Source of the DNA: Fibrobacter sp. UWR4
GTDB lineage: Bacteria; Fibrobacterota; Fibrobacteria; Fibrobacterales; Fibrobacteraceae
Assembly: GCF_003149045.1 (NCBI RefSeq)
Contig: NZ_QGDU01000025.1
Coordinates: 1-55,221, forward strand
Reading direction: 5' to 3'
Length of the DNA stretch: 55,221 nucleotides
Of this stretch, positions 1 to 55,221 are shown piece by piece (the first letter of the stretch is position 1; each line of letters begins with the position of its first letter). The notes below the pieces were generated by a model. It was not told the origin of the DNA and made no database searches. It saw only the letters and a list, made by a program, of their open reading frames with translations. A program made the translations under genes and the position numbers.

Positions 1-76
1 GAACAATCGGCCGAGAAAACGACTTGGATTTCTCACCCCATTAGAGTATATTTCTAGGCAAGTTAAACAAATTTAC

Positions 77-97
77 TTGGCGACTTAAATTCGCCAA
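77..97. other. Short inverted repeat downstream of the MscS gene
   Basis: A 7-bp stem (TTGGCGA / TCGCCAA) with a 7-nt loop lies just beyond the stop of the MscS gene. On the minus strand the T-run precedes rather than follows the stem, so it is at best a weak terminator. The rest of 1-123 shows no gene. Confidence 0.3.
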
Positions 98-123
98 AAA
101 AATTCTACGAGTAAATCTACAAA

Positions 124-1299
124 TTACTTTCTCAAATACCCTGCGTATTGGAACAAACTAAGTCCAAATTCCGGAAGCACTGCAATCAGGTGGTCAAAGA
201 TATCCGCCTGGATTGTTTCATAGGCCACCCACTGGGTAACATTAGCGAATGCATAAATTTCAAGAGGCAAGCCTTCAGGAGTTGGCGCCAGCTGGCGTGT
301 CATCAAGGTCATGTCCTGCGCCACATTTTTTAAAGAGCGCAAATAGGCGGTGCAATAAGCACGGAAAGTTCCAATGTTGGTCATGTGACGGCTGTTCACC
401 ATGTCCAGCTCCGTAGGCACGGCACCCGCCCCATACTTAGCGGTAAATTCCGAAGCCAGCTCTACTCGTTTTTCATCCATGTAGGGTTTCAAGATTTCAA
501 TCTTGGAAAGGCGTTCAATTTCTTCTTCTGTCAAGAAGCGGATGCTCTGCTGATCAATGAAGAGAGAACGCTTTATGCGGCGACCACCGGATTCCTCCAT
601 GCCACGCCAGTTCTTGAAACTGTTGGTAATGAGGTCATAAGCAGGGATTACCGAAATGGTCTTGTCCCAGTTACGGATTTTCACAGAGGTAAGAGTAATG
701 TCGATGACTGTACCATCGGCATGGTGGCGATCAATTTCAATCCAGTCCCCCTTACGCAACAGGTCAGACAGGTTAATCTGAATTCCGGAAACCACGCCCA
801 AAATGGAATCGCGGAAAATCAACATGAGGACCGTTGCCGCGGCACCTAAGGCGGAAAGAATAAATACAGGACTTTTTCCGGAAACCTGGGAAACAATCAC
901 GATGGCACACACGCAGAAAATCGCAAGCTTAATGGCCTGGAAGATTCCATGCAAGGGTTTATTCATTGTCCGCTTGTTATTATCGTTCAGTGATTCCACC
1001 ACATCAAAGATGGAACAGCCTACCGCAAAACCTACGAGGGCAAACCATACATTGGAAACGCGGATGCACAAATCATAAATCCAGGATGCCTGATCCAAAA
1101 CTTCCGGAAGACCCGCACTAAAGATTCCTGCAGGAACAAGCTGCAAAACTCTGGAAAAGAACTTCTTTTCTACCAGCAAGTCATCAAACTTGTTGGGGGT
1201 CTTTTCGGCAATGCGCTTCGCAATGGGATTTACCACAAAAAAGCAGAATGCCAGGGCCACAAAGGTGGCTATGAGTAAAACCGCAAATTTAACATCCAT
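124..1299 (-). CDS. MscS-family mechanosensitive ion channel (YbdG-like)
   Basis: A 391-aa inner-membrane protein of the MscS superfamily, which opens under membrane tension to release solutes during osmotic downshift. Hydrophobic segments lie at about residues 5-25, 75-100, 120-140 and 145-165. They are followed by an MscS-type pore helix and beta domain (GVVSGIQINLSDLLRKGDWI, about 168-187). The long C-terminal part and the four to five predicted membrane segments resemble YbdG/MscM rather than small MscS. The gene is divergent from the CobW GTPase gene with only 35 bp between start codons. No Shine-Dalgarno sequence precedes the ATG; instead a TATTTTTA element sits 4 nt upstream. The family call is firm, the subfamily is inferred. 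Confidence 0.88.
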   Translation of the reverse strand: MDVKFAVLLIATFVALAFCFFVVNPIAKRIAEKTPNKFDDLLVEKKFFSRVLQLVPAGIFSAGLPEVLDQASWIYDLCIRVSNVWFALVGFAVGCSIFDVVESLNDNNKRTMNKPLHGIFQAIKLAIFCVCAIVIVSQVSGKSPVFILSALGAAATVLMLIFRDSILGVVSGIQINLSDLLRKGDWIEIDRHHADGTVIDITLTSVKIRNWDKTISVIPAYDLITNSFKNWRGMEESGGRRIKRSLFIDQQSIRFLTEEEIERLSKIEILKPYMDEKRVELASEFTAKYGAGAVPTELDMVNSRHMTNIGTFRAYCTAYLRSLKNVAQDMTLMTRQLAPTPEGLPLEIYAFANVTQWVAYETIQADIFDHLIAVLPEFGLSLFQYAGYLRK

Positions 1300-1303
1300 A
1301 GCC

Positions 1304-1311
1304 TAAAAATA
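1304..1311 (-). promoter_or_regulatory. -10-like TAnnTTTA element, MscS gene
   Basis: TATTTTTA lies 4 nt before the ATG at 1299, with no Shine-Dalgarno sequence. This suggests a leaderless transcript. Confidence 0.35.
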
Positions 1312-1321
1312 AAAAAATTGC

Positions 1322-1329
1322 TAGATTTG
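1322..1329 (+). promoter_or_regulatory. -10-like TAnnTTTG element, CobW gene
   Basis: TAGATTTG lies 5 nt before the ATG at 1335 and matches the Bacteroidetes -7 consensus TAnnTTTG. No Shine-Dalgarno sequence is present, so a leaderless mRNA is likely. Confidence 0.45.
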
Positions 1330-1334
1330 CGGCC

Positions 1335-2660
1335 ATGAAGAAGTCAGTACCTATTACAGTGCTCACCGGTTACTTAGGAGCCGGAAAAACCACCCTCCTG
1401 AATTATGTTCTTAACAACCAGGAAGGTTATCACGTCGCAGTGATTGTCAATGACATTGGCGAAGTGAACATTGACCAGACCCTCATTGAAAAGGGCGGAA
1501 ACATCACCAAGGCAGACGACGGCACCGTCGTCCCCCTTTCCAACGGTTGTATCTGCTGTTCTTTGAAGCAGGACATGCTGGAACAGATTGCCGAAATTCT
1601 TGAAACCGGCAAGTTCGACTACATTTTGATTGAAGCCAGCGGCATCTGCGAACCCGTACCTATTGCGCAGACCATCTGCATGGCTGGCGCCCAGCTGAAA
1701 AGCACCAAGGGAGAACCTCTCCCCTGCCATTTGGATAACATCGTCGCTGTTGTGGACGTACTCCGTCTCGCAGATGAATTCGGCGGTGGCGAAAAGCTCC
1801 TCCAGAAGGACCTGGAAGAAGAAGACATCGCAAACCTCCTGATCCAGCAGATCGAATTCTGCAACACCATCATCATGAACAAGGTGGATTGCCTCTCCAA
1901 GAACGACCTTGAAAAGGTGAAGGCCGTGGTGAAGGCTCTGCAGCCCACAGCAAAGATGATCGAAACCAACTTCGGTAAGGTGGAAATGAATGAAATCCTG
2001 GACACCAAGCAGTTTGATTTCGACAAGGTAGCAGAAGGAGCCGCATGGGCAATCGAACTGAACAAGATCGATGACGACCATGATGATGACGAAGACGAAG
2101 ACGAAGACGAACACGATCATCACCACCATCATGACCACGACCATGATGACGAAGACCATAGCGATTGCGATCATGAACACGGCGTTTGCCATCACCATCA
2201 TGATCACGACGATGAAGACCACAGCCACTGCGACCACGAACACGGTGTCTGCCACTGCGGTCATCATCACGACAAGGATCATCCCCATGGTGACGAATAC
2301 GGCATTTCTACCTTCGTGTACGAACGTCGCCGTCCCTTTAACCGCAAGAAGTTCGAAGCCTTCCTGAACGACTACCCCAACAGCATTATCCGTACCAAGG
2401 GGCTTTTGTGGTTTAGCGACGAACGGGATGACAGTTTCCTGTTCGAACAGGCTGGCAAGCAGGCTACCGCACAGAATTTCGGCCGCTGGTTCGCCGCCGA
2501 GGACAAGGCTACCCAGCAGATGATTCTTTCCCAGAATCCCGACCTGAAGAAGGTTTGGGACGACGAATACGGCGACCGCATTATCCGCCTGGTGTTCATC
2601 GGCCAGCACATGGAAAAGAAGAAGATTATCGCCGTCCTGGACGATTGCCTGGACAAGTAA
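1335..2660 (+). CDS. CobW/COG0523 GTPase, probable metal chaperone with His-rich domain
   Basis: A 441-aa G3E-family GTPase. It has a Walker A motif (GYLGAGKTT, 12-20), the family metal site GCICC (71-75), a Walker B region near DYILIEASG (95-103) and an NKVD guanine-specificity motif (182-185). A CobW C-terminal domain covers about 325-440. Between them lies a His/Asp-rich insert (about 246-320) containing a tandem duplication of a roughly 21-residue unit (starting DDEDHSDCDHEHGVC and DDEDHSHCDHEHGVC). COG0523 proteins insert or chaperone Zn, Co or Fe; the insert suggests Zn or Ni buffering. The metal and client are not determined by sequence. There is no neighbouring metal uptake gene and no visible Zur box. 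Confidence 0.9.
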   Translation: MKKSVPITVLTGYLGAGKTTLLNYVLNNQEGYHVAVIVNDIGEVNIDQTLIEKGGNITKADDGTVVPLSNGCICCSLKQDMLEQIAEILETGKFDYILIEASGICEPVPIAQTICMAGAQLKSTKGEPLPCHLDNIVAVVDVLRLADEFGGGEKLLQKDLEEEDIANLLIQQIEFCNTIIMNKVDCLSKNDLEKVKAVVKALQPTAKMIETNFGKVEMNEILDTKQFDFDKVAEGAAWAIELNKIDDDHDDDEDEDEDEHDHHHHHDHDHDDEDHSDCDHEHGVCHHHHDHDDEDHSHCDHEHGVCHCGHHHDKDHPHGDEYGISTFVYERRRPFNRKKFEAFLNDYPNSIIRTKGLLWFSDERDDSFLFEQAGKQATAQNFGRWFAAEDKATQQMILSQNPDLKKVWDDEYGDRIIRLVFIGQHMEKKKIIAVLDDCLDK

Positions 2661-2667
2661 AAAGCCA

Positions 2668-2691
2668 ATGCCGACCTACGTCGGCATGACC
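2668..2691. repeat. Dispersed palindrome ending in GCATGACC (copy 1)
   Basis: An 8-bp inverted repeat (ATGCCGAC / GTCGGCAT) followed by GACC sits after the cobW-like gene. The same right end (GTCGGCATGACC) recurs at 51270-51281, and a relative (palindrome plus GCATGACC) lies at 31801-31824, always just after genes. Confidence 0.6.
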
Positions 2692-2702
2692 TTCAAAGAT
2701 GA

Positions 2703-2733
2703 AAAGTGCCGGATGAACATCCGGCATTTTTTA
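2703..2733 (+). terminator. Intrinsic terminator of the CobW gene
   Basis: A perfect 9-bp stem (TGCCGGATG / CATCCGGCA) with a 2-nt loop is followed by TTTTTTATTT. The T-run overlaps the stop codon of the convergent glycosyltransferase gene. Confidence 0.85.
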
Positions 2734-3468
2734 TTTCATCCAGAACCTGCGCCATACAAGACGCAGGCAACGAAGTCCGTAGGTAATTACATTCAGATTG
2801 GAAACTTCGTCTGCGTAAACCGTAGGAATGGGAAGTTCCCCCAAAGCAAACTTTCGGGCATCCGCAAGAACAATCAACTCTAAGTCAATATCAAAACTGG
2901 GGCTTAAGCGCTCCAGTTCAATAGTTTTCAGAAAGCTGGTGCGGTAAAGAATAAATCCGCTATGTCGATCCGTAAGAGGAGTCTTAAAAACCAGGTTTTC
3001 CAGCGCCGTCAGGAATGCGCCCCCAATGCGTTTATGGAGAGGCATGTTCCCCGCCTTGGCACTTCCTCGGGTCGCATGTCGGGAGCCTTGCAGCAGAGCA
3101 AATTTTTCTCCCGTAGGAGCACTAGCATTTTCAAGATGTTCCAGGAATTTATCCAGCAGATTTGCAGGATATTGACCATCCCCATGAAGGCACGCCACAT
3201 ACCTGTAAGATCCAGCAGTTCCTAACCGCAGGCCTTTTTTAACTACGGCACCGTACCCGCTATTCTTATCAAAGCGGAAATAAAACAGCGGGCGGTTGGG
3301 ATGAGCCTTCACAAAAGCTTCATACGCCCCACGGGTATTATCCGTAGAGCCATCGTCAATGACTTGAACCTCGGAACGGGCCCACACACTTTCAGGAATA
3401 GCTGCAAGGACGTCTCCCAGAGTCTTCTCTACGTTATAGGCAGGAACAAAAATGAAGGTATCAGCCAT
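2731..3468 (-). CDS. Glycosyltransferase family 2, soluble
   Basis: A 245-aa GT-A enzyme that transfers a sugar from a nucleotide or polyprenyl donor. The N-terminus (FIFVPAYNVEKTLGDVL, then VIDDGSTDNT) is the nucleotide-binding part of GT2; CLHGDGQYP provides the DXD-like metal site and RHSGFILYRT the acceptor region. It resembles the dolichyl/undecaprenyl-phosphate sugar transferase (DPM1/ArnC) group but lacks the C-terminal membrane segments of ArnC. Its start overlaps the end of the ArnA-like decarboxylase gene by 8 nt, so the two are translationally coupled. A role in modifying a surface glycan or lipid with a pentose is inferred. Confidence 0.85.
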   Translation of the reverse strand: MADTFIFVPAYNVEKTLGDVLAAIPESVWARSEVQVIDDGSTDNTRGAYEAFVKAHPNRPLFYFRFDKNSGYGAVVKKGLRLGTAGSYRYVACLHGDGQYPANLLDKFLEHLENASAPTGEKFALLQGSRHATRGSAKAGNMPLHKRIGGAFLTALENLVFKTPLTDRHSGFILYRTSFLKTIELERLSPSFDIDLELIVLADARKFALGELPIPTVYADEVSNLNVITYGLRCLRLVWRRFWMK

Positions 3469-4519
3469 TGCATTCCAGGGAATAATGGTTCACGAACCAT
3501 TCCAGGGATTCCCTCAGGACAACGTCAAGAGGAGTCCTGGCGCGGAAGCCAACAAGGCGTTCCGCCTTACTCACATCCGGAAGGCGACGCATGGAATCTT
3601 CATAGCCAGCACCATAATATTCCTCTCCGGAAATTTCCTGCGGTTCTGGAATACTGGAAACGTCTACTCCGCGAATACCTGCGTAAATGCCACGCATCTT
3701 CTGGGCCAGTTCCGCAATGGACAACTCATTATCGGGATTACCCACATTAAAAGCCTGCCCCACGCAATTTTCGGGAGACGCCGTAAAGAGGGCGAACAGG
3801 AATTCTACCGCATCGTGTACGGAAGTAAAACTGCGTTTTGCAGCACCGCCGTTTACAAGGGCAAGGGGCTCCCCTCGCACAAGGGCGCTGGAAAAATTCG
3901 CCAGCACCCGAGGGATTCCTTCCCCATCGACGCCAGGCATATAGTCCATGTAGGGACCCACAAAGTTAAAGGGTCTCACCACCGTCCAGCAAAGTCCTTC
4001 AAGGCCAGCAATATAACGTTCCGTCAAGAGCTTTGCCGTAGCATAACTCCAGCGGGATGCCGTTACTGCGCCAAAGGTCAGGTCCGAAGAATCTTCCTTC
4101 AGGAGGTTGGAATCGGCAGATGTCTTCCCGTAAATTTCGGAAGTAGAGAAATGGAGCAGCCAGGAACCGCTTTTCCGGCAGGCATCCGCCAGACGGGCAG
4201 GATGGTCATAGTTGCTACGGATGACTTCCGCAGCTTCGTCCATGTAGCGGCTAGGCGTGCAGATTGCCGCCAGATTGATCACCACAGGATAGGCGGCCAC
4301 TCGCTGAATCACCGAAGGATTGGCAAGATCCGCGCACAGGAATTCAAATCGAGGATTTGAAAGATGCTGCTGGATTCGGTAGGATTCCAGGTCCACGCCG
4401 AAAACCCGCCAATTGGTCCTTTCCAGCATTGCCTGAAGAAGATGACAACCAATAAAACCACCGCAGCCTACAACAGCTACGGTGATTGCTGGATCGTCAA
4501 ATTTTAGGATTGGTTTCAA
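3461..4519 (-). CDS. ArnA-like UDP-glucuronate decarboxylase (extended SDR)
   Basis: A 352-aa NAD-dependent SDR epimerase/dehydratase with a Rossmann motif GCGGFIG (18-24). It is colinear with the C-terminal dehydrogenase half of E. coli ArnA. The catalytic signatures are all present: STSEIYG (Ser/Thr/Glu), Y-x3-K in SYATAK, RPFNFVGP, KRSFT (the key Arg) and GNPDNELSIAEL. ArnA oxidises and decarboxylates UDP-GlcA to UDP-4-keto-pentose; close relatives make UDP-xylose. The formyltransferase half of ArnA is absent. The start codon is TTG, since no ATG or GTG fits upstream of the Rossmann fold. It begins 14 nt after the lipoprotein gene and overlaps the downstream GT2 gene, so it sits mid-operon. 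Confidence 0.87.
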   Translation of the reverse strand: MKPILKFDDPAITVAVVGCGGFIGCHLLQAMLERTNWRVFGVDLESYRIQQHLSNPRFEFLCADLANPSVIQRVAAYPVVINLAAICTPSRYMDEAAEVIRSNYDHPARLADACRKSGSWLLHFSTSEIYGKTSADSNLLKEDSSDLTFGAVTASRWSYATAKLLTERYIAGLEGLCWTVVRPFNFVGPYMDYMPGVDGEGIPRVLANFSSALVRGEPLALVNGGAAKRSFTSVHDAVEFLFALFTASPENCVGQAFNVGNPDNELSIAELAQKMRGIYAGIRGVDVSSIPEPQEISGEEYYGAGYEDSMRRLPDVSKAERLVGFRARTPLDVVLRESLEWFVNHYSLECNG

Positions 4520-4533
4520 GGCGCTTGCAGCGA

Positions 4534-4968
4534 TTATTCCGTCACGGTAAATGTAGCGGAGTTTGCACCCTTAGCCGGATTGGTGTAAGGAATCACTCGG
4601 ATTAAGGCTTCCTTGGAAGGTTCAACAGATTCTTCACTCAGGACAACCTTCTCCTCGTAGCAGGTCTCGCCATCGGGCTTTTCGGGACCCACGGAGCCGT
4701 TTACCAGGCTCCTACCCTTGGTATTCGCATTGACGCGGTATTCAATATCGAAACCACCTGCGTCAAGATCAGTACCGAACACGACTGTAATCGTGTCACC
4801 GACCTTATAGGTATCACCAGCTGCAGGAGAAACCACCACAACGCCATCCTTTACGGAACAGTTGGTATCTGCGCCAGAAGAGGAAGTAGAGCCATCATCG
4901 CCACAGGCAACCAGCATGGAGGCGGCAGCAACTGCAGAAACCGCCATCAGAGAACGTACAAACTTCAT
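4534..4968 (-). CDS. Small lipoprotein with Ser-rich tether
   Basis: A 144-aa predicted outer-membrane or periplasmic lipoprotein. I choose the ATG at 4968 because it gives a clean signal peptide (MKFVRSLMAV...) ending in a lipobox (ASMLVAC, Cys about 22) and is preceded by AAGGAG; an in-frame codon 20 residues upstream is less likely. The Cys is followed by an acidic/Ser linker (GDDGSTSSSGAD) typical of Fibrobacter lipoproteins. The remainder is a short beta-rich domain (about 35-144) with paired cysteines. It is the first gene of the operon with the ArnA-like and GT2 genes. I do not recognise a family, and no function is assigned. Confidence 0.8.
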   Translation of the reverse strand: MKFVRSLMAVSAVAAASMLVACGDDGSTSSSGADTNCSVKDGVVVVSPAAGDTYKVGDTITVVFGTDLDAGGFDIEYRVNANTKGRSLVNGSVGPEKPDGETCYEEKVVLSEESVEPSKEALIRVIPYTNPAKGANSATFTVTE

Positions 4969-5166
4969 GGAAAAACTCCTTATTTTTGCCGTAATATATA
5001 AAAAACCAGCGGAAAACGCCTGCGTCAAATCATTCCAAAGTAGACGTTTAACAAAGTTTTACCCATTTGAGCACCACTTTGACAGTTTGTGCCATTTTAT
5101 TTTTCTACATTACGGGCCGTACGTAAAAAACTAAATTGTCCTTGTAATTTTTAAGACCTAAGATTT

Positions 5167-7707
5167 ATGAGCGAAGAAAGACAAGATTCTACCCTAGGAC
5201 TATCAAACGTAAACCATCTTGAAAAGCTTTATAACGGATGGTTTTTGGACTACGCCAGCTATGTGATTCTGGACCGCGCCGTTCCGTATTACGAAGACGG
5301 CCTCAAGCCGGTTCAGCGCCGCATCCTGCACTCCCTTTTTGAAAATCACGACGGACGCTACCAGAAGGTGGCAACCATCGTGGGTCGAACCATGGCATAC
5401 CACCCCCACGGTGACGCATCCATTGGCGATGCCCTGGTGGGTCTCGGCCAGAAAGGTTTGCTGATTGATACCCAGGGTAACTGGGGTAACCCCTATACCG
5501 GCGACCGTGCAGCAGCACCCCGTTATATCGAAGGCCGCCTGACCCCGTTCGCAGTGGACGTGGTGTTCAATCCCGAAACTACGGAATGGATTCCCAGCTA
5601 CGATGGTCGTAGCGAAGAACCGGTGACTCTCCCCGTCAAGTTCCCCCTGCTTTTGGCTCAGGGTGTAGACGGTATCGCCGTGGGTCTTTCCACCTACATT
5701 CTCCCCCACAACTTCCGCGAACTTTGCCAGGCAAGTATCGACTACCTCCGCGGCAAGAAGGTGGTTCTCTACCCGGACTTCTTTACCGGCGGCATTATCG
5801 ACGTGTCCGACTACAACGACGGTCAGCGTGGCGGCAAGGTCAAGGTCCGTGCAAAGATCGAGAAAGTGGACAACAAGACTTTGGCCATTAAGGAAATTCC
5901 TTATGGCACCACCACCGTTAGCCTCATCGAAAGCATCGTGAAGGCAAACGAAAAGGGCAAGATCAAGATCAAGCATGTGGACGACAACACCAGTAAGGAA
6001 GTTGAAATCCTGATCCACCTGCAGCCGGGTACCGATCCCCAGGTGGCCATGAACGCCCTTTACGCCTTTACCGACTGCGAAAAGAGCCTTTCTCCCTGCA
6101 CTTGCGTTATTGTGGACAAGCACCCCAAGTTCCTGGGCGTATCCGAAATTCTGAAGATGAATACGGATCACACGGTCCAGTTATTGAAATGGGAACTGGA
6201 AAACGAACGTAAGCATCTGGACGACAAGTGGCACATGACCAGTCTGGAAAAGATCTTCATCGAAAAGAAGGTCTACCAGGTCATCGAAAACGCCAAGAGC
6301 CGCGAAGAAATGGTTCAGCTCATTAACGACGGTCTTGCTCCTTATGTCAAGAAAATGCTCCGTCGTGAAGTTACCGAAGAAGAAATTTTGAAGTTGGCGG
6401 AAATTCCTATCCGCCGCATCAGCCGTTTCGACCGTAAGAAGGCAGACGAACTTTTGGCAGAACTGGACGAAAAGATCCAGCAGAACACCTACAACCAGGA
6501 ACACATTACCGACTACACCATCGACCACTTCAAGAATCTCCTGAAGAAGTATGGCGAAGGCAAGGAACGCAAGAGCCAGATCGCTGAATTCGGTAAGGTG
6601 GAAGCGGTTCACGTGGCAATCGCCAATCAAAAGCTTTACGTCAACCGCAAGGAAGGTTTCCTTGGCACCGGCATGAAGAAGGAAGAATACCTCTTCGACG
6701 TGTCCGAATACGACGATCTGATCGTATTCAAGGCCGACGGTAGCTTCAAGGTTGTGAAGGTAAGCGACAAGGACTTCGTAGGTAAGGACGTCATCCTGGT
6801 GGAAAAGTTCAAGAAGGACGACGACCGCCACATTTACAACGTGATTCATCTGGACGGCAAGGATGGAGCCTACTACATCAAGCGCTTTAACGTGGGTGGC
6901 GTCACCCGCGACAAGGACTACTTCATGGGCAAGGGCAAGCCGGGTAGCAAGATCCTGTACATGTCCAGCAACATGAATGGCGAAGCCGAAGTGGTGGAAG
7001 TTACCCTGAAGCCCCGTCCCCGCACCAAGCTGAACTTCGAAGTGGATTTCAGCACCATCGAAGTGAAGGGCCGTGGCGCAATGGGCAACATCGTGACCAA
7101 GTATCCCGTAAAGTCCATCAAGCGTCTCCGTAAGGGTGTAAGTACCCTTGGCGCCCGTGTACTATACTTCGACGCACCTAGCGGAGTCATCAGCACCCAG
7201 AAGAAGGGTGACCGCATCGGTGAATTTGGAGAAAAGGACAAGGTCCTTATCGTGAAGGAAAACGGTACCGCCCGCGTTCACGATATGGCAGACCCGATTC
7301 TCGTTGGAACAGGCATCAAGTACATTCATAAGTACAATCCTGAACAGGTTTTCTCCATCCTGTACTTTGAAGGCGGAAACTTCAACTACATGGTCAAGCG
7401 ATTCAATCTGGACGGCTGCCCCATGACTACGGAGTTCAGCCTGATTTCCGACCACAAGGATTCCAAGATGATTGAGTTCTTTGCCACTAACGACGCCAAG
7501 GAACTAATGGAATACCAGGTAGGTCGCGAAGTCCAGAAGGAAGAACTGGACCTTACGGAAGTAGCTGAAGTCAAGGGCTATAAGGCTCTTGGCAGCAAGT
7601 TCACCGCCAAGAAGGTCAAGCGCGTCAGCCGCATTTCTCCGGCAGATCCGTTTGACGACGGCTCCGAAGACAATGCCGCTAGCGACGATGAACCAAGTTT
7701 GTTCTAA
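5167..7707 (+). CDS. parC: DNA topoisomerase IV subunit A (ParC, Bacteroidetes-like)
   Basis: An 846-aa type IIA topoisomerase A subunit, which cuts and rejoins DNA with ParE to decatenate daughter chromosomes. The breakage-reunion domain spans about 20-470. It contains LKPVQRRILHS, the quinolone-region motif YHPHGDASIGDAL (about 78-90) and the catalytic tyrosine Y120 in AAAPRYIEGRL. The C-terminal beta-pinwheel contains GRGAMGNIVTKYPVKSI rather than a canonical GyrA box, which favours topo IV over gyrase. The position of E. coli GyrA Ser83 is Ala here, as in Bacteroidetes homologues. No parE is adjacent. A strong terminator follows. The ATG at 5167 has a weak ribosome site. Confidence 0.85.
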   Translation: MSEERQDSTLGLSNVNHLEKLYNGWFLDYASYVILDRAVPYYEDGLKPVQRRILHSLFENHDGRYQKVATIVGRTMAYHPHGDASIGDALVGLGQKGLLIDTQGNWGNPYTGDRAAAPRYIEGRLTPFAVDVVFNPETTEWIPSYDGRSEEPVTLPVKFPLLLAQGVDGIAVGLSTYILPHNFRELCQASIDYLRGKKVVLYPDFFTGGIIDVSDYNDGQRGGKVKVRAKIEKVDNKTLAIKEIPYGTTTVSLIESIVKANEKGKIKIKHVDDNTSKEVEILIHLQPGTDPQVAMNALYAFTDCEKSLSPCTCVIVDKHPKFLGVSEILKMNTDHTVQLLKWELENERKHLDDKWHMTSLEKIFIEKKVYQVIENAKSREEMVQLINDGLAPYVKKMLRREVTEEEILKLAEIPIRRISRFDRKKADELLAELDEKIQQNTYNQEHITDYTIDHFKNLLKKYGEGKERKSQIAEFGKVEAVHVAIANQKLYVNRKEGFLGTGMKKEEYLFDVSEYDDLIVFKADGSFKVVKVSDKDFVGKDVILVEKFKKDDDRHIYNVIHLDGKDGAYYIKRFNVGGVTRDKDYFMGKGKPGSKILYMSSNMNGEAEVVEVTLKPRPRTKLNFEVDFSTIEVKGRGAMGNIVTKYPVKSIKRLRKGVSTLGARVLYFDAPSGVISTQKKGDRIGEFGEKDKVLIVKENGTARVHDMADPILVGTGIKYIHKYNPEQVFSILYFEGGNFNYMVKRFNLDGCPMTTEFSLISDHKDSKMIEFFATNDAKELMEYQVGREVQKEELDLTEVAEVKGYKALGSKFTAKKVKRVSRISPADPFDDGSEDNAASDDEPSLF

Positions 7708-7732
7708 CAGCGGAAATCGCTCGTTAGAATAC

Positions 7733-7766
7733 AAAAAGACTCTGGATTTTTTCCAGAGTCTTTTTT
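7733..7766. terminator. Bidirectional terminator between parC and nadE
   Basis: A 14-bp stem (AAAAAGACTCTGGA / TCCAGAGTCTTTTT) is flanked by A and T runs and serves both convergent genes. Confidence 0.9.
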
Positions 7767-7795
7767 CGATAGCATCAACTGGTTTTGACCTAGCA

Positions 7796-9736
7796 CTAAT
7801 TTTCAAGCCAATCTGTGAAGCTTGCGTCCGAAGGCATTCTCCAGTCGGCACGGGGCGATAGACTAATGGTTCCTACCTTGGGACCGTCGGGAATGCAGCT
7901 GCGTTTGAACTGCTGGGTAAAGAAACGGCGAACAAAAAGCTTGAGGCAGCGTTCCAGTTCTTCGTCGGGATAGGAGCCGGCAAAAGCGTGCTTCGCCAGG
8001 TACAAAAGCTTGGCTGGCTCTGCACCGTACTTCGCAAAATGGTACAGATAGAAATCATGGATTTCGTAGGCGCCAAGGATGGATTCCGTCTTCTGGGCAA
8101 TCTGGCCATTTGCATCGGCAGGAAGCAGTTCCGGAGAAACCGGAGTATCCAGAATATCACGAAGAACAAAGGATAGTTCGTCTGCAGTCTTTTCATCTGC
8201 AATAAAACTGCGGGCACGGTCTGCATACCAGGCAACCACATGACGCACCAATGTTTTCGGGATATCGCAGTTCACCGCATACATGGACATGTGATCGGCA
8301 TTATAAGTGCTCCAGCCCAAGGCGATTTCAGAAAGGTCGCCGGTACCTACCACGATACCGCCTTCCTTGTTGGCCACATCCATCAGAATCTGGGTGCGTT
8401 CACGGGCCTGGACGTTTTCATAAGTCACGTTCAGAACTTCGGGATCATGACCAATGTCGCTGAAATGCTGCATGCAGGCATCCTTGATGCTTACGGTACG
8501 AAGTTCCACACCCAGCAGGTTTGCCATTTCTACCGCATTGTTCTTGGTGCGGTTGGTGGTTCCAAAACCAGGCATGGTGAGCACTAGTATTTCGGAAGCG
8601 GGGCGGTTCATCAACTTGAAGGTTTCCGCAATCACAAGCAGAGCCAAGGTAGAATCAAGGCCACCGCTCAATCCCACCACAGCACGCTTGGAATGGGACG
8701 CCTCCATGCGCTTGGCAAGGCCAGCACACTGGATGTTAAAGATTTCTCTGCAGTTTGCATCGCGAGCGTCAATATTCCCCGGAACAAAGGGCGTAGAGCA
8801 GATAAAGCGATTCAGTTCCTTCACATCCGGCAAGGGGCCGAATTCCGCTGCAGTAGCAAAATATGGCGTTGCATCAAAGTCCTGGAAAGAACCTTCGCTC
8901 AGGCGCTGCATATTCAGGCGCTGGACATCTACATCGGCATAAATGATTTCGGAATCACGACTGTAGTCCTTACGTTCCGCAAGCATGGAACCATTTTCAG
9001 CAATCATCAGATGGCCGCTGAATACCATATCGGTAGTAGATTCCTGCACACCGGCAGAAGAGTAGACGTAAGCAGCCATACAGCGGGCGGACTGGTTCAT
9101 GACCAGGTTGCGGCGGTAATCGCCCTTCCCTACTAGAGCATCGCTGGCGGAAAGATTCAGAATCACATTGGCCCCAGCCAGGGCCAGCTCACCACTAGGC
9201 GGCACGGGAGTCCACAAGTCTTCACAAAGTTCAACGCCAAAGCAAATTTCGGAACCGCTACGGATGAAGTTGGTCACAGGTACATCGCCAAAGCCAGGGA
9301 AATCCCAAGTGATGCGGTCAGCGGAATTCAGCAGATCGCGACCACTATTGAAGTGACGCTTCTCATAAAATTCGCGCTGGTTCGGCAAATGAATTTTCGG
9401 AGTGACCGCAATCAGGTTTCCACGTTGCACAAAGGCAGCACAGTTATAGAGGCGGCCAAACATGCGCAAGGGCAAACCCACCGCCACGATCATATCGGTA
9501 TCGGCGAATGCTTCCGCAATTTTCTGTAGACTCATATAGGCGTTCTTCAGCAACAGTTCCTGATGGAACAAATCGCTACAAGAATAACCCGTAATGCAAA
9601 GCTCCGGGAAAACCGTAACGGCAGCGCCTTCATCTTGAGCAAGTTTACCGCAACGAATAATTTCAGCGGTATTAAAGGCAGTATCCGCAACCTTCAGGTT
9701 GGGGCAAACAGAAGCAAATCGATAAAATCCGAACAT
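7796..9736 (-). CDS. nadE: Glutamine-dependent NAD+ synthetase
   Basis: A 646-aa two-domain enzyme that amidates deamido-NAD+ to NAD+ using glutamine-derived ammonia, the last step of NAD synthesis. The N-terminal nitrilase-type glutaminase domain (1 to about 290) has the Glu-Lys-Cys triad: E45 (FPELCITGY), K114 (TPKIHLPNQ) and C171 (GVELCEDLW). The C-terminal synthetase domain (about 330-640) has the ATP pyrophosphatase P-loop SGGLDS (357-362). The length matches the long bacterial class. There is no Shine-Dalgarno sequence; TATATTTA ends 4 nt before the ATG, which suggests a leaderless mRNA. It ends convergently with parC. It is one of several glutamine users in the window. Confidence 0.95.
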   Translation of the reverse strand: MFGFYRFASVCPNLKVADTAFNTAEIIRCGKLAQDEGAAVTVFPELCITGYSCSDLFHQELLLKNAYMSLQKIAEAFADTDMIVAVGLPLRMFGRLYNCAAFVQRGNLIAVTPKIHLPNQREFYEKRHFNSGRDLLNSADRITWDFPGFGDVPVTNFIRSGSEICFGVELCEDLWTPVPPSGELALAGANVILNLSASDALVGKGDYRRNLVMNQSARCMAAYVYSSAGVQESTTDMVFSGHLMIAENGSMLAERKDYSRDSEIIYADVDVQRLNMQRLSEGSFQDFDATPYFATAAEFGPLPDVKELNRFICSTPFVPGNIDARDANCREIFNIQCAGLAKRMEASHSKRAVVGLSGGLDSTLALLVIAETFKLMNRPASEILVLTMPGFGTTNRTKNNAVEMANLLGVELRTVSIKDACMQHFSDIGHDPEVLNVTYENVQARERTQILMDVANKEGGIVVGTGDLSEIALGWSTYNADHMSMYAVNCDIPKTLVRHVVAWYADRARSFIADEKTADELSFVLRDILDTPVSPELLPADANGQIAQKTESILGAYEIHDFYLYHFAKYGAEPAKLLYLAKHAFAGSYPDEELERCLKLFVRRFFTQQFKRSCIPDGPKVGTISLSPRADWRMPSDASFTDWLEN

Positions 9737-9740
9737 GATT

Positions 9741-9748
9741 TAAATATA
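9741..9748 (-). promoter_or_regulatory. -10-like TAnnTTTA element, nadE
   Basis: TATATTTA lies 4 nt upstream of the nadE ATG with no Shine-Dalgarno sequence. It overlaps the edge of the terminator hairpin. Confidence 0.35.
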
Positions 9749-9777
9749 AAAAAGGTCCCCTGCAGGAGACCTTTTTT
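9748..9777. terminator. Terminator of the sigma-54 activator gene
   Basis: A long symmetric hairpin (AAAAAAGGTC ... GACCTTTTTT around CCTGCAGG) follows the activator gene on the minus strand and directly precedes the nadE promoter. Confidence 0.85.
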
Positions 9778-9818
9778 AACTCAAATAAACGTCCAAATTC
9801 GGCGCGGTTTTAACTCAA

Positions 9819-11336
9819 CTACTTGTTGTTCAAGCCCAGCTTGTTCATGCGGTAGTTCATCATGCGGGGGCTGACACCCAGCTCGCGGCCTGCAGCGGAA
9901 ATGTTACCGTTGTTGCGCTTGATGGCTTCGGTGATGAGTTCACGTTCGTAGTTATTCATCATCACATCCAGCGGGGCATTTTTCATTTCGGAGGAAATAA
10001 TGGAGCCGGTGCTAAGGCTAGTCTGTAGCGAAGGCGGCAGGTTGTAGCTGTGGATGCAATCGTCGGCGGCTGTCAGCACGGCACGTTCCATGCAATTTTC
10101 AAGTTCACGGACGTTACCCGGCCAATGATAACTCATGAGCAAGTTGATGGCGGTTGTAGACAAACGAGCAACCTTCTTGTTGTAGCGCAAGTTCATCTTT
10201 TCGATGAAATGTTCTGCCAGCAAAATAATGTCGCTCTGGCGCTTTGCCAGGTCCGGCATAGAAATCGGGAAAATGTTCAAGCGGTAGAACAAGTCTTCGC
10301 GGAACAGTTTCTTTTCCATCAATTCTTCGAGATTGCGGCTGGTTGCAGCAAGGAAGCGCACATCGGAATGAAGTTCTTCGTTACTGCCCACGCGGCTGAA
10401 AGTCTTTTCCTGCAGGAAGCGGAGGAGCTTCACCTGGGTCTGCATGGTCAAATCGCCAATTTCGTCCAGGAACAAAGTACCGCCATTTGCAGCTTCTGCA
10501 CGACCGATTCTGCGGTTCACAGCGCCAGTGAAGGCGCCCTTTTCATGACCGAAGAGTTCACTTTCCACAAGGTTTTCGGGAAGGGCGGCGCAGTTCAAGG
10601 TAATGAAAGGCTTATCCTTACGGCCGGACATGTTCACGATGGCACGGGCGATCATTTCCTTACCGGTACCGCTACCACCACGGATCAAAACCGTAGCATC
10701 GGAGGGAGCCACCTGACGGACCTGCTCGTAGACAATCTGCATTTCGCGGCAGTTGCCCACCAGATCAGAAGGATTGTTGCTGAGCATGTCGCGCAGCTTG
10801 CGGTTCTCTTCGCGGAGGGCGTCTTGCTCAGCGTGCATTTCGATGCATTCGTTGGCAGCGTCACCAGTGATGTTGGCGATAATTTCCAGAAGAGCCACGT
10901 CGCGGTCCAAATCCGTAGCGCCGTCCACCGGGCGGTCCACAGAAAGGGTACCGATCAAATCTTCGTCATGAATCAGAGGTACGCAAATGAAGGCCACCTG
11001 GCTATCGTAATTGCGGGAGCCAGTGCGGTTCAAAAAGCGGGAATCCTTGCGCAGGTCAGGAATCACATGGCTGCGGCGAGTTTCCGCCACATGGCCCGTA
11101 ATACCTTCACCAATATGATACTGGCCCAGCTGCTTTTCGGCATCATCCAACCCGTGGGAGGATTCAATCTTCAGGGTATCCCCAAAACGCAGCGTAAAGG
11201 TGCCGCGAAGCATCCCCAGTTCCGAATCCAGAATGGACAGAACGTTGGACAGTAGCTTTTCCACGTTACGTTCGTGGATGATAGCAGCACTGATCTTTTG
11301 GATCACAGCGATTTCTGGGCCGATTGGTTGTTTCAT
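9819..11336 (-). CDS. Sigma-54-dependent activator, NifA/NtrC type (GAF-AAA+-Fis)
   Basis: A 505-aa bacterial enhancer-binding protein. A GAF sensor domain covers about 20-165 in place of a receiver domain. The AAA+ domain (about 185-420) has Walker A GSGTGKE (221-227), the sigma-54-contacting GAFTGA loop (267-272), Walker B LFLDE (288-292) and an arginine-finger region (REDLFYRL). A Fis-type helix-turn-helix ends the protein (about 471-505: NISAAGRELGVSPRMMNYRM). Architecture and motifs place it near NifA. It follows dapF-dapL on the same strand after 71 bp. Its own sigma-70-like promoter is covered by a TTACA-N5-TGTAA palindrome also found before four sigma-54 promoters here. I infer that it controls glnN, gltBD, pyrG and dapF and represses itself; the signal seen by the GAF domain is unknown. 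Confidence 0.93.
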   Translation of the reverse strand: MKQPIGPEIAVIQKISAAIIHERNVEKLLSNVLSILDSELGMLRGTFTLRFGDTLKIESSHGLDDAEKQLGQYHIGEGITGHVAETRRSHVIPDLRKDSRFLNRTGSRNYDSQVAFICVPLIHDEDLIGTLSVDRPVDGATDLDRDVALLEIIANITGDAANECIEMHAEQDALREENRKLRDMLSNNPSDLVGNCREMQIVYEQVRQVAPSDATVLIRGGSGTGKEMIARAIVNMSGRKDKPFITLNCAALPENLVESELFGHEKGAFTGAVNRRIGRAEAANGGTLFLDEIGDLTMQTQVKLLRFLQEKTFSRVGSNEELHSDVRFLAATSRNLEELMEKKLFREDLFYRLNIFPISMPDLAKRQSDIILLAEHFIEKMNLRYNKKVARLSTTAINLLMSYHWPGNVRELENCMERAVLTAADDCIHSYNLPPSLQTSLSTGSIISSEMKNAPLDVMMNNYERELITEAIKRNNGNISAAGRELGVSPRMMNYRMNKLGLNNK

Positions 11337-11361
11337 AGGAGTCTCTTGGTTCGGAATCTAA

Positions 11362-11380
11362 TTTTACATAAAATGTAAAA
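11362..11380. promoter_or_regulatory. Perfect TTTTACAT-N3-ATGTAAAA palindrome (autoregulatory box)
   Basis: This 19-bp palindrome has core TTACA-TAAAA-TGTAA (11364-11378). It lies 26-44 bp upstream of the activator ATG and fully contains the predicted -10 hexamer, so binding should block transcription. It is the only single box located over a sigma-70-type promoter. Confidence 0.7.
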
Positions 11381-11400
11381 CAAATTTTTTTCTAAGTCAA
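11372..11400 (-). promoter_or_regulatory. Sigma-70-type promoter of the activator gene
   Basis: On the minus strand, TTGACT (11395-11400), a 17-bp spacer and TACATT (11372-11377) make a plausible -35/-10 pair in the dapL-activator gap. This would give the regulator its own promoter separate from dapF-dapL. Confidence 0.5.
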
Positions 11401-11407
11401 CTTATTT

Positions 11408-12616
11408 TTAAAGTTTTTCCTTAATACGCTTCAGGGCCACCTTGGTCTGTTCGTGGTCGCCGAAGGCGGTCAAGCGGAAGTAACCTTCGCCGCAGGGACC
11501 GAAGCCCGAGCCCGGGGTACCCACCACTTCGCAGGTAACGAGCAAGCGGTCGAAGAAGTCGAAGGACTTTTCGCCTTCGGGCAACTTCCACCAGATGTAG
11601 GGAGCGTGTTCGCCACCAAATACGGTATAGCCGGCGGCGGTGAGTTCGGTGCGGATCATGGCGGCGGTGTCCATGTAGCCCTTGATCACAGCCTTAGTCT
11701 GTTCCCAGCCTACGGGAGTGTAGATGGATTCGGCGGCGCGCTGAACCACGTAGTTCACGCCGTTAAACTTGGTGCACTGACGGCGATTCCACATGGCGCG
11801 GAGCTTGCCCAGTTCGTGAGGAACGATGGTGTAAGCGCAACGGACGCCGGTAAAGCCAGCAGTCTTACTGAAGCTGCGGAACTCGATAGCGCAAGTGCGG
11901 GCGCCCGGAATTTCGTAAATGGAGTGAGGCAGGGATTCATCCTGGATGTAGCAGTTGTAAGCACCATCGAAGAGGATCACAGCGCCAGTTTCGTTGGCGT
12001 AGTCCACGAACTTCTGGAGGGTTTCGCGGCTAAGCACGGTGCCCGTCGGGTTGTTGGGGCTGCACAGGTAAATCAGCTGCACCGGGTTCTTGGGAAGGTC
12101 CGGCTGGAAATTGTTTTCGGCGGTAGAAGCCAGGTAGGTGACTTCAGAGAAATGGCCATCATCCTGCATAAAGCCGGTACGGCCTGCCATCACGTTGGAA
12201 TCCAGGTAAACAGGATAAACCGGGTCGGGAATGGCAATCTTTACGTCGGCGGCAAAAAGTTCCTGAATGTTGGCCACGTCGCACTTGGAACCGTCACTGA
12301 CGAACACATCGTCCGGATCCATTTCAACACCGCGGGGAGTATATTCGCCGCGGATGATGGCTTCGCGCAAGAAGTCGTAACCCTGTTCCGGACCGTAACC
12401 GCGGAAGGTGTCCTTGCAGGCCATTTCGTCAACAGCCTTGTGCATAGCTTCAATAGCGGCAGGGATAATGGGAGTGGTCACATCGCCGATACCCAGACGG
12501 ATAATGTCGGCATTGGCGTGGGTGCCCTGATATTCCTTGATCTTCTTGGCGATGGTAGAGAAAAGGTAGCTGCCAGGAAGACGATCGTAAAATGGGTTAA
12601 TGATAGATTCGTTCAT
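11408..12616 (-). CDS. dapL: LL-diaminopimelate aminotransferase
   Basis: A 402-aa PLP-dependent class I/II aminotransferase converting tetrahydrodipicolinate to LL-DAP with glutamate as amino donor, bypassing the succinylase/acetylase route. Diagnostic pieces are the N-terminus INPFYDRLPGSYLF, IRLGIGDVTTP, CSPNNPTGT, the PLP-lysine motif SFSKTAGFTGVRC and FGDHEQTKVALKRIKEKL. The length matches DapL (about 400-410). It lies downstream of dapF, the next enzyme of the pathway, separated by 211 bp of AT-rich repeat-like sequence. It lies upstream of the sigma-54 activator. Use of glutamate ties it to the GOGAT/GS genes of the window. Confidence 0.95.
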   Translation of the reverse strand: MNESIINPFYDRLPGSYLFSTIAKKIKEYQGTHANADIIRLGIGDVTTPIIPAAIEAMHKAVDEMACKDTFRGYGPEQGYDFLREAIIRGEYTPRGVEMDPDDVFVSDGSKCDVANIQELFAADVKIAIPDPVYPVYLDSNVMAGRTGFMQDDGHFSEVTYLASTAENNFQPDLPKNPVQLIYLCSPNNPTGTVLSRETLQKFVDYANETGAVILFDGAYNCYIQDESLPHSIYEIPGARTCAIEFRSFSKTAGFTGVRCAYTIVPHELGKLRAMWNRRQCTKFNGVNYVVQRAAESIYTPVGWEQTKAVIKGYMDTAAMIRTELTAAGYTVFGGEHAPYIWWKLPEGEKSFDFFDRLLVTCEVVGTPGSGFGPCGEGYFRLTAFGDHEQTKVALKRIKEKL

Positions 12617-12827
12617 AATTTAGGTTCCAGGTTCGAGGCTCGAGGCCCGAGTTTTTTTGTTTAAATTTTTCAAGTGAAGCGACGGATTCAATTGAGGATT
12701 GATGATTGACGATTATTTAGCTAGGCGGCTATACGACACTTTAAACTATGTTTATTAGTGGCAGTTATCCACTTTGTGGAGAAGCCGCGATTATTCTAAT
12801 CATCAATTATCCATTATCAATTATCCA
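12617..12827. other. AT-rich intergenic spacer with short repeats between dapF and dapL
   Basis: Within this 211-bp gap are short degenerate repeats: TTGAGGATTGATGATTGACG near 12691, and CAATTATCCATTAT-type units three times in tandem at about 12801-12836. A second feature is GGTTCGAGGCTCGAGGCCCGAG near 12628-12650. No gene or clear promoter is visible. Confidence 0.55.
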
Positions 12828-13685
12828 TTATACATTACCTCTAAAGCATTCCTTCGCGGGACCGGTCATGAGGACGGGGCCGCCTTCTTCGTGCTTGATG
12901 TGGAGGGTTCCGCCATCCAGAATCACGTCGGATTCAAGGCCTACGCGGTTTGTACGCTGGGCCGCCACCAAAGTGGCGCAACTGCCGGTACCGCAAGCCA
13001 TGGTAATGCCACAGCCCCGTTCCCACACGCGCATACGGATCTTGCCCGGTTCCATCACCTGGGCGAATTCAATGTTACAGCGGTCCGGGAACTGCTTGTC
13101 GTGTTCCAGAACGGGACCCCAGTTTTCCAGTTCCACCTTGTCGATGTCGTCCACGAAAATCACCGTGTGGGGATTGCCCATGGAAACCGTTTCGCCGGTA
13201 AAGTCAAAAGTATTTGCAGTCAGCTTGATGGTGCCCAGGAAGTCGCGAGGAGCACCCATATCCACACACACACGGCCATCGTCCAGAATGGTGGGCTTGA
13301 TCAGGCCGCTCTTGGTGTGCAAAACAAAAGAAGTCCCGTTGCCGAGGCCACGAGACACAATAAACTTCGCAACGCAACGGGTGGCGTTACCGCACATGGC
13401 AGCTTCGGAACCATCGGCGTTAAAGATGCGCATCTCGAAATCGATGCCGTTACCCTTGCCGTCGCTAGTTGCGCGAATGTCCTTTTCGGCCACCACGTAT
13501 TCTTCGGAACTCTTCAGGGGAGTCACCACCACCACGCCATCGGCACCAATACCGAAGCGACGGTCGCAAAGTTCAATGACACGCTGCTCCAGGTCCTTGC
13601 CCAAAGTCATGTCAAAAGATTCACCCGGCTCAACGAGAACAAAGTCGTTGCCCAGACCAGTCCATTTAGAGAATTTCAGAGACAT
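12828..13685 (-). CDS. dapF: Diaminopimelate epimerase
   Basis: A 285-aa PLP-independent epimerase that converts LL-DAP to meso-DAP for peptidoglycan and lysine. The two catalytic cysteines sit in AAMCGNATRC and MACGTGSCATL, and the start MSLKFSKWTGLGNDFVLVE is typical. The last residues reach 12828. An AAGGA Shine-Dalgarno sequence precedes the ATG at 13685. Upstream on the same strand lies an excellent sigma-54 promoter (13717-13731) plus paired enhancer-like boxes, which is unusual for a wall/lysine gene. It precedes dapL and the activator and is probably the first gene of that minus-strand cluster. Confidence 0.95.
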   Translation of the reverse strand: MSLKFSKWTGLGNDFVLVEPGESFDMTLGKDLEQRVIELCDRRFGIGADGVVVVTPLKSSEEYVVAEKDIRATSDGKGNGIDFEMRIFNADGSEAAMCGNATRCVAKFIVSRGLGNGTSFVLHTKSGLIKPTILDDGRVCVDMGAPRDFLGTIKLTANTFDFTGETVSMGNPHTVIFVDDIDKVELENWGPVLEHDKQFPDRCNIEFAQVMEPGKIRMRVWERGCGITMACGTGSCATLVAAQRTNRVGLESDVILDGGTLHIKHEEGGPVLMTGPAKECFRGNV

Positions 13686-13716
13686 AAATTGTAATCCTTA
13701 TTTTCGCCATAGATAC

Positions 13717-13731
13717 GCAAAAAACGTGCCA
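13717..13731 (-). promoter_or_regulatory. Sigma-54 promoter of dapF
   Basis: Read on the minus strand, TGGCAC (13726-13731), a 5-nt spacer GTTTT and TTGC (13717-13720), followed by G, match the sigma-54 -24/-12 consensus exactly. It lies about 32 bp upstream of the ATG. Confidence 0.85.
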
Positions 13732-13732
13732 C

Positions 13733-13751
13733 TTTTACATTTTTAGTAAAA
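13733..13751. promoter_or_regulatory. Imperfect TTACA-N5-AGTAA box abutting the dapF -24 element
   Basis: TTTTACAT-TTT-TAGTAAAA is a one-mismatch version of the 19-bp palindrome, 1 bp from the -24 element. This position could interfere with the sigma-54 holoenzyme, or serve the divergent gene. Confidence 0.5.
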
Positions 13752-13815
13752 GCAGCGAATTTCGTTAAATTTTAACGATTCCCGAAAATATGCGGATTTC
13801 AAGATTTGAAAGATA

Positions 13816-13861
13816 TTACAATTTGTGTAAATACTATAATTTTGCTTTACATTTTATGTAA
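13816..13861. promoter_or_regulatory. Paired enhancer-like boxes upstream of dapF (31 bp apart)
   Basis: Two perfect TTACA-N5-TGTAA palindromes start at 13816 and 13847. The second is embedded in a 21-bp palindrome (13844-13864). The pair centre is about 107 bp from the dapF -24 element. It also lies upstream of the divergent SDR gene. Confidence 0.7.
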
Positions 13862-13952
13862 AGCAAAAGAAATAGGAATAAAATCTCCCCCTTTTCCGCT
13901 CATTACGGGCTTTTACATACAAACACTCTATTATTTTCTATACTTACCCGCC

Positions 13953-14714
13953 ATGAGATACGCAGTGATTACAGGCGCCAGCTCGGGTATCGGCGCCGAA
14001 TTCGCAAAAAATTTATCTGCCCGCGGTTATGGTCTTATTCTTGTAGCTCGCCGTGAGGATCGATTGCGCGCACTGGCCTCCGAATTAGGCACGCCTGCTG
14101 AAATTTTCACAGCAGACCTTTCACAGCAAACCGAATGCGATCGTCTAGGACAATTCCTGGACAATTTCGATATTGGCGTTTTCATCAACAACGCCGGTTT
14201 TGGAGATTGCGGATTTTTCCCGGAAACAGACCTGGAAAAAGAACTGCGTATGATTAACGTGAACATAGTGGCCCTGCACCTGCTTTCCAAGCTTGCAGTA
14301 AAAGTTCTTTCCAAGAAAGGAGGCCACCTTCTTAACGTGGGGTCCAGCGCAGGACTTATGCCCGCGGGTCCCTACATGGCCACCTACTACGCCACCAAGG
14401 CTTATGTGGTTAGCCTCACCCAGGCCATAGCAATTGAACTGGAAGAAGCACGATCTTGCGTTTCCGCCAGCGTCTTATGCCCAGGGCCGGTCAATACAGA
14501 ATTCAATCACGTTGCAAACGTGCAATTTTCCCTGCCGGGAATTTCCGCAAAATTCTGCGCCAGCTATGCCCTAAAGCAAATGTTCAAGAAACAGACGATT
14601 ATTGTCCCTGGCGTCATGATGAAGGCAGCGGGAATCGTAAGCAAAATCTTCCCCCGCCATCTTGTAGCAAAGATTGCAGGCAGTCAACAAAAGAAAAAAA
14701 TCGGAAAAAAGTAA
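13953..14714 (+). CDS. Short-chain dehydrogenase/reductase (YqjQ/DltE-like)
   Basis: A 253-aa classical SDR oxidoreductase of unknown substrate. It has the NAD(P) motif TGASSGIG (7-14), the NNAG-type motif (FINNAGFGD), catalytic Ser in VGSSAGL and Y-x3-K in YYATKAY. The first Arg after the Rossmann motif (ARRED) suggests NADP(H). I take the ATG at 13953; a longer reading frame back to 13806 would cover the regulatory boxes and has no domain. TATACT ends 8 nt before the ATG and there is no Shine-Dalgarno sequence, so a very short leader is likely. It is divergent from dapF and shares its box-bearing intergenic region. A terminator follows. Confidence 0.88.
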   Translation: MRYAVITGASSGIGAEFAKNLSARGYGLILVARREDRLRALASELGTPAEIFTADLSQQTECDRLGQFLDNFDIGVFINNAGFGDCGFFPETDLEKELRMINVNIVALHLLSKLAVKVLSKKGGHLLNVGSSAGLMPAGPYMATYYATKAYVVSLTQAIAIELEEARSCVSASVLCPGPVNTEFNHVANVQFSLPGISAKFCASYALKQMFKKQTIIVPGVMMKAAGIVSKIFPRHLVAKIAGSQQKKKIGKK

Positions 14715-14719
14715 AATCA

Positions 14720-14751
14720 AAAAGGTCAGGCATCCAAATGCTAGACCTTTT
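14720..14751 (+). terminator. Terminator after the SDR gene
   Basis: Stem AAAAGGTC / GACCTTTT has an inner GCAT / ATGC stem and ends in a short T-run. Confidence 0.75.
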
Positions 14752-14805
14752 CGGTAAACTACAAGATTTTCAAGAGTACCGCCCAGCAACTAGGTGGGAT
14801 ATTCA

Positions 14806-14813
14806 TATTTTTG
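14806..14813 (+). promoter_or_regulatory. -10-like TAnnTTTG element, FISUMP lipoprotein
   Basis: TATTTTTG lies 4 nt upstream of the ATG at 14818 with no Shine-Dalgarno sequence. A leaderless mRNA is likely. Confidence 0.45.
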
Positions 14814-14817
14814 TACC

Positions 14818-15981
14818 ATGAAGTTTTTGAATCTTTATTTGCTAATACTTATCGCATGTACACTCTTTTTCGCCTGCGATGATTCAACCAGCGCAAATTC
14901 ATCGAACATCCAAAACGACACCGCAAAAGAAGATACGGTCTACGTCCAGGACACCATCCGCATCATTGATTCATTAAGCATTCACGACACCATAAAGGTT
15001 CCCGAGTATTTCAAGGACACCGTAAAAGTCAAGGATACCGTAAAAGTCAAGGATACCATTATCGTCCGTGACACGGTTATCAAGGAAGTCGACAATTGCA
15101 CCATTTCTAACAACGACGACGGCTCCATCACCCTCACTTGCGGTGAGGACATCCATCAACTTTTTGAAGCACTCTGCGACGGGCGTCCTTACGATGCTCG
15201 CGTACAGGCTTGCAAAGACGGAAACGTCAAAGATCTCTGCGGAAACGAGGAATACGACAAGGGAACGTACCTTTGCGAAAACGGGAAACTGTACCCCTAC
15301 TTTGTCGATTCCCGCGACAAGCAAGTCTACAAGACCGTGACCATCGGCGAACAAACCTGGATGGCGCAAAACCTCAATTTCAGGGCGGATTCAAGCTGGT
15401 GCGGTGGCGGCGTAGACCATACGACCACGGAAGGCGACTGCAATACTTACGGAAGGCTTTATAGCTGGACCACCGCCATGAACATTCCTGAAAAGTACGA
15501 CACGACTAAAGCAGAGGGAACAGACCTTATCCAGAATCTTCACCGCGGCTTATGTCCCGTTGGATGGCACATTCCAGACATCAGCGAATGGAAGACCCTT
15601 TACAACTACGTTATGGAGCAAAATCCAGACGTACCTTACGATGTCCAGATGAAATCCGACAGTCTCTGGGAAAATAAAAGCACCGCAGATTACAAGTCTG
15701 CGGCACAGCCTGGCATGAACCTTACCGGATTCAACGTACTCCCCGCGGGAGTCAGGAGCAGATCCCCGCTCCATTGGGCGGCTGCAGTAAACAACGGCTT
15801 ATTCATTAACGAATCCAACATTACCTATTTCATCACCGTCAGCGAAAGTACGGATTCTCATTTCAGTTACCAAACGTTCACTGGCTACATCTTATCAAAT
15901 AACCACGCCTATCAAGTTCCAAACGAAAGCAACGGATATTCAAAAATGATGTCGGCATCCGTCCGCTGCATCAAGAATTAA
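14818..15981 (+). CDS. Fibrobacter major paralogous (FISUMP) domain lipoprotein
   Basis: A 387-aa surface lipoprotein. The ATG at 14818 gives a signal peptide with lipobox (LFFAC, Cys 20), whereas an upstream in-frame ATG would spoil it. After the Cys comes a Ser/Asn linker, then a stalk of short repeats based on DTVKVKDT (about 50-85). A Cys-containing segment follows (about 95-145). The C-terminal FISUMP domain (about 165-387) starts with YKTVTIGEQTWMAQNLNF and includes YGRLYSW, LCPVGWHIPDISEWKTL and a closing SVRCIKN. This family is characteristic of Fibrobacter and related gut bacteria and is exported to the envelope; its biochemical role is unknown. It is monocistronic. Confidence 0.9.
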   Translation: MKFLNLYLLILIACTLFFACDDSTSANSSNIQNDTAKEDTVYVQDTIRIIDSLSIHDTIKVPEYFKDTVKVKDTVKVKDTIIVRDTVIKEVDNCTISNNDDGSITLTCGEDIHQLFEALCDGRPYDARVQACKDGNVKDLCGNEEYDKGTYLCENGKLYPYFVDSRDKQVYKTVTIGEQTWMAQNLNFRADSSWCGGGVDHTTTEGDCNTYGRLYSWTTAMNIPEKYDTTKAEGTDLIQNLHRGLCPVGWHIPDISEWKTLYNYVMEQNPDVPYDVQMKSDSLWENKSTADYKSAAQPGMNLTGFNVLPAGVRSRSPLHWAAAVNNGLFINESNITYFITVSESTDSHFSYQTFTGYILSNNHAYQVPNESNGYSKMMSASVRCIKN

Positions 15982-16000
15982 GTTGACTTAATTCAACAAA

Positions 16001-16032
16001 GAAGGCCGCCAGCGATTTTTCGCCAGCGGCCC
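16001..16032. terminator. Hairpin between the FISUMP gene and gltD
   Basis: GGCCGC / GCGGCC with inner GCGA / TCGC forms a stable stem between convergent genes. T-runs are weak, so this is a probable bidirectional terminator. Confidence 0.55.
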
Positions 16033-16057
16033 GTGTTGTTACACAAGGAACTCTTTA

Positions 16058-17410
16058 TTAAAGTTTTGCTGTCTTTGCCTTTGCGTCGGCCATGGCACGA
16101 ACCACCAGGGAGGCGCCGTTAGCGCAGTCACCTACCGCATAGATATTGCGGGAAGGATCCTGAACGATGGCGGTACGCGGGGTCAGTTCGAGACCCAGGT
16201 CCTTCACAATGCCGTCAGCAGGAACGCCGGTAAAGCCCATAGCCAGAACCACCAAATCCGCTTCGATGATTTCTGTAGAATTGGGAACTTCATTCGGCTT
16301 CAGAGGCTTGCCCAGCGGGCTCATTTCCCATTCCACCTTCACGGCTTCCACGCCAGCCACCTTGCCATCCTTCACAATGAACTGCTTGGAAGACACATTC
16401 CAGCGGCGTTCGCCACCTTCGTGATGGGCATAGCTGGTGCGCAGCATGTAGGGCCAGTCCGGCCACGGAGTAGACGGGGAACGGCCTTCAGGAGGCTTGG
16501 GCATGAATTCCACCTGAAGCACGCTCTTGCAGCCTTCACGGAGGGATTTACCCACGCAGTCGTTACCAGTATCGCCACCGCCGATGATCAAGACCTTCTT
16601 GCCCTTGGCATTGTACTTGTCGGGATTTTGCGGGTCGGAACCGTGCAAAAAGTCCAGAGCCAGATAGATACCTTCGGCATCGCGGCCCGGGATGTTCAAG
16701 TCACGAGCGTTGGGAGTACCGATGGCCAGGAACAGGTAGTCGTAATTCTTGCGGATGTATTCCGCAGAAATGTCCTTGCCGATTTCGCAATTACACACAA
16801 ACTTAATGCCCGCAGCTTCCATCAGAGCCACGCGACGGTCAATGACTTCCTTTTCCAACTTCCAGTTAGGAATACCGTAACGGAGGAGGCCGCCAACCTT
16901 GGGCTTCTTTTCGTAGACAGTTACAGCGTAACCCTTACGGCGGAGGCTTTCGGCAGCAAAGAGGCCCGCAGGACCGGAACCGATGACAGCAACGGTCTTG
17001 CCGTTGGGAGCGGCGGCGGGCAGCTCCACCCAGCCTTCCTTGAAGGCGGTTTCAATCATGTACTTTTCCACCTGGCGAACCATGACGGCGTCATCGTTCA
17101 GCTGGCGGGTGCAGCTTGCTTCGCAGAGGGCGGGGCAAACACGTCCGGTAAATTCCGGGAAAAATGCGGTCTTGCTGATGATATCATAACCCTTACGGAG
17201 ATCGCCAGCGGCAACAGCGGTATTAAATTCGGGAATGAGGTTACCCAGAGGGCAGCCTGCTCCATGGCAGAACGGAATGCCGCAATCAGCGCAGCGTCCG
17301 GCCTGAGCCTTGATTTCTTCTTCTGTGAAGAGGCGTTCTACTTCTTTCAAGTCCTTAACGCGTTCTTCTACGGGGCGGTACACGTCCTGAATTCTTTGTA
17401 CTAAAGCCAT
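16058..17410 (-). CDS. gltD: Glutamate synthase (NADPH) small subunit
   Basis: A 450-aa FAD/NAD(P)-binding subunit of glutamate synthase that passes electrons from NADPH to the large subunit. The N-terminal Fe-S cysteines are in CADCGIPFCHGAGCPLGN (about 40-57) and CPALCEASCTR. An FAD motif GSGPAGLFAAE (about 144-154) and an NADPH motif GGGDTGNDC (about 275-283) follow. It lies 84 nt downstream of gltB on the same strand with AAAGGA before the ATG. The gltB-gltD gap holds an 8-bp hairpin that may tune subunit ratio. Expression should follow the sigma-54 promoter of gltB. Confidence 0.95.
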   Translation of the reverse strand: MALVQRIQDVYRPVEERVKDLKEVERLFTEEEIKAQAGRCADCGIPFCHGAGCPLGNLIPEFNTAVAAGDLRKGYDIISKTAFFPEFTGRVCPALCEASCTRQLNDDAVMVRQVEKYMIETAFKEGWVELPAAAPNGKTVAVIGSGPAGLFAAESLRRKGYAVTVYEKKPKVGGLLRYGIPNWKLEKEVIDRRVALMEAAGIKFVCNCEIGKDISAEYIRKNYDYLFLAIGTPNARDLNIPGRDAEGIYLALDFLHGSDPQNPDKYNAKGKKVLIIGGGDTGNDCVGKSLREGCKSVLQVEFMPKPPEGRSPSTPWPDWPYMLRTSYAHHEGGERRWNVSSKQFIVKDGKVAGVEAVKVEWEMSPLGKPLKPNEVPNSTEIIEADLVVLAMGFTGVPADGIVKDLGLELTPRTAIVQDPSRNIYAVGDCANGASLVVRAMADAKAKTAKL

Positions 17411-17451
17411 AATATGATCCTTTTAAAGTGCGTTAAAAAGAAGCGACAACA

Positions 17452-17476
17452 GCGAAACCCTAAAATCAGGTTTCGC
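17452..17476 (-). other. Hairpin in the gltB-gltD gap
   Basis: A perfect 8-bp stem (GCGAAACC / GGTTTCGC) with a 9-nt loop is not directly followed by a T-run. It could be a partial terminator or an mRNA-stabilising or processing stem between cistrons. Confidence 0.55.
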
Positions 17477-17494
17477 CGTCATCTTTAGTTGAAT

Positions 17495-20400
17495 TTACTT
17501 TGCGGCCTGCTTTGCCAGGGCGTTGCGGTATTCCACCGGGAAGACCTTCACAAACTTCGGACGAGAGTTGTTCCAGTCTTCGAGAATGCGCTTACCCTTT
17601 TCAGAGCCAGTTGCTTCAACGTGCTGCTTGATGATATCGAGAAGTTCGGATTCACTTTCGGTACCCGGGAGCACGCTTTCCAAGTCAACGGAATCCACGT
17701 TGCAGCTCAAGTCAAAGTGACCCGTTTCGTCGTAGACGTAAGCAAAGCCACCAGTCATACCTGCAGCGAAGTTCACGCCAACGCGGCCAAGCACTACTAC
17801 GCGACCACCAGTCATGTATTCGCAGCCATGGTCACCCACACCTTCGGTAACGAGCAACATACCAGAGTTACGAATACCGAAGCGTTCGCCAGCAAGACCG
17901 TTGATGAACACCTTACCGCTAGTACCACCGTAGCCGATGACGTTACCAGCGATCACGTTGTCTTCAGCCTTGAAGGAAGCGTTCTTGGACAGGCGAACAA
18001 TGATCTTACCACCGCTGAGGCCCTTACCCATAAAGTCGTTGACTTCGCCTTCGATATCGAGAGTGATACCCGGGGCAAGGAAGGCGCCAAAGCTCTGACC
18101 AGCCACACCCTGCAAGTGTACCTTGATGGTATCTTCCGGCAGGCCCTTTGCACCAAAGTGTTCAGCCACTTCACCAGAAAGTTCGGTACCCACGGTACGG
18201 TCCACGTTGTGGATCATGGTAGAAAGTTCCACAGCCTTGCCGTTCTTCAAAGTTTCCTGTACGAACGGGAGAAGTTCACGACGGTCGAAGTTCACCAGTT
18301 CTTCCGGCACGTAGTTCGGGTCATGCTTCTTAATCTGTTCCTTACCGTTGCCAGCATCCACAGCGCTGAAGATCTTGCTGAAGTCCAGCTTCTTAGCCTT
18401 GTAGAATTCAACTGCGGTATTCACATCCAGGAGGTCGCTACGGCCGCAGGCTTCATCCAGGCTCCTGAGGCCAAGGCTTGCCAGGATTTCGCGGATTTCG
18501 TCGGCAATGAAGAACAGGAAGTTTTCAACGTATTCCGGCTTGCCCTTGAAGTGCTTACGGAGTTCCGGATCCTGAGTGGCGAGACCCATGGGGCACTGGT
18601 TGGTATGACACTTGCGGTCCATAATACAGCCAAGGCTTGCGAGAAGGTTGGTAGCAAAGCCGAATTCTTCTGCACCGAGAAGGGCTGCGATCACCACGTC
18701 ACGACCAGTCTTCAGCTGACCATCCACCTGCAGCTTCACGCGGCCGCGGAGGTCGTTAAGAACCAGGGTCTGTTCTGCTTCTGCAATACCCAATTCCCAG
18801 GGAAGACCGGCATGCTTGATGGAAGTCAGCGGAGATGCGCCGGTACCACCGTCGTGGCCAGAAATGAGGACCACGTCAGCGTGAGCCTTGGCAACACCTG
18901 CGGCAACCGTACCCACACCCACTTCAGAAACCAGCTTCACGGAAACGCGGGCCTTGGGGTTGGAGTTACGAAGGTCATAGATCAACTGAGCCAAGTCTTC
19001 GATGGAGTAAATATCGTGATGCGGCGGAGGAGAAATGAGGGAAACGTTCGGGATGGAGTGACGGATGCGAGCCACAAATTCGTTCACCTTGTGAGCCGGC
19101 AGCTGGCCACCTTCACCGGGCTTTGCACCCTGAGCCATCTTGATCTGCAAATCCTTTGCCTTGCGCAGGTAGTCGATGGTCACACCGAAACGACCGGAAG
19201 CAATCTGACGGATGGCGCTGCTACGGATATCGCCGTTAGGAGCCGGAGTATCGCGATCCGGGTCTTCACCACCTTCACCGCAGTTGCTCATGGCGCCGTT
19301 ACGGTTCATGGCGATAGCGATAGCTTCGTGAGCTTCCGGGCTCAAGGAACCAAGGCTCATGGCACCAGCAACAAAGTGCTTGATAATATCCTGGCGGGAT
19401 TCCACTTCGGAAATATCGATGGGAGTAGTTTCCTTGAACTTGAAGAGACCGCGGAGAGTTGCGAGGCGCTTGGACTGATCATCGATCAGCTGAGTGTAAG
19501 TCTTGAACTTGGCGTAGTCACCACCCTGAACAGCCTGACGGAATGCGCCCAGAGACTGGGGAGTCCACAAGTGCATTTCGCCATCCTTGCGGAACTTGTA
19601 CTGACCACCTTCCTTCAGGATCGGGCTTGCGTCCTTGAGGGAAATACCGTTACGTTCATCCACTTCGCGAGCGATTTCATCGAGGCCGATACCTTCGATG
19701 CGGCTTGCGGTACCCGGGAGGAACTTTTCAATAATTTCGTGATTCAAGCCAACAGCTTCGAAGATTTGTGCGCTGCGGTAGCTACGGAGAGTAGAGATAC
19801 CCATCTTGGACATGATCTTCAGGAGGCCCTTGTCCACAGCCTTCACGTAGTTAGCTGCTGCGGTAACAGGACCCACATCCAGTTCGCCGGTGTGGCACAT
19901 GTTGGTGATGCTCTGGAATGCAAGATAGGGGTTGATGACGGTCGCACCGAAGCCCAGGAGCAAGGCAAAGTGCATGACTTCGCGGACTTCACCGGACTGG
20001 ACGATCAAACCGATTTCCGGACGGACGCCAGCTTCCACCAAGGTGCGGTTCACAGCGGCAGTAGCCAAGAGAGACGGCATGGGGACATAGCCCCAGTCCA
20101 CGTTCTTATCGGAAAGAACGATAATGTTGAAACCTTCCTGAACAGCGCGAACAGCGTCGCCAGCTAGGTTCTGCAAGGCAGCTTCAAGAACTTCGCCGTT
20201 ACCGCCCATGGGGAACTGCATCTTGAGAGTCTTTGCACGGAAGCACTTATCGCCGATGTTTTCGAAATGCTTGATTTCGTCTTCGGTAACGATGGGACGA
20301 GGAATCTTGATGAGGTGAGCCTGTTCCGGAGTTTCTTCCAGGATGTTGCCGTGGTTACCAATGTAGGTGGTAAGAGACATGACCAGTTCTTCGCGGATCG

Positions 20401-21949
20401 GGTCGATAGGCGGATTGGTCACCTGGGCGAACAGCTGCTTGAAGTAGTTGAACAGCGGCTGGGGCTTGTCGGAAAGGACGGCGAGAGCGGCGTCGTTACC
20501 CATGGAACCGATGGGTTCCTGACCGTTCTTGGCCATGGGCTGGAGGATAACGCTCAGGTCTTCTGCAGAGTAGCCGAAACGCTTCTGCTGGATCAGCAAG
20601 TCTTCCGGAACATCGGACGGGTTGATTTCGCTGAACAAACCGCGAACACTCATCTTGTTTTCGGCAACCCAACGACGGTAGGGCTTGCTACGTGCCACAA
20701 ATGCCTTCATTTCGGCATTCTTCAAGATACGGTGGTTTTCAATATCCAGGTAGATGATTTCACCGGGTTTGAGACGGCCCTTTTCTTCCACGTCGGCATC
20801 GTTGATGTCAAGCACGCCAGTTTCGGAAGCCATGACGAACAGACCATCCTTACACAAAGTGTAACGTGCCGGACGGAGACCGTTACGGTCCAGGATTGCA
20901 CCGGCGTTCACACCATCAGAGAATGCGACAGCGGCAGGACCATCCCAGGGTTCCATAAGCATGGATTCGTATTCGAAGAAGCCACGGACGTCGCGGCCCA
21001 TGTAGTGCTTTGCACCCCAAGCCTGGGGCATCATCATGAGGATGGCATGCGGGAGGCTACGGCCAGCAGCCACCAAAAGTTCAAACATGTTATCAAGGCT
21101 TGCAGAGTCGCTCTGACCAGCAGCAATCAGCGGCAAGCACTTCTGAAGATCCTCGCCAATGCGTTCGCTCTTCAGGTGCGGTTCACGAGCCTTCAGGCTG
21201 TTCAGGTTACCGCGGAGGGTGTTGATTTCACCGTTGTGAGCCAGGTAGCGGAAAGGATGAGCCAGAGGCCAGGTGGGGAAAGTATTGGTAGAATAGCGCT
21301 GATGAACGAGAGCGATGGGGCTTTCGAAATCAGAATCGTTCAAATCCTTATAGAAGGCTTCAATCTGAATTGCAAGGAGAAGACCCTTATAGACGATGGT
21401 CTTGCTGGAGCAGGAACAAATGTACAGGCTTTCACAAGCCTTTTCAATCTGACGACGGAGAACAAAGAGCTTGATTTCAAAGGGATTCTTGCCATCAGCT
21501 TCCACCGGACCGAACTTGGAACCGTCGAAAATGTACTGACGGATATGCGGAAGGGTTTCGCGAGCGGTACGACCAATAGCCTTGGGGTCAACCGGAACTT
21601 CGCGGATCTTCAGGACCGGGCAACCTTCGGCAGCGGCAAGTTCCTTGATCTTTGCGTCATAGGAATCAGCTGCAACAGAGTTGTCCACGAAAACCATGGC
21701 CACGCCGTATTTTTCCGGAAGGTCGCTATAGAGCTTGCGGAAGAACTTATGGGGCATGGAAAGCAAAAGGCCAGCACCGTCACCCGTTTCCGGGTCGCCA
21801 CCGGCAGCACCACGATGCATCAAACGCTTCAGAACAGTAATGCCCTGAAGCACAATCTGGTGCGATGCAACATTATTGATATTGGCTACGAGACCTACGC
21901 CGCAGGCGTCATGTTCGTTGGCCGGGTTGTAAAGAGCTTGAGCTTTCAT
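17495..21949 (-). CDS. gltB: Glutamate synthase large subunit (GOGAT)
   Basis: A 1484-aa enzyme that makes two glutamates from glutamine and 2-oxoglutarate. The ATG at 21949 gives a short propeptide before the glutaminase nucleophile Cys in NEHDACGVG (about residue 16). The upstream in-frame extension to 22036 would include the promoter and is rejected. It contains the class II amidotransferase domain (to about 430), a central domain, the FMN-binding synthase domain (about 830-1200) with the 3Fe-4S cysteines in CIMDRKCHTNQCPMG, and the C-terminal GXGXG beta-helix (about 1250-1480; GGKIIVRL, GYGGTSGKVFINGLAGERF). AAGGA precedes the start. A consensus sigma-54 promoter and boxes lie upstream, and gltD follows in the same operon. 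Confidence 0.97.
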   Translation of the reverse strand: MKAQALYNPANEHDACGVGLVANINNVASHQIVLQGITVLKRLMHRGAAGGDPETGDGAGLLLSMPHKFFRKLYSDLPEKYGVAMVFVDNSVAADSYDAKIKELAAAEGCPVLKIREVPVDPKAIGRTARETLPHIRQYIFDGSKFGPVEADGKNPFEIKLFVLRRQIEKACESLYICSCSSKTIVYKGLLLAIQIEAFYKDLNDSDFESPIALVHQRYSTNTFPTWPLAHPFRYLAHNGEINTLRGNLNSLKAREPHLKSERIGEDLQKCLPLIAAGQSDSASLDNMFELLVAAGRSLPHAILMMMPQAWGAKHYMGRDVRGFFEYESMLMEPWDGPAAVAFSDGVNAGAILDRNGLRPARYTLCKDGLFVMASETGVLDINDADVEEKGRLKPGEIIYLDIENHRILKNAEMKAFVARSKPYRRWVAENKMSVRGLFSEINPSDVPEDLLIQQKRFGYSAEDLSVILQPMAKNGQEPIGSMGNDAALAVLSDKPQPLFNYFKQLFAQVTNPPIDPIREELVMSLTTYIGNHGNILEETPEQAHLIKIPRPIVTEDEIKHFENIGDKCFRAKTLKMQFPMGGNGEVLEAALQNLAGDAVRAVQEGFNIIVLSDKNVDWGYVPMPSLLATAAVNRTLVEAGVRPEIGLIVQSGEVREVMHFALLLGFGATVINPYLAFQSITNMCHTGELDVGPVTAAANYVKAVDKGLLKIMSKMGISTLRSYRSAQIFEAVGLNHEIIEKFLPGTASRIEGIGLDEIAREVDERNGISLKDASPILKEGGQYKFRKDGEMHLWTPQSLGAFRQAVQGGDYAKFKTYTQLIDDQSKRLATLRGLFKFKETTPIDISEVESRQDIIKHFVAGAMSLGSLSPEAHEAIAIAMNRNGAMSNCGEGGEDPDRDTPAPNGDIRSSAIRQIASGRFGVTIDYLRKAKDLQIKMAQGAKPGEGGQLPAHKVNEFVARIRHSIPNVSLISPPPHHDIYSIEDLAQLIYDLRNSNPKARVSVKLVSEVGVGTVAAGVAKAHADVVLISGHDGGTGASPLTSIKHAGLPWELGIAEAEQTLVLNDLRGRVKLQVDGQLKTGRDVVIAALLGAEEFGFATNLLASLGCIMDRKCHTNQCPMGLATQDPELRKHFKGKPEYVENFLFFIADEIREILASLGLRSLDEACGRSDLLDVNTAVEFYKAKKLDFSKIFSAVDAGNGKEQIKKHDPNYVPEELVNFDRRELLPFVQETLKNGKAVELSTMIHNVDRTVGTELSGEVAEHFGAKGLPEDTIKVHLQGVAGQSFGAFLAPGITLDIEGEVNDFMGKGLSGGKIIVRLSKNASFKAEDNVIAGNVIGYGGTSGKVFINGLAGERFGIRNSGMLLVTEGVGDHGCEYMTGGRVVVLGRVGVNFAAGMTGGFAYVYDETGHFDLSCNVDSVDLESVLPGTESESELLDIIKQHVEATGSEKGKRILEDWNNSRPKFVKVFPVEYRNALAKQAAK

Positions 21950-21988
21950 TGTTTTTTCCTTGTGTTTTAATTTTTCCGCGTGCCATTT

Positions 21989-22003
21989 GCAAAATCCGTG
22001 CCA
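21989..22003 (-). promoter_or_regulatory. Sigma-54 promoter of gltBD
   Basis: On the minus strand, TGGCAC (21998-22003), spacer GGATT and TTGC (21989-21992), followed by A, give a perfect -24/-12 match about 40 bp before the ATG. Confidence 0.9.
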
Positions 22004-22049
22004 AATTTTCCAAAAAAACGTCCAAGGACCCAACAAAAATTGAAAAACT

Positions 22050-22064
22050 TTACATTTTAAGTAA
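22050..22064. promoter_or_regulatory. Imperfect TTACA-N5-AGTAA box near the gltB promoter
   Basis: TTACA-TTTTA-AGTAA is a one-mismatch box about 47 bp upstream of the -24 element, closer than the enhancer-like pair. Confidence 0.45.
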
Positions 22065-22133
22065 TATCAAGCACTTACAACAATAACAGCTGCAGTTCAG
22101 TTAGATCTTCCGCAAAATTGGCCATTTTTTATT

Positions 22134-22178
22134 TTACGAATTATGTAAAAACTTCTAGCGTTTTTCCAAAAATTGTAA
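22134..22178. promoter_or_regulatory. Paired enhancer-like boxes upstream of gltB (30 bp apart)
   Basis: TTACG-AATTA-TGTAA (22134-22148) and TTCCA-AAAAT-TGTAA (22164-22178) each carry one mismatch but keep the exact 30-bp phasing seen at glnN and pyrG. The pair centre is about 153 bp from the gltB -24 element. The rest of this 457-bp intergenic region contains no gene. Confidence 0.6.
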
Positions 22179-22298
22179 TAACACAAGAACGATAAACCAC
22201 TGCAGACGAAGATTCGCACGCATTTAAAATGAATATAAAGGCATTCCATCGTTACATTCAATTTTGGGCTGAAGCAACCTGTTCCTAAAGAGTGGTGT

Positions 22299-22313
22299 TT
22301 ACAAATTTTGTAA
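22299..22313. promoter_or_regulatory. Single perfect TTACA-N5-TGTAA box before the GH116 gene
   Basis: TTACA-AATTT-TGTAA lies about 57 bp upstream of the TATAAT of the GH116 gene and about 300 bp from the gltB -24 element. It may regulate the glycosidase gene rather than gltB. Confidence 0.5.
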
Positions 22314-22370
22314 AACAACAGCTGTAAACACTTTCGCGTTTTTCAAAAATACTGGCGAGCCTGAAAAAGC

Positions 22371-22376
22371 TATAAT
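22371..22376 (+). promoter_or_regulatory. -10 hexamer TATAAT before the GH116 gene
   Basis: A consensus TATAAT lies 31 bp before the first ATG. No good -35 is found at 16-18 bp, so the promoter is only partly supported. Confidence 0.4.
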
Positions 22377-22406
22377 TATGGATGAAAATTTTTAACCCTC
22401 CATTCA

Positions 22407-25400
22407 ATGGAAATCTATATGAGCACTAAAGAATACCTTGCCGGCGCCAAGATGGCCGGTTCCGTCCAGAAGCTTATGACCCCGGGTCTTGCCGTGGAAT
22501 TCATCCAGCCCTGGTACACCCCGCTTTCTACCACTCCGTCTACCACCGGTATCGCAGTGGGCGGCATTGGTTCTACCTTTACTGCAACTCCCGCAGGCAC
22601 CACTCCCGTCATGAACGTAATGCCCGGTGTGCAGGTTCGTACCGAAAAGGCTTCCGATCTTCGCTTCAACAACTTCTTCTTCCGTGAAGCAGTGATTAGC
22701 GACAAGGCTCAGCTCGCGATATTCAACTTCGCAGCATTCACCACCTATCTGGGCAAGTTCGCCCTGGTGGACGCAAAGGGTAACGCACTCTTCACCGAAA
22801 CGGATCAGAAGAAGGCTGAATCCAAGCTGAACAAGCTTGTTTCCGATAAGGAATTCCTGAAGAACAACATGGCCGCTTTCGAACGCTGGCATATCCAGTG
22901 GAGCGATCGCACCGCAGCTCTCCTCGCAAAGAAAGGCGCAAAGACCGAAGAAGTGAACCGTGCCGTTCTCATCGACTTCTTTGACGGTGTGGTTGGCGAA
23001 AAGATCGCTCGTCAGGGCGCCTTGACCGCTGCATGGGCAGACGACAAGACTTTCCTGGGTCAGGATGGTTACGATGCTGCTAAGATGCAGTACACCGCCC
23101 TCTACCCTGTTAGCGAAACCAAGTACGAAGGCAAGGGCGTTCAGATTACAAAGACCCAGTCCAGCTACGTGACTCCGGGTGACGAACGTCTCTCCAGCCT
23201 GCCGGTAAACGCAACTGTATTCACCTTGGAAAACACCACCAAGGAAACTCGCGAAATGACCATCGTCCAGGTTCAGGACAGTCTCTGCGGCTACTACGCC
23301 CGCAAGGACCGTCAGGGCGTGCAGGACTCCAGCTTCGTTCTGGTTCCCATGGCCAAGAACCCGAAGGCTGTTGCATTCGGCATGGAAGCAGCAGACGGAC
23401 GTGAAGTCCGCGGTATCGAATTCTACAACGAAGAACAGCAGCCCGCATCTGACTTTAACGGCTGCATGGGCATTTCCGTTGCATGGAACAAGAAGGACAA
23501 CCTGAATGTTTCCGTGAAGCCCATGTTCTACCAGGACGACGCCGCAGCTACCGTGAAGGCAGCCCTCCAGAGCGGTCGCGTCAACAACACCTTTGTGAAG
23601 AACGTTTACAGCGGCCGCGAAACCATCGCCGGCGCCATCGCAGTGACCGTGGTTCTCAAGCCCAAGCAGAAGGTTTCCTTCCAGTTCAACACCGTGCTGG
23701 ACTTCCCGGAAATCAAGCTGGTAAAGCTCACCAGCCAGAAGAAGTACACCGCTTTCTATCCGGAAGCATACGGTCGCGTAGTCGCTATTCTTGACGAAGC
23801 TCTCGCTGCAGACAAGACTTTTGACGCACGCCTCAAGGCATTCGAAGCTCTGGTTCCCAAGGCCAAGGTTGCAAAGATCTACAAGGCCGCAAACAAGCAG
23901 GTCGAATTCAAGAGCCTCGCCATCAACACCTTGAGCTTCCTGGCCGAAGCTACCGTCTGGGACAAGGACGACCGCTTCCTGGTTCGCGAATGCGCAGACT
24001 ATCCCTTCTTCAACTCTCTGGACGTTTACTTCTACGGCAGCTTCAGCCTGCTGGCTCTCATGCCCCGCCTGGACGGCGTTGTGATGAAGCGCTTTGGCGA
24101 TGCAATCCTCGCCGTTAACGAAAACCGTCGTCGTCACCACGAATACGTGAACCTGCCCTTTGCAGATCTTCCGGATCCTAAGCTGGAAGGCCCCCGCGCT
24201 GTTCGCGGCGCCGTGATTCATGACCTGGGTAGCCCCTTCGATGCAGAACCGGATGCCTACGACTGGCACAACGTGAAGGAATGGAAGGATCTCGCTCCCA
24301 AGTACGTTCTGATGGTGCTCCGTCACTTCCACAAAACCAAGGACATGCAGTGCCTGGCTGATTGCAAGGAAGCTGTCTACGCAGCCATGGAATATCTTGA
24401 AAAGATGGTGAATGAAGGCGAAAACTTCCCGCTGACTCACGGTACCGACGACACCTTCGACAACCTGAGCTCTCACGGTATTTCCGTTTACTGCGGTTCT
24501 CTCTGGATTGCAGGTCTCCGCGCAGCAGCTAAGATTGCAGAACTCCTGGGCGACAAGGAACAGGCTGCCAAGTGGAACGAAAAATCCACCCTCGCAAACA
24601 AGGAATTCGACGAAGCCCTCTGGGACGAAAATGAAGGTTACTACCACTTCTTCGTTACCCCCATGGAACTGAAGGATGTAAACGTTGAAAAGTACGCAAA
24701 GCTCCGCGAAGCCGTGAAGGAATCTGTTGAACTTCCGGAATGCCCGAAGGCTGGCGTTGCAGCAATCAACGCTTGGCTCAACTCTGGCGAAATTCCCTCT
24801 GACGTTGAACTTTCCAAGTCTGAACTCCGCGGCCTCAAGAAGGCATGGCTCACCGCCCAGTGCAAGGAAGCCTTCACCGCTTCCTGGGAAAAGAAGATTG
24901 CTAACGACTGCGACGACGTGTTCGTTGACACACTCCTCGCCGACACTTACCTCCGCATGCTGGACCTGAAGCCCATCTGCGATGCTTCCAAGGCCAAGAA
25001 GAACCTGCTGAAGGTCTTCAACACCAACTACAAGGCCAACAGCCCGCTGATCGGCGCCGCAAACCTGGTTCACAAGGATGGCAGCCCGCTGGATGAATTC
25101 AACTTCCAGGCTCACGACGTTTGGATTGGCATTCAGTACAGCGTCATGACCGCTTGCATGATGCACGGACTCGTGAAGGAAGCTGCTGATCTGGGCGACT
25201 CCATGACCCGTAACCTCTACGATGAAGCTAAGGTTCCGTTTGCTGCACCGGAAGGCTTTAACGGTTCTTGCCGCCTGCACGCTGCCGCTCTCGTGGCAAA
25301 CTTCGGTTTGTCTCAGGCCGCTGCAGACAAGATGCACAAGGCACTCCTCGCCAAGGGCGCACTCCTTGCTGATTCCCGCATTAGCCCGAAGCTGCCCCGC

Positions 25401-25556
25401 AACGTGGCCGCCTTCACCAAGGCATACGGCGCTATCGCTAAGGATGCAAAGGTTGACGCCGAAAAGTTGTTCACCCTCATGCACAGCACCGCTCTGAAGT
25501 ACACCGCTGGTAAGTACTTCCGTCCTGGCATGGTGTTCGCTCTGCTCTATAAATAA
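22407..25556 (+). CDS. GH116-family glycosidase (beta-glucosidase/xylosidase type), cytoplasmic
   Basis: A 1049-aa protein of the GBA2/DUF608 family (GH116), retaining beta-glucosidases or beta-xylosidases. The N-terminal beta domain contains GIAVGGIGSTF (about 48-58), equivalent to the GIPLGGIG motif. The (alpha/alpha)6 catalytic domain (about 480-1049) contains RECADYPFFNSLDVYFYGSF, with E528 the probable nucleophile region. It also has HGTDDTFDNLSSHGISVYCGSLW, whose Asp (681-685) is the probable acid/base. No signal peptide is present, so it likely acts on imported cello- or xylo-oligosaccharides. A second ATG at 22419 (MSTKEYLAG) is an equally possible start; neither has a clear ribosome site. 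Codon use indicates high expression. Substrate is not determined. Confidence 0.85.
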   Translation: MEIYMSTKEYLAGAKMAGSVQKLMTPGLAVEFIQPWYTPLSTTPSTTGIAVGGIGSTFTATPAGTTPVMNVMPGVQVRTEKASDLRFNNFFFREAVISDKAQLAIFNFAAFTTYLGKFALVDAKGNALFTETDQKKAESKLNKLVSDKEFLKNNMAAFERWHIQWSDRTAALLAKKGAKTEEVNRAVLIDFFDGVVGEKIARQGALTAAWADDKTFLGQDGYDAAKMQYTALYPVSETKYEGKGVQITKTQSSYVTPGDERLSSLPVNATVFTLENTTKETREMTIVQVQDSLCGYYARKDRQGVQDSSFVLVPMAKNPKAVAFGMEAADGREVRGIEFYNEEQQPASDFNGCMGISVAWNKKDNLNVSVKPMFYQDDAAATVKAALQSGRVNNTFVKNVYSGRETIAGAIAVTVVLKPKQKVSFQFNTVLDFPEIKLVKLTSQKKYTAFYPEAYGRVVAILDEALAADKTFDARLKAFEALVPKAKVAKIYKAANKQVEFKSLAINTLSFLAEATVWDKDDRFLVRECADYPFFNSLDVYFYGSFSLLALMPRLDGVVMKRFGDAILAVNENRRRHHEYVNLPFADLPDPKLEGPRAVRGAVIHDLGSPFDAEPDAYDWHNVKEWKDLAPKYVLMVLRHFHKTKDMQCLADCKEAVYAAMEYLEKMVNEGENFPLTHGTDDTFDNLSSHGISVYCGSLWIAGLRAAAKIAELLGDKEQAAKWNEKSTLANKEFDEALWDENEGYYHFFVTPMELKDVNVEKYAKLREAVKESVELPECPKAGVAAINAWLNSGEIPSDVELSKSELRGLKKAWLTAQCKEAFTASWEKKIANDCDDVFVDTLLADTYLRMLDLKPICDASKAKKNLLKVFNTNYKANSPLIGAANLVHKDGSPLDEFNFQAHDVWIGIQYSVMTACMMHGLVKEAADLGDSMTRNLYDEAKVPFAAPEGFNGSCRLHAAALVANFGLSQAAADKMHKALLAKGALLADSRISPKLPRNVAAFTKAYGAIAKDAKVDAEKLFTLMHSTALKYTAGKYFRPGMVFALLYK

Positions 25557-26220
25557 TCTTCGTTCCTCAAGGTAAGCTCGGACGTTCACAGGTCCTCGCC
25601 CCTTTGGGGCTGCGGATTGTTCACTTACCGACTTACCTTGCTCCACTACGAACTTATTTATATCGTTCGCTATTGTGAATGAACATCAAGAAGCGTCTGG
25701 TTACAGGCGCTTCTTTTGTTTGGCTTAACGACACACCTCCTTCCCCTGCACAATTACTTATACATGCCGTTTTTGCGGTTGTTCGCTCTGCTCTATAAAT
25801 AATCTTCGTTCCTCAAGGTAAGCTCGGACGTTCACAGGTCCTCGCCCCTTTGGGGCTGCGGATTGTTCTCTTACCGACTTACCTTGCTCCACTACGAACT
25901 TATTTATATCGTTCGCTATTGTGAAAGAACATCAAGAAGCGTCTGGTTACAGGCGCTTCTTTTGTTTGGCTTAACGACACACCTCCCTCCCCTACGCAAT
26001 TACTTATACATGCCGTTTTTGCGGTTGTTCGCTCTGCTCTATAAATAATCTTCGCTTCGCAAGATAAGCTCGGACGTCCACAGGTCCTCGACCACTTTGT
26101 GGTCTGCGGATTGTTCACTTACCGACTTATCTTGTTTCGCTACGAACTTATTTATATCGTTCGCTTTTGTGAATGAACTTAAGGAAACGTCTGGCTACAG
26201 GCGTTTCTTTTTTTTGTATA
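25533..26220 (+). repeat. Three tandem copies of a 246-bp structured element
   Basis: Units start at about 25534, 25780 and 26026 (period 246 bp, measured from the repeated TCTGCTCTAT at 25541, 25787 and 26033). Each begins with the last codons of the GH116 gene, so the duplication junction lies inside its 3' end. Each unit folds into a long outer stem (TAAATAA...AAGGTAAG / CTTACCTT...TTATTTA), an inner GC hairpin (GCCCC-TTT-GGGGC) and a terminator-like hairpin (GAAGCGTC / GGCGCTTC plus T-run). Copies 1 and 2 are nearly identical. Copy 3 has diverged with compensatory changes: GGTAAG/CTTACC to GATAAG/CTTATC, the GC hairpin to GACCAC/GTGGTC, and GAAGCG/CGCTTC to GAAACG/CGTTTC. No protein gene is evident. 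Confidence 0.9.
25683..25718 (+). terminator. Terminator hairpin in repeat copy 1 (GH116 gene)
   Basis: AAGAAGCGTC / GGCGCTTCTT with TTTTG lies about 130 nt after the stop codon. Equivalent hairpins occur at about 25932-25962 and 26178-26215 in copies 2 and 3, so the gene is followed by three successive terminators. Confidence 0.75.
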
Positions 26221-26268
26221 GCAAACTTTGGCTTAGCAACTTAATTGTAGTTGAGCTATTTTTTCGGT

Positions 26269-26300
26269 AAAACATCTGGAGAGATCCAGATGTTTTTCTT
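26269..26300 (+). terminator. Additional plus-strand terminator
   Basis: A 10-bp perfect stem (AACATCTGGA / TCCAGATGTT) is followed by TTTCTT, downstream of the 246-bp array. Confidence 0.8.
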
Positions 26301-26309
26301 GTAAAAAGC

Positions 26310-26343
26310 AAAGAGGCGTCTGGGTTTCCAGGCGTCTCTTTTT
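26310..26343. terminator. Terminator of the TIGR02147 operon (bidirectional)
   Basis: Stem AAAGAGGCGTCTGG / CCAGGCGTCTCTTT includes two G-U pairs. T-runs on both strands end the minus-strand operon. Confidence 0.7.
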
Positions 26344-26360
26344 AATGTTGCTTTGGGAGG

Positions 26361-26921
26361 TTATTTCTTAGTTGCGCATCGGGTGGCGATGTCCATGATA
26401 TCTTTCTCCAGCTGATCGGGATTTTCGAAGACTTCCTTCATGAACTTCTTGACAGTGTACTTCTGCTTAATGTTCTGAACAACGCAGGAGCATGCACCGG
26501 AACCTACGCCACCGCCAAGGCATTCCTTGCTAATGGCATTTTCCATTTCCTTGGGGAACTGGGGCGGCAAGCATGTTTCAAGGAGTTCGAATCCTAGCTT
26601 GTTCATCATTTCTTCGTTTTCGCTTTCGTTTAGAAACTTCAGGAGAAGCTGCTGATTCTTGGCAAGACCATCATAGGCACAGCTACAAGTTTTTGCAGCG
26701 CCATCGGCACCCAGCCAGGCAACAGCTTCCGCAGTGCAGGACTGTACGAAATTTTCACGGAACATATCGTTCATCAGGAGCATCTGTACCAAAAACAAGT
26801 CATCTTCAGAAAGTTGAATTTCCTGATTTGTGGACAGATTACTTTGTGCGGATTGAGCGTTCTGTGCGAACGACATTCCCATTACTAGCAGGGGTATTAC
26901 AGCGAGTCTTTTAAAAATCAT
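26361..26921 (-). CDS. Secreted cysteine-rich protein of unknown function
   Basis: A 186-aa protein with a Sec signal peptide (MIFKRLAVIPLLVMGMSFAQ, cleavage near residue 20) and a mostly helical mature part. Two similar cysteine clusters are visible: C..C-x-C around TAEAV...KTCSCAYDGL (about 62-85) and CLGGGVGSGACSCVVQNIKQKY (about 134-155), plus Cys 117 and 182. They look like a duplicated small disulfide-bonded unit. It is the last gene of the operon with the lipoprotein and TIGR02147 genes and overlaps the former by 4 nt (ATGA). I do not recognise a family. The conserved coupling suggests an envelope role with its operon partners. Confidence 0.75.
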   Translation of the reverse strand: MIFKRLAVIPLLVMGMSFAQNAQSAQSNLSTNQEIQLSEDDLFLVQMLLMNDMFRENFVQSCTAEAVAWLGADGAAKTCSCAYDGLAKNQQLLLKFLNESENEEMMNKLGFELLETCLPPQFPKEMENAISKECLGGGVGSGACSCVVQNIKQKYTVKKFMKEVFENPDQLEKDIMDIATRCATKK

Positions 26922-28069
26922 GGCGTATAATATACAAAGTTCACGCCTTCGAACACGATTTTATCCACCTGAAGGAAGGAACCTTCCTGAATGAAAATGC
27001 TAAAGAGGGCAATTTCCTCTGCAACATCACTCCACGACTGCTGATTGACAGAAGGTCTTACGATTTCATCGCCAGTTTTTAGCACGACCTCGGTCCATTC
27101 TTCGGAGGGTTCCACATTCCAGAGCGCCTTATTAAAAGTATTCTCGGCAATCATCTGGCGGTGTTCCAGAGCCAGGGAGAAATTACAGTCGCTTCGATAA
27201 GTAATTCGCACGGCTGTCAAGCCGCTCATGTCAAAGAAGGTCGAATCAGTTCCCAGATGGGATCCCAGAATCACCATGCCGGAATCGCCTACGTCAAAGG
27301 TCGCAGAAAGGAATCGGCCCTGTTCCGCAGAGGAATCCAGAACCGCAGAAAACGGTTCTTTTTCACCAGGTCGCACCCACTTGCTATCCCCAATGGAAGT
27401 AAAATACCAGCCATGGTTCGGATAATATTTGGCCAGGTTATTTAGGCTATCACCATCCTCGAAATCCTCGAAGGTAAATATGCCTGCGCTATCCAGAACT
27501 ATGGAATCAGGTTCCGTCTTAGGAGCAACAAGCAGGGTGTCCACAGCCTCCCCCGCTTCTAAGGACATTTCCGCTATAGAGCTATCCCCAAGCATCAGGC
27601 TAAAGTCACCTGCAGGAACATGGGCAAAAACAAAGGCACCATCCTGGTAAGATGCGGAATAGGGAGTGCCGGAAAGCATCATCTGTAGTTCCATGGCCAA
27701 GGCACTATCGGCACGGACAACCACAGACGCAGACGGAGACAGAGTCACGACGCTATCGTCCACATCAAAATCATTCCAGACCATTAGAGATGAGTCGCTA
27801 CCGGCAATACCTTCTAGGTAGCAATCCTCCGAAGGAGTCTGCAAGTAAGCCATACCAGATTCATCGGTAACGGCGGAGTCCAGCTTGGCAAGGCCAACCC
27901 TGGAATAAAGGTTCACACGGGCGTGAGGCAAAGGCTGCTGGCCATCATCAGCCACACGGAGGGCAATGCCATTCGTAGTCTCGCTGGTAGCGCCTGCAGT
28001 ACTGGATTCAGAGCCCGAGCAGGCCCATACCAACAAGGACGATGTCAAAGCAGCTAGCAGACGTTTCAT
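26918..28069 (-). CDS. Lipoprotein with regulatory-like beta domain and CBM-like C-terminus
   Basis: A 383-aa protein with a lipoprotein signal (SSLLVWAC, Cys 17) and a Ser/Thr linker. A carboxypeptidase-regulatory-like beta domain follows (about 33-100: ALRVADDGQQPLPHARVNLYS...). The C-terminal domain (about 195-380) begins FTFEDFEDGDSLNNLAKYYP and resembles CBM11-like or galactose-binding jelly rolls by pattern, including WYF and a closing VDKIVFEGV. It may bind polysaccharide at the cell surface. Both ends overlap neighbours by 4 nt (ATGA), upstream with the TIGR02147 gene and downstream with the Cys-rich protein. The CBM assignment is tentative. Confidence 0.78.
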   Translation of the reverse strand: MKRLLAALTSSLLVWACSGSESSTAGATSETTNGIALRVADDGQQPLPHARVNLYSRVGLAKLDSAVTDESGMAYLQTPSEDCYLEGIAGSDSSLMVWNDFDVDDSVVTLSPSASVVVRADSALAMELQMMLSGTPYSASYQDGAFVFAHVPAGDFSLMLGDSSIAEMSLEAGEAVDTLLVAPKTEPDSIVLDSAGIFTFEDFEDGDSLNNLAKYYPNHGWYFTSIGDSKWVRPGEKEPFSAVLDSSAEQGRFLSATFDVGDSGMVILGSHLGTDSTFFDMSGLTAVRITYRSDCNFSLALEHRQMIAENTFNKALWNVEPSEEWTEVVLKTGDEIVRPSVNQQSWSDVAEEIALFSIFIQEGSFLQVDKIVFEGVNFVYYTP

Positions 28070-28914
28070 GGTTCATCCTTCTTCATCATGGGGAACATCT
28101 GGAAATTTAGTTGAAAAACACTATCGCATTGTTCAGCCGGCATGGAATTGACCACATTTACGATGGACTTGCGAGCTTCCGCCAGAATGGTTCGAATCTG
28201 TTCGATTTTGGAAGAATCCAGGGCCATTGTCAAGGTACTGATATCCCGACTTTCCTTGGGAATATTTTCGATGGACTGTCGGGCAAGTTCCGTCACGCTT
28301 TTCTGATATTCACTGATGGATGCGCTAAGCCAGTGATCCTGAGTACGTACATGAGTTTCAGAAGGAACGATGCGACCATCAGAGCGAATTTCTGCAAGAC
28401 CTAGCTGGAGAAGAGCGTCCACAGCAGTTGTCACCTGATTGGCGGTAAGCCTGGGAATGCAGGAATTCCCTAATGGGGCTGCATCCTGTTCACCATAATA
28501 TTCATAAACATCCAGGGCGGAACGGATTACCGGGTAAAACCACTGCTGGAAATAGCGATAGCGGGCTTCGTCTAGCATACGGCAGCGAGAAGGTCGCATT
28601 TTCTGCAACGCCTCGAAATGCTTTCGGATATTTTCCGGTGTTTTCGCCTTGCTGTAGGCAACCATCTCCCTAAAGTACTCGGACTTGCCTTCCTTGAAAT
28701 TAAAAAAGGCAATGATGGACTCCACGGAACTTTCGGACAGATGTCTTTTAGACTGTAAAATTTTCAGCAAAAGGCTAGCGTCAATGTCCACAGCAGAAGC
28801 AAACACGCGATAGCTGAAAGACGGATCCAGAGACTTTTCCAATTCGTAGAAATCCCGCAAAAAGACGCGGTAATCCAAGTAATCATATACATTTATTTTA
28901 TTTCTAGCAAACAT
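28066..28914 (-). CDS. TIGR02147/DUF4423 family protein, probable regulator
   Basis: A 282-aa cytoplasmic protein of the TIGR02147 family, a paralogous family of Fibrobacter with DUF4423. The N-terminus (INVYDYLDYRVFLRDFYE, then SYRVFASAVDIDASLLLKILQSKRHLSESSVESIIAFF) resembles a helix-turn-helix. A second winged-helix-like segment lies at about 155-190 (LTANQVTTAVDALLQLGLAEIRSDGRIVPS). In Fibrobacter and Bdellovibrio members lie beside surface protein genes, as here: it leads an operon with a lipoprotein and a secreted protein and is divergent from the GH26 gene. I infer a transcription regulator of those genes. TATTTTTA lies 11 nt upstream of the ATG. Confidence 0.85.
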   Translation of the reverse strand: MFARNKINVYDYLDYRVFLRDFYELEKSLDPSFSYRVFASAVDIDASLLLKILQSKRHLSESSVESIIAFFNFKEGKSEYFREMVAYSKAKTPENIRKHFEALQKMRPSRCRMLDEARYRYFQQWFYPVIRSALDVYEYYGEQDAAPLGNSCIPRLTANQVTTAVDALLQLGLAEIRSDGRIVPSETHVRTQDHWLSASISEYQKSVTELARQSIENIPKESRDISTLTMALDSSKIEQIRTILAEARKSIVNVVNSMPAEQCDSVFQLNFQMFPMMKKDEP

Positions 28915-28917
28915 AAA

Positions 28918-29032
28918 AGTCTCTATAAAAATAGCATTTCTACATATACATCTATATTTATGACAGGAACGAATGTAAAAATTTTAACAATAATGTAGAC
29001 ATTTTTGTCCACACCTTTTTAATAAAGAGACT
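28918..29032. promoter_or_regulatory. Inverted repeat in the TIGR02147/GH26 divergent region
   Basis: AGTCTCT (28918-28924, followed by ATAAAAA) is repeated in inverse at 29026-29032 (AGAGACT, preceded by TTTTTAATAA). The two arms sit near the start of each divergent unit. A small palindrome, AATGTAGACATT, lies between. These are candidate operators for the TIGR02147 protein. Confidence 0.4.
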
Positions 29033-29066
29033 CCCCTTTGGTCCCACAGAGTTTAGTTTAAGGGGA
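29032..29066 (+). promoter_or_regulatory. 5'-UTR hairpin next to the GH26 ribosome site
   Basis: A 7-bp stem (TCCCCTT / AAGGGGA) with a 21-nt loop ends immediately before the Shine-Dalgarno AAAGGAG. The left arm (CTCC) could alternatively pair with GGAG itself, so two competing folds are possible. This is a candidate translational control or mRNA-stabilising stem. Confidence 0.45.
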
Positions 29067-29077
29067 AAGGAGTTCTT

Positions 29078-30733
29078 ATGATTACAATGAAAATCGTTCT
29101 TTCTTTTGGATTGGCAGCAGCAGTTACAGCAAGTGCCGTTCAATACGAAGCGGAATCTGCCACCCTGGGCGGTACCGCAAAGGCAGTCTCCAGCGCAGGT
29201 GCATCGGGTACAGGCTACGCTGACCTGCAGGAAGGTTCCATCACTTTCGCCAATGTCCAGGCAGAAAAAGCCGGAAAATACAGCGTCAAGATCCACTACA
29301 AGGCCGGTGATTACAAGGCTAACTATATTGTGGTAAACGGAGCCACTTCCGGATCCGTGGATTTTAACGCAGCCGCCAATTGGACAGACGTAGAAGCCGT
29401 CGTCACCTTGAAGGCAGGAACCAATTCAATTGCCATTGAAAAGTATTGGGGATGGATTAGCGTGGATTACATAGATGTATCTCCCTACCAGAGCGCCGCT
29501 TTTGACATTAGTGCAGATCCTATAACGCCTAATGCAACAGCAAGCGCCAAGAAGTTGTACAGTTTCCTTCGCGAGAACTTCGGCAAGAAAACGATTAGCG
29601 GCATCATGACTGGCGACATGTCCGGTTACACCAAAGGCGCTGATTTCCGAACTCACGAAGACCCCAAGGACATTTTCACCCGTAGCGGCAAGTATCCTGC
29701 ATTGGTGGGAGTAGACTTCCTGTTTGCAACAGGCCCCAAGGCTTCCGAATCCTGGTATACGGAATACACTGAAAAGGGCATTTCACTCGCAAAGGACTTG
29801 TGGGAACGCGGTGGTATTCCGGCCTTCACTTGGCACTGGAAGGACCCTCTGGACCAGAAGGATGCTTTCTACATCCAGAGCGCAGCAGGCTCTAACGAAT
29901 ATACCGATTTCGACTTTTCCACAGGCTTTAAGCCCGGTACAACCGAATGGAATACCGAAAGTGCAGCCTATAAGGGAATCATCGACGATATCGATCATAT
30001 TGCCGATTACTTCCTGGAATTGCAGGAAGCTGGCGTCGCAGGCATTTTCCGCCCCCTTCACGAAGCTGGCGGTAAGTGGTTCTGGTGGAGCATCAACAGC
30101 GGAGATCAGTTCGCCGCTCTCTACCGCCTGGTATTTGACCGCATGGTAAAGGTCAAGGGCGTTCGCAACATGATCTGGGTATACAATCCCGAAAACAGCA
30201 CCGTCACCAGCTGGGATCCGGGTAGCGAATACTACGACATTCTTTCTATTGACATCTACAACAAAGCCAACGACAACTCCAGCAACGCAGGCGCCTTTGA
30301 AAAGTTCAAGACCGCAAGCGGCGCCAAGAAGATTATTGCCCTCTCCGAAAACGGCCCCATCCCCGACGTGAACAACATGCACGCCGACGAAGCCGTATGG
30401 AGTTGGTGGATGCCCTGGTACGGTTCCTGGAGCGGGACCTGGCCTGGGGAAACATCCAATGCCCTCTGGAAGAGCAACATGGCTGATGAAAGAATCATCA
30501 CCTTGGAAGATATGCCCGGCTGGGGAACTTACACCCCCAGCACCGGAGATTCTCCCCTGCGCTTGACCAAGGACCTTGAATTTAACGGATCTTCTCAAAT
30601 TACGGGCGTTTACAACCTGAAAGGCCATTACATGGGAACCGAAAGTTCCATGAGCAAGTTGCCCCAGGGACGTTACATCGTCCGTAGTCAAAAGGATGGC
30701 AAAACCAATAGTTCTCTCTACATAAAGAAGTAA
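29078..30733 (+). CDS. Secreted CBM-GH26 beta-mannanase
   Basis: A 551-aa exported hydrolase. A signal peptide (1 to about 20) is followed by a CBM6/35-type domain (about 22-137; VQYEAESATL ... WISVDYIDVSPY). The GH26 (beta/alpha)8 domain covers about 150-480. Catalytic residues are E329 (acid/base, in FRPLHEAGGKWFWW) and E424 (nucleophile, in ALSENGP). It should cut beta-1,4-mannan or glucomannan; some GH26 act on mixed-linkage glucan. The C-terminal 60 residues end in GRYIVRSQKDGKTNSSLYIKK-like strands resembling a type IX secretion sorting tail. GGAG lies at good distance from the ATG. A hairpin precedes it and a terminator follows. Confidence 0.92.
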   Translation: MITMKIVLSFGLAAAVTASAVQYEAESATLGGTAKAVSSAGASGTGYADLQEGSITFANVQAEKAGKYSVKIHYKAGDYKANYIVVNGATSGSVDFNAAANWTDVEAVVTLKAGTNSIAIEKYWGWISVDYIDVSPYQSAAFDISADPITPNATASAKKLYSFLRENFGKKTISGIMTGDMSGYTKGADFRTHEDPKDIFTRSGKYPALVGVDFLFATGPKASESWYTEYTEKGISLAKDLWERGGIPAFTWHWKDPLDQKDAFYIQSAAGSNEYTDFDFSTGFKPGTTEWNTESAAYKGIIDDIDHIADYFLELQEAGVAGIFRPLHEAGGKWFWWSINSGDQFAALYRLVFDRMVKVKGVRNMIWVYNPENSTVTSWDPGSEYYDILSIDIYNKANDNSSNAGAFEKFKTASGAKKIIALSENGPIPDVNNMHADEAVWSWWMPWYGSWSGTWPGETSNALWKSNMADERIITLEDMPGWGTYTPSTGDSPLRLTKDLEFNGSSQITGVYNLKGHYMGTESSMSKLPQGRYIVRSQKDGKTNSSLYIKK

Positions 30734-30752
30734 TTCTACTCCCATCCCATAG

Positions 30753-30782
30753 TCGCCGGCCCAATGGTCGGCGATTTTTATT
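30753..30782 (+). terminator. Terminator of the GH26 gene
   Basis: Stem TCGCCG / CGGCGA is followed by TTTTTATTTT. Confidence 0.75.
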
Positions 30783-30823
30783 TTGACGTAATAAAATAAG
30801 GTAGCAAAACCAGCAGTTTTTAC

Positions 30824-30831
30824 TAAATTTG
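30824..30831 (+). promoter_or_regulatory. -10-like TAnnTTTG element, purC
   Basis: TAAATTTG lies 7 nt before the purC ATG. A GGAG in the same stretch could still act as a Shine-Dalgarno sequence. Confidence 0.4.
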
Positions 30832-30838
30832 GAGTACT

Positions 30839-31723
30839 ATGAGCTTAAAATTCGAAACCCCGATTACTGAAGTCCCGCTGTTCCACCAGGGTAAGGTACG
30901 CGATATGTACGACCTGGGCGACAGCTTCCTGATGGTTGCTAGCGACCGTCTTTCCGCCTTTGACGTGGTTCTCCCCACCCCCATTCCGGGTAAGGGCAAG
31001 ATCCTGAACCAGTTGTCCCTCTTCTGGTTCAAGCAGCTTGGCATGAAGAACCACCTGATCACTGCAGACGTGAATGAATATCCGGAAGTGCTGAAGAAGC
31101 ACGCCGACTACCTCCGCGGCCGTTCCATGATCGTGAAGAAGGCTCGCCGTCATTCCGTGGAATGCATCGTCCGCGGTTACATCGTGGGTTCCGGCTGGAA
31201 GGACTACCAGAAGACTGGCCGTATTTGCGGTCACGTTCTCCCGTCCAACCTGCAGCTCTGCCAGAAGCTTGAACAGCCGCTCTACACTCCCAGCACCAAG
31301 CCGGATGTAGGCCACGACGAAAACATCAGCTTCGAACAGACCTTCGACATCGTCGGCGAAAAAGTTGCAACCACCTTGAAGAACATGTCTCTGGACATCT
31401 ACACCAAGGCTCGCGACTATGCAGCATCCAAGGGTATCATCCTGGCTGACACCAAGTTCGAATTCGGTGAAATCGATGGCGAAACCGTCCTGATCGACGA
31501 AGTTCTGACTCCGGACTCCAGCCGTTACTGGCCGGCAGACAAGTACCAGGTCGGCAAGAACCAGGAAAGCTTCGACAAGCAGTACATCCGTGACTGGCTC
31601 GAAACTCTTGACTGGGGCAAGTGCTATCCGGGTCCCGAAATTCCGGCAGACGTGGTGAAGAACACTCTCGACAAGTACATCGAAATCTTCGTACGTCTCA
31701 CTGGCAAGCAGCCTGAGTTGTAA
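30839..31723 (+). CDS. purC: Phosphoribosylaminoimidazole-succinocarboxamide synthase
   Basis: A 294-aa SAICAR synthetase that joins aspartate to CAIR in purine synthesis (ATP-dependent). Family motifs include GKVRDMYDLGD, ASDRLSAFDVVLPTPIPGKG, VECIVRGYIVGSGWKDYQ, ADTKFEFGE and DEVLTPDSSRYWP. The length corresponds to the longer (yeast/Bacteroidetes-like) form of about 290-300 residues rather than the 237-aa E. coli enzyme. It is a single gene between two terminators with no other purine gene nearby. Confidence 0.96.
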   Translation: MSLKFETPITEVPLFHQGKVRDMYDLGDSFLMVASDRLSAFDVVLPTPIPGKGKILNQLSLFWFKQLGMKNHLITADVNEYPEVLKKHADYLRGRSMIVKKARRHSVECIVRGYIVGSGWKDYQKTGRICGHVLPSNLQLCQKLEQPLYTPSTKPDVGHDENISFEQTFDIVGEKVATTLKNMSLDIYTKARDYAASKGIILADTKFEFGEIDGETVLIDEVLTPDSSRYWPADKYQVGKNQESFDKQYIRDWLETLDWGKCYPGPEIPADVVKNTLDKYIEIFVRLTGKQPEL

Positions 31724-31756
31724 ACCGTTCGCGTAGTACGTTAAGTACTCGCTATC

Positions 31757-31788
31757 AAAAAGACCTGTCTTCTAGACAGGTCTTTTTG
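31757..31788. terminator. Bidirectional terminator between purC and ftsE
   Basis: AAAAAGACCTGTC / GACAGGTCTTTTT with a 5-nt loop stands between the convergent genes. Confidence 0.9.
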
Positions 31789-31800
31789 TTTAAACAGCCG

Positions 31801-31824
31801 ATGCTGAGAATTCTCAGCATGACC
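31801..31824. repeat. Dispersed palindrome ending in GCATGACC (copy 2)
   Basis: A perfect 20-bp palindrome (ATGCTGAG-AATT-CTCAGCAT) is followed by GACC just beyond the ftsE stop. It has the same layout as 2668-2691. Confidence 0.55.
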
Positions 31825-31828
31825 GCAA

Positions 31829-32518
31829 TTAAAGAATATCACGATTAAGCAGTTCGCCGTGATCCAAGGTCAGGCGGCGAAAGGGACTGTTCATATAGAA
31901 ATCAGGATTATGGGTAGCCATCAGAACGGTAGTACCGCGAGCGTTGATTTCCTTGAAAATCTTGAATACTTCCTCGGCGTTTTTCGGGTCCAAGTTACCA
32001 GTAGGTTCGTCCGCCAGGAGAAGGTAGGGATTATGCACCATGGCGCGGGCAATGGCCACACGTTGCTGTTCACCGCCAGACAGAGTGTAAGGCATAGCAA
32101 AGCGTTTCTGGCTAATTCCAACAAGTGCAAGAGCATCGAACACAGCGGCGTTAATGGTCTTAGTAGGAGCACCTACAATGCGAAGGGCCAAGGCCACATT
32201 TTCAAACACATTGCGATCCGGCAACAGCTTGAAATCCTGGAAGATAATGCCCATCTTGCGACGTAGGGACTGAATATACTTGTCAGCAGTATTCTTGCTA
32301 TCGTAAAGGCAATCTTCGGTGAACTTCACCATGACCTGACCGCCACGCTCCACGTCAGGACGTTCGTCCATATAAATTAACTTCAGGAGCGTAGACTTAC
32401 CTGCACCAGAGTGACCCGTCAGGAAAACGAACTCCCCTTTACGGATACGGAAGGAAACGTTGGAAAGAGCCTTCCAATTTTCCTCGTAAGATTTGGTGAC
32501 ATGGTTAAAGTGAATCAT
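31829..32518 (-). CDS. ftsE: FtsE-like ABC transporter ATPase
   Basis: A 229-aa ATP-binding protein. It has Walker A GHSGAGKST, Q-loop FQDFKLLPDRNVFENV, signature LSGGEQQRVAIARA, Walker B LLLADEPTGNLD and the H-loop in TVLMATHNPDF. The sequence around FVFLTGHSGAGKSTLLKLIY and MGIIFQDFKLLPDRNV is that of FtsE, which with membrane partner FtsX activates peptidoglycan hydrolases at the septum. No ftsX follows: the next gene is convergent purC. It is 21 nt downstream of the SurA gene, so it appears to belong to an envelope-biogenesis operon. A LolD-type function is a less likely alternative. Confidence 0.85.
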   Translation of the reverse strand: MIHFNHVTKSYEENWKALSNVSFRIRKGEFVFLTGHSGAGKSTLLKLIYMDERPDVERGGQVMVKFTEDCLYDSKNTADKYIQSLRRKMGIIFQDFKLLPDRNVFENVALALRIVGAPTKTINAAVFDALALVGISQKRFAMPYTLSGGEQQRVAIARAMVHNPYLLLADEPTGNLDPKNAEEVFKIFKEINARGTTVLMATHNPDFYMNSPFRRLTLDHGELLNRDIL

Positions 32519-32539
32519 GACGCAGCAGAGCCCCTATGA

Positions 32540-33829
32540 CTATTCCGTCAGGCGGATATCCACAAGGACTTCCTTACGCCACTTCTTGACCAGTTCCTGA
32601 AGTTTTTCATTCTCCAGATGATTGGACGTCAACGTTTCAATCTTTCCGTAGTCTTCTTCCAGAGTGAGTTCGCGAATCTGGCGCATGTCGTCCAGACGGA
32701 ACAAATGGTAGGCACCATCAATCAGGACAGGTTCGGAAACCTCCCCCACCTGCAGTGCGGAAACAGGGTCTACATAAGCGGGAACCATCTCATTCTTCTG
32801 GAACCACCCCAGCTTACCGCCAGCGTAGTTGCTGGACTTGTCTTCGCTGAACTTCTTTGCGGCAGCGGCAAATTCTTCAGCAGTCTTCAGGCTCTTCTGG
32901 AGAGAGTCTGCAAGGGCAATTACATTTGCAGTATCCTGAGCGGTGGGAATCGTACGGAGCAAAATCTGAGCGGAGCGGACACCGTCTTCCTTACGGCCAA
33001 GCACGCGAGCAATGTGCCAGCCCAAAGCAGTCTTCACCGGAGTAGCGGCATACTGGCCATTCTTCAACTGGTCCAGGGCACGTTCAAATGCAGGGTCCAG
33101 CTGACCACGCTTATAATAGCCCAAGTCACCGCCCTTACCGGCAGTACTATCCTGAGAGTGAGCCTTTGCAAGAAGTTCAAAACTCATACCCAAGTTCAAG
33201 GTATCAATCAAGGCTTCAGCATCCTGCTTCACGGAATCCACAATAGCCTGATTAGGAAGAATGGGCAGCTGAATGTGACTCAGATAGACACAGTTATACT
33301 GACGAGGAATGGAGTCCTTGTAGTCCTTATAGTAGGCTTCCACTTCCTTACGGGTCGGGGAAATGGAACCCACATGACGCTGACGGACTCGAGTCATTTC
33401 CACATTGTTACGAATCTGCTTGGAAAGCATATCACGATACTGAGCCATACTCATGCCCAGCTGAGCGCGGATAGCCTTTTCAAGAGTAGTCAGACTAATG
33501 TTCTGGCTTGCGGCAAGCTGCTGCAAGTGGGAGTTCACACGCTGATCCACTTCAGCTTCGCTCACAACAATGGAGTCGCGATCAATTCGAGACAGAAGAA
33601 CCTTTTCTTCGATCAGGCGATCCAGCACGTACTGTTTCTGATCCGCTTCGGACATGGCGGAGCCTTCCGGAGTTTCCTGGAAACGATAAAGACTATTCAG
33701 GAATTCAGAACGCATAATGGGCTTGCCATCCACGACGGCAGCCACGCCTTCCATAAGCACTGGTTCGGCCAGCGCAAAAGAGGCGACAGCGCAAAGAGCG
33801 AGAGTTACACGACTAAATACGTTCATCAT
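32540..33829 (-). CDS. surA: Periplasmic chaperone/peptidyl-prolyl isomerase, SurA type
   Basis: A 429-aa exported protein with a signal peptide (1 to about 21) and a SurA N-terminal chaperone region (about 25-175). Two parvulin domains follow (about 180-275 with SQDSTAGKGGDLGYYKRGQL; about 290-385 with FSEDKSSNYAGGKLGWFQKNEM) and a short C-terminal helix. The size and layout equal E. coli SurA (428 aa), which delivers outer-membrane proteins to the Bam complex. It begins at the stop codon of the preceding chaperone-like lipoprotein (TAATG overlap) with AAGGA, and ftsE follows after 21 nt. Confidence 0.9.
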   Translation of the reverse strand: MMNVFSRVTLALCAVASFALAEPVLMEGVAAVVDGKPIMRSEFLNSLYRFQETPEGSAMSEADQKQYVLDRLIEEKVLLSRIDRDSIVVSEAEVDQRVNSHLQQLAASQNISLTTLEKAIRAQLGMSMAQYRDMLSKQIRNNVEMTRVRQRHVGSISPTRKEVEAYYKDYKDSIPRQYNCVYLSHIQLPILPNQAIVDSVKQDAEALIDTLNLGMSFELLAKAHSQDSTAGKGGDLGYYKRGQLDPAFERALDQLKNGQYAATPVKTALGWHIARVLGRKEDGVRSAQILLRTIPTAQDTANVIALADSLQKSLKTAEEFAAAAKKFSEDKSSNYAGGKLGWFQKNEMVPAYVDPVSALQVGEVSEPVLIDGAYHLFRLDDMRQIRELTLEEDYGKIETLTSNHLENEKLQELVKKWRKEVLVDIRLTE

Positions 33830-34641
33830 TATTCCTTTTCACTAAAAACTTTCAGCTTGGAAAAAATCGGGCGGGCGTTCTTCCACTGATCCTTTAGACG
33901 TTCCATCACCATGTTCTGGTGTTCAACCCAGGCACGTTCCGTAATGTCTTCCACCACTTCCGCATAGGGCAGAACGTCAGCAGAATCCAGGCGAGAAGTT
34001 ACCACGGCAATTTTCAAGGCACCGCCACAAACCTTCATGGCAGAAATCTTACCCAAGGTGACCTCCGTGAGAGAGGGGATCATGCAGGTGTCCGGAGACA
34101 CGGAAACGGAATCAAATCGTTCCACCCGCTTCATGAGCCAGTTTTCTGCAGGAGGCGCAACAAAACTCTTGGACTTGTTCATCTTGTAATATTCGTTGGC
34201 CTTGCCCCATTCCTTGAAGTAAATGATGGCACCGGAAATCACGTTCTTACCACGGAGGTACAGCTCCGGATGTTCATTATAATAGGCAAGCTTTTCCGCA
34301 TCTGTCACGATCATGGTATCCAGGTAGCTCTGGAGGAAATAATCCACGACCAACTTGCGGGTAGCGATTTCAATCTGGGACTTCAAAAGGGAATCGTTCA
34401 GGATACCACTCTTGGTGGCTTCCTGGAAAATGGTTTCCTCGTTGATCCAGCGTTCCATAAAGGAAAGCTTCGCATGATCATCCATCGTATCCCAATCCGG
34501 GTGAAGTCTACGGATGTCGGATTCCTTAAGTTTGGTATCACCGACGGAAATCACCACAGGATCTTCCTTGCCGAACGGCAAATCACATGCGGTAAGGACC
34601 GCAAGCATCAACGCAAAAAAGAAAAAGGGCAAAAATTTCAT
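33829..34641 (-). CDS. SurA/PrsA-like lipoprotein, no complete parvulin domain
   Basis: A 270-aa lipoprotein (signal ending LAVLTAC, Cys 19). The mature region starts VVISVGDTKLKESDIRRL and continues with helices like the N-terminal chaperone domain of SurA/PrsA (about 30-140). The following segment (about 140-230) occupies the parvulin position but lacks recognisable catalytic signatures. It is translationally coupled to surA (1-nt overlap). It is probably a membrane-anchored holdase working with SurA, or a diverged paralogue. TAAATTTG lies 5 nt before the ATG with no Shine-Dalgarno sequence, suggesting that the surA-ftsE transcript starts here without a leader. Confidence 0.78.
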   Translation of the reverse strand: MKFLPFFFFALMLAVLTACDLPFGKEDPVVISVGDTKLKESDIRRLHPDWDTMDDHAKLSFMERWINEETIFQEATKSGILNDSLLKSQIEIATRKLVVDYFLQSYLDTMIVTDAEKLAYYNEHPELYLRGKNVISGAIIYFKEWGKANEYYKMNKSKSFVAPPAENWLMKRVERFDSVSVSPDTCMIPSLTEVTLGKISAMKVCGGALKIAVVTSRLDSADVLPYAEVVEDITERAWVEHQNMVMERLKDQWKNARPIFSKLKVFSEKE

Positions 34642-34646
34642 CGAGA

Positions 34647-34654
34647 CAAATTTA
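34647..34654 (-). promoter_or_regulatory. -10-like TAnnTTTG element, chaperone operon
   Basis: TAAATTTG lies 5 nt upstream of the ATG at 34641 with no Shine-Dalgarno sequence. Confidence 0.45.
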
Positions 34655-34674
34655 GAAAATTCAGTAATTCGAAA

Positions 34675-37600
34675 TTACTTCAATTTCCCAAAAAGTCCCT
34701 TCAACTTGGTCAAGGACTGGGTATCCACTTCTTCCTGGTCATCATCGGCCTTACGTTTGAAGCGAAGCACTTCAAAATCCTCCAGCATGGATCGGCCCTG
34801 GAGGTACATTTCCGGGAATTCCTTGTCATCGGAACTCATACGTTCCACATCGGACAAAAGGTCTCTTGCCTTTTTCAGCTCGTGATCCTTCAGGAATCTG
34901 GACTTCAGGAAAGGACGGAAGGAATCGCGAAGGGAACGGGCATCCAGAAGGTCCTTAATAGAGTCTTCGGAGGTATTATCCATGGTTTCTCCAAGGACAA
35001 CCAGTTCGGAAACCTGGCGGACTCTTTCGAACAAAGTATGTTCTTCCTGATAGAGTGCAACCAACCTGGAAACGAAGGGGGTACAGACATCATTCACATG
35101 ATCCTTCCCCTGACGCATGGCGACGCTAAATTCACGAAGGGCATCCCAGCATTTGACGAACGCTTCTGCGCCGATCAAGCCGGCTTCATAGGTTGCACGG
35201 ACCAGAGCCAATCGGGTTTCTTCATCTTCCGTGCGGGTAGTTGCCGCAAGGTTGCGGAAATCCTTCATCTTCTTTCCGCGGGAGAATTCCAGGCCCGAGA
35301 ATCGCATGCAGCGATTTACATCCAGGCCATCTGCAATGAGGGATTTTGCCACCCAGATTTTCATCACGGTATGAAAGTCATCGGCGTATACACCGCCTGT
35401 TTCCAGCATATTCAGGCGGTCAGCGACGCCGGATGCAACCGTCTCGGCATTTCGATTATTTGCATCATCCTTACCGCCGGATTCCAGGCGCTTACGGAAG
35501 TTCTGCCAGAACTTGGATTCCTCGGATGTCATCAGGGCGGAATCGCCTAGACGCCAGCCAAAGCGGGAATTTTCCAGAGGGAAATCAATTCCGTAGGTTA
35601 CCACCACCGGACGCACCGCCAGGAAAAAGCGGAAACTACCCCACTCGGGAGAAAGCTCCACCGGGAATTTTTCAGCAACACCATTCTTAAAGACATTCAA
35701 ATGCAGTCGCAAATGATTTTCCCTTTCCGGCGTTACCGTAGGGATGTCGCATTCCAAATTCTTCATCTCCCCGAATACTTCGTAAAGAAGTAGCATGGGC
35801 GCCTTATGGGGAGATTCCTTCAGTTTATCGCAGAAGGCATCGTCAATGGCTGTACGTTTAGCATCCATCTGCTTCTTGGATGCCTTAGGCATTTCGCGAA
35901 TAATGGATTCCATCATCCATTCTCGCCACTGATGGATGGACAAAGCCAAAAGCGCAGGTGTGGTTTCCGCCAACAGGTCGTACGGGAATTTCAAAGTAAT
36001 ACCGTCACAACTCTTGGTAGCATCAAAAACCATTTCGCCTGTAACCATGCGGGCAACAGATGAAGAGGGACGCCCATTCCAGTCGAAACCCATAATACGG
36101 AAGCTTTCTACGGAGCCTCCGTTTTCAGCAGTTGGCTTTTCATTCTGGGCGTTGCCATGACCTCGCCCGTCACGGCCCTTAAGGCCGCCAAAATCCATGC
36201 GGTTACGGAAACCGCTATCCGTATAGCTGACGCCGGATTCGCTCTGGTCCAGCCAGAACTTTTCATCGAACTTCAGCCATTGATCGCCCTTCTCCGCAAG
36301 ATAGGCTTTCAAAGTGCGGATGGAATTCACCTTCGGGGCGATTCGGACGTAATAATCTACTAAGGCATCTTCGTGAGGCGCCAGGCCAAACTGACGTTTG
36401 CGGGCTTCCAGGGCGTGAAGATTTTCCACCACCCGTTCGTTATGAACCATGAAGGGGAACGGCCTTGCAATATCGCTCATGACCACCGCCTCACGCCAGA
36501 AAATCTGGGCGCAGTCCTCGGGATTGACGCGGGCGTAATCTACGCGATGGCCTCGACTAATCACAAGACCTCGGAAGGAAACTTCCTCCACCGCTTCCAC
36601 AAAGCCACGTTCCTTATTCCAGACAGGGGCAAACCAGCGGCGAGTGCAGAAAGGTTCTGCCACCTGCATAATCCATTCCGGCTTAATTTCGGCGGCCTTG
36701 GTCAGGAAGGTTCGGCTAGTCTCTCGGACTTCCGCACTAAAGAGCCATTCCACACTCTTGGCGTAAAGATCGCTTCCCGGGAACACATGGGTTTCCCTAC
36801 CACTTACAAGACGATAACATCCGTTTTCAATATCGCGGCGAGCAATGCCCCCCAAGAAACCGGAGAGCAGCGCAATGTGCAAGTTATCGGCATGGAAACC
36901 TTCAAGAGGGCAAGTCCTGTTTTCAAATTTTGCATCCAGAATACGGCCGAACTGTTCGTAAAGATCGATCCATTCACGGCAACGCAGGAAATGGAAAGAA
37001 TTCTTATCGCAGAACTTACGGAGCTTATTCCAGGACTTTCCATCCCATTCTTCGCAGAAGGCGTTCCACATACTGACATAAGTCAGGAAGTCGCTCTTGT
37101 GACCTGCAAACTTCTTATGGAGACCGCGAACGCGTCCACGTTCAGGCTCTTCATTGGGAACCACACGGGGGTCCTGGATCGAAAGGGCGGAACAGACAAT
37201 GAGGGCGGGCTGCAAAACACCGGCGTCACGGGCTCGCAATAGAACTGCAGACAACGCCACGTCCATCGGAAGCTTCGTCATATCGCGACCAAGCTTGGTC
37301 ACGCTGCCGCTAGCATTATCCGCCGTCAGAGCCCCCAGTTCAAACAGAGTCTTGTAGGCGCCACGGAATGCAGAATGCGGCGGACTCTGCAGGAAGGGGA
37401 AACTTTCCATTTCCAGACCAAGACTGCGAAGCTGCAGCACCACGTTGGCCAAATTGCTACGGCGGATTTCCGGTTCCGTAAAATCATCCCGCTTTTCAAA
37501 ATTCTCGGGGGAATACAGTCGGATACAGACGCCTGGCTTCACGCGGCCCGCACGACCGGTGCGCTGGCGGGCGCTGGCCTTGGAAATTTCCTCTACAGGA

Positions 37601-38760
37601 AGTCCCTGGATTCGAGCCTGAGCGTTATATCGGGAAATACGGGCCATACCCGTATCCACCACATAGGCTATGCCCGGAATGGTTAGAGAGGTTTCTGCAA
37701 TGTTGGTGGCAAGGACCACACGAGTCTTGTTGGTACTCTTGAAAATACGACGCTGCTCTTCGGGGCTCATGCGGCCATACAGCGGGAGAACGTCAAAGCT
37801 GGCGGCATCCAGATCCGGCTTCAATTCGTTGGCCAAGTCCTGAATAACACGTTCCGTCGGGAGGAAGCACAGCAGGTGATCCCGATGGCGGCTTTCCAAA
37901 TCCAGAATGGCGTCCCTAGCCTCTTCTATCAAGCCGGAGTCGCCCTTGCCGGACGCATCGCGAGGACCATCATCTTCGCCATCATTTTCCCAGGGACCGC
38001 CGCGGAATCCCTTCGGTGCCAGCGCGCCCGCTCCACGAGAACCACCGCGGAAATAATATTCCACATCCACAGGGAACGTGCGGCCTTCCGCTTCCAGCAC
38101 ACAACTGTTGTCGTAGAACTTTTCAAAGAGGGCGGCATCCAGAGTTGCAGATGCCACAATCAACTTGAAATCCGGACGTTGCTTCAGCACCGACTTGAAA
38201 ATCCCCAGAAGGATATCGATGTTCAAGGAACGTTCGTGAGCTTCATCGATGACGATGGCGGAGTACTGCTTGAAAAGACGATCTCGACGGAACTCCTGCA
38301 GAAGAATACCATCGGTCATGACCTTGATGGGAGCATCATTTGTACCCTGCTCCCAGAAACGGATCTTGGTACTGACCAGTTCATCCGCCTTCAGTTCTTC
38401 ACGCAAGCGGTCCGCGATGGACATGGCCGCAAGCCTGCGGGGCTCCGTCACGCCAATCTTGAAAAGCGGCTTACTGGATTCTGCGTCATTTTGAAGCGCT
38501 TTTCCTCCGTCATTCTGAGGCGCTTTCCCTCCGTCATTCTGAGGCTGCGCAGCAGCCGAAGAATCCAGGGACGGACTTTTCTTGACGCATTTCTCTACGA
38601 AATATTCCAGCAGGAACTTCGGTAACTGCGTAGACTTACCGGAACCTGTATCCGCCTTGACAATGACCACCTGGTGAGTATCCAGCAAATGCAGGAAATC
38701 CTCCCGCTTCTGCACCACAGGAAGTTCAGGATACTCGATTTTCAGGACGTCAAGATTCAT
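34675..38760 (-). CDS. hrpA: ATP-dependent RNA helicase HrpA (DEAH)
   Basis: A 1361-aa DEAH-box helicase with RecA1 motif I TGSGKST (38-44), DEAH in IVIDEAHERS, SAT in ASATLD, RecA2 motifs (NIAETSLTIPG, QRTGRAGR), an HA2/OB region and the long C-terminal DUF3418 of HrpA. In enterobacteria HrpA acts on ribosomes and mRNA. Odd feature: between motifs I and Ia is an insert (about 58-97) holding three 8-residue repeats (QNDGGKAP, QNDGGKAL, QNDAESSK). A second low-complexity Gly/Asp insert lies at about 240-275 (RGGSRGAGALAPKGFRGG...). Both look like non-essential loop expansions. No Shine-Dalgarno sequence is obvious before the ATG. Confidence 0.93.
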   Translation of the reverse strand: MNLDVLKIEYPELPVVQKREDFLHLLDTHQVVIVKADTGSGKSTQLPKFLLEYFVEKCVKKSPSLDSSAAAQPQNDGGKAPQNDGGKALQNDAESSKPLFKIGVTEPRRLAAMSIADRLREELKADELVSTKIRFWEQGTNDAPIKVMTDGILLQEFRRDRLFKQYSAIVIDEAHERSLNIDILLGIFKSVLKQRPDFKLIVASATLDAALFEKFYDNSCVLEAEGRTFPVDVEYYFRGGSRGAGALAPKGFRGGPWENDGEDDGPRDASGKGDSGLIEEARDAILDLESRHRDHLLCFLPTERVIQDLANELKPDLDAASFDVLPLYGRMSPEEQRRIFKSTNKTRVVLATNIAETSLTIPGIAYVVDTGMARISRYNAQARIQGLPVEEISKASARQRTGRAGRVKPGVCIRLYSPENFEKRDDFTEPEIRRSNLANVVLQLRSLGLEMESFPFLQSPPHSAFRGAYKTLFELGALTADNASGSVTKLGRDMTKLPMDVALSAVLLRARDAGVLQPALIVCSALSIQDPRVVPNEEPERGRVRGLHKKFAGHKSDFLTYVSMWNAFCEEWDGKSWNKLRKFCDKNSFHFLRCREWIDLYEQFGRILDAKFENRTCPLEGFHADNLHIALLSGFLGGIARRDIENGCYRLVSGRETHVFPGSDLYAKSVEWLFSAEVRETSRTFLTKAAEIKPEWIMQVAEPFCTRRWFAPVWNKERGFVEAVEEVSFRGLVISRGHRVDYARVNPEDCAQIFWREAVVMSDIARPFPFMVHNERVVENLHALEARKRQFGLAPHEDALVDYYVRIAPKVNSIRTLKAYLAEKGDQWLKFDEKFWLDQSESGVSYTDSGFRNRMDFGGLKGRDGRGHGNAQNEKPTAENGGSVESFRIMGFDWNGRPSSSVARMVTGEMVFDATKSCDGITLKFPYDLLAETTPALLALSIHQWREWMMESIIREMPKASKKQMDAKRTAIDDAFCDKLKESPHKAPMLLLYEVFGEMKNLECDIPTVTPERENHLRLHLNVFKNGVAEKFPVELSPEWGSFRFFLAVRPVVVTYGIDFPLENSRFGWRLGDSALMTSEESKFWQNFRKRLESGGKDDANNRNAETVASGVADRLNMLETGGVYADDFHTVMKIWVAKSLIADGLDVNRCMRFSGLEFSRGKKMKDFRNLAATTRTEDEETRLALVRATYEAGLIGAEAFVKCWDALREFSVAMRQGKDHVNDVCTPFVSRLVALYQEEHTLFERVRQVSELVVLGETMDNTSEDSIKDLLDARSLRDSFRPFLKSRFLKDHELKKARDLLSDVERMSSDDKEFPEMYLQGRSMLEDFEVLRFKRKADDDQEEVDTQSLTKLKGLFGKLK
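38484..38556 (-). repeat. 24-bp triple repeat inserted in frame in hrpA
   Basis: CGTCATT(C/T)TGA recurs at 38484, 38508 and 38532 (24-bp period). The last copy runs into a palindromic stretch (CATTCTGAGGCTGC ... GCAGCCGAAGAATC). It resembles intergenic dispersed CATTCTGA...GAAGAATC elements and encodes the QNDGGKA repeats. Confidence 0.75.
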
Positions 38761-38999
38761 GTGCTTTTAGAAATTAGAGATTAGAGAGGTTAGAGACTAG
38801 AGATTAGAAACTAGAATCCAGAGATTTTAGGGTATAGGGTTCAGGGGATAGTGATTAGGGATATTAAGAATACTCCATCGGGCTATTTAAAGACGAAACT
38901 TCCTCAAAATCACAAGCACTTGCATCCTGCGGCCCTAGCCCCTAGAACCTAGCCCCTAGCCCCTAAAATGCCCTAGCCCCTAAAATGCCCTAGTCCCTT
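38761..38999. repeat. Low-complexity intergenic repeats upstream of hrpA
   Basis: Two degenerate tandem tracts are visible: TTAGAGA/CTAGAGA units at 38769-38825, and CCCTAGCCCCTA/AAATGCCCTAG units at 38932-38998, the latter including an exact repeat of CCCCTAAAATGCCCTAG. Between them is AT-rich sequence. No gene is seen. Confidence 0.7.
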
Positions 39000-39146
39000 T
39001 TAATCCTTAATATGTCCGCATTTGTCGCAGGTGAACTTGTAGCTGTTATCAGGATCCACCACCATGACGCCATCGCAATCAGGTTCTTCGCAAGGCAATT
39101 CACCAGGCATCACTTCGCGATAAGTTTTCTTTTCTTCGTCGTTCAT
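39000..39146 (-). CDS. Small zinc-ribbon protein (48 aa)
   Basis: A short reading frame of 48 codons plus stop that is easy to miss. It begins MNDEEKKTYREVMPGELPC and has two cysteine pairs, C-x4-C (PCEEPDCDG) and C-x2-C (FTCDKCGHIKD). The spacing between the pairs fits a single-zinc ribbon. It lacks a signal peptide, so it is cytoplasmic. The start has AAGG at 10 nt and a TAAATTTG element 11 nt upstream. It is divergent from the GDSL esterase gene across 90 bp. The function is unknown; zinc-ribbon miniproteins often bind nucleic acid or a larger partner. Confidence 0.7.
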   Translation of the reverse strand: MNDEEKKTYREVMPGELPCEEPDCDGVMVVDPDNSYKFTCDKCGHIKD

Positions 39147-39236
39147 AATCAAACCTTCAAATTTACGTTCCAAAGATAAAAAACTAAATTTGGGCAGTCA
39201 AACGCGGGCTTCCCGCAAATACAGACGGAGTGAAAA

Positions 39237-40376
39237 ATGTCCGAAACTAAATACACCAAATGGGTCGCCTGCTGGGGAAACGCAACTTCCATCACGGACC
39301 GCACTGCAGCAGTTTACGCAAAGGACATTACCCTACGCTACCCCATCCGCATCTGCTTTTCCGGAAGCAAGCTCCGTTTCCGTTTTTCAAACCTGACCGG
39401 TACAGAACCTGTAGAGGTGACAAGCGCCTTTGTATGCCGCAATTCCCAAGCGCCTGTAATGATTACGTTCAACAAAAATACAAGCGTATCCATCCAGCCG
39501 GGAAAGGAAATCCAAAGTGACGAAATTCCTTTTGATGTCACCGCAGGCGAAACCGTAAATGTGAGCCTATATTTCGCAGGTTACACACAAATGAACGCCG
39601 GCACCCTCATTACAGGTCCGCTTTCTTCCGGTAAATACACCTACGGCAATTACGCAACTGCAGAAGAGTTCCCCGCAGAACTGACCCGCAATACCAACTG
39701 GTTCTATTTCCTCAACACCGTGGACGTTCTGACGGAGGAATCCAATCACGCACTGGTCTGTTTCGGCGACTCCATTACCGCACAAAGCTGGCCCGACTAC
39801 CTGGCCCTTGAGGCTTGGAACGCAGGGAAGCGCAACGTGTCCATCATCCGTCGGGCCGTCAGTGGCACCCGCATCCTCCGTGAATACAACTGCATTACCT
39901 ACGCCGCCTACGGATTGAAAGGCGCCACCCGCTTCCCCATCGAGTTGAATGTGGCAGGTGCATCCGCAGTCATTATCCAGCACGGCATTAACGACATCAT
40001 CCATCCCGTTGGCGTGGAGGTGAACAAGTTCCGCCCCTGGAGTGACATGCCCACTACCGAGGATTTAATCCAAGGCGTTCAGGACATTTACATCAAGCAC
40101 GCCCGCCAGCTGGGCCTTAAAGTTTATAGCGGCACGTTGCTTCCCATTTTCGGGTGGCGCACCTATAACGAAAACCGCGACGTCATCCGTAACGCCTTTA
40201 ACGAATGGTTGAGAACGTCCAGCGAATTCGACGGTTGCGTAGACTTCGACGAAGCCGTCCGCGATGGTGCTGACCACAAGAAATTTGCAGAAGGTTTTGA
40301 TTCCGGAGACCACCTCCATCCCAGCGAAAAAGCCTATCAGGCCATGGCTGCAGCAGCTTTAAAAATTCTTCAATAA
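39237..40376 (+). CDS. SGNH/GDSL-family esterase, two-domain
   Basis: A 379-aa hydrolase. The N-terminal beta-sandwich (about 5-165) precedes an SGNH domain with block I FGDSIT (nucleophile Ser179), a Gly in VSGTRI, block III HGINDI (Asn) and block V DHLHP (Asp358, His361). This layout occurs in carbohydrate esterases that remove acetyl groups from xylan or mannan oligosaccharides. No signal peptide is visible, so it likely acts on imported sugars, matching the cytoplasmic GH116 enzyme. GGAG precedes the ATG by 7 nt. A TAAATTTG element lies 45 nt upstream and the leader contains a small GCGGG/CCCGC hairpin. The substrate is uncertain. Confidence 0.83.
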   Translation: MSETKYTKWVACWGNATSITDRTAAVYAKDITLRYPIRICFSGSKLRFRFSNLTGTEPVEVTSAFVCRNSQAPVMITFNKNTSVSIQPGKEIQSDEIPFDVTAGETVNVSLYFAGYTQMNAGTLITGPLSSGKYTYGNYATAEEFPAELTRNTNWFYFLNTVDVLTEESNHALVCFGDSITAQSWPDYLALEAWNAGKRNVSIIRRAVSGTRILREYNCITYAAYGLKGATRFPIELNVAGASAVIIQHGINDIIHPVGVEVNKFRPWSDMPTTEDLIQGVQDIYIKHARQLGLKVYSGTLLPIFGWRTYNENRDVIRNAFNEWLRTSSEFDGCVDFDEAVRDGADHKKFAEGFDSGDHLHPSEKAYQAMAAAALKILQ

Positions 40377-40402
40377 GCCATTAATAATTTTAAATACAAA
40401 CA

Positions 40403-43400
40403 TTAGGACAGGCCCAGACGTTCCTTAGCTATTTTCTTACCGGTCTGGAAATCGCTCTTGCCGGAACCCAGCTTGGGAAGGTCATCCACTTTAATCACAT
40501 AAGCTGGAACCATCAGTGGCGGGAGGCCAACCTGACGGATACGATCCCTGGCTTCATCTTCCGTAATGTCGCCGGCGAACAAGAGGGCAATCTTTTCGCC
40601 CTTGGCGCCATCGGGAACAGGTACGGTAAAGTGGTCCACACCGTCAAAGTAATTAGTTTCAGAAATCTTGAAGTCTACAGACCCCAGGGAAACCATTTCC
40701 CCGCCAATCTTTGCAAATCGGCTATAGCGATCCACAATGGTCAAATAGCCATCTTCATCCACATGCCCCTTGTCGCCGGTCTTGTACCAACGTTTTCCAT
40801 TAATCACAGCAATAGCCTGGCTAGTTCTTTCTGGATCTTTCAGGTAACCCTTCATAATTTGGGCACCACCAGCTAGAATCAATCCATCTTCACCGACTGG
40901 CAATTCCTCCATCGTATCAGTATCCACAATACGGAACTGAGTTCCCGGCAGCGGAGCTCCTACAGTACCAGGCTTATTGCCCTGTAGCACCGTCTTCCAG
41001 TCATCCATCAAAACGTCCTTGGTATTTACTGCAGACACAGGAGTGGTTTCCGTACAGCCAAAGCCTTCAAAGATTTCCAGTTTGAATTTGGTTCTATACA
41101 GCTGGCGGACATCCTCTCGAATTTTTTCTGCACCGGCAAAGATGTTACGTACATGGGAGAACATCAAGGGATGTACATACTTGCTGACGCCCCACATACG
41201 CAGGAATGTACCAGTAGCGAGCAAGATGGAAACCTTGTACTGGGCGCAGACGCGGCCAATAAGACGTGCGTCAATAGGATCCGGAACAGGTACCACAGGC
41301 ACACCTTCCACCATGCAGAGCATCGTCGTCACGCAGAAGCCAAAGGCATGAAACATGGGAAGGCTTCCCAGGAACACATCAGAAGCAACCAAGTTCAAGG
41401 CGCTTTCGCACTGTTTAATATTGCCCATCAAGTTGAAGTGGGTTAGCTCCACTCCCTTGGGGCGCCCTTCGGAACCAGAGCTAAAGATAATGGTAGCCAC
41501 GTCATCCAAAGAAACCTTCTTAATGAAGCGCTTTTCCAGGTACCAGGCAGGTAAAGCCACCGTGCGGAGTAAATTCAGGACCAGGGTAGATTTCTTCAGC
41601 ATTCCCTTCAGGTCTTCCATATAGTAGACCTTGTAATTCTTCAGAAGAGAATCCATGTCCAGACCTTTCTGCTTCAGTTTGTCAATAAAAGCCTTTGCCG
41701 TAATGATGGTTTTTACTTCTGCGGTTTCGCAACAGTAATTCATCACGTCTGGAGTATTGGTATAGTTCAAGTTTAGAACGGTCTTTGCCCTGATCTGGCA
41801 AGCCATATTCATCATGAGTCCAGGAGCTGAAGGAGGTATCAGAAGCCCCACGTTCTTTTCACCCTTGGTCAGCTTCTCAACCAAGCCACCGAAAGAAAAT
41901 ACGGCTGTAGCAAGCTTGTATCCGGAGAAATGGTTTCCATCCAGGCTATAAATGGCAGGACCACTCTTCACGTATTGTTTTACTGTACGGATCCATGCAG
42001 AAGGCAGCGGGCGCAACTGACGGATGGATGATTCCCAGGCCGTAATGGAAAGTTCCTGCACCATGCGTTTTACAGCCACCGGGCTTGCATCCAAAGGAAG
42101 TTCTTCCCCAAAAGATACTGTAATGATGCGGCCGCCGGAATGGACCAGTTGCTTCAAGCCGTCATCAGCCTGTGAAAAGGCACTCCCCCACAAGCCCTGA
42201 ACGTAGAACGGCATCAACTTCACCTTAGGGACGTCCTTGAGGGCAGAAGAATAATCCAGGCGGAAACGGTTCATGTTACCCGTAGACGTCATAACATTTT
42301 CCGGGAACATCACCACAGCTTCTCCACGAAGGAGTGCATCATGAGCATCCGCCATCGCCTTTTCAGGATTTTCAATATCCAGATCGATGGTATTCATCTG
42401 GCTCAGCAACAGACGGATATACCACTTCTCGAAGGGACGTTTCGTCATGACGAAACGCAGCCTGCGGGGGCTAGCCATCTGGATCAAAGCCCAGTCGATA
42501 TAGGAAATATGGTTACCCACCAAGAGAACTGGTCCTTCCCAAGGAATCAAGTCAGCACCATGAACCAGGAATTTATAATGAACAGAAAGTACAGAACGCA
42601 TCAGCTGGCGAAGTAAAGTCTGGGGCATCGCCCACAAGGCCCACACAGTCGCAGCAAGGCAAACAATCCCCAGCACAAAGAAAAGATTCATGCGGGATAC
42701 GCCCATAAAATTCATAAAGCAGGTAACCAGGAAATAAAAAATCAGAATACACAAATTCTGGACGCCATTGCTAATGGCAAGCACATGTCCAGCAGAGCGG
42801 GGCTTGGTGTTGTAGATCAGCATGGTGAACATGGGGATCACGTACAGACCACCACAGAATCCTAGCAATGCTAGGGCAATGGAATTGTAAGGACGAGGAA
42901 TAAAGGGAATAAGGAAAATCAGGATGGCAGCACCAGCGGTACCCATGGGAATCAGCCCCATTTCCACAAAGTGCTTGCACATGCGGCGAGCATAATAACA
43001 ACCGACGATAAGGCCTGCCACCACACCTACAATGGCGTAGTTCACGGAACTATCTTCCCTAAAGAGGGAGCCGGTACTGAACATATCGCGAGCAACAAAG
43101 AGCAGCAGGAAAATCATGACCCAGAACATGGACAGACCAATAATGGACTGACGGAGGGAACGATTGGACCATGCCTTGCGAAGCTTGCGGCGAGTGTAGC
43201 CCAAGTTATAATAACGTTTCCAGGGGAACTTCATTTCCGCATCGTAACAACCGATGGAGGGAAGCCCCAGGGAGAAAAGAATACTAAGCAACTCAAGCCC
43301 TGCAACAGAAGCGGCTATAGGCATAAGGGTCGGAGCCAACTGAGTAAAATCGACTGCGGATGCAGGCGCCAGCATTTCAAAACCAAAGGCGGTAAGGCCT

Positions 43401-43855
43401 GCGACCACAATCAAGCTGACAAAGGTCACCATGTAAGCACTACTGGTCCCTACACTAAGGAACTTTACCCCTACCAGTTCCTTGATGATGGCATTCTTTG
43501 CCGTAGATTGAATAGCCTGCAAGGAGAAGAACAAGGCAAAGGCAACCATACTGAGAGCTACGTTACCGATGGCAAAGCCCCCCACAAAGGCGAAGGTCAC
43601 CAGGAATAGCAAGATAGACGTAATTCGTAGGACCTTTTCCTTAGGATACTTGTCGGAACAATAACCCGATGGCGTAATCAGTATTGCACATGGCAACAAA
43701 ATCAGGACATGTATCAGATAGAACTGCCAGGATGCAGTTGAAAAATGATTCAGACGATTAAGAATCAATTCCATCAAGGAGATGACAACCGTAGCAGCAG
43801 CTACCTGGGAAAAGACTATACCAAGAAAGGGAAGCACGCCTCTGATGTTCTTCAT
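40403..43855 (-). CDS. aas: MFS-acyltransferase-acyl-ACP synthetase fusion (LplT-Aas type)
   Basis: An 1150-aa membrane protein joining three activities that are split in E. coli. It has an MFS lysophospholipid flippase part (about 1-410, around 12 hydrophobic segments), a PlsC acyltransferase (about 425-620) with the H-x4-D motif NHISYIDW, and an AMP-forming acyl ligase (about 640-1150) with SSGSEGRPKGVELTH, FGCTETTP and YKTGDKGHVDEDGYL. E. coli LplT imports lysophospholipid and Aas re-acylates it with fatty acid activated on ACP; here one chain would do both. A weak AAGG lies before the ATG. It follows a lipoprotein gene across a terminator, so it has its own promoter. Confidence 0.92.
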   Translation of the reverse strand: MKNIRGVLPFLGIVFSQVAAATVVISLMELILNRLNHFSTASWQFYLIHVLILLPCAILITPSGYCSDKYPKEKVLRITSILLFLVTFAFVGGFAIGNVALSMVAFALFFSLQAIQSTAKNAIIKELVGVKFLSVGTSSAYMVTFVSLIVVAGLTAFGFEMLAPASAVDFTQLAPTLMPIAASVAGLELLSILFSLGLPSIGCYDAEMKFPWKRYYNLGYTRRKLRKAWSNRSLRQSIIGLSMFWVMIFLLLFVARDMFSTGSLFREDSSVNYAIVGVVAGLIVGCYYARRMCKHFVEMGLIPMGTAGAAILIFLIPFIPRPYNSIALALLGFCGGLYVIPMFTMLIYNTKPRSAGHVLAISNGVQNLCILIFYFLVTCFMNFMGVSRMNLFFVLGIVCLAATVWALWAMPQTLLRQLMRSVLSVHYKFLVHGADLIPWEGPVLLVGNHISYIDWALIQMASPRRLRFVMTKRPFEKWYIRLLLSQMNTIDLDIENPEKAMADAHDALLRGEAVVMFPENVMTSTGNMNRFRLDYSSALKDVPKVKLMPFYVQGLWGSAFSQADDGLKQLVHSGGRIITVSFGEELPLDASPVAVKRMVQELSITAWESSIRQLRPLPSAWIRTVKQYVKSGPAIYSLDGNHFSGYKLATAVFSFGGLVEKLTKGEKNVGLLIPPSAPGLMMNMACQIRAKTVLNLNYTNTPDVMNYCCETAEVKTIITAKAFIDKLKQKGLDMDSLLKNYKVYYMEDLKGMLKKSTLVLNLLRTVALPAWYLEKRFIKKVSLDDVATIIFSSGSEGRPKGVELTHFNLMGNIKQCESALNLVASDVFLGSLPMFHAFGFCVTTMLCMVEGVPVVPVPDPIDARLIGRVCAQYKVSILLATGTFLRMWGVSKYVHPLMFSHVRNIFAGAEKIREDVRQLYRTKFKLEIFEGFGCTETTPVSAVNTKDVLMDDWKTVLQGNKPGTVGAPLPGTQFRIVDTDTMEELPVGEDGLILAGGAQIMKGYLKDPERTSQAIAVINGKRWYKTGDKGHVDEDGYLTIVDRYSRFAKIGGEMVSLGSVDFKISETNYFDGVDHFTVPVPDGAKGEKIALLFAGDITEDEARDRIRQVGLPPLMVPAYVIKVDDLPKLGSGKSDFQTGKKIAKERLGLS

Positions 43856-43930
43856 TAAAAAACCTTAGATAAAAAGTTCCATGATTAAAATAAATAGGAC
43901 AAGACCAAAAGCACGTCTATTTATGGTTAC

Positions 43931-43972
43931 AAAAAAAAGAACTCGATAACGAAAACGCTATCGAGCTCAAAA
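43931..43972 (-). terminator. Terminator of the 44021-44926 lipoprotein gene
   Basis: On the minus strand, stem GAGCTCGATA / TATCGAGTTC (one mismatch) is followed by a run of eight T. Confidence 0.85.
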
Positions 43973-44020
43973 GCCAGAGCTTTTAGCAGATTTTTGGCGT
44001 TTGCAATCGCGACGAAAGCC

Positions 44021-44926
44021 TTACTTGACTTCGAAGTAGTAAGTCTGCAGGGTCTTGCCGTCCTGAGACAGGCGGATGATCTGCTTACCCTTCGGCAGAT
44101 TGCCGGAGATGGAGTAGAGGTTTTCTGCACGGTATTCAACCTTCAGGTCAACCTTCTTGGCAACGTCGGCGAAGAGAGCGGTCTTTTCGTCGGCGGTAAC
44201 ACCCTTACAGTCCTTATGATCAGCAACCTTGCCTTCAACAGCCGGATAGGAGACTGCGATCAGCGGAGTAGTTACGGAGCTTGCGTTCACGAAGAGAACG
44301 TCGAGACCTGCATCCACCACACGCGGTGCGTTGAGGGCGAGCATCTTGCTAGCCGGTGCAGCTGCTGCCGGAGCGGCCTTACCCTTCTTGCCCTTCTTTG
44401 CGGGCTTCTTGTCTACCTTGCCCGGAATCTTAGGAGCGTTGGACAGATCGGGGATGTTCAGGTTGAAACCAGCAACGGAAGCGTCACCGCAGTCAAGACG
44501 GTAGTTCACCCAGTCACCACTGGAGATCTTTTCCGGAGTTTCGGTCTTGGTCTTGTACAGACCCGGATCAATCTTGTTGTCGTATTCGTACAGAGTGACG
44601 GTGAGGTTCGGATTTTCTTCGGTGGTTTCGATGTCATACTTACTGTTTACGAAACCAGCGCGCTTTGCGCTAATCTGATACTTACCAACGGGAACGTTTT
44701 CGAAAGTGAACTTACCAGTGCGGATTTCCTGGCTCTTTACTTCGTCCTTCTGGTACTTGGGGCTGTGAGTACCGAAAGTGGTGTTGGGCATCCAAACGGT
44801 GGGAACTTCAATGTTCTTGCCGGTGAAAGCGTCGATAACCTGACCATCAATAGTACCAGTCTTTTCGCAACCAGTCATGGCCATAGCAATGAGAGCTGCG
44901 CCACCCAGAATAAGCTGTTTTTTCAT
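44021..44926 (-). CDS. Lipoprotein with carboxypeptidase-regulatory-like domain
   Basis: A 301-aa lipoprotein (MKKQLILGGAALIAMAMTGC, Cys 20). A regulatory-like beta domain (about 24-115) starts GTIDGQVIDAFTGKNIEVPTV and contains GKFTFENVPVGKYQISAKRAG. A Lys/Ala/Pro linker (about 172-193) joins it to a second domain (about 195-301) ending in GKQIIRLSQDGKTLQTYYFEVK. AAGGA precedes the ATG. It is monocistronic with a strong terminator. The codon bias is that of highly expressed genes, so it may be an abundant envelope protein. I recognise no specific function. Confidence 0.8.
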   Translation of the reverse strand: MKKQLILGGAALIAMAMTGCEKTGTIDGQVIDAFTGKNIEVPTVWMPNTTFGTHSPKYQKDEVKSQEIRTGKFTFENVPVGKYQISAKRAGFVNSKYDIETTEENPNLTVTLYEYDNKIDPGLYKTKTETPEKISSGDWVNYRLDCGDASVAGFNLNIPDLSNAPKIPGKVDKKPAKKGKKGKAAPAAAAPASKMLALNAPRVVDAGLDVLFVNASSVTTPLIAVSYPAVEGKVADHKDCKGVTADEKTALFADVAKKVDLKVEYRAENLYSISGNLPKGKQIIRLSQDGKTLQTYYFEVK

Positions 44927-44962
44927 ATTGTATTCCTTTTAAAATTTAAGACTTCTCAAGTA

Positions 44963-44997
44963 TAAAAAAAAACCTTCCATTTGGTGGAAGGTTTTTC
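44963..44997 (-). terminator. Terminator of rpmE
   Basis: Stem AACCTTCCA / TGGAAGGTT is followed on the minus strand by a long T-run. Confidence 0.9.
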
Positions 44998-45034
44998 TGA
45001 AAAATCAAAATTATTTGGCGAAACTGCCTGGTAA

Positions 45035-45337
45035 TTAAGCTTCTTCTTCCTTGGCAGCCGGAGCAGCCTTGCGGGTCTTGCGCTTTGCACCAGTGATGTT
45101 GCCAGCGAAACGCTTGTTGAAGCGATCGATACGACCAGCGGTATCCACACGATGCTGCTTACCAGTCCAGAACGGATGAGTATCTGCAGTAATTTCGAGG
45201 GAGATCACACTGTATTCTACACCATCGATAGTCTTCTTTTCGGCGGAAGACTTCGTGGAGCGGGTGATATATTCTTTACCCGTATTCGCATCGACGAACA
45301 CGACCGGTTGATAGTTAGGGTGGATACCGTCTTTCAT
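45035..45337 (-). CDS. rpmE2: Ribosomal protein bL31, type B (cysteine-free)
   Basis: A 100-aa large-subunit protein. It starts MKDGIHPNYQPVVFVDANTG and contains ITADTHPFWTGKQ and the RVDTAGRIDRFNKRF block. None of the zinc-ligand cysteines of type A L31 are present, so it is the zinc-independent B form. The tail is Lys/Ala/Glu-rich and longer than usual. AGGAAG precedes the ATG, and TAAATTTG lies 31 nt upstream as probable -10. In other bacteria the B form replaces the A form under zinc limitation; whether Fibrobacter has an A copy cannot be told here. Confidence 0.94.
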   Translation of the reverse strand: MKDGIHPNYQPVVFVDANTGKEYITRSTKSSAEKKTIDGVEYSVISLEITADTHPFWTGKQHRVDTAGRIDRFNKRFAGNITGAKRKTRKAAPAAKEEEA

Positions 45338-45413
45338 TGTTTACTTCCTGTGAAGTTATAAGTTGATTGACCAAATTTAGAAGAAAACCCTCTTTTTGGC
45401 AAGTCAAATATAG

Positions 45414-45421
45414 TATTTTTG
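45414..45421 (+). promoter_or_regulatory. -10-like TAnnTTTG element, LysM-like lipoprotein gene
   Basis: TATTTTTG lies 4 nt before the ATG at 45426 with no Shine-Dalgarno sequence. Confidence 0.45.
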
Positions 45422-45425
45422 GTCT

Positions 45426-46040
45426 ATGAATCTAAAGTTTATGCTTTTTTCACTGCCTATCACCATGCTTTGTGCCTGCGGTAACGACACAACCGTGGCA
45501 AAGTACATCGTGACAGACCAGAAAGTGGTCCTTGAGGAATGGCCCGACGAAGCCTATATTGCAAGTCTAGATTCCATCCTGGCAGCAGAACCCATTAAAA
45601 AGCAAAAGGAAATCTCCACCAGCATTTCCATGAACGCCCATGAGGCGCCCATCTTCAAACTGCCACCCCAGGTCACAGGCAAAAAGGACAGCAAATCCAA
45701 GACCGATTCCAAGAAGAAGGCAGAACAGTCCAGGGCCAATAATCCTCAGGCAAACACTGCCAGTATTAAAACTAAGTCCGACAACAGCGCAGAAGCCTTC
45801 GCCGATCGCTTTACAAACGGCCTGGCAAAACTTCAGTCCGACCCCAACAATGCAGGTCTCTACAAAATGGCATCAGCCAACGATGGCGACGACGTGATGA
45901 AGCTGCTTCGCCGAACCTATGGTTCCGCAGTCCTTACCCTCCCCCGCTTCTTTGTCATGAGCCAGCTCAAGTCCGTTAACCCCGGGCTGAATCTGGAAAA
46001 TCTCAACGCAGGCGACAAGGTCAAACTCCCGAAATTATAA
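45426..46040 (+). CDS. Lipoprotein with LysM-like C-terminal segment
   Basis: A 204-aa lipoprotein (MNLKFMLFSLPITMLCAC, lipobox Cys 16 or 18). The middle part (about 70-125) is Lys/Ser/Asn-rich and probably disordered. The C-terminus (about 150-204) reads DDVMKLLRRTYG ... LPRFFVMSQLKSVNPGLNLENLNAGDKVKLPKL, which has the L-x2-L-N-P-G ... L-x-A-G-D-K-V-x-L-P pattern of LysM domains. It therefore probably binds peptidoglycan. It is transcribed divergently from rpmE. It has no Shine-Dalgarno sequence. A terminator and then a 149-bp tandem array follow. Confidence 0.75.
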   Translation: MNLKFMLFSLPITMLCACGNDTTVAKYIVTDQKVVLEEWPDEAYIASLDSILAAEPIKKQKEISTSISMNAHEAPIFKLPPQVTGKKDSKSKTDSKKKAEQSRANNPQANTASIKTKSDNSAEAFADRFTNGLAKLQSDPNNAGLYKMASANDGDDVMKLLRRTYGSAVLTLPRFFVMSQLKSVNPGLNLENLNAGDKVKLPKL

Positions 46041-46069
46041 CCCAGGCACAGACCTCACGAACAAAAATT

Positions 46070-46108
46070 AGCCCTCGAAGTATCCAACTTCAGGGCTATT
46101 CTTCTTTT
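46070..46108 (+). terminator. Terminator of the LysM-like lipoprotein gene
   Basis: AGCCCT-C-GAAG / CTTC-AGGGCT with a 7-nt loop is followed by ATTCTTCTTTT. Confidence 0.75.
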
Positions 46109-46519
46109 GAGGAGGAAGCTACGCTTCCCCTCAAACAAAAAAAGGATGCGCCGAACAGACGCAGTCTGTGATAGCGCATTCCTTTTTTTCGGGGAGTCCA
46201 GAGGGGCAGAGCCCCTTTGCATCCACACCTCACCCAATTTCACATCTCGACATTTTTGAGGAGGAAGCTACGCTTCCCCTCAAACAAAAAAAGGATGCGC
46301 CGAACAGACGCAGTCTGTGATAGCGCATTCCTTTTTTTCGGGGAGTCCAGAGGGGCAGAGCCCCTTTGCATCCACACCTCACCCAATTTCACATCTCGAC
46401 ATTTTTGAGGAGGAAGCTACGCTTCCCCTCAAACAAAAAAAGGATGCGCCGAACAGACGCAGTCTGTGATAGCACATTCCTTTTTCCGGGGATTCCAAAG
46501 GGGCAGAGCCCCTTTGCAT
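46109..46519. repeat. Tandem array of a 149-bp hairpin-rich unit (2.8 copies)
   Basis: Units start at 46109, 46258 and 46407 (period 149 bp). Each contains GGAAG-CTACG-CTTCC. It also has a long bidirectional terminator-like stem (AAAAAAAGGATGCGC ... GCGCATTCCTTTTTTT, with inner CAGAC-GCA-GTCTG) and GGGGC-AGA-GCCCC. Copies 1 and 2 are almost identical; copy 3 has several substitutions (such as GCGCATT to GCACATT) and ends at the hisB stop. No credible gene is present. Confidence 0.9.
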
Positions 46520-47104
46520 CTACAAAACGCCTTTGGAGCTGGGCACGCCCTTCACGTTTCGGCTAGGAGCGACAGCCATAGCAACGGCGCGAGCCAGAGC
46601 CTTGAAAATGCTTTCCAGGCAGTGATGATTGTCGTTACCGTAGAACAGTTCCACATGCAAGTTCATGCGGGCATTTTCAGCAAGGCTCTTGAAGAAATGT
46701 TCAAACATACTCGCTTCAATACCGCCAGCCATAGCTGCGGGCAACTTTACGTTCCAGACAAAACCAATGCGATTGCTGAAGTCAATGCACACGCGGGAAA
46801 GAGCTTCATCCATAGGAACAAAGTAAAAGCCGTAGCGTTCAATTCCCTTCTTGTCGCCCAGGCATTCTACAAAAGCCTGACCCAGCACGATTGCGATATC
46901 TTCCATGCTGTGGTGCATATCCACATGGACATCGCCATTGCAGGTCAAATCCAGATGGAAGCCACCGTGAACCTGGAACAAGTTAAGCATGTGATCCAGG
47001 AAACCATTACCGGAATTGATTACGCCCGGAGTGCAATCATCCAAGTTCAGGGTAAGGGTGATATCAGTTTCGTTAGTCTTACGAGCGATGCTAGAAGTAC
47101 GCAT
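46520..47104 (-). CDS. hisB: Imidazoleglycerol-phosphate dehydratase
   Basis: A 194-aa monofunctional IGP dehydratase (histidine synthesis, step 6). Metal-binding motifs are FLDHML (about 40-45), DVHVDMHHSMEDIAIVLG (about 63-80) and YGNDNHHCLESIFKALARA (about 155-173). The histidinol-phosphatase domain of enterobacterial HisB is absent, as in most bacteria. AAGG precedes the ATG. It is the last gene of maf-rodZ-hisB, 14 nt after rodZ; no other his gene is nearby. Confidence 0.95.
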   Translation of the reverse strand: MRTSSIARKTNETDITLTLNLDDCTPGVINSGNGFLDHMLNLFQVHGGFHLDLTCNGDVHVDMHHSMEDIAIVLGQAFVECLGDKKGIERYGFYFVPMDEALSRVCIDFSNRIGFVWNVKLPAAMAGGIEASMFEHFFKSLAENARMNLHVELFYGNDNHHCLESIFKALARAVAMAVAPSRNVKGVPSSKGVL

Positions 47105-47118
47105 TGTCTACCTTCAAA

Positions 47119-48075
47119 TTACTTGACAATCTGACCGCCGAAAACGCGGAACTTCACCACGCGACCGAAGCGAACTTCGGGCAGTGCGGTTTCCACACCG
47201 TTCAGGATCATCTTGGAAATTGCTCTCGGTTCACCGATGGTCACAAACAGAGTATCCTCGGTGTTGTAGGCCATCTTCATGCCGGCCTTGGAAATGTTAG
47301 CTTCCTTCACGAAGCGGTCAGAATTTTCACGACGCTTCATACCAACCCAGGAGGTTGTTTCGCCAGAGCCAATCAATTCGATGTTTGTCTTGTTGGTCGG
47401 TTCGGCAACAGAATCCTTCTTGGAGTCAGAGGAGATGAAAATCGTTGCGGAGGCCGGAAGATCGGACTTTTTCACGGCTTCATCGACCACAGCCTGACTG
47501 ACGGACTTCACGGAAGTATCCTTCTTTGCAGGTTCCGCCACAGGAACAGAATCAACGGCAACCTTTTCTGCACCTTCGGGAATTTCGGGCTGTTCAATGG
47601 AATCCACAGCCACGACCTGATTTTCGGCAGGAGGTTCAGACTTCATGAAATCAAAGTTGGTCACATCCAGAAAATGAGAGGCGACCAGGAATGCCAGTCC
47701 AATCAAGGCAATCACGATAGTGACAGCCTTGCTGCCACCCTTCTTAATTTCGCCTTCAGCAACCGGGGCAATTCTTTCGTGGCTGGATACATCCTGGAAT
47801 TCATCCGCAGTCTGAGCACCAGTTTCTTCGGCATACCAAGCAAGAACCTTCTTGGGATCCAGATTCAACTTGGCACTGACAGAATTCAGGTAACCACGAG
47901 CATAGGCTGCAACCGGGAAAGCCTTCCAATCACCAGCTTCAATAGCCTTCAAATACGCAACTGTGATTTTAGTCACAGCGGAAAGGTCCTGATGGCTCAT
48001 GCCACGTTCATTACGGATTCGGGCAATGTAGTCACCGAGACGTTCATTAGACATCTTGTCTTCTACAAAATTCAT
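47119..48075 (-). CDS. rodZ: RodZ-like cell-shape protein (HTH-TM-DUF4115)
   Basis: A 318-aa bitopic membrane protein. A cytoplasmic Xre-type HTH (about 10-75: LGDYIARIRNERGMSHQDLS, YLKAIEAGDW) is followed by one membrane helix (about 117-134) and a Pro/Val/Glu-rich periplasmic linker. A C-terminal beta domain (about 215-318) matches DUF4115. RodZ anchors MreB to the elongation machinery. The ATG at 48075 overlaps the maf stop by 4 nt (ATGA); Met8 is an alternative start. Confidence 0.85.
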   Translation of the reverse strand: MNFVEDKMSNERLGDYIARIRNERGMSHQDLSAVTKITVAYLKAIEAGDWKAFPVAAYARGYLNSVSAKLNLDPKKVLAWYAEETGAQTADEFQDVSSHERIAPVAEGEIKKGGSKAVTIVIALIGLAFLVASHFLDVTNFDFMKSEPPAENQVVAVDSIEQPEIPEGAEKVAVDSVPVAEPAKKDTSVKSVSQAVVDEAVKKSDLPASATIFISSDSKKDSVAEPTNKTNIELIGSGETTSWVGMKRRENSDRFVKEANISKAGMKMAYNTEDTLFVTIGEPRAISKMILNGVETALPEVRFGRVVKFRVFGGQIVK

Positions 48076-48641
48076 ACGTGCACTCCTGCTTCACCCAACA
48101 CCTGGAGGGTTCTTGCCACCGGCAACCCCACCACATTGTAATAACATCCATTTATAGCTTTAATAAGCCGCGCACCGGCAGTCTGAATGCCGTATGCACC
48201 CGCCTTATCCAACGGGTCCTTAGAATTTACATATTCCTGAAGTTCCTCGTTGGTGTTATTTCTGAAAATCACCTCAGTTTTCTCGTCAGAACTGTTCAGG
48301 ATGACGCCATCCTTCGCAATGGCAACGCCGGTAATCACCGTATGGCCGCGACCATTCAATTTCTGTAACATCTGGAGGGCATCCATTTCGTTCTTGGGCT
48401 TACCCAGCGGCACACCGTCCAGGAACACCAAAGTATCAAAGCCCAGCACAATTTCGCCCTTTTCCTGACGGGAAACGGCAAGAGCCTTGATTGCAGCATT
48501 TTCCTTGGGAAAATCCAGCGGATTCGTGGAGGTAGGCTTTTCTTCCTCGCCAGAGACTACAACTCGAAAGTCTACACCGATGAGTTTTAGGATTTCGGAT
48601 CTACGGGGAGATCCACTAGCAAGAACGACCTGTGTTTTCAT
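48072..48641 (-). CDS. maf: Maf-family nucleotide pyrophosphatase (dTTP/UTP type)
   Basis: A 189-aa Maf/HAM1-like protein that hydrolyses non-canonical or pyrimidine nucleoside triphosphates. It contains the N-terminal LASGSPRRSEIL motif (8-19), the catalytic region VLGFDTLVFLDG, LGKPKNE, LNGRGHTVITGVA, and DKAGAYGIQ followed by GCYYNVVGLP. It heads the maf-rodZ-hisB operon, an arrangement near shape genes that is common for maf. TATATTTG lies 5 nt before the ATG with no Shine-Dalgarno sequence. Confidence 0.93.
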   Translation of the reverse strand: MKTQVVLASGSPRRSEILKLIGVDFRVVVSGEEEKPTSTNPLDFPKENAAIKALAVSRQEKGEIVLGFDTLVFLDGVPLGKPKNEMDALQMLQKLNGRGHTVITGVAIAKDGVILNSSDEKTEVIFRNNTNEELQEYVNSKDPLDKAGAYGIQTAGARLIKAINGCYYNVVGLPVARTLQVLGEAGVHV

Positions 48642-48646
48642 GGCGC

Positions 48647-48654
48647 CAAATATA
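48647..48654 (-). promoter_or_regulatory. -10-like TAnnTTTG element, maf operon
   Basis: TATATTTG lies 5 nt before the maf ATG, implying a leaderless transcript for maf-rodZ-hisB. Confidence 0.45.
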
Positions 48655-48736
48655 GGAAGTTCATAAGGTCCTCAACCAGTTCGAAAACCTGTTTTTTTGC
48701 AAAAATTCCGTAAATTTAAGAACCTGCGTCGTATTT

Positions 48737-48781
48737 TACAAAATATGTAACACCACTTAATACATTTACAATTTTTGTAAC
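48737..48781. promoter_or_regulatory. Paired enhancer-like boxes upstream of glnN (30 bp apart)
   Basis: Two perfect palindromes, TTACA-AAATA-TGTAA (48737) and TTACA-ATTTT-TGTAA (48767), are centred about 142 bp upstream of the glnN -24 element. Half-sites (TTACA at 48829 and 48871; TGTAA at 48853) lie between them and the promoter. The rest of the 343-bp gap has no gene. Confidence 0.75.
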
Positions 48782-48900
48782 TGAATCACAATTTGAAAAT
48801 TCCGTATTTTTTCGTTCCGCCAGGGTTTTACATTTTATTTCCCGCAAAATCTGTAAAATTAAAGGGCTTTTACAAAGTTTCGCTTCAACTCCTAAAAATT

Positions 48901-48915
48901 GGCACGGCTTTTGCG
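48901..48915 (+). promoter_or_regulatory. Sigma-54 promoter of glnN
   Basis: TGGCAC (48901-48906), spacer GGCTT and TTGC (48912-48915), followed by G, match the consensus fully. The start codon is 70 nt downstream of the -12 element. A small AAGGT / ACCTT hairpin lies in the leader (48937-48951). Confidence 0.9.
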
Positions 48916-48984
48916 ATACCTAGGCCGAAAACAAAAAGGTGTAAAACCTTCAAGAGTTTTAAAAAACATAAATAGGAGTTCATT

Positions 48985-51105
48985 ATGAGCAACCAGTATA
49001 GAATGAGTGCGATCACTGAAATCGCAGAAGCACCGGCAGCAGGCATCATGGCTGCAAGCCCGGCATCCATCGACATTTACGGAGAAGACGTATTCAACTC
49101 CGAAGCCATGAAGGCTTACCTCCCGAAGGACGTTTGCAAGAAGCTTTTCGCCACCATCGAAGGTGGTGTTGCTCTCGACCCGAGCATCGCAGGCGAAGTC
49201 GCTCACGCCATGAAGAAGTGGGCAATGGACCGCGGCGCAACTCACTTTACTCACTGGTTCCAGCCCCTTACCGGTTCTACCGCTGAAAAGCACGACTCCT
49301 TCCTTGAACCGGAAGGCGACAAGGCCATCATGGCATTCTCCGGCAAGAACTTGATCGTGGGCGAACCGGACGCATCCTCCTTCCCCTCCGGCGGTATCCG
49401 TTCCACTTTCGAAGCCCGCGGCTACACCGCTTGGGACCCGACTTCCCCGGCTTTCATTAAGCGTCACGGCAACGGAGCAACTCTTTGCATCCCCACCGCA
49501 TTCTGCTCTTACACTGGCGAAGCTCTCGATAAGAAGACTCCGCTTCTCCGTTCCATTCAGGCTCTCCAGAAGTCTGCTGACCGCTTGATGGGTCTCTTCG
49601 GCCTTGAAAAGCAGAAGGTCACCGTTACTCTCGGTGCAGAACAGGAATACTTCCTGGTGGACAAGAAGTTCTACCTCCAGCGTCCGGACCTTTACCAGGC
49701 TGGCCGCACTCTGTTTGGCGCACCTTCCGCAAAGCACCAGCAGATGGAAGACCACTACTTCGGTTCTATCCCGGCTCGCATCTTGAACTTCATGCACGAA
49801 GTTGAAGAACAGCTCTGGAAGTTGGGCATCCCGGCAAAGACCCGTCATAACGAAGTGGCTCCGGCCCAGTTCGAACTCGCTCCCATGTTCGAAGAAGTGA
49901 ACCTGGCTTGCGACCACAACATGCAGATTATGGAAGTCCTCCGTAACGTCGCTGACGAAAACGGTCTCGTTTGCTTGCTCCACGAAAAGCCCTTCGCAGG
50001 CATCAACGGTTCCGGCAAGCACAACAACTGGTCTGTGAACTACGGTAAGATCAATCTCTTGAACCCGGGCAAGGACCCGCACCAGAACGCAATCTTCCTC
50101 ACCACTCTCTGCGCAGTTGTCTATGCAGTTGACACCCACGCTGACTTGCTGAGAATGTCCGTTTCTGGCGCTGGCAACGACCATCGTCTCGGCGCTAACG
50201 AAGCTCCTCCGGCAATCATCTCCATGTACCTCGGCGACCAGCTTGCTGACGTCGTCGAACAGCTGGAAAAGGGCGAACCCAAGTCCAGCAAGCAGGGCGG
50301 TGCAATGAAGCTCGGTTCCGACATCCTTCCGCCGCTCCCCCGTGACGCTACCGACCGTAACCGTACTTCTCCGTTCGCATTCACTGGCAACAAGTTCGAA
50401 TTCCGTGCACCGGGTTCCAGCCAGTCCTGCTCTGAACCGAACGTTATCCTGAACACCATCGTTGCCGAAGCATTCGACATGATCGCCGACAAGATGGAAA
50501 AGGTTTCCAAGGCCAACTTCCACAAGGAACTCCAGAAGCTCCTGCAGTCCATCATCAAGGAACACAAGCGCGTGATTTTCAACGGCAACGGCTACACCGA
50601 CGAATGGGTTGCCGAAGCCGAAAAGCGCGGTCTCCCCAACATCCGTACCACCATGGAAGCTCTTTCCGCTCTCACCAAGAAGGAAAACGTTGCTCTCTTC
50701 AAGAAGTACGGCGTGTTCAACAAGGTGGAACTGGAATCCCGTTACGAAGTTAACCTGGAAGACTACCACAAGCGCGTGGACATCGAAGCCAAGGTTGCTT
50801 ACGACATGGCCAAGAGCATCGTCCTCCCCCAGGTTGTCAAGGCTTACTCCGAAGCTCTCAAGGTCAACGAAATGGCCGTGAACCAGGGTCTGGTTTCCGT
50901 CGACGGTTACGCCAAGGAACTTGGTGAAGGCTACAAGGCCCTCGTCGAGGAAATCGCGGTCATGGAAAAGGCTATCGCTGGCAAGCATCAGCTGAAGCTG
51001 GAAGCTATGGTATCCCTCCGCAAGGTGGTGGACAAGCTGGAAGGCATCATCAGCGACGAACAGTGGCCTCTGCCCAAGTATCGCGAAATGCTCTTCATTT
51101 ACTAA
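48985..51105 (+). CDS. glnN: Type III glutamine synthetase
   Basis: A 706-aa GSIII enzyme that forms glutamine from glutamate, ammonia and ATP; the family works as a double-ring dodecamer of large subunits. Characteristic GSIII stretches are [71 protein letters not shown] and [15 protein letters not shown]. The length is as expected (about 700-730). TAGGAG precedes the ATG. It is transcribed from a consensus sigma-54 promoter with enhancer-like boxes, consistent with induction by nitrogen limitation. Two to three terminators follow, so it is monocistronic. Confidence 0.97.
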
Positions 51106-51111
51106 TGAAAA

Positions 51112-51146
51112 GCATGGCCACCCGTCGAAGGTGGGTGGCCCAATGC
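51112..51146 (+). terminator. Hairpin directly after glnN
   Basis: GCAT-GGCCACCC / GGGTGGCC-CA-ATGC forms a strong stem lacking a T-run. It could stabilise the 3' end or pause RNA polymerase ahead of the true terminator. Confidence 0.55.
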
Positions 51147-51187
51147 CACTTCATCTACTAATCGCGCACACTTTGAACCTCATAATG

Positions 51188-51219
51188 AAAAACGTCACGC
51201 GAATGCGTGGCGTTTTTTT
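51188..51219 (+). terminator. Intrinsic terminator of glnN
   Basis: AAAAACG-CACGC / GCGTG-CGTTTTTTT with a GAAT loop. The 14-mer TTTGAACCTCATAA is directly repeated on both sides of it (about 51172 and 51218). Confidence 0.85.
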
Positions 51220-51255
51220 GAACCTCATAAAACAACCGTAAGCCGAGAGTCGCGA

Positions 51256-51281
51256 CGACAAGCAAGCTTGTCGGCATGACC
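51256..51281. repeat. Dispersed palindrome ending in GCATGACC (copy 3)
   Basis: CGACAAGC-AA-GCTTGTCG is followed by GCATGACC, sharing GTCGGCATGACC with 2680-2691. Confidence 0.55.
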
Positions 51282-51313
51282 GAGGCTAGGCTGTTGCGTC
51301 AAAGGAGCAAGGA

Positions 51314-51348
51314 AGCGTCGCACCTCTCAGGTGCGGCGTTTTTCTTTT
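51314..51348 (+). terminator. Second intrinsic terminator in the glnN-pyrG gap
   Basis: CG-CGCACC / GGTGCG-CG with a 5-nt loop is followed by TTTTTCTTTT. It may end readthrough, or an unannotated short RNA from about 51220-51348. Confidence 0.75.
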
Positions 51349-51382
51349 AAAATTCTAGATGGACATCACCCATAAACAATGT

Positions 51383-51427
51383 TTACACGATCTGTAACAT
51401 AAAACTCAGGTTTTACATTTTATGTAA
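51383..51427. promoter_or_regulatory. Paired enhancer-like boxes upstream of pyrG (30 bp apart)
   Basis: TTACA-CGATC-TGTAA (51383) and TTACA-TTTTA-TGTAA (51413) are both perfect. The pair centre lies about 88 bp upstream of the pyrG -24 element. Confidence 0.75.
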
Positions 51428-51492
51428 TTCAATTTCTTTCAATTTGTTTTTACAATTCTTGCAAAGCCTTATAAAAGGCCAACTTAGGATTT

Positions 51493-51507
51493 TGGCACAG
51501 TTCTTGC
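51493..51507 (+). promoter_or_regulatory. Sigma-54 promoter of pyrG
   Basis: TGGCAC (51493-51498), spacer AGTTC and TTGC (51504-51507), followed by A, match the consensus. The ATG is 58 nt downstream of the -12 element. Confidence 0.9.
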
Positions 51508-51534
51508 AATATATAGCCAGTAAAAGGAAAGTAA

Positions 51535-51549
51535 TTACAAATATTGTAA
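51535..51549. promoter_or_regulatory. TTACA-N5-TGTAA box in the pyrG leader
   Basis: A perfect box (TTACA-AATAT-TGTAA) lies between the predicted transcription start (about 51519) and the ATG, where binding would be expected to block rather than activate. Confidence 0.6.
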
Positions 51550-51565
51550 CACAAGGTAAGTTGTT

Positions 51566-53236
51566 ATGGCATTACAGTACCAGTATAACGGCAAGACGAA
51601 ATTCATTATTGTGACCGGGGGTGTCATCTCCGGACTTGGCAAAGGGGTAGCGGCAGCGTCCATCGGGGCGCTGCTTTCTGCTAGAATGAAGGTGGTTCCC
51701 GTCAAGTGCGACGGTTATCTGAACACCGACCCGGGCACCATGAACCCCACGGAACACGGCGAAGTGTTCGTGCTGGACGATGGTGGCGAATGTGACATGG
51801 ACTTCGGTCATTACGAACGCTTTTTGAATGTGACCGCCAAGAAGGACTGGAGCCTTACCATGGGTCGTATTTTCAAGATGATCCTGGACAAGGAACGTCG
51901 CGGCGACTACCTGGGACACACCGTCCAGTTCATCCCCCACGTCACCGACCTGATCAAGGAACAGTTCTACCGCATTGCCGACCAGGAAAAAGCAGACGTA
52001 TTGCTGATCGAAATCGGCGGTACCGTGGGCGACTTGGAAAATCAGTTCTACATTGAAGCAGCCCGTCAGCTTTCTCACGACGTGGGCCGCACCAACGCCA
52101 TGTTCGTTCACCTTACTTACGTGCCTATTCCTAGCGGCGTAAATGAACAGAAGTCCAAGCCCACCCAGATGTCCGTACACGACCTGAACCGTCTGGGTAT
52201 TTATCCGGAAATTGTTATCGGACGCTGCGAAGAATATATCAAGCCCCACCTGAAGGAAAAGATTGGCCTGTTCTGCAACCTGCCTGCGGACCATGTGATT
52301 TCCGGTGTGGACGTGCAACACGTTTACGAATGCCCGCTGGTCTACGATGCCGAAGGCATTCCCGAAATTCTCGCCAAGCGCTTGAATATTTATGCTCCGC
52401 CAAAATTGGATCAGTGGAGCAAGCTGGTGGAATCCCTCAAGCGCAACTCCGTAACGCCCCGTAAGACATTGACCGTGGCTATTTGCGGTAAATATATGGC
52501 TCTGGAAGATTCCTACGCATCTGTGGTGGAAGCTATCCGCCATTCTTCCGCCCACTTGGACCTGCGCGCAGACATCCGCTGGGTAGACACCGAAAAGATT
52601 GAAAACGGTTCCATTTCCGTCGAAAAGGCCTTGAAGGGCGTCGACGCTGTCATCGTTCCGGGCGGTTTCGGTAGCCGCGGTATCGAAGGCAAGATCATGG
52701 TCATCCAGTACGTCCGCGAAAACAACATTCCGTTCCTGGGAATTTGCTACGGCATGCAGCTTTCTGTGGTGGAATTCGCCCGCAACGTTTGCGGAATGAA
52801 GGGTGCTGGCACCGTTGAAATGGAAAGCGCCACCTACCATGTGGAAATGCCTGTCATCGCCTACTTGCCTGGCCAGGAACACATCAAGGACATGGGCGCC
52901 ACCATGCGCTTGGGCGGTCACGACATTTTGATTAAGGAAGGCTCCAAGGCCCAGGAAGTTTACGGCTCCGCTGTAGCCCGCGAACGTTTCCGCCACCGCT
53001 ACGAAGTGAATCCGGAATTCGTCTCCCAGATCGAAGCTGGTGACCCCTCTGGAAAGATTGCCCAGAAGCTCATCTTCTCTGGCAAGGCTTCCGGCGAAGA
53101 CATCATGCAGATTATGGAATTGACGGATCACCCGTATTTCATGGCCTGCCAGTGCCATCCGGAACTGAAGTCCTCCCTCATTCACCCGGCCCCGCTGTTC
53201 CTCGGACTGCTTAAGGCCGCCGATGAACGGGTGTAG
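51566..53236 (+). CDS. pyrG: CTP synthase
   Basis: A 556-aa enzyme that aminates UTP to CTP using glutamine. The N-terminal synthase domain (about 1-280) has FIIVTGGVISGLGKG, KCDGYLNTDPGTMNP and SKPTQMSVHDL. The class I amidotransferase domain (about 305-550) has PGGFGSRG, the nucleophile Cys in FLGICYGMQL, and the catalytic His/Glu in CQCHPELKS. The length is slightly above E. coli (545). AAGG precedes the ATG. Expression from a sigma-54 promoter with enhancer boxes is atypical for pyrG and suggests control by nitrogen or glutamine state. A strong terminator follows. Confidence 0.97.
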   Translation: MALQYQYNGKTKFIIVTGGVISGLGKGVAAASIGALLSARMKVVPVKCDGYLNTDPGTMNPTEHGEVFVLDDGGECDMDFGHYERFLNVTAKKDWSLTMGRIFKMILDKERRGDYLGHTVQFIPHVTDLIKEQFYRIADQEKADVLLIEIGGTVGDLENQFYIEAARQLSHDVGRTNAMFVHLTYVPIPSGVNEQKSKPTQMSVHDLNRLGIYPEIVIGRCEEYIKPHLKEKIGLFCNLPADHVISGVDVQHVYECPLVYDAEGIPEILAKRLNIYAPPKLDQWSKLVESLKRNSVTPRKTLTVAICGKYMALEDSYASVVEAIRHSSAHLDLRADIRWVDTEKIENGSISVEKALKGVDAVIVPGGFGSRGIEGKIMVIQYVRENNIPFLGICYGMQLSVVEFARNVCGMKGAGTVEMESATYHVEMPVIAYLPGQEHIKDMGATMRLGGHDILIKEGSKAQEVYGSAVARERFRHRYEVNPEFVSQIEAGDPSGKIAQKLIFSGKASGEDIMQIMELTDHPYFMACQCHPELKSSLIHPAPLFLGLLKAADERV

Positions 53237-53278
53237 TGGTTCGACAAGCACGCCGACCTTCATAAAATTCTTGCTTGA

Positions 53279-53310
53279 TAAAAAGACTGGTCTTCGGGCC
53301 AGTCTTTTTT
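53279..53310 (+). terminator. Terminator of pyrG
   Basis: AAAAAGACTGG / CCAGTCTTTTTT with an 8-nt loop. Confidence 0.9.
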
Positions 53311-53437
53311 ACATCTACTTGTCTATCAACGAGTTACAAATTTTTCAATAAAAAATTGCGATTTTTGCCGACAATATCGTAGCTCATTTTTTGCGCAATA
53401 CGCCCCACAAAGCCCTTTCAGTTTTTGTAAATAAAGC

Positions 53438-53445
53438 TATATTTG
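53438..53445 (+). promoter_or_regulatory. -10-like TAnnTTTG element, carB leader
   Basis: TATATTTG lies about 230 nt before the carB ATG and would start a long leader RNA containing the attenuator-like terminator. Confidence 0.4.
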
Positions 53446-53483
53446 CACAAGTTTAACCCTTGAAGAATAAGCGTTTGGCGAAG

Positions 53484-53660
53484 ATGGCAAAAATTGTAAA
53501 GCACATGAATAAGCGAACCTACACCACCGGTTGTGGTTCCCATGTTGTTTCTGCCATTCCCGTTTCCGCTATTTCCAAGATCGTTGATTTTATTGAAGCT
53601 GGACCTTTTGGTTCAGCTCTCTTTTTATGCGGCAAAAACCGCGCGAATTTTAGTTGTTAA
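53484..53660 (+). CDS. Possible leader ORF upstream of carB (58 aa)
   Basis: An open frame from ATG 53484 (or TTG 53460) ends 16 nt before the carB ATG. The product starts MAKIVKHMNKRTYTTGCGSH and shows no known domain, no clear ribosome site and no run of regulatory codons such as arginine. It overlaps the leader terminator. It could be a small protein, a leader peptide coupled to attenuation, or chance. Confidence 0.25.
   Translation: MAKIVKHMNKRTYTTGCGSHVVSAIPVSAISKIVDFIEAGPFGSALFLCGKNRANFSC
53515..53627 (+). promoter_or_regulatory. Attenuator-like leader of carB
   Basis: An intrinsic terminator (stem AGCTGGACC / GGTTCAGCT, TTTT loop, 53597-53618, then CTCTTTTTA) stands 50 nt before carB in the leader. 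Upstream segments GAACC (53515-53519) and GGTTC (53535-53539) could pair with each other, or GGTTC could pair with the GGACC arm (53601-53605) of the terminator. This gives a classic 1:2/3:4 versus 2:3 switch. The trigger is unknown. Confidence 0.55.
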
Positions 53661-53676
53661 CACACGGAGATAAAAA

Positions 53677-55221
53677 ATGAAGATCGAAGGTATCGATAAG
53701 GTTCTCATCATCGGCTCTGGTCCTATTGTCATTGGCCAGGCTTGCGAATTCGACTACTCTGGCACCCAGGCCTGTAAGGCTCTGCGTGAACAGGGTTACA
53801 AGATCGTGCTGGTGAACTCTAACCCGGCAACCATCATGACCGACCCGGTCATGGCCGACGCCACTTACATCGAACCGCTGAATCTCGAACGCTTGGAACA
53901 GATCATCGCCAAGGAACGTCCCCAGGCATTGCTCCCGAACCTCGGCGGTCAAACTGGCTTGAACCTGTCTTCTGCCCTGAACAAGGCTGGCATTCTGGAC
54001 AAGTACGGCGTGAAGGTCATTGGCGTAAACCTGGACGCTATCGAACGCGGCGAAGACCGTGAAATCTTCAAGGCTACCATGCAGCAGCTGGGCATCGACA
54101 CCCCGCGCTCCGGCATTTGCCACTCTGTTGAAGAAGCCGAAAAGATCGTTGCTGAAATCGGCTACCCTGTGGTGGTTCGCCCGGCATACACCATGGGTGG
54201 TGCAGGTGGCGGCTTCTGCTACAACGTTGAAGAACTCCGTACCATTTGCGGTAACGGCCTTGAACTTTCCATGACTCACCAGTGCCTCATCGAAGAATCC
54301 ATTCTCGGTTGGGAAGAACTGGAAGTTGAAGTGGTTCGTGACTCCAAGAACCAGATGATCGCTATCTGCTTCATCGAAAACATTGACCCGGTGGGCGTTC
54401 ATACTGGCGACTCCTTCTGCGCCGCCCCGTTCCTCACCATCGACAAGAAGCTTGAAGAAAAGCTGAAGACCGACGCTTTCAAGATTGTTGAAGCTATCGG
54501 CGTGATCGGCGGTACCAACGTTCAGTTCGCACACGACCCGAAGACCGGCCGCGTGGTGATCATTGAAATCAACCCCCGTACTTCCCGTTCTTCTGCTCTT
54601 GCTTCCAAGGCAACCGGTTTCCCCATCGCTCTCGTTTCTGCAAAGCTCGCTGCTGGCATGACCCTCGACCAGATGGACTACTGGCGCGACGGCACCCTCG
54701 AAAAGTATACTCCGAGCGGTGACTACGTTGTGCTGAAGTTCGCTCGCTGGGCATTCGAAAAGTTCCGCGGCGTTGATGACTGCCTGGGCACCCAGATGAA
54801 GGCTGTGGGCGAAGTCATGGCTATCGGTAAGACCTATAAGGAAACCCTCCAGAAGGCAATCCGCGGTCTGGAAAACGGCCGTGCAGGTCTTGGCTTTGCT
54901 AAGGACTTTAACAAGAAGACCAAGGAAGAACTTCTCGACATGATGAAGACCGCTTCTTCTGAACGTCACTTCCAGATGTACGAAGCCATCCGTAAGGGTG
55001 CAACCGACGAAGAAGTCTTCGCAGCAACTTACGAAAAGGCTTACTTCGTACAGCAGATGCGCGAACTGGTTGAACTTGAAGAAAAGATGCTCAAGACTCC
55101 GGGTCGCATGCCTTCTGACGAACTCCTGATCCAGGCCAAGAAGGACGGCTTCGGCGATAAGTACATCGCAAAGATCCTCGGCATCCGTGAAAAGGACGTT
55201 CGTGCAAAGCGTATCGAACTT
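53677..55221 (+). CDS. carB: Carbamoyl-phosphate synthase large subunit (5' part, cut by window end)
   Basis: The first 515 codons of CarB, open to the end of the window (the full protein is usually about 1070 aa). CarB makes carbamoyl phosphate from bicarbonate, ATP and glutamine-derived ammonia for pyrimidines and arginine. The start MKIEGIDKVLIIGSGPIVIG, followed by QACEFDYSGTQACKAL, and the ATP-grasp motifs (NLGGQTGLN, VRPAYTMGGAGGG, EINPRTSRSSALASKATG) are diagnostic. The visible part covers the first ATP-grasp half and the beginning of the oligomerisation domain. CGGAG precedes the ATG at 53677. carA is not visible. It follows pyrG, another glutamine-using pyrimidine gene, across a terminator and a long leader. 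Confidence 0.96.
   Translation, partial: MKIEGIDKVLIIGSGPIVIGQACEFDYSGTQACKALREQGYKIVLVNSNPATIMTDPVMADATYIEPLNLERLEQIIAKERPQALLPNLGGQTGLNLSSALNKAGILDKYGVKVIGVNLDAIERGEDREIFKATMQQLGIDTPRSGICHSVEEAEKIVAEIGYPVVVRPAYTMGGAGGGFCYNVEELRTICGNGLELSMTHQCLIEESILGWEELEVEVVRDSKNQMIAICFIENIDPVGVHTGDSFCAAPFLTIDKKLEEKLKTDAFKIVEAIGVIGGTNVQFAHDPKTGRVVIIEINPRTSRSSALASKATGFPIALVSAKLAAGMTLDQMDYWRDGTLEKYTPSGDYVVLKFARWAFEKFRGVDDCLGTQMKAVGEVMAIGKTYKETLQKAIRGLENGRAGLGFAKDFNKKTKEELLDMMKTASSERHFQMYEAIRKGATDEEVFAATYEKAYFVQQMRELVELEEKMLKTPGRMPSDELLIQAKKDGFGDKYIAKILGIREKDVRAKRIEL

Follow-up and report, generated by a model that had tools for sequence, protein, structure and literature searches.

What kind of sequence follows the GH116 gene of Fibrobacter sp. 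UWR4, where a strongly folding unit is repeated in tandem, and does its fold point to an RNA or to a DNA element? The window (the whole stretch of 55,221 nucleotides that was analysed) carries this gene at positions 22407-25556 (1049 aa, Pfam domains DUF608 and Glyco_hydr_116N). A tandem array with a period of 246 bp, 2.8 copies and a score of 1180 was detected by TRF at 25534-26216. In line with a preliminary description of the locus, in which each 246-bp copy was said to open with a duplicate of the gene end, TGTTCGCTCTGCTCTATAAATAA is both the start of every copy and the final codons and stop of the GH116 gene. Identity amounts to 98% between copies 1 and 2 and, counted over shared parts only, to 89-91% between either of these and copy 3. 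Core modules were scored with R1, a covariance model seeded with 16 aligned cores, window copies among them, and E-values were taken from a shortened calibration. The features of the array are as follows.

25548-25661, + strand: outer hairpin of copy 1, with the GH116 end and stop (TATAAATAA) as 5' arm and TTATTTATA as 3' arm (fold and sequence)
25568-25640, + strand: conserved core module of copy 1, nested in the outer hairpin (R1 83.5 bits, E 3.4e-18; this copy is an R1 seed)
25682-25718, + strand: terminator-like hairpin of copy 1, AAGAAGCGTCTG..CAGGCGCTTCTT, with T-run (fold)
25719-25779, + strand: remnant completing the 246-bp unit, made of the 3' half of another core, a 3' arm and a T-tract (ATTACTTATACATGCCGTTTTTGCGG) (similarity to locus L122, by eye)
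25794-25907, + strand: outer hairpin of copy 2 (register with copy 1)
25814-25886, + strand: core module of copy 2 (R1 79.6 bits, E 4.0e-17)
25928-25964, + strand: terminator-like hairpin of copy 2 (register with copy 1)
25965-26025, + strand: second half-core remnant with T-tract (register with copy 1)
26040-26155, + strand: outer hairpin of copy 3, the most diverged copy (fold)
26060-26134, + strand: core module of copy 3 (R1 75.2 bits, E 5.8e-16; this copy is an R1 seed)
26180-26209, + strand: terminator-like hairpin of copy 3, with T-run (fold)
26227-26268, + strand: further half-core remnant TTTGGCTTAGCAACTT...GAGCTATTTTTTCGGT (direct repeat D4, by eye)

The tails of the first two units, like the last segment of this list, resemble the 3' half of a degenerate core followed by a terminator T-tract. 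Predicted folds were very stable, with -71.7 kcal/mol for copy 1 (z -8.1) and -65.4 kcal/mol for copy 3 (z -7.4), and in both cases none of 200 shuffles was equally stable. The paired substitutions quoted in the preliminary description are present between copies. They consist of two clean double substitutions, G25572-C25636 to A-T and, in the terminator stem, G25693-C25710 to A-T, and of one apical stem that was symmetrically rebuilt (CCCC/GGGG to ACCAC/GTGGT). Copies 1 and 2 display few stem differences, none of them compensatory.

Analysis of the distribution of R1 matches indicated that the core is widespread in the genus: matches at an E-value of 0.01 or better were found in 65 of 80 Fibrobacter genomes, with up to 17 copies per genome. 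The covariance-model search proposed in the preliminary description recovered further, strongly covarying copies, and a lack of homologues elsewhere, named there as a refutation, does not apply. Within the phylum, matches were present in 2 of 41 genera, and a 22-base pattern searched in a 257-Gb collection matched only Fibrobacter or Fibrobacterales records. In the window's genome (3.6 Mb), R1 detected three copies only, all at the GH116 locus. In a DNA search, similar sequence was recovered 3' of the GH116 orthologues of many species, as well as at sites that lack this gene. Among 106 non-GH116 matches examined, five were located in ORFs, those of TruB in four genomes and that of PriA in one; the others, taken as intergenic from crude gene calls, occurred in both orientations and often 3' of genes. 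Most long-ORF overlaps from the first ORF pass were spurious, and only TruB and PriA passed a stricter test and a family search. No match to the core was found on plasmids or phages, and seven viral contigs that matched a degenerate 17-mer had no R1 match and most likely represent chance occurrences. When the window and 12 related loci were compared with Rfam, even permissive thresholds gave no credible match, in agreement with the earlier impression that no known RNA family is involved. The literature searched, which left most subscription journals outside its coverage, contained no description of this repeat in Fibrobacter.

The core is an imperfect hairpin module of about 70 nt. From the outside to the tip, it comprises an outer stem that varies but is paired, a bulge of one base on the 5' side, a stem of 4 bp (TCGC/GCGA or CCGC/GCGG), the internal loop AC x TT(A/T), a stem of 7 bp in which a TC x TC mismatch is frequent, and, lastly, a tip of the GGTCCTC..TGCGGAT or TGGCCTC..GACGAAT type. 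Two main outer classes were distinguished, class A being the GH116 type and class B forming the centre of a dispersed element of about 165 nt with sharp ends. Although the arms change, the irregularities persist: the AC x TTA or AC x TTT internal loop was present in 55 of 64 and 51 of 61 distinct copies, and the bulge position, at which the base is not fixed, was kept in 61 of 64 and 53 of 61. A MITE would have terminal inverted repeats and a target-site duplication and would match a parent transposon; for the sharp-ended element, neither a duplication nor a parent was identified, and no exact insertion boundary was defined for the core family.

The covariation first noticed between the window copies proved genuine and extends over the genus. 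In the alignment fitted to the model, 24 of 27 pairs were changed on both sides, and covariation reached 0.403, as compared with 0.145 for shuffled data and at most 0.108 with slid partners. A MAFFT alignment, which is not fitted to the structure, yielded 0.368 versus 0.132; since the sequences are related, these scores are not formal probabilities. Double-changed cells numbered 132 in class A and 28 in class B, versus 25 and 5 after shuffling, and double changes far outnumbered G.U or A.C intermediates. In counts made on the core copies alone, G.U pairs were not in excess over A.C (55 versus 87 overall, 22:22 in class A and 4:20 in class B). Stepwise compensation in an RNA should favour G.U, so that selection on a plus-strand RNA is not supported by these figures; if anything, the skew in class B points to the other strand.

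Comparison of orthologous sites showed that the presence of the core is variable. The GH116 gene was detected in 71 of 80 genomes. Its downstream region was read in 60 cases, of which 31 contained the core (two or three cores in 8 of them) and 29 did not. Nearly all GH116-associated cores lay on the sense strand of the gene. In genomes G039 and G044 (loci L149 and L163), the gene is followed by a terminator devoid of core, namely a simple hairpin (GCTTTATTA..TAATAAGC) in which the end of the gene serves as 5' arm and which precedes a T-run, and in G076 and G016 (L164 and L181) similar arms enclose a core. At GH116, two or three cores in succession occur in G035, G026 and G075, which suggests that tandem duplication recurs there. 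Two other observations concern the same region: a different hairpin-like repeat (GACCGCTCGGCTCTATCGC..CTCGCTCTCGC) lies directly 3' of the GH116 stop in many species (L139, L137, L153, L148), and an IS200-like Y1 transposase gene is located just downstream of a core-less GH116 gene at L124 (G037 C5:106298-106654).

Similar variation was found within coding sequences. An in-frame core lies inside the TruB_N domain of TruB in G077, G079, G002 and G058, and the domain is interrupted by it in G077 and G058; half of a core is present in G015, and TruB has no core in G004, G041, G044, G076, G074 and the window's genome (G000). As for PriA, a short in-frame repeat of the GGGGGAAG..CCCCGCAACGCCCC type was found without core in G077, G076, G016, G074 and G038, and with a nested core in G058 only. 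The TruB and PriA copies share one reading frame of the element (..WPxPSADECSLS..). The core itself can also host other palindromes, since a different palindrome of about 54 nt occupies the core tip in G020 and G071 and is missing from G011 and G066, respectively, with near-identical flanks. A double palindrome of this length (CCACCTAAAGGTGG..GGCCTAAAGGCC) was seen in the core tip at L143, L147, L134 and L221, and also at another site. It is worth mentioning that the TruB linker following TDTLEWDGEVV (e.g. L242-L271) is a hot spot at which, in addition to the core, several unrelated peptides of repeat origin occur in frame in different species (CHPGAEGDRIQ, CHCERSEAISN and EFGIRNSEFGID).

These distributions allow the possible origins of the array to be weighed. 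The preliminary description had considered, among others, a new 3'-UTR or small RNA. Such a reading would make the repeat a functional element of the GH116 3' UTR, acting in cis on stability, termination or processing, or an sRNA, the RNA fold of which would be under selection. The very stable fold, the strong covariation, the terminator-like hairpins that come next at GH116 and the prevalence of the sense strand there are all in keeping with such a role. A GH116 regulator would however hardly be missing after about half of its orthologues (29 of 60), nor would it recur at intergenic sites unrelated to it, in either orientation, and in frame within TruB and PriA. Together with the absence of a G.U excess and of any Rfam match, this makes a functional RNA an improbable explanation. 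A plain series of intrinsic terminators, duplicated in tandem after the gene, appears far less probable still: each unit does end in a terminator-like hairpin with a T-run, and in G039 and G044 the site holds a simple terminator, but the hairpin of about 110 nt in the window has no T-run directly after it, and the core recurs in coding sequences and at sites lacking a terminator.

The paired changes can also be approached from the side of replication. Hairpins bearing compensatory changes are known products of template switching, which can both create and preserve them (PMC8794818), so that the family might consist of passive palindromes, without mobility or function, whose arms are matched by template-switch (quasipalindrome) correction during replication and which are multiplied by tandem slippage. 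The large excess of double changes over G.U or A.C intermediates is in keeping with such correction, which may well have produced the matched arms here. Arm-to-arm correction does not give dispersal, however: the same core within different outer arms at unrelated sites and the orthologous pairs with and without it are left unexplained, as is the survival of the bulge and internal loop, uncorrected in most copies. As a complete account, passive palindromes are thus held to be unlikely. The related proposal of a palindromic element that amplifies by slippage is supported in part. An amplifying palindromic element fits the data best, whereas slippage, or unequal exchange, accounts for the local triplication only.

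Recurrence of one core at unrelated sites, orthologous pairs with and without it, nesting and retained irregularities are together best explained by a mobile palindromic family. We therefore consider it probable that the array derives from a family of small palindromic DNA elements, interspersed and restricted to Fibrobacter, which acts as a non-autonomous mobile element and was copied in tandem at GH116. This previously unnamed family, also present in one related genus, looks like a selfish or mobile sequence rather than a new regulatory RNA. We infer mobility from presence and absence at orthologous sites; part of this variation could reflect loss, and several of the sites in common may be ancient ones passed on by descent. 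At the window locus, the core would have become nested in the terminator-like hairpin formed by the end of the GH116 gene, and the unit including the gene end would then have been copied in tandem via slippage or unequal exchange. The element probably moved in trans, and the kept bulge and internal loop suggest that a trans-acting enzyme may recognise its folded, single-stranded form, in which case the fold would be maintained at the DNA rather than at the RNA level. A more tentative possibility, which we regard as doubtful, is that the element inserts by preference into the tip of hairpins already present, be it the loop of a terminator or that of another palindromic repeat, so that elements accumulate inside one another. 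If true, it would imply a transposition route in which a so far unknown enzyme acts on single-stranded DNA in its folded state.

Candidate enzymes were sought among known systems, and no mobilising enzyme was identified. A Y1 transposase (PF01797) was found in 27 of 80 genomes, mostly as ORFs of IS200 length. A Y1 or REP-type transposase was rejected as mobiliser, being missing from the copy-rich genomes G076 and G038 and not consistently present elsewhere. Likewise, an interpretation of the core as an integron attC site was discarded, as the integrase model TIGR02249 was above cut-off in 0 of 80 genomes.

Small palindromic repeats help to shape the intergenic regions of bacteria and, at times, their proteins; to our knowledge, the way in which they move is mostly unknown outside REP/RAYT. 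REP and BIME sequences of enterobacteria and pseudomonads are short imperfect hairpins with conserved mismatches, intergenic, often arranged in mosaic clusters and restricted to certain taxa. The Fibrobacter repeat is likewise a short, dispersed, intergenic and taxon-restricted imperfect hairpin, and resembles them in its conserved irregularities and mosaics. It differs from them by its larger hairpin and in-ORF copies, and by the lack of a recognised GTAG foot and of a consistent Y1/TnpA-REP transposase; because no association with RAYT was found, the family was not filed as REP. BOX of pneumococcus and bcr1 of Bacillus cereus are intergenic repeats, likewise dispersed, whose fold is conserved with compensatory changes. 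The present family would share these traits, but its modular layout differs.

Rickettsia palindromic elements (RPE) are small palindromic repeats found in intergenic regions and in frame within unrelated protein genes (PMC10969869). The core resembles their description in being palindromic, dispersed between genes and present in frame in the unrelated genes TruB and PriA, where one reading frame of the element is used throughout. Its host is unrelated, however, only two in-ORF target genes were found as opposed to many in Rickettsia, and the core is shorter and nested in other hairpins. Hairpins inserted into one another are also known from organelles, namely the nested palindromes of Volvox and the Allomyces double-hairpin elements cited in the same report (PMC2670323). 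The Fibrobacter family shares with them the hairpin-in-hairpin insertion that gives larger compound palindromes, but is bacterial and has a conserved irregular core.

Kept irregularities, orthologous pairs with and without the core, nesting and in-frame copies combine here into a testable system. The locus also carries a warning, in that strong covariation within a tandem repeat need not imply a functional RNA. Tandem arrangement of the core occurs away from GH116 as well, three copies with a period of 261 being present at L108 (G043 C4:27370-27953). Two further repeats were noted in the window itself: an array at 46105-46524 with a unit of 149 bp, 2.8 copies, 97% match and hairpin-like sequence within, and a repeat of period 63 at 2070-2273, rich in His and Asp codons and located in an ORF.
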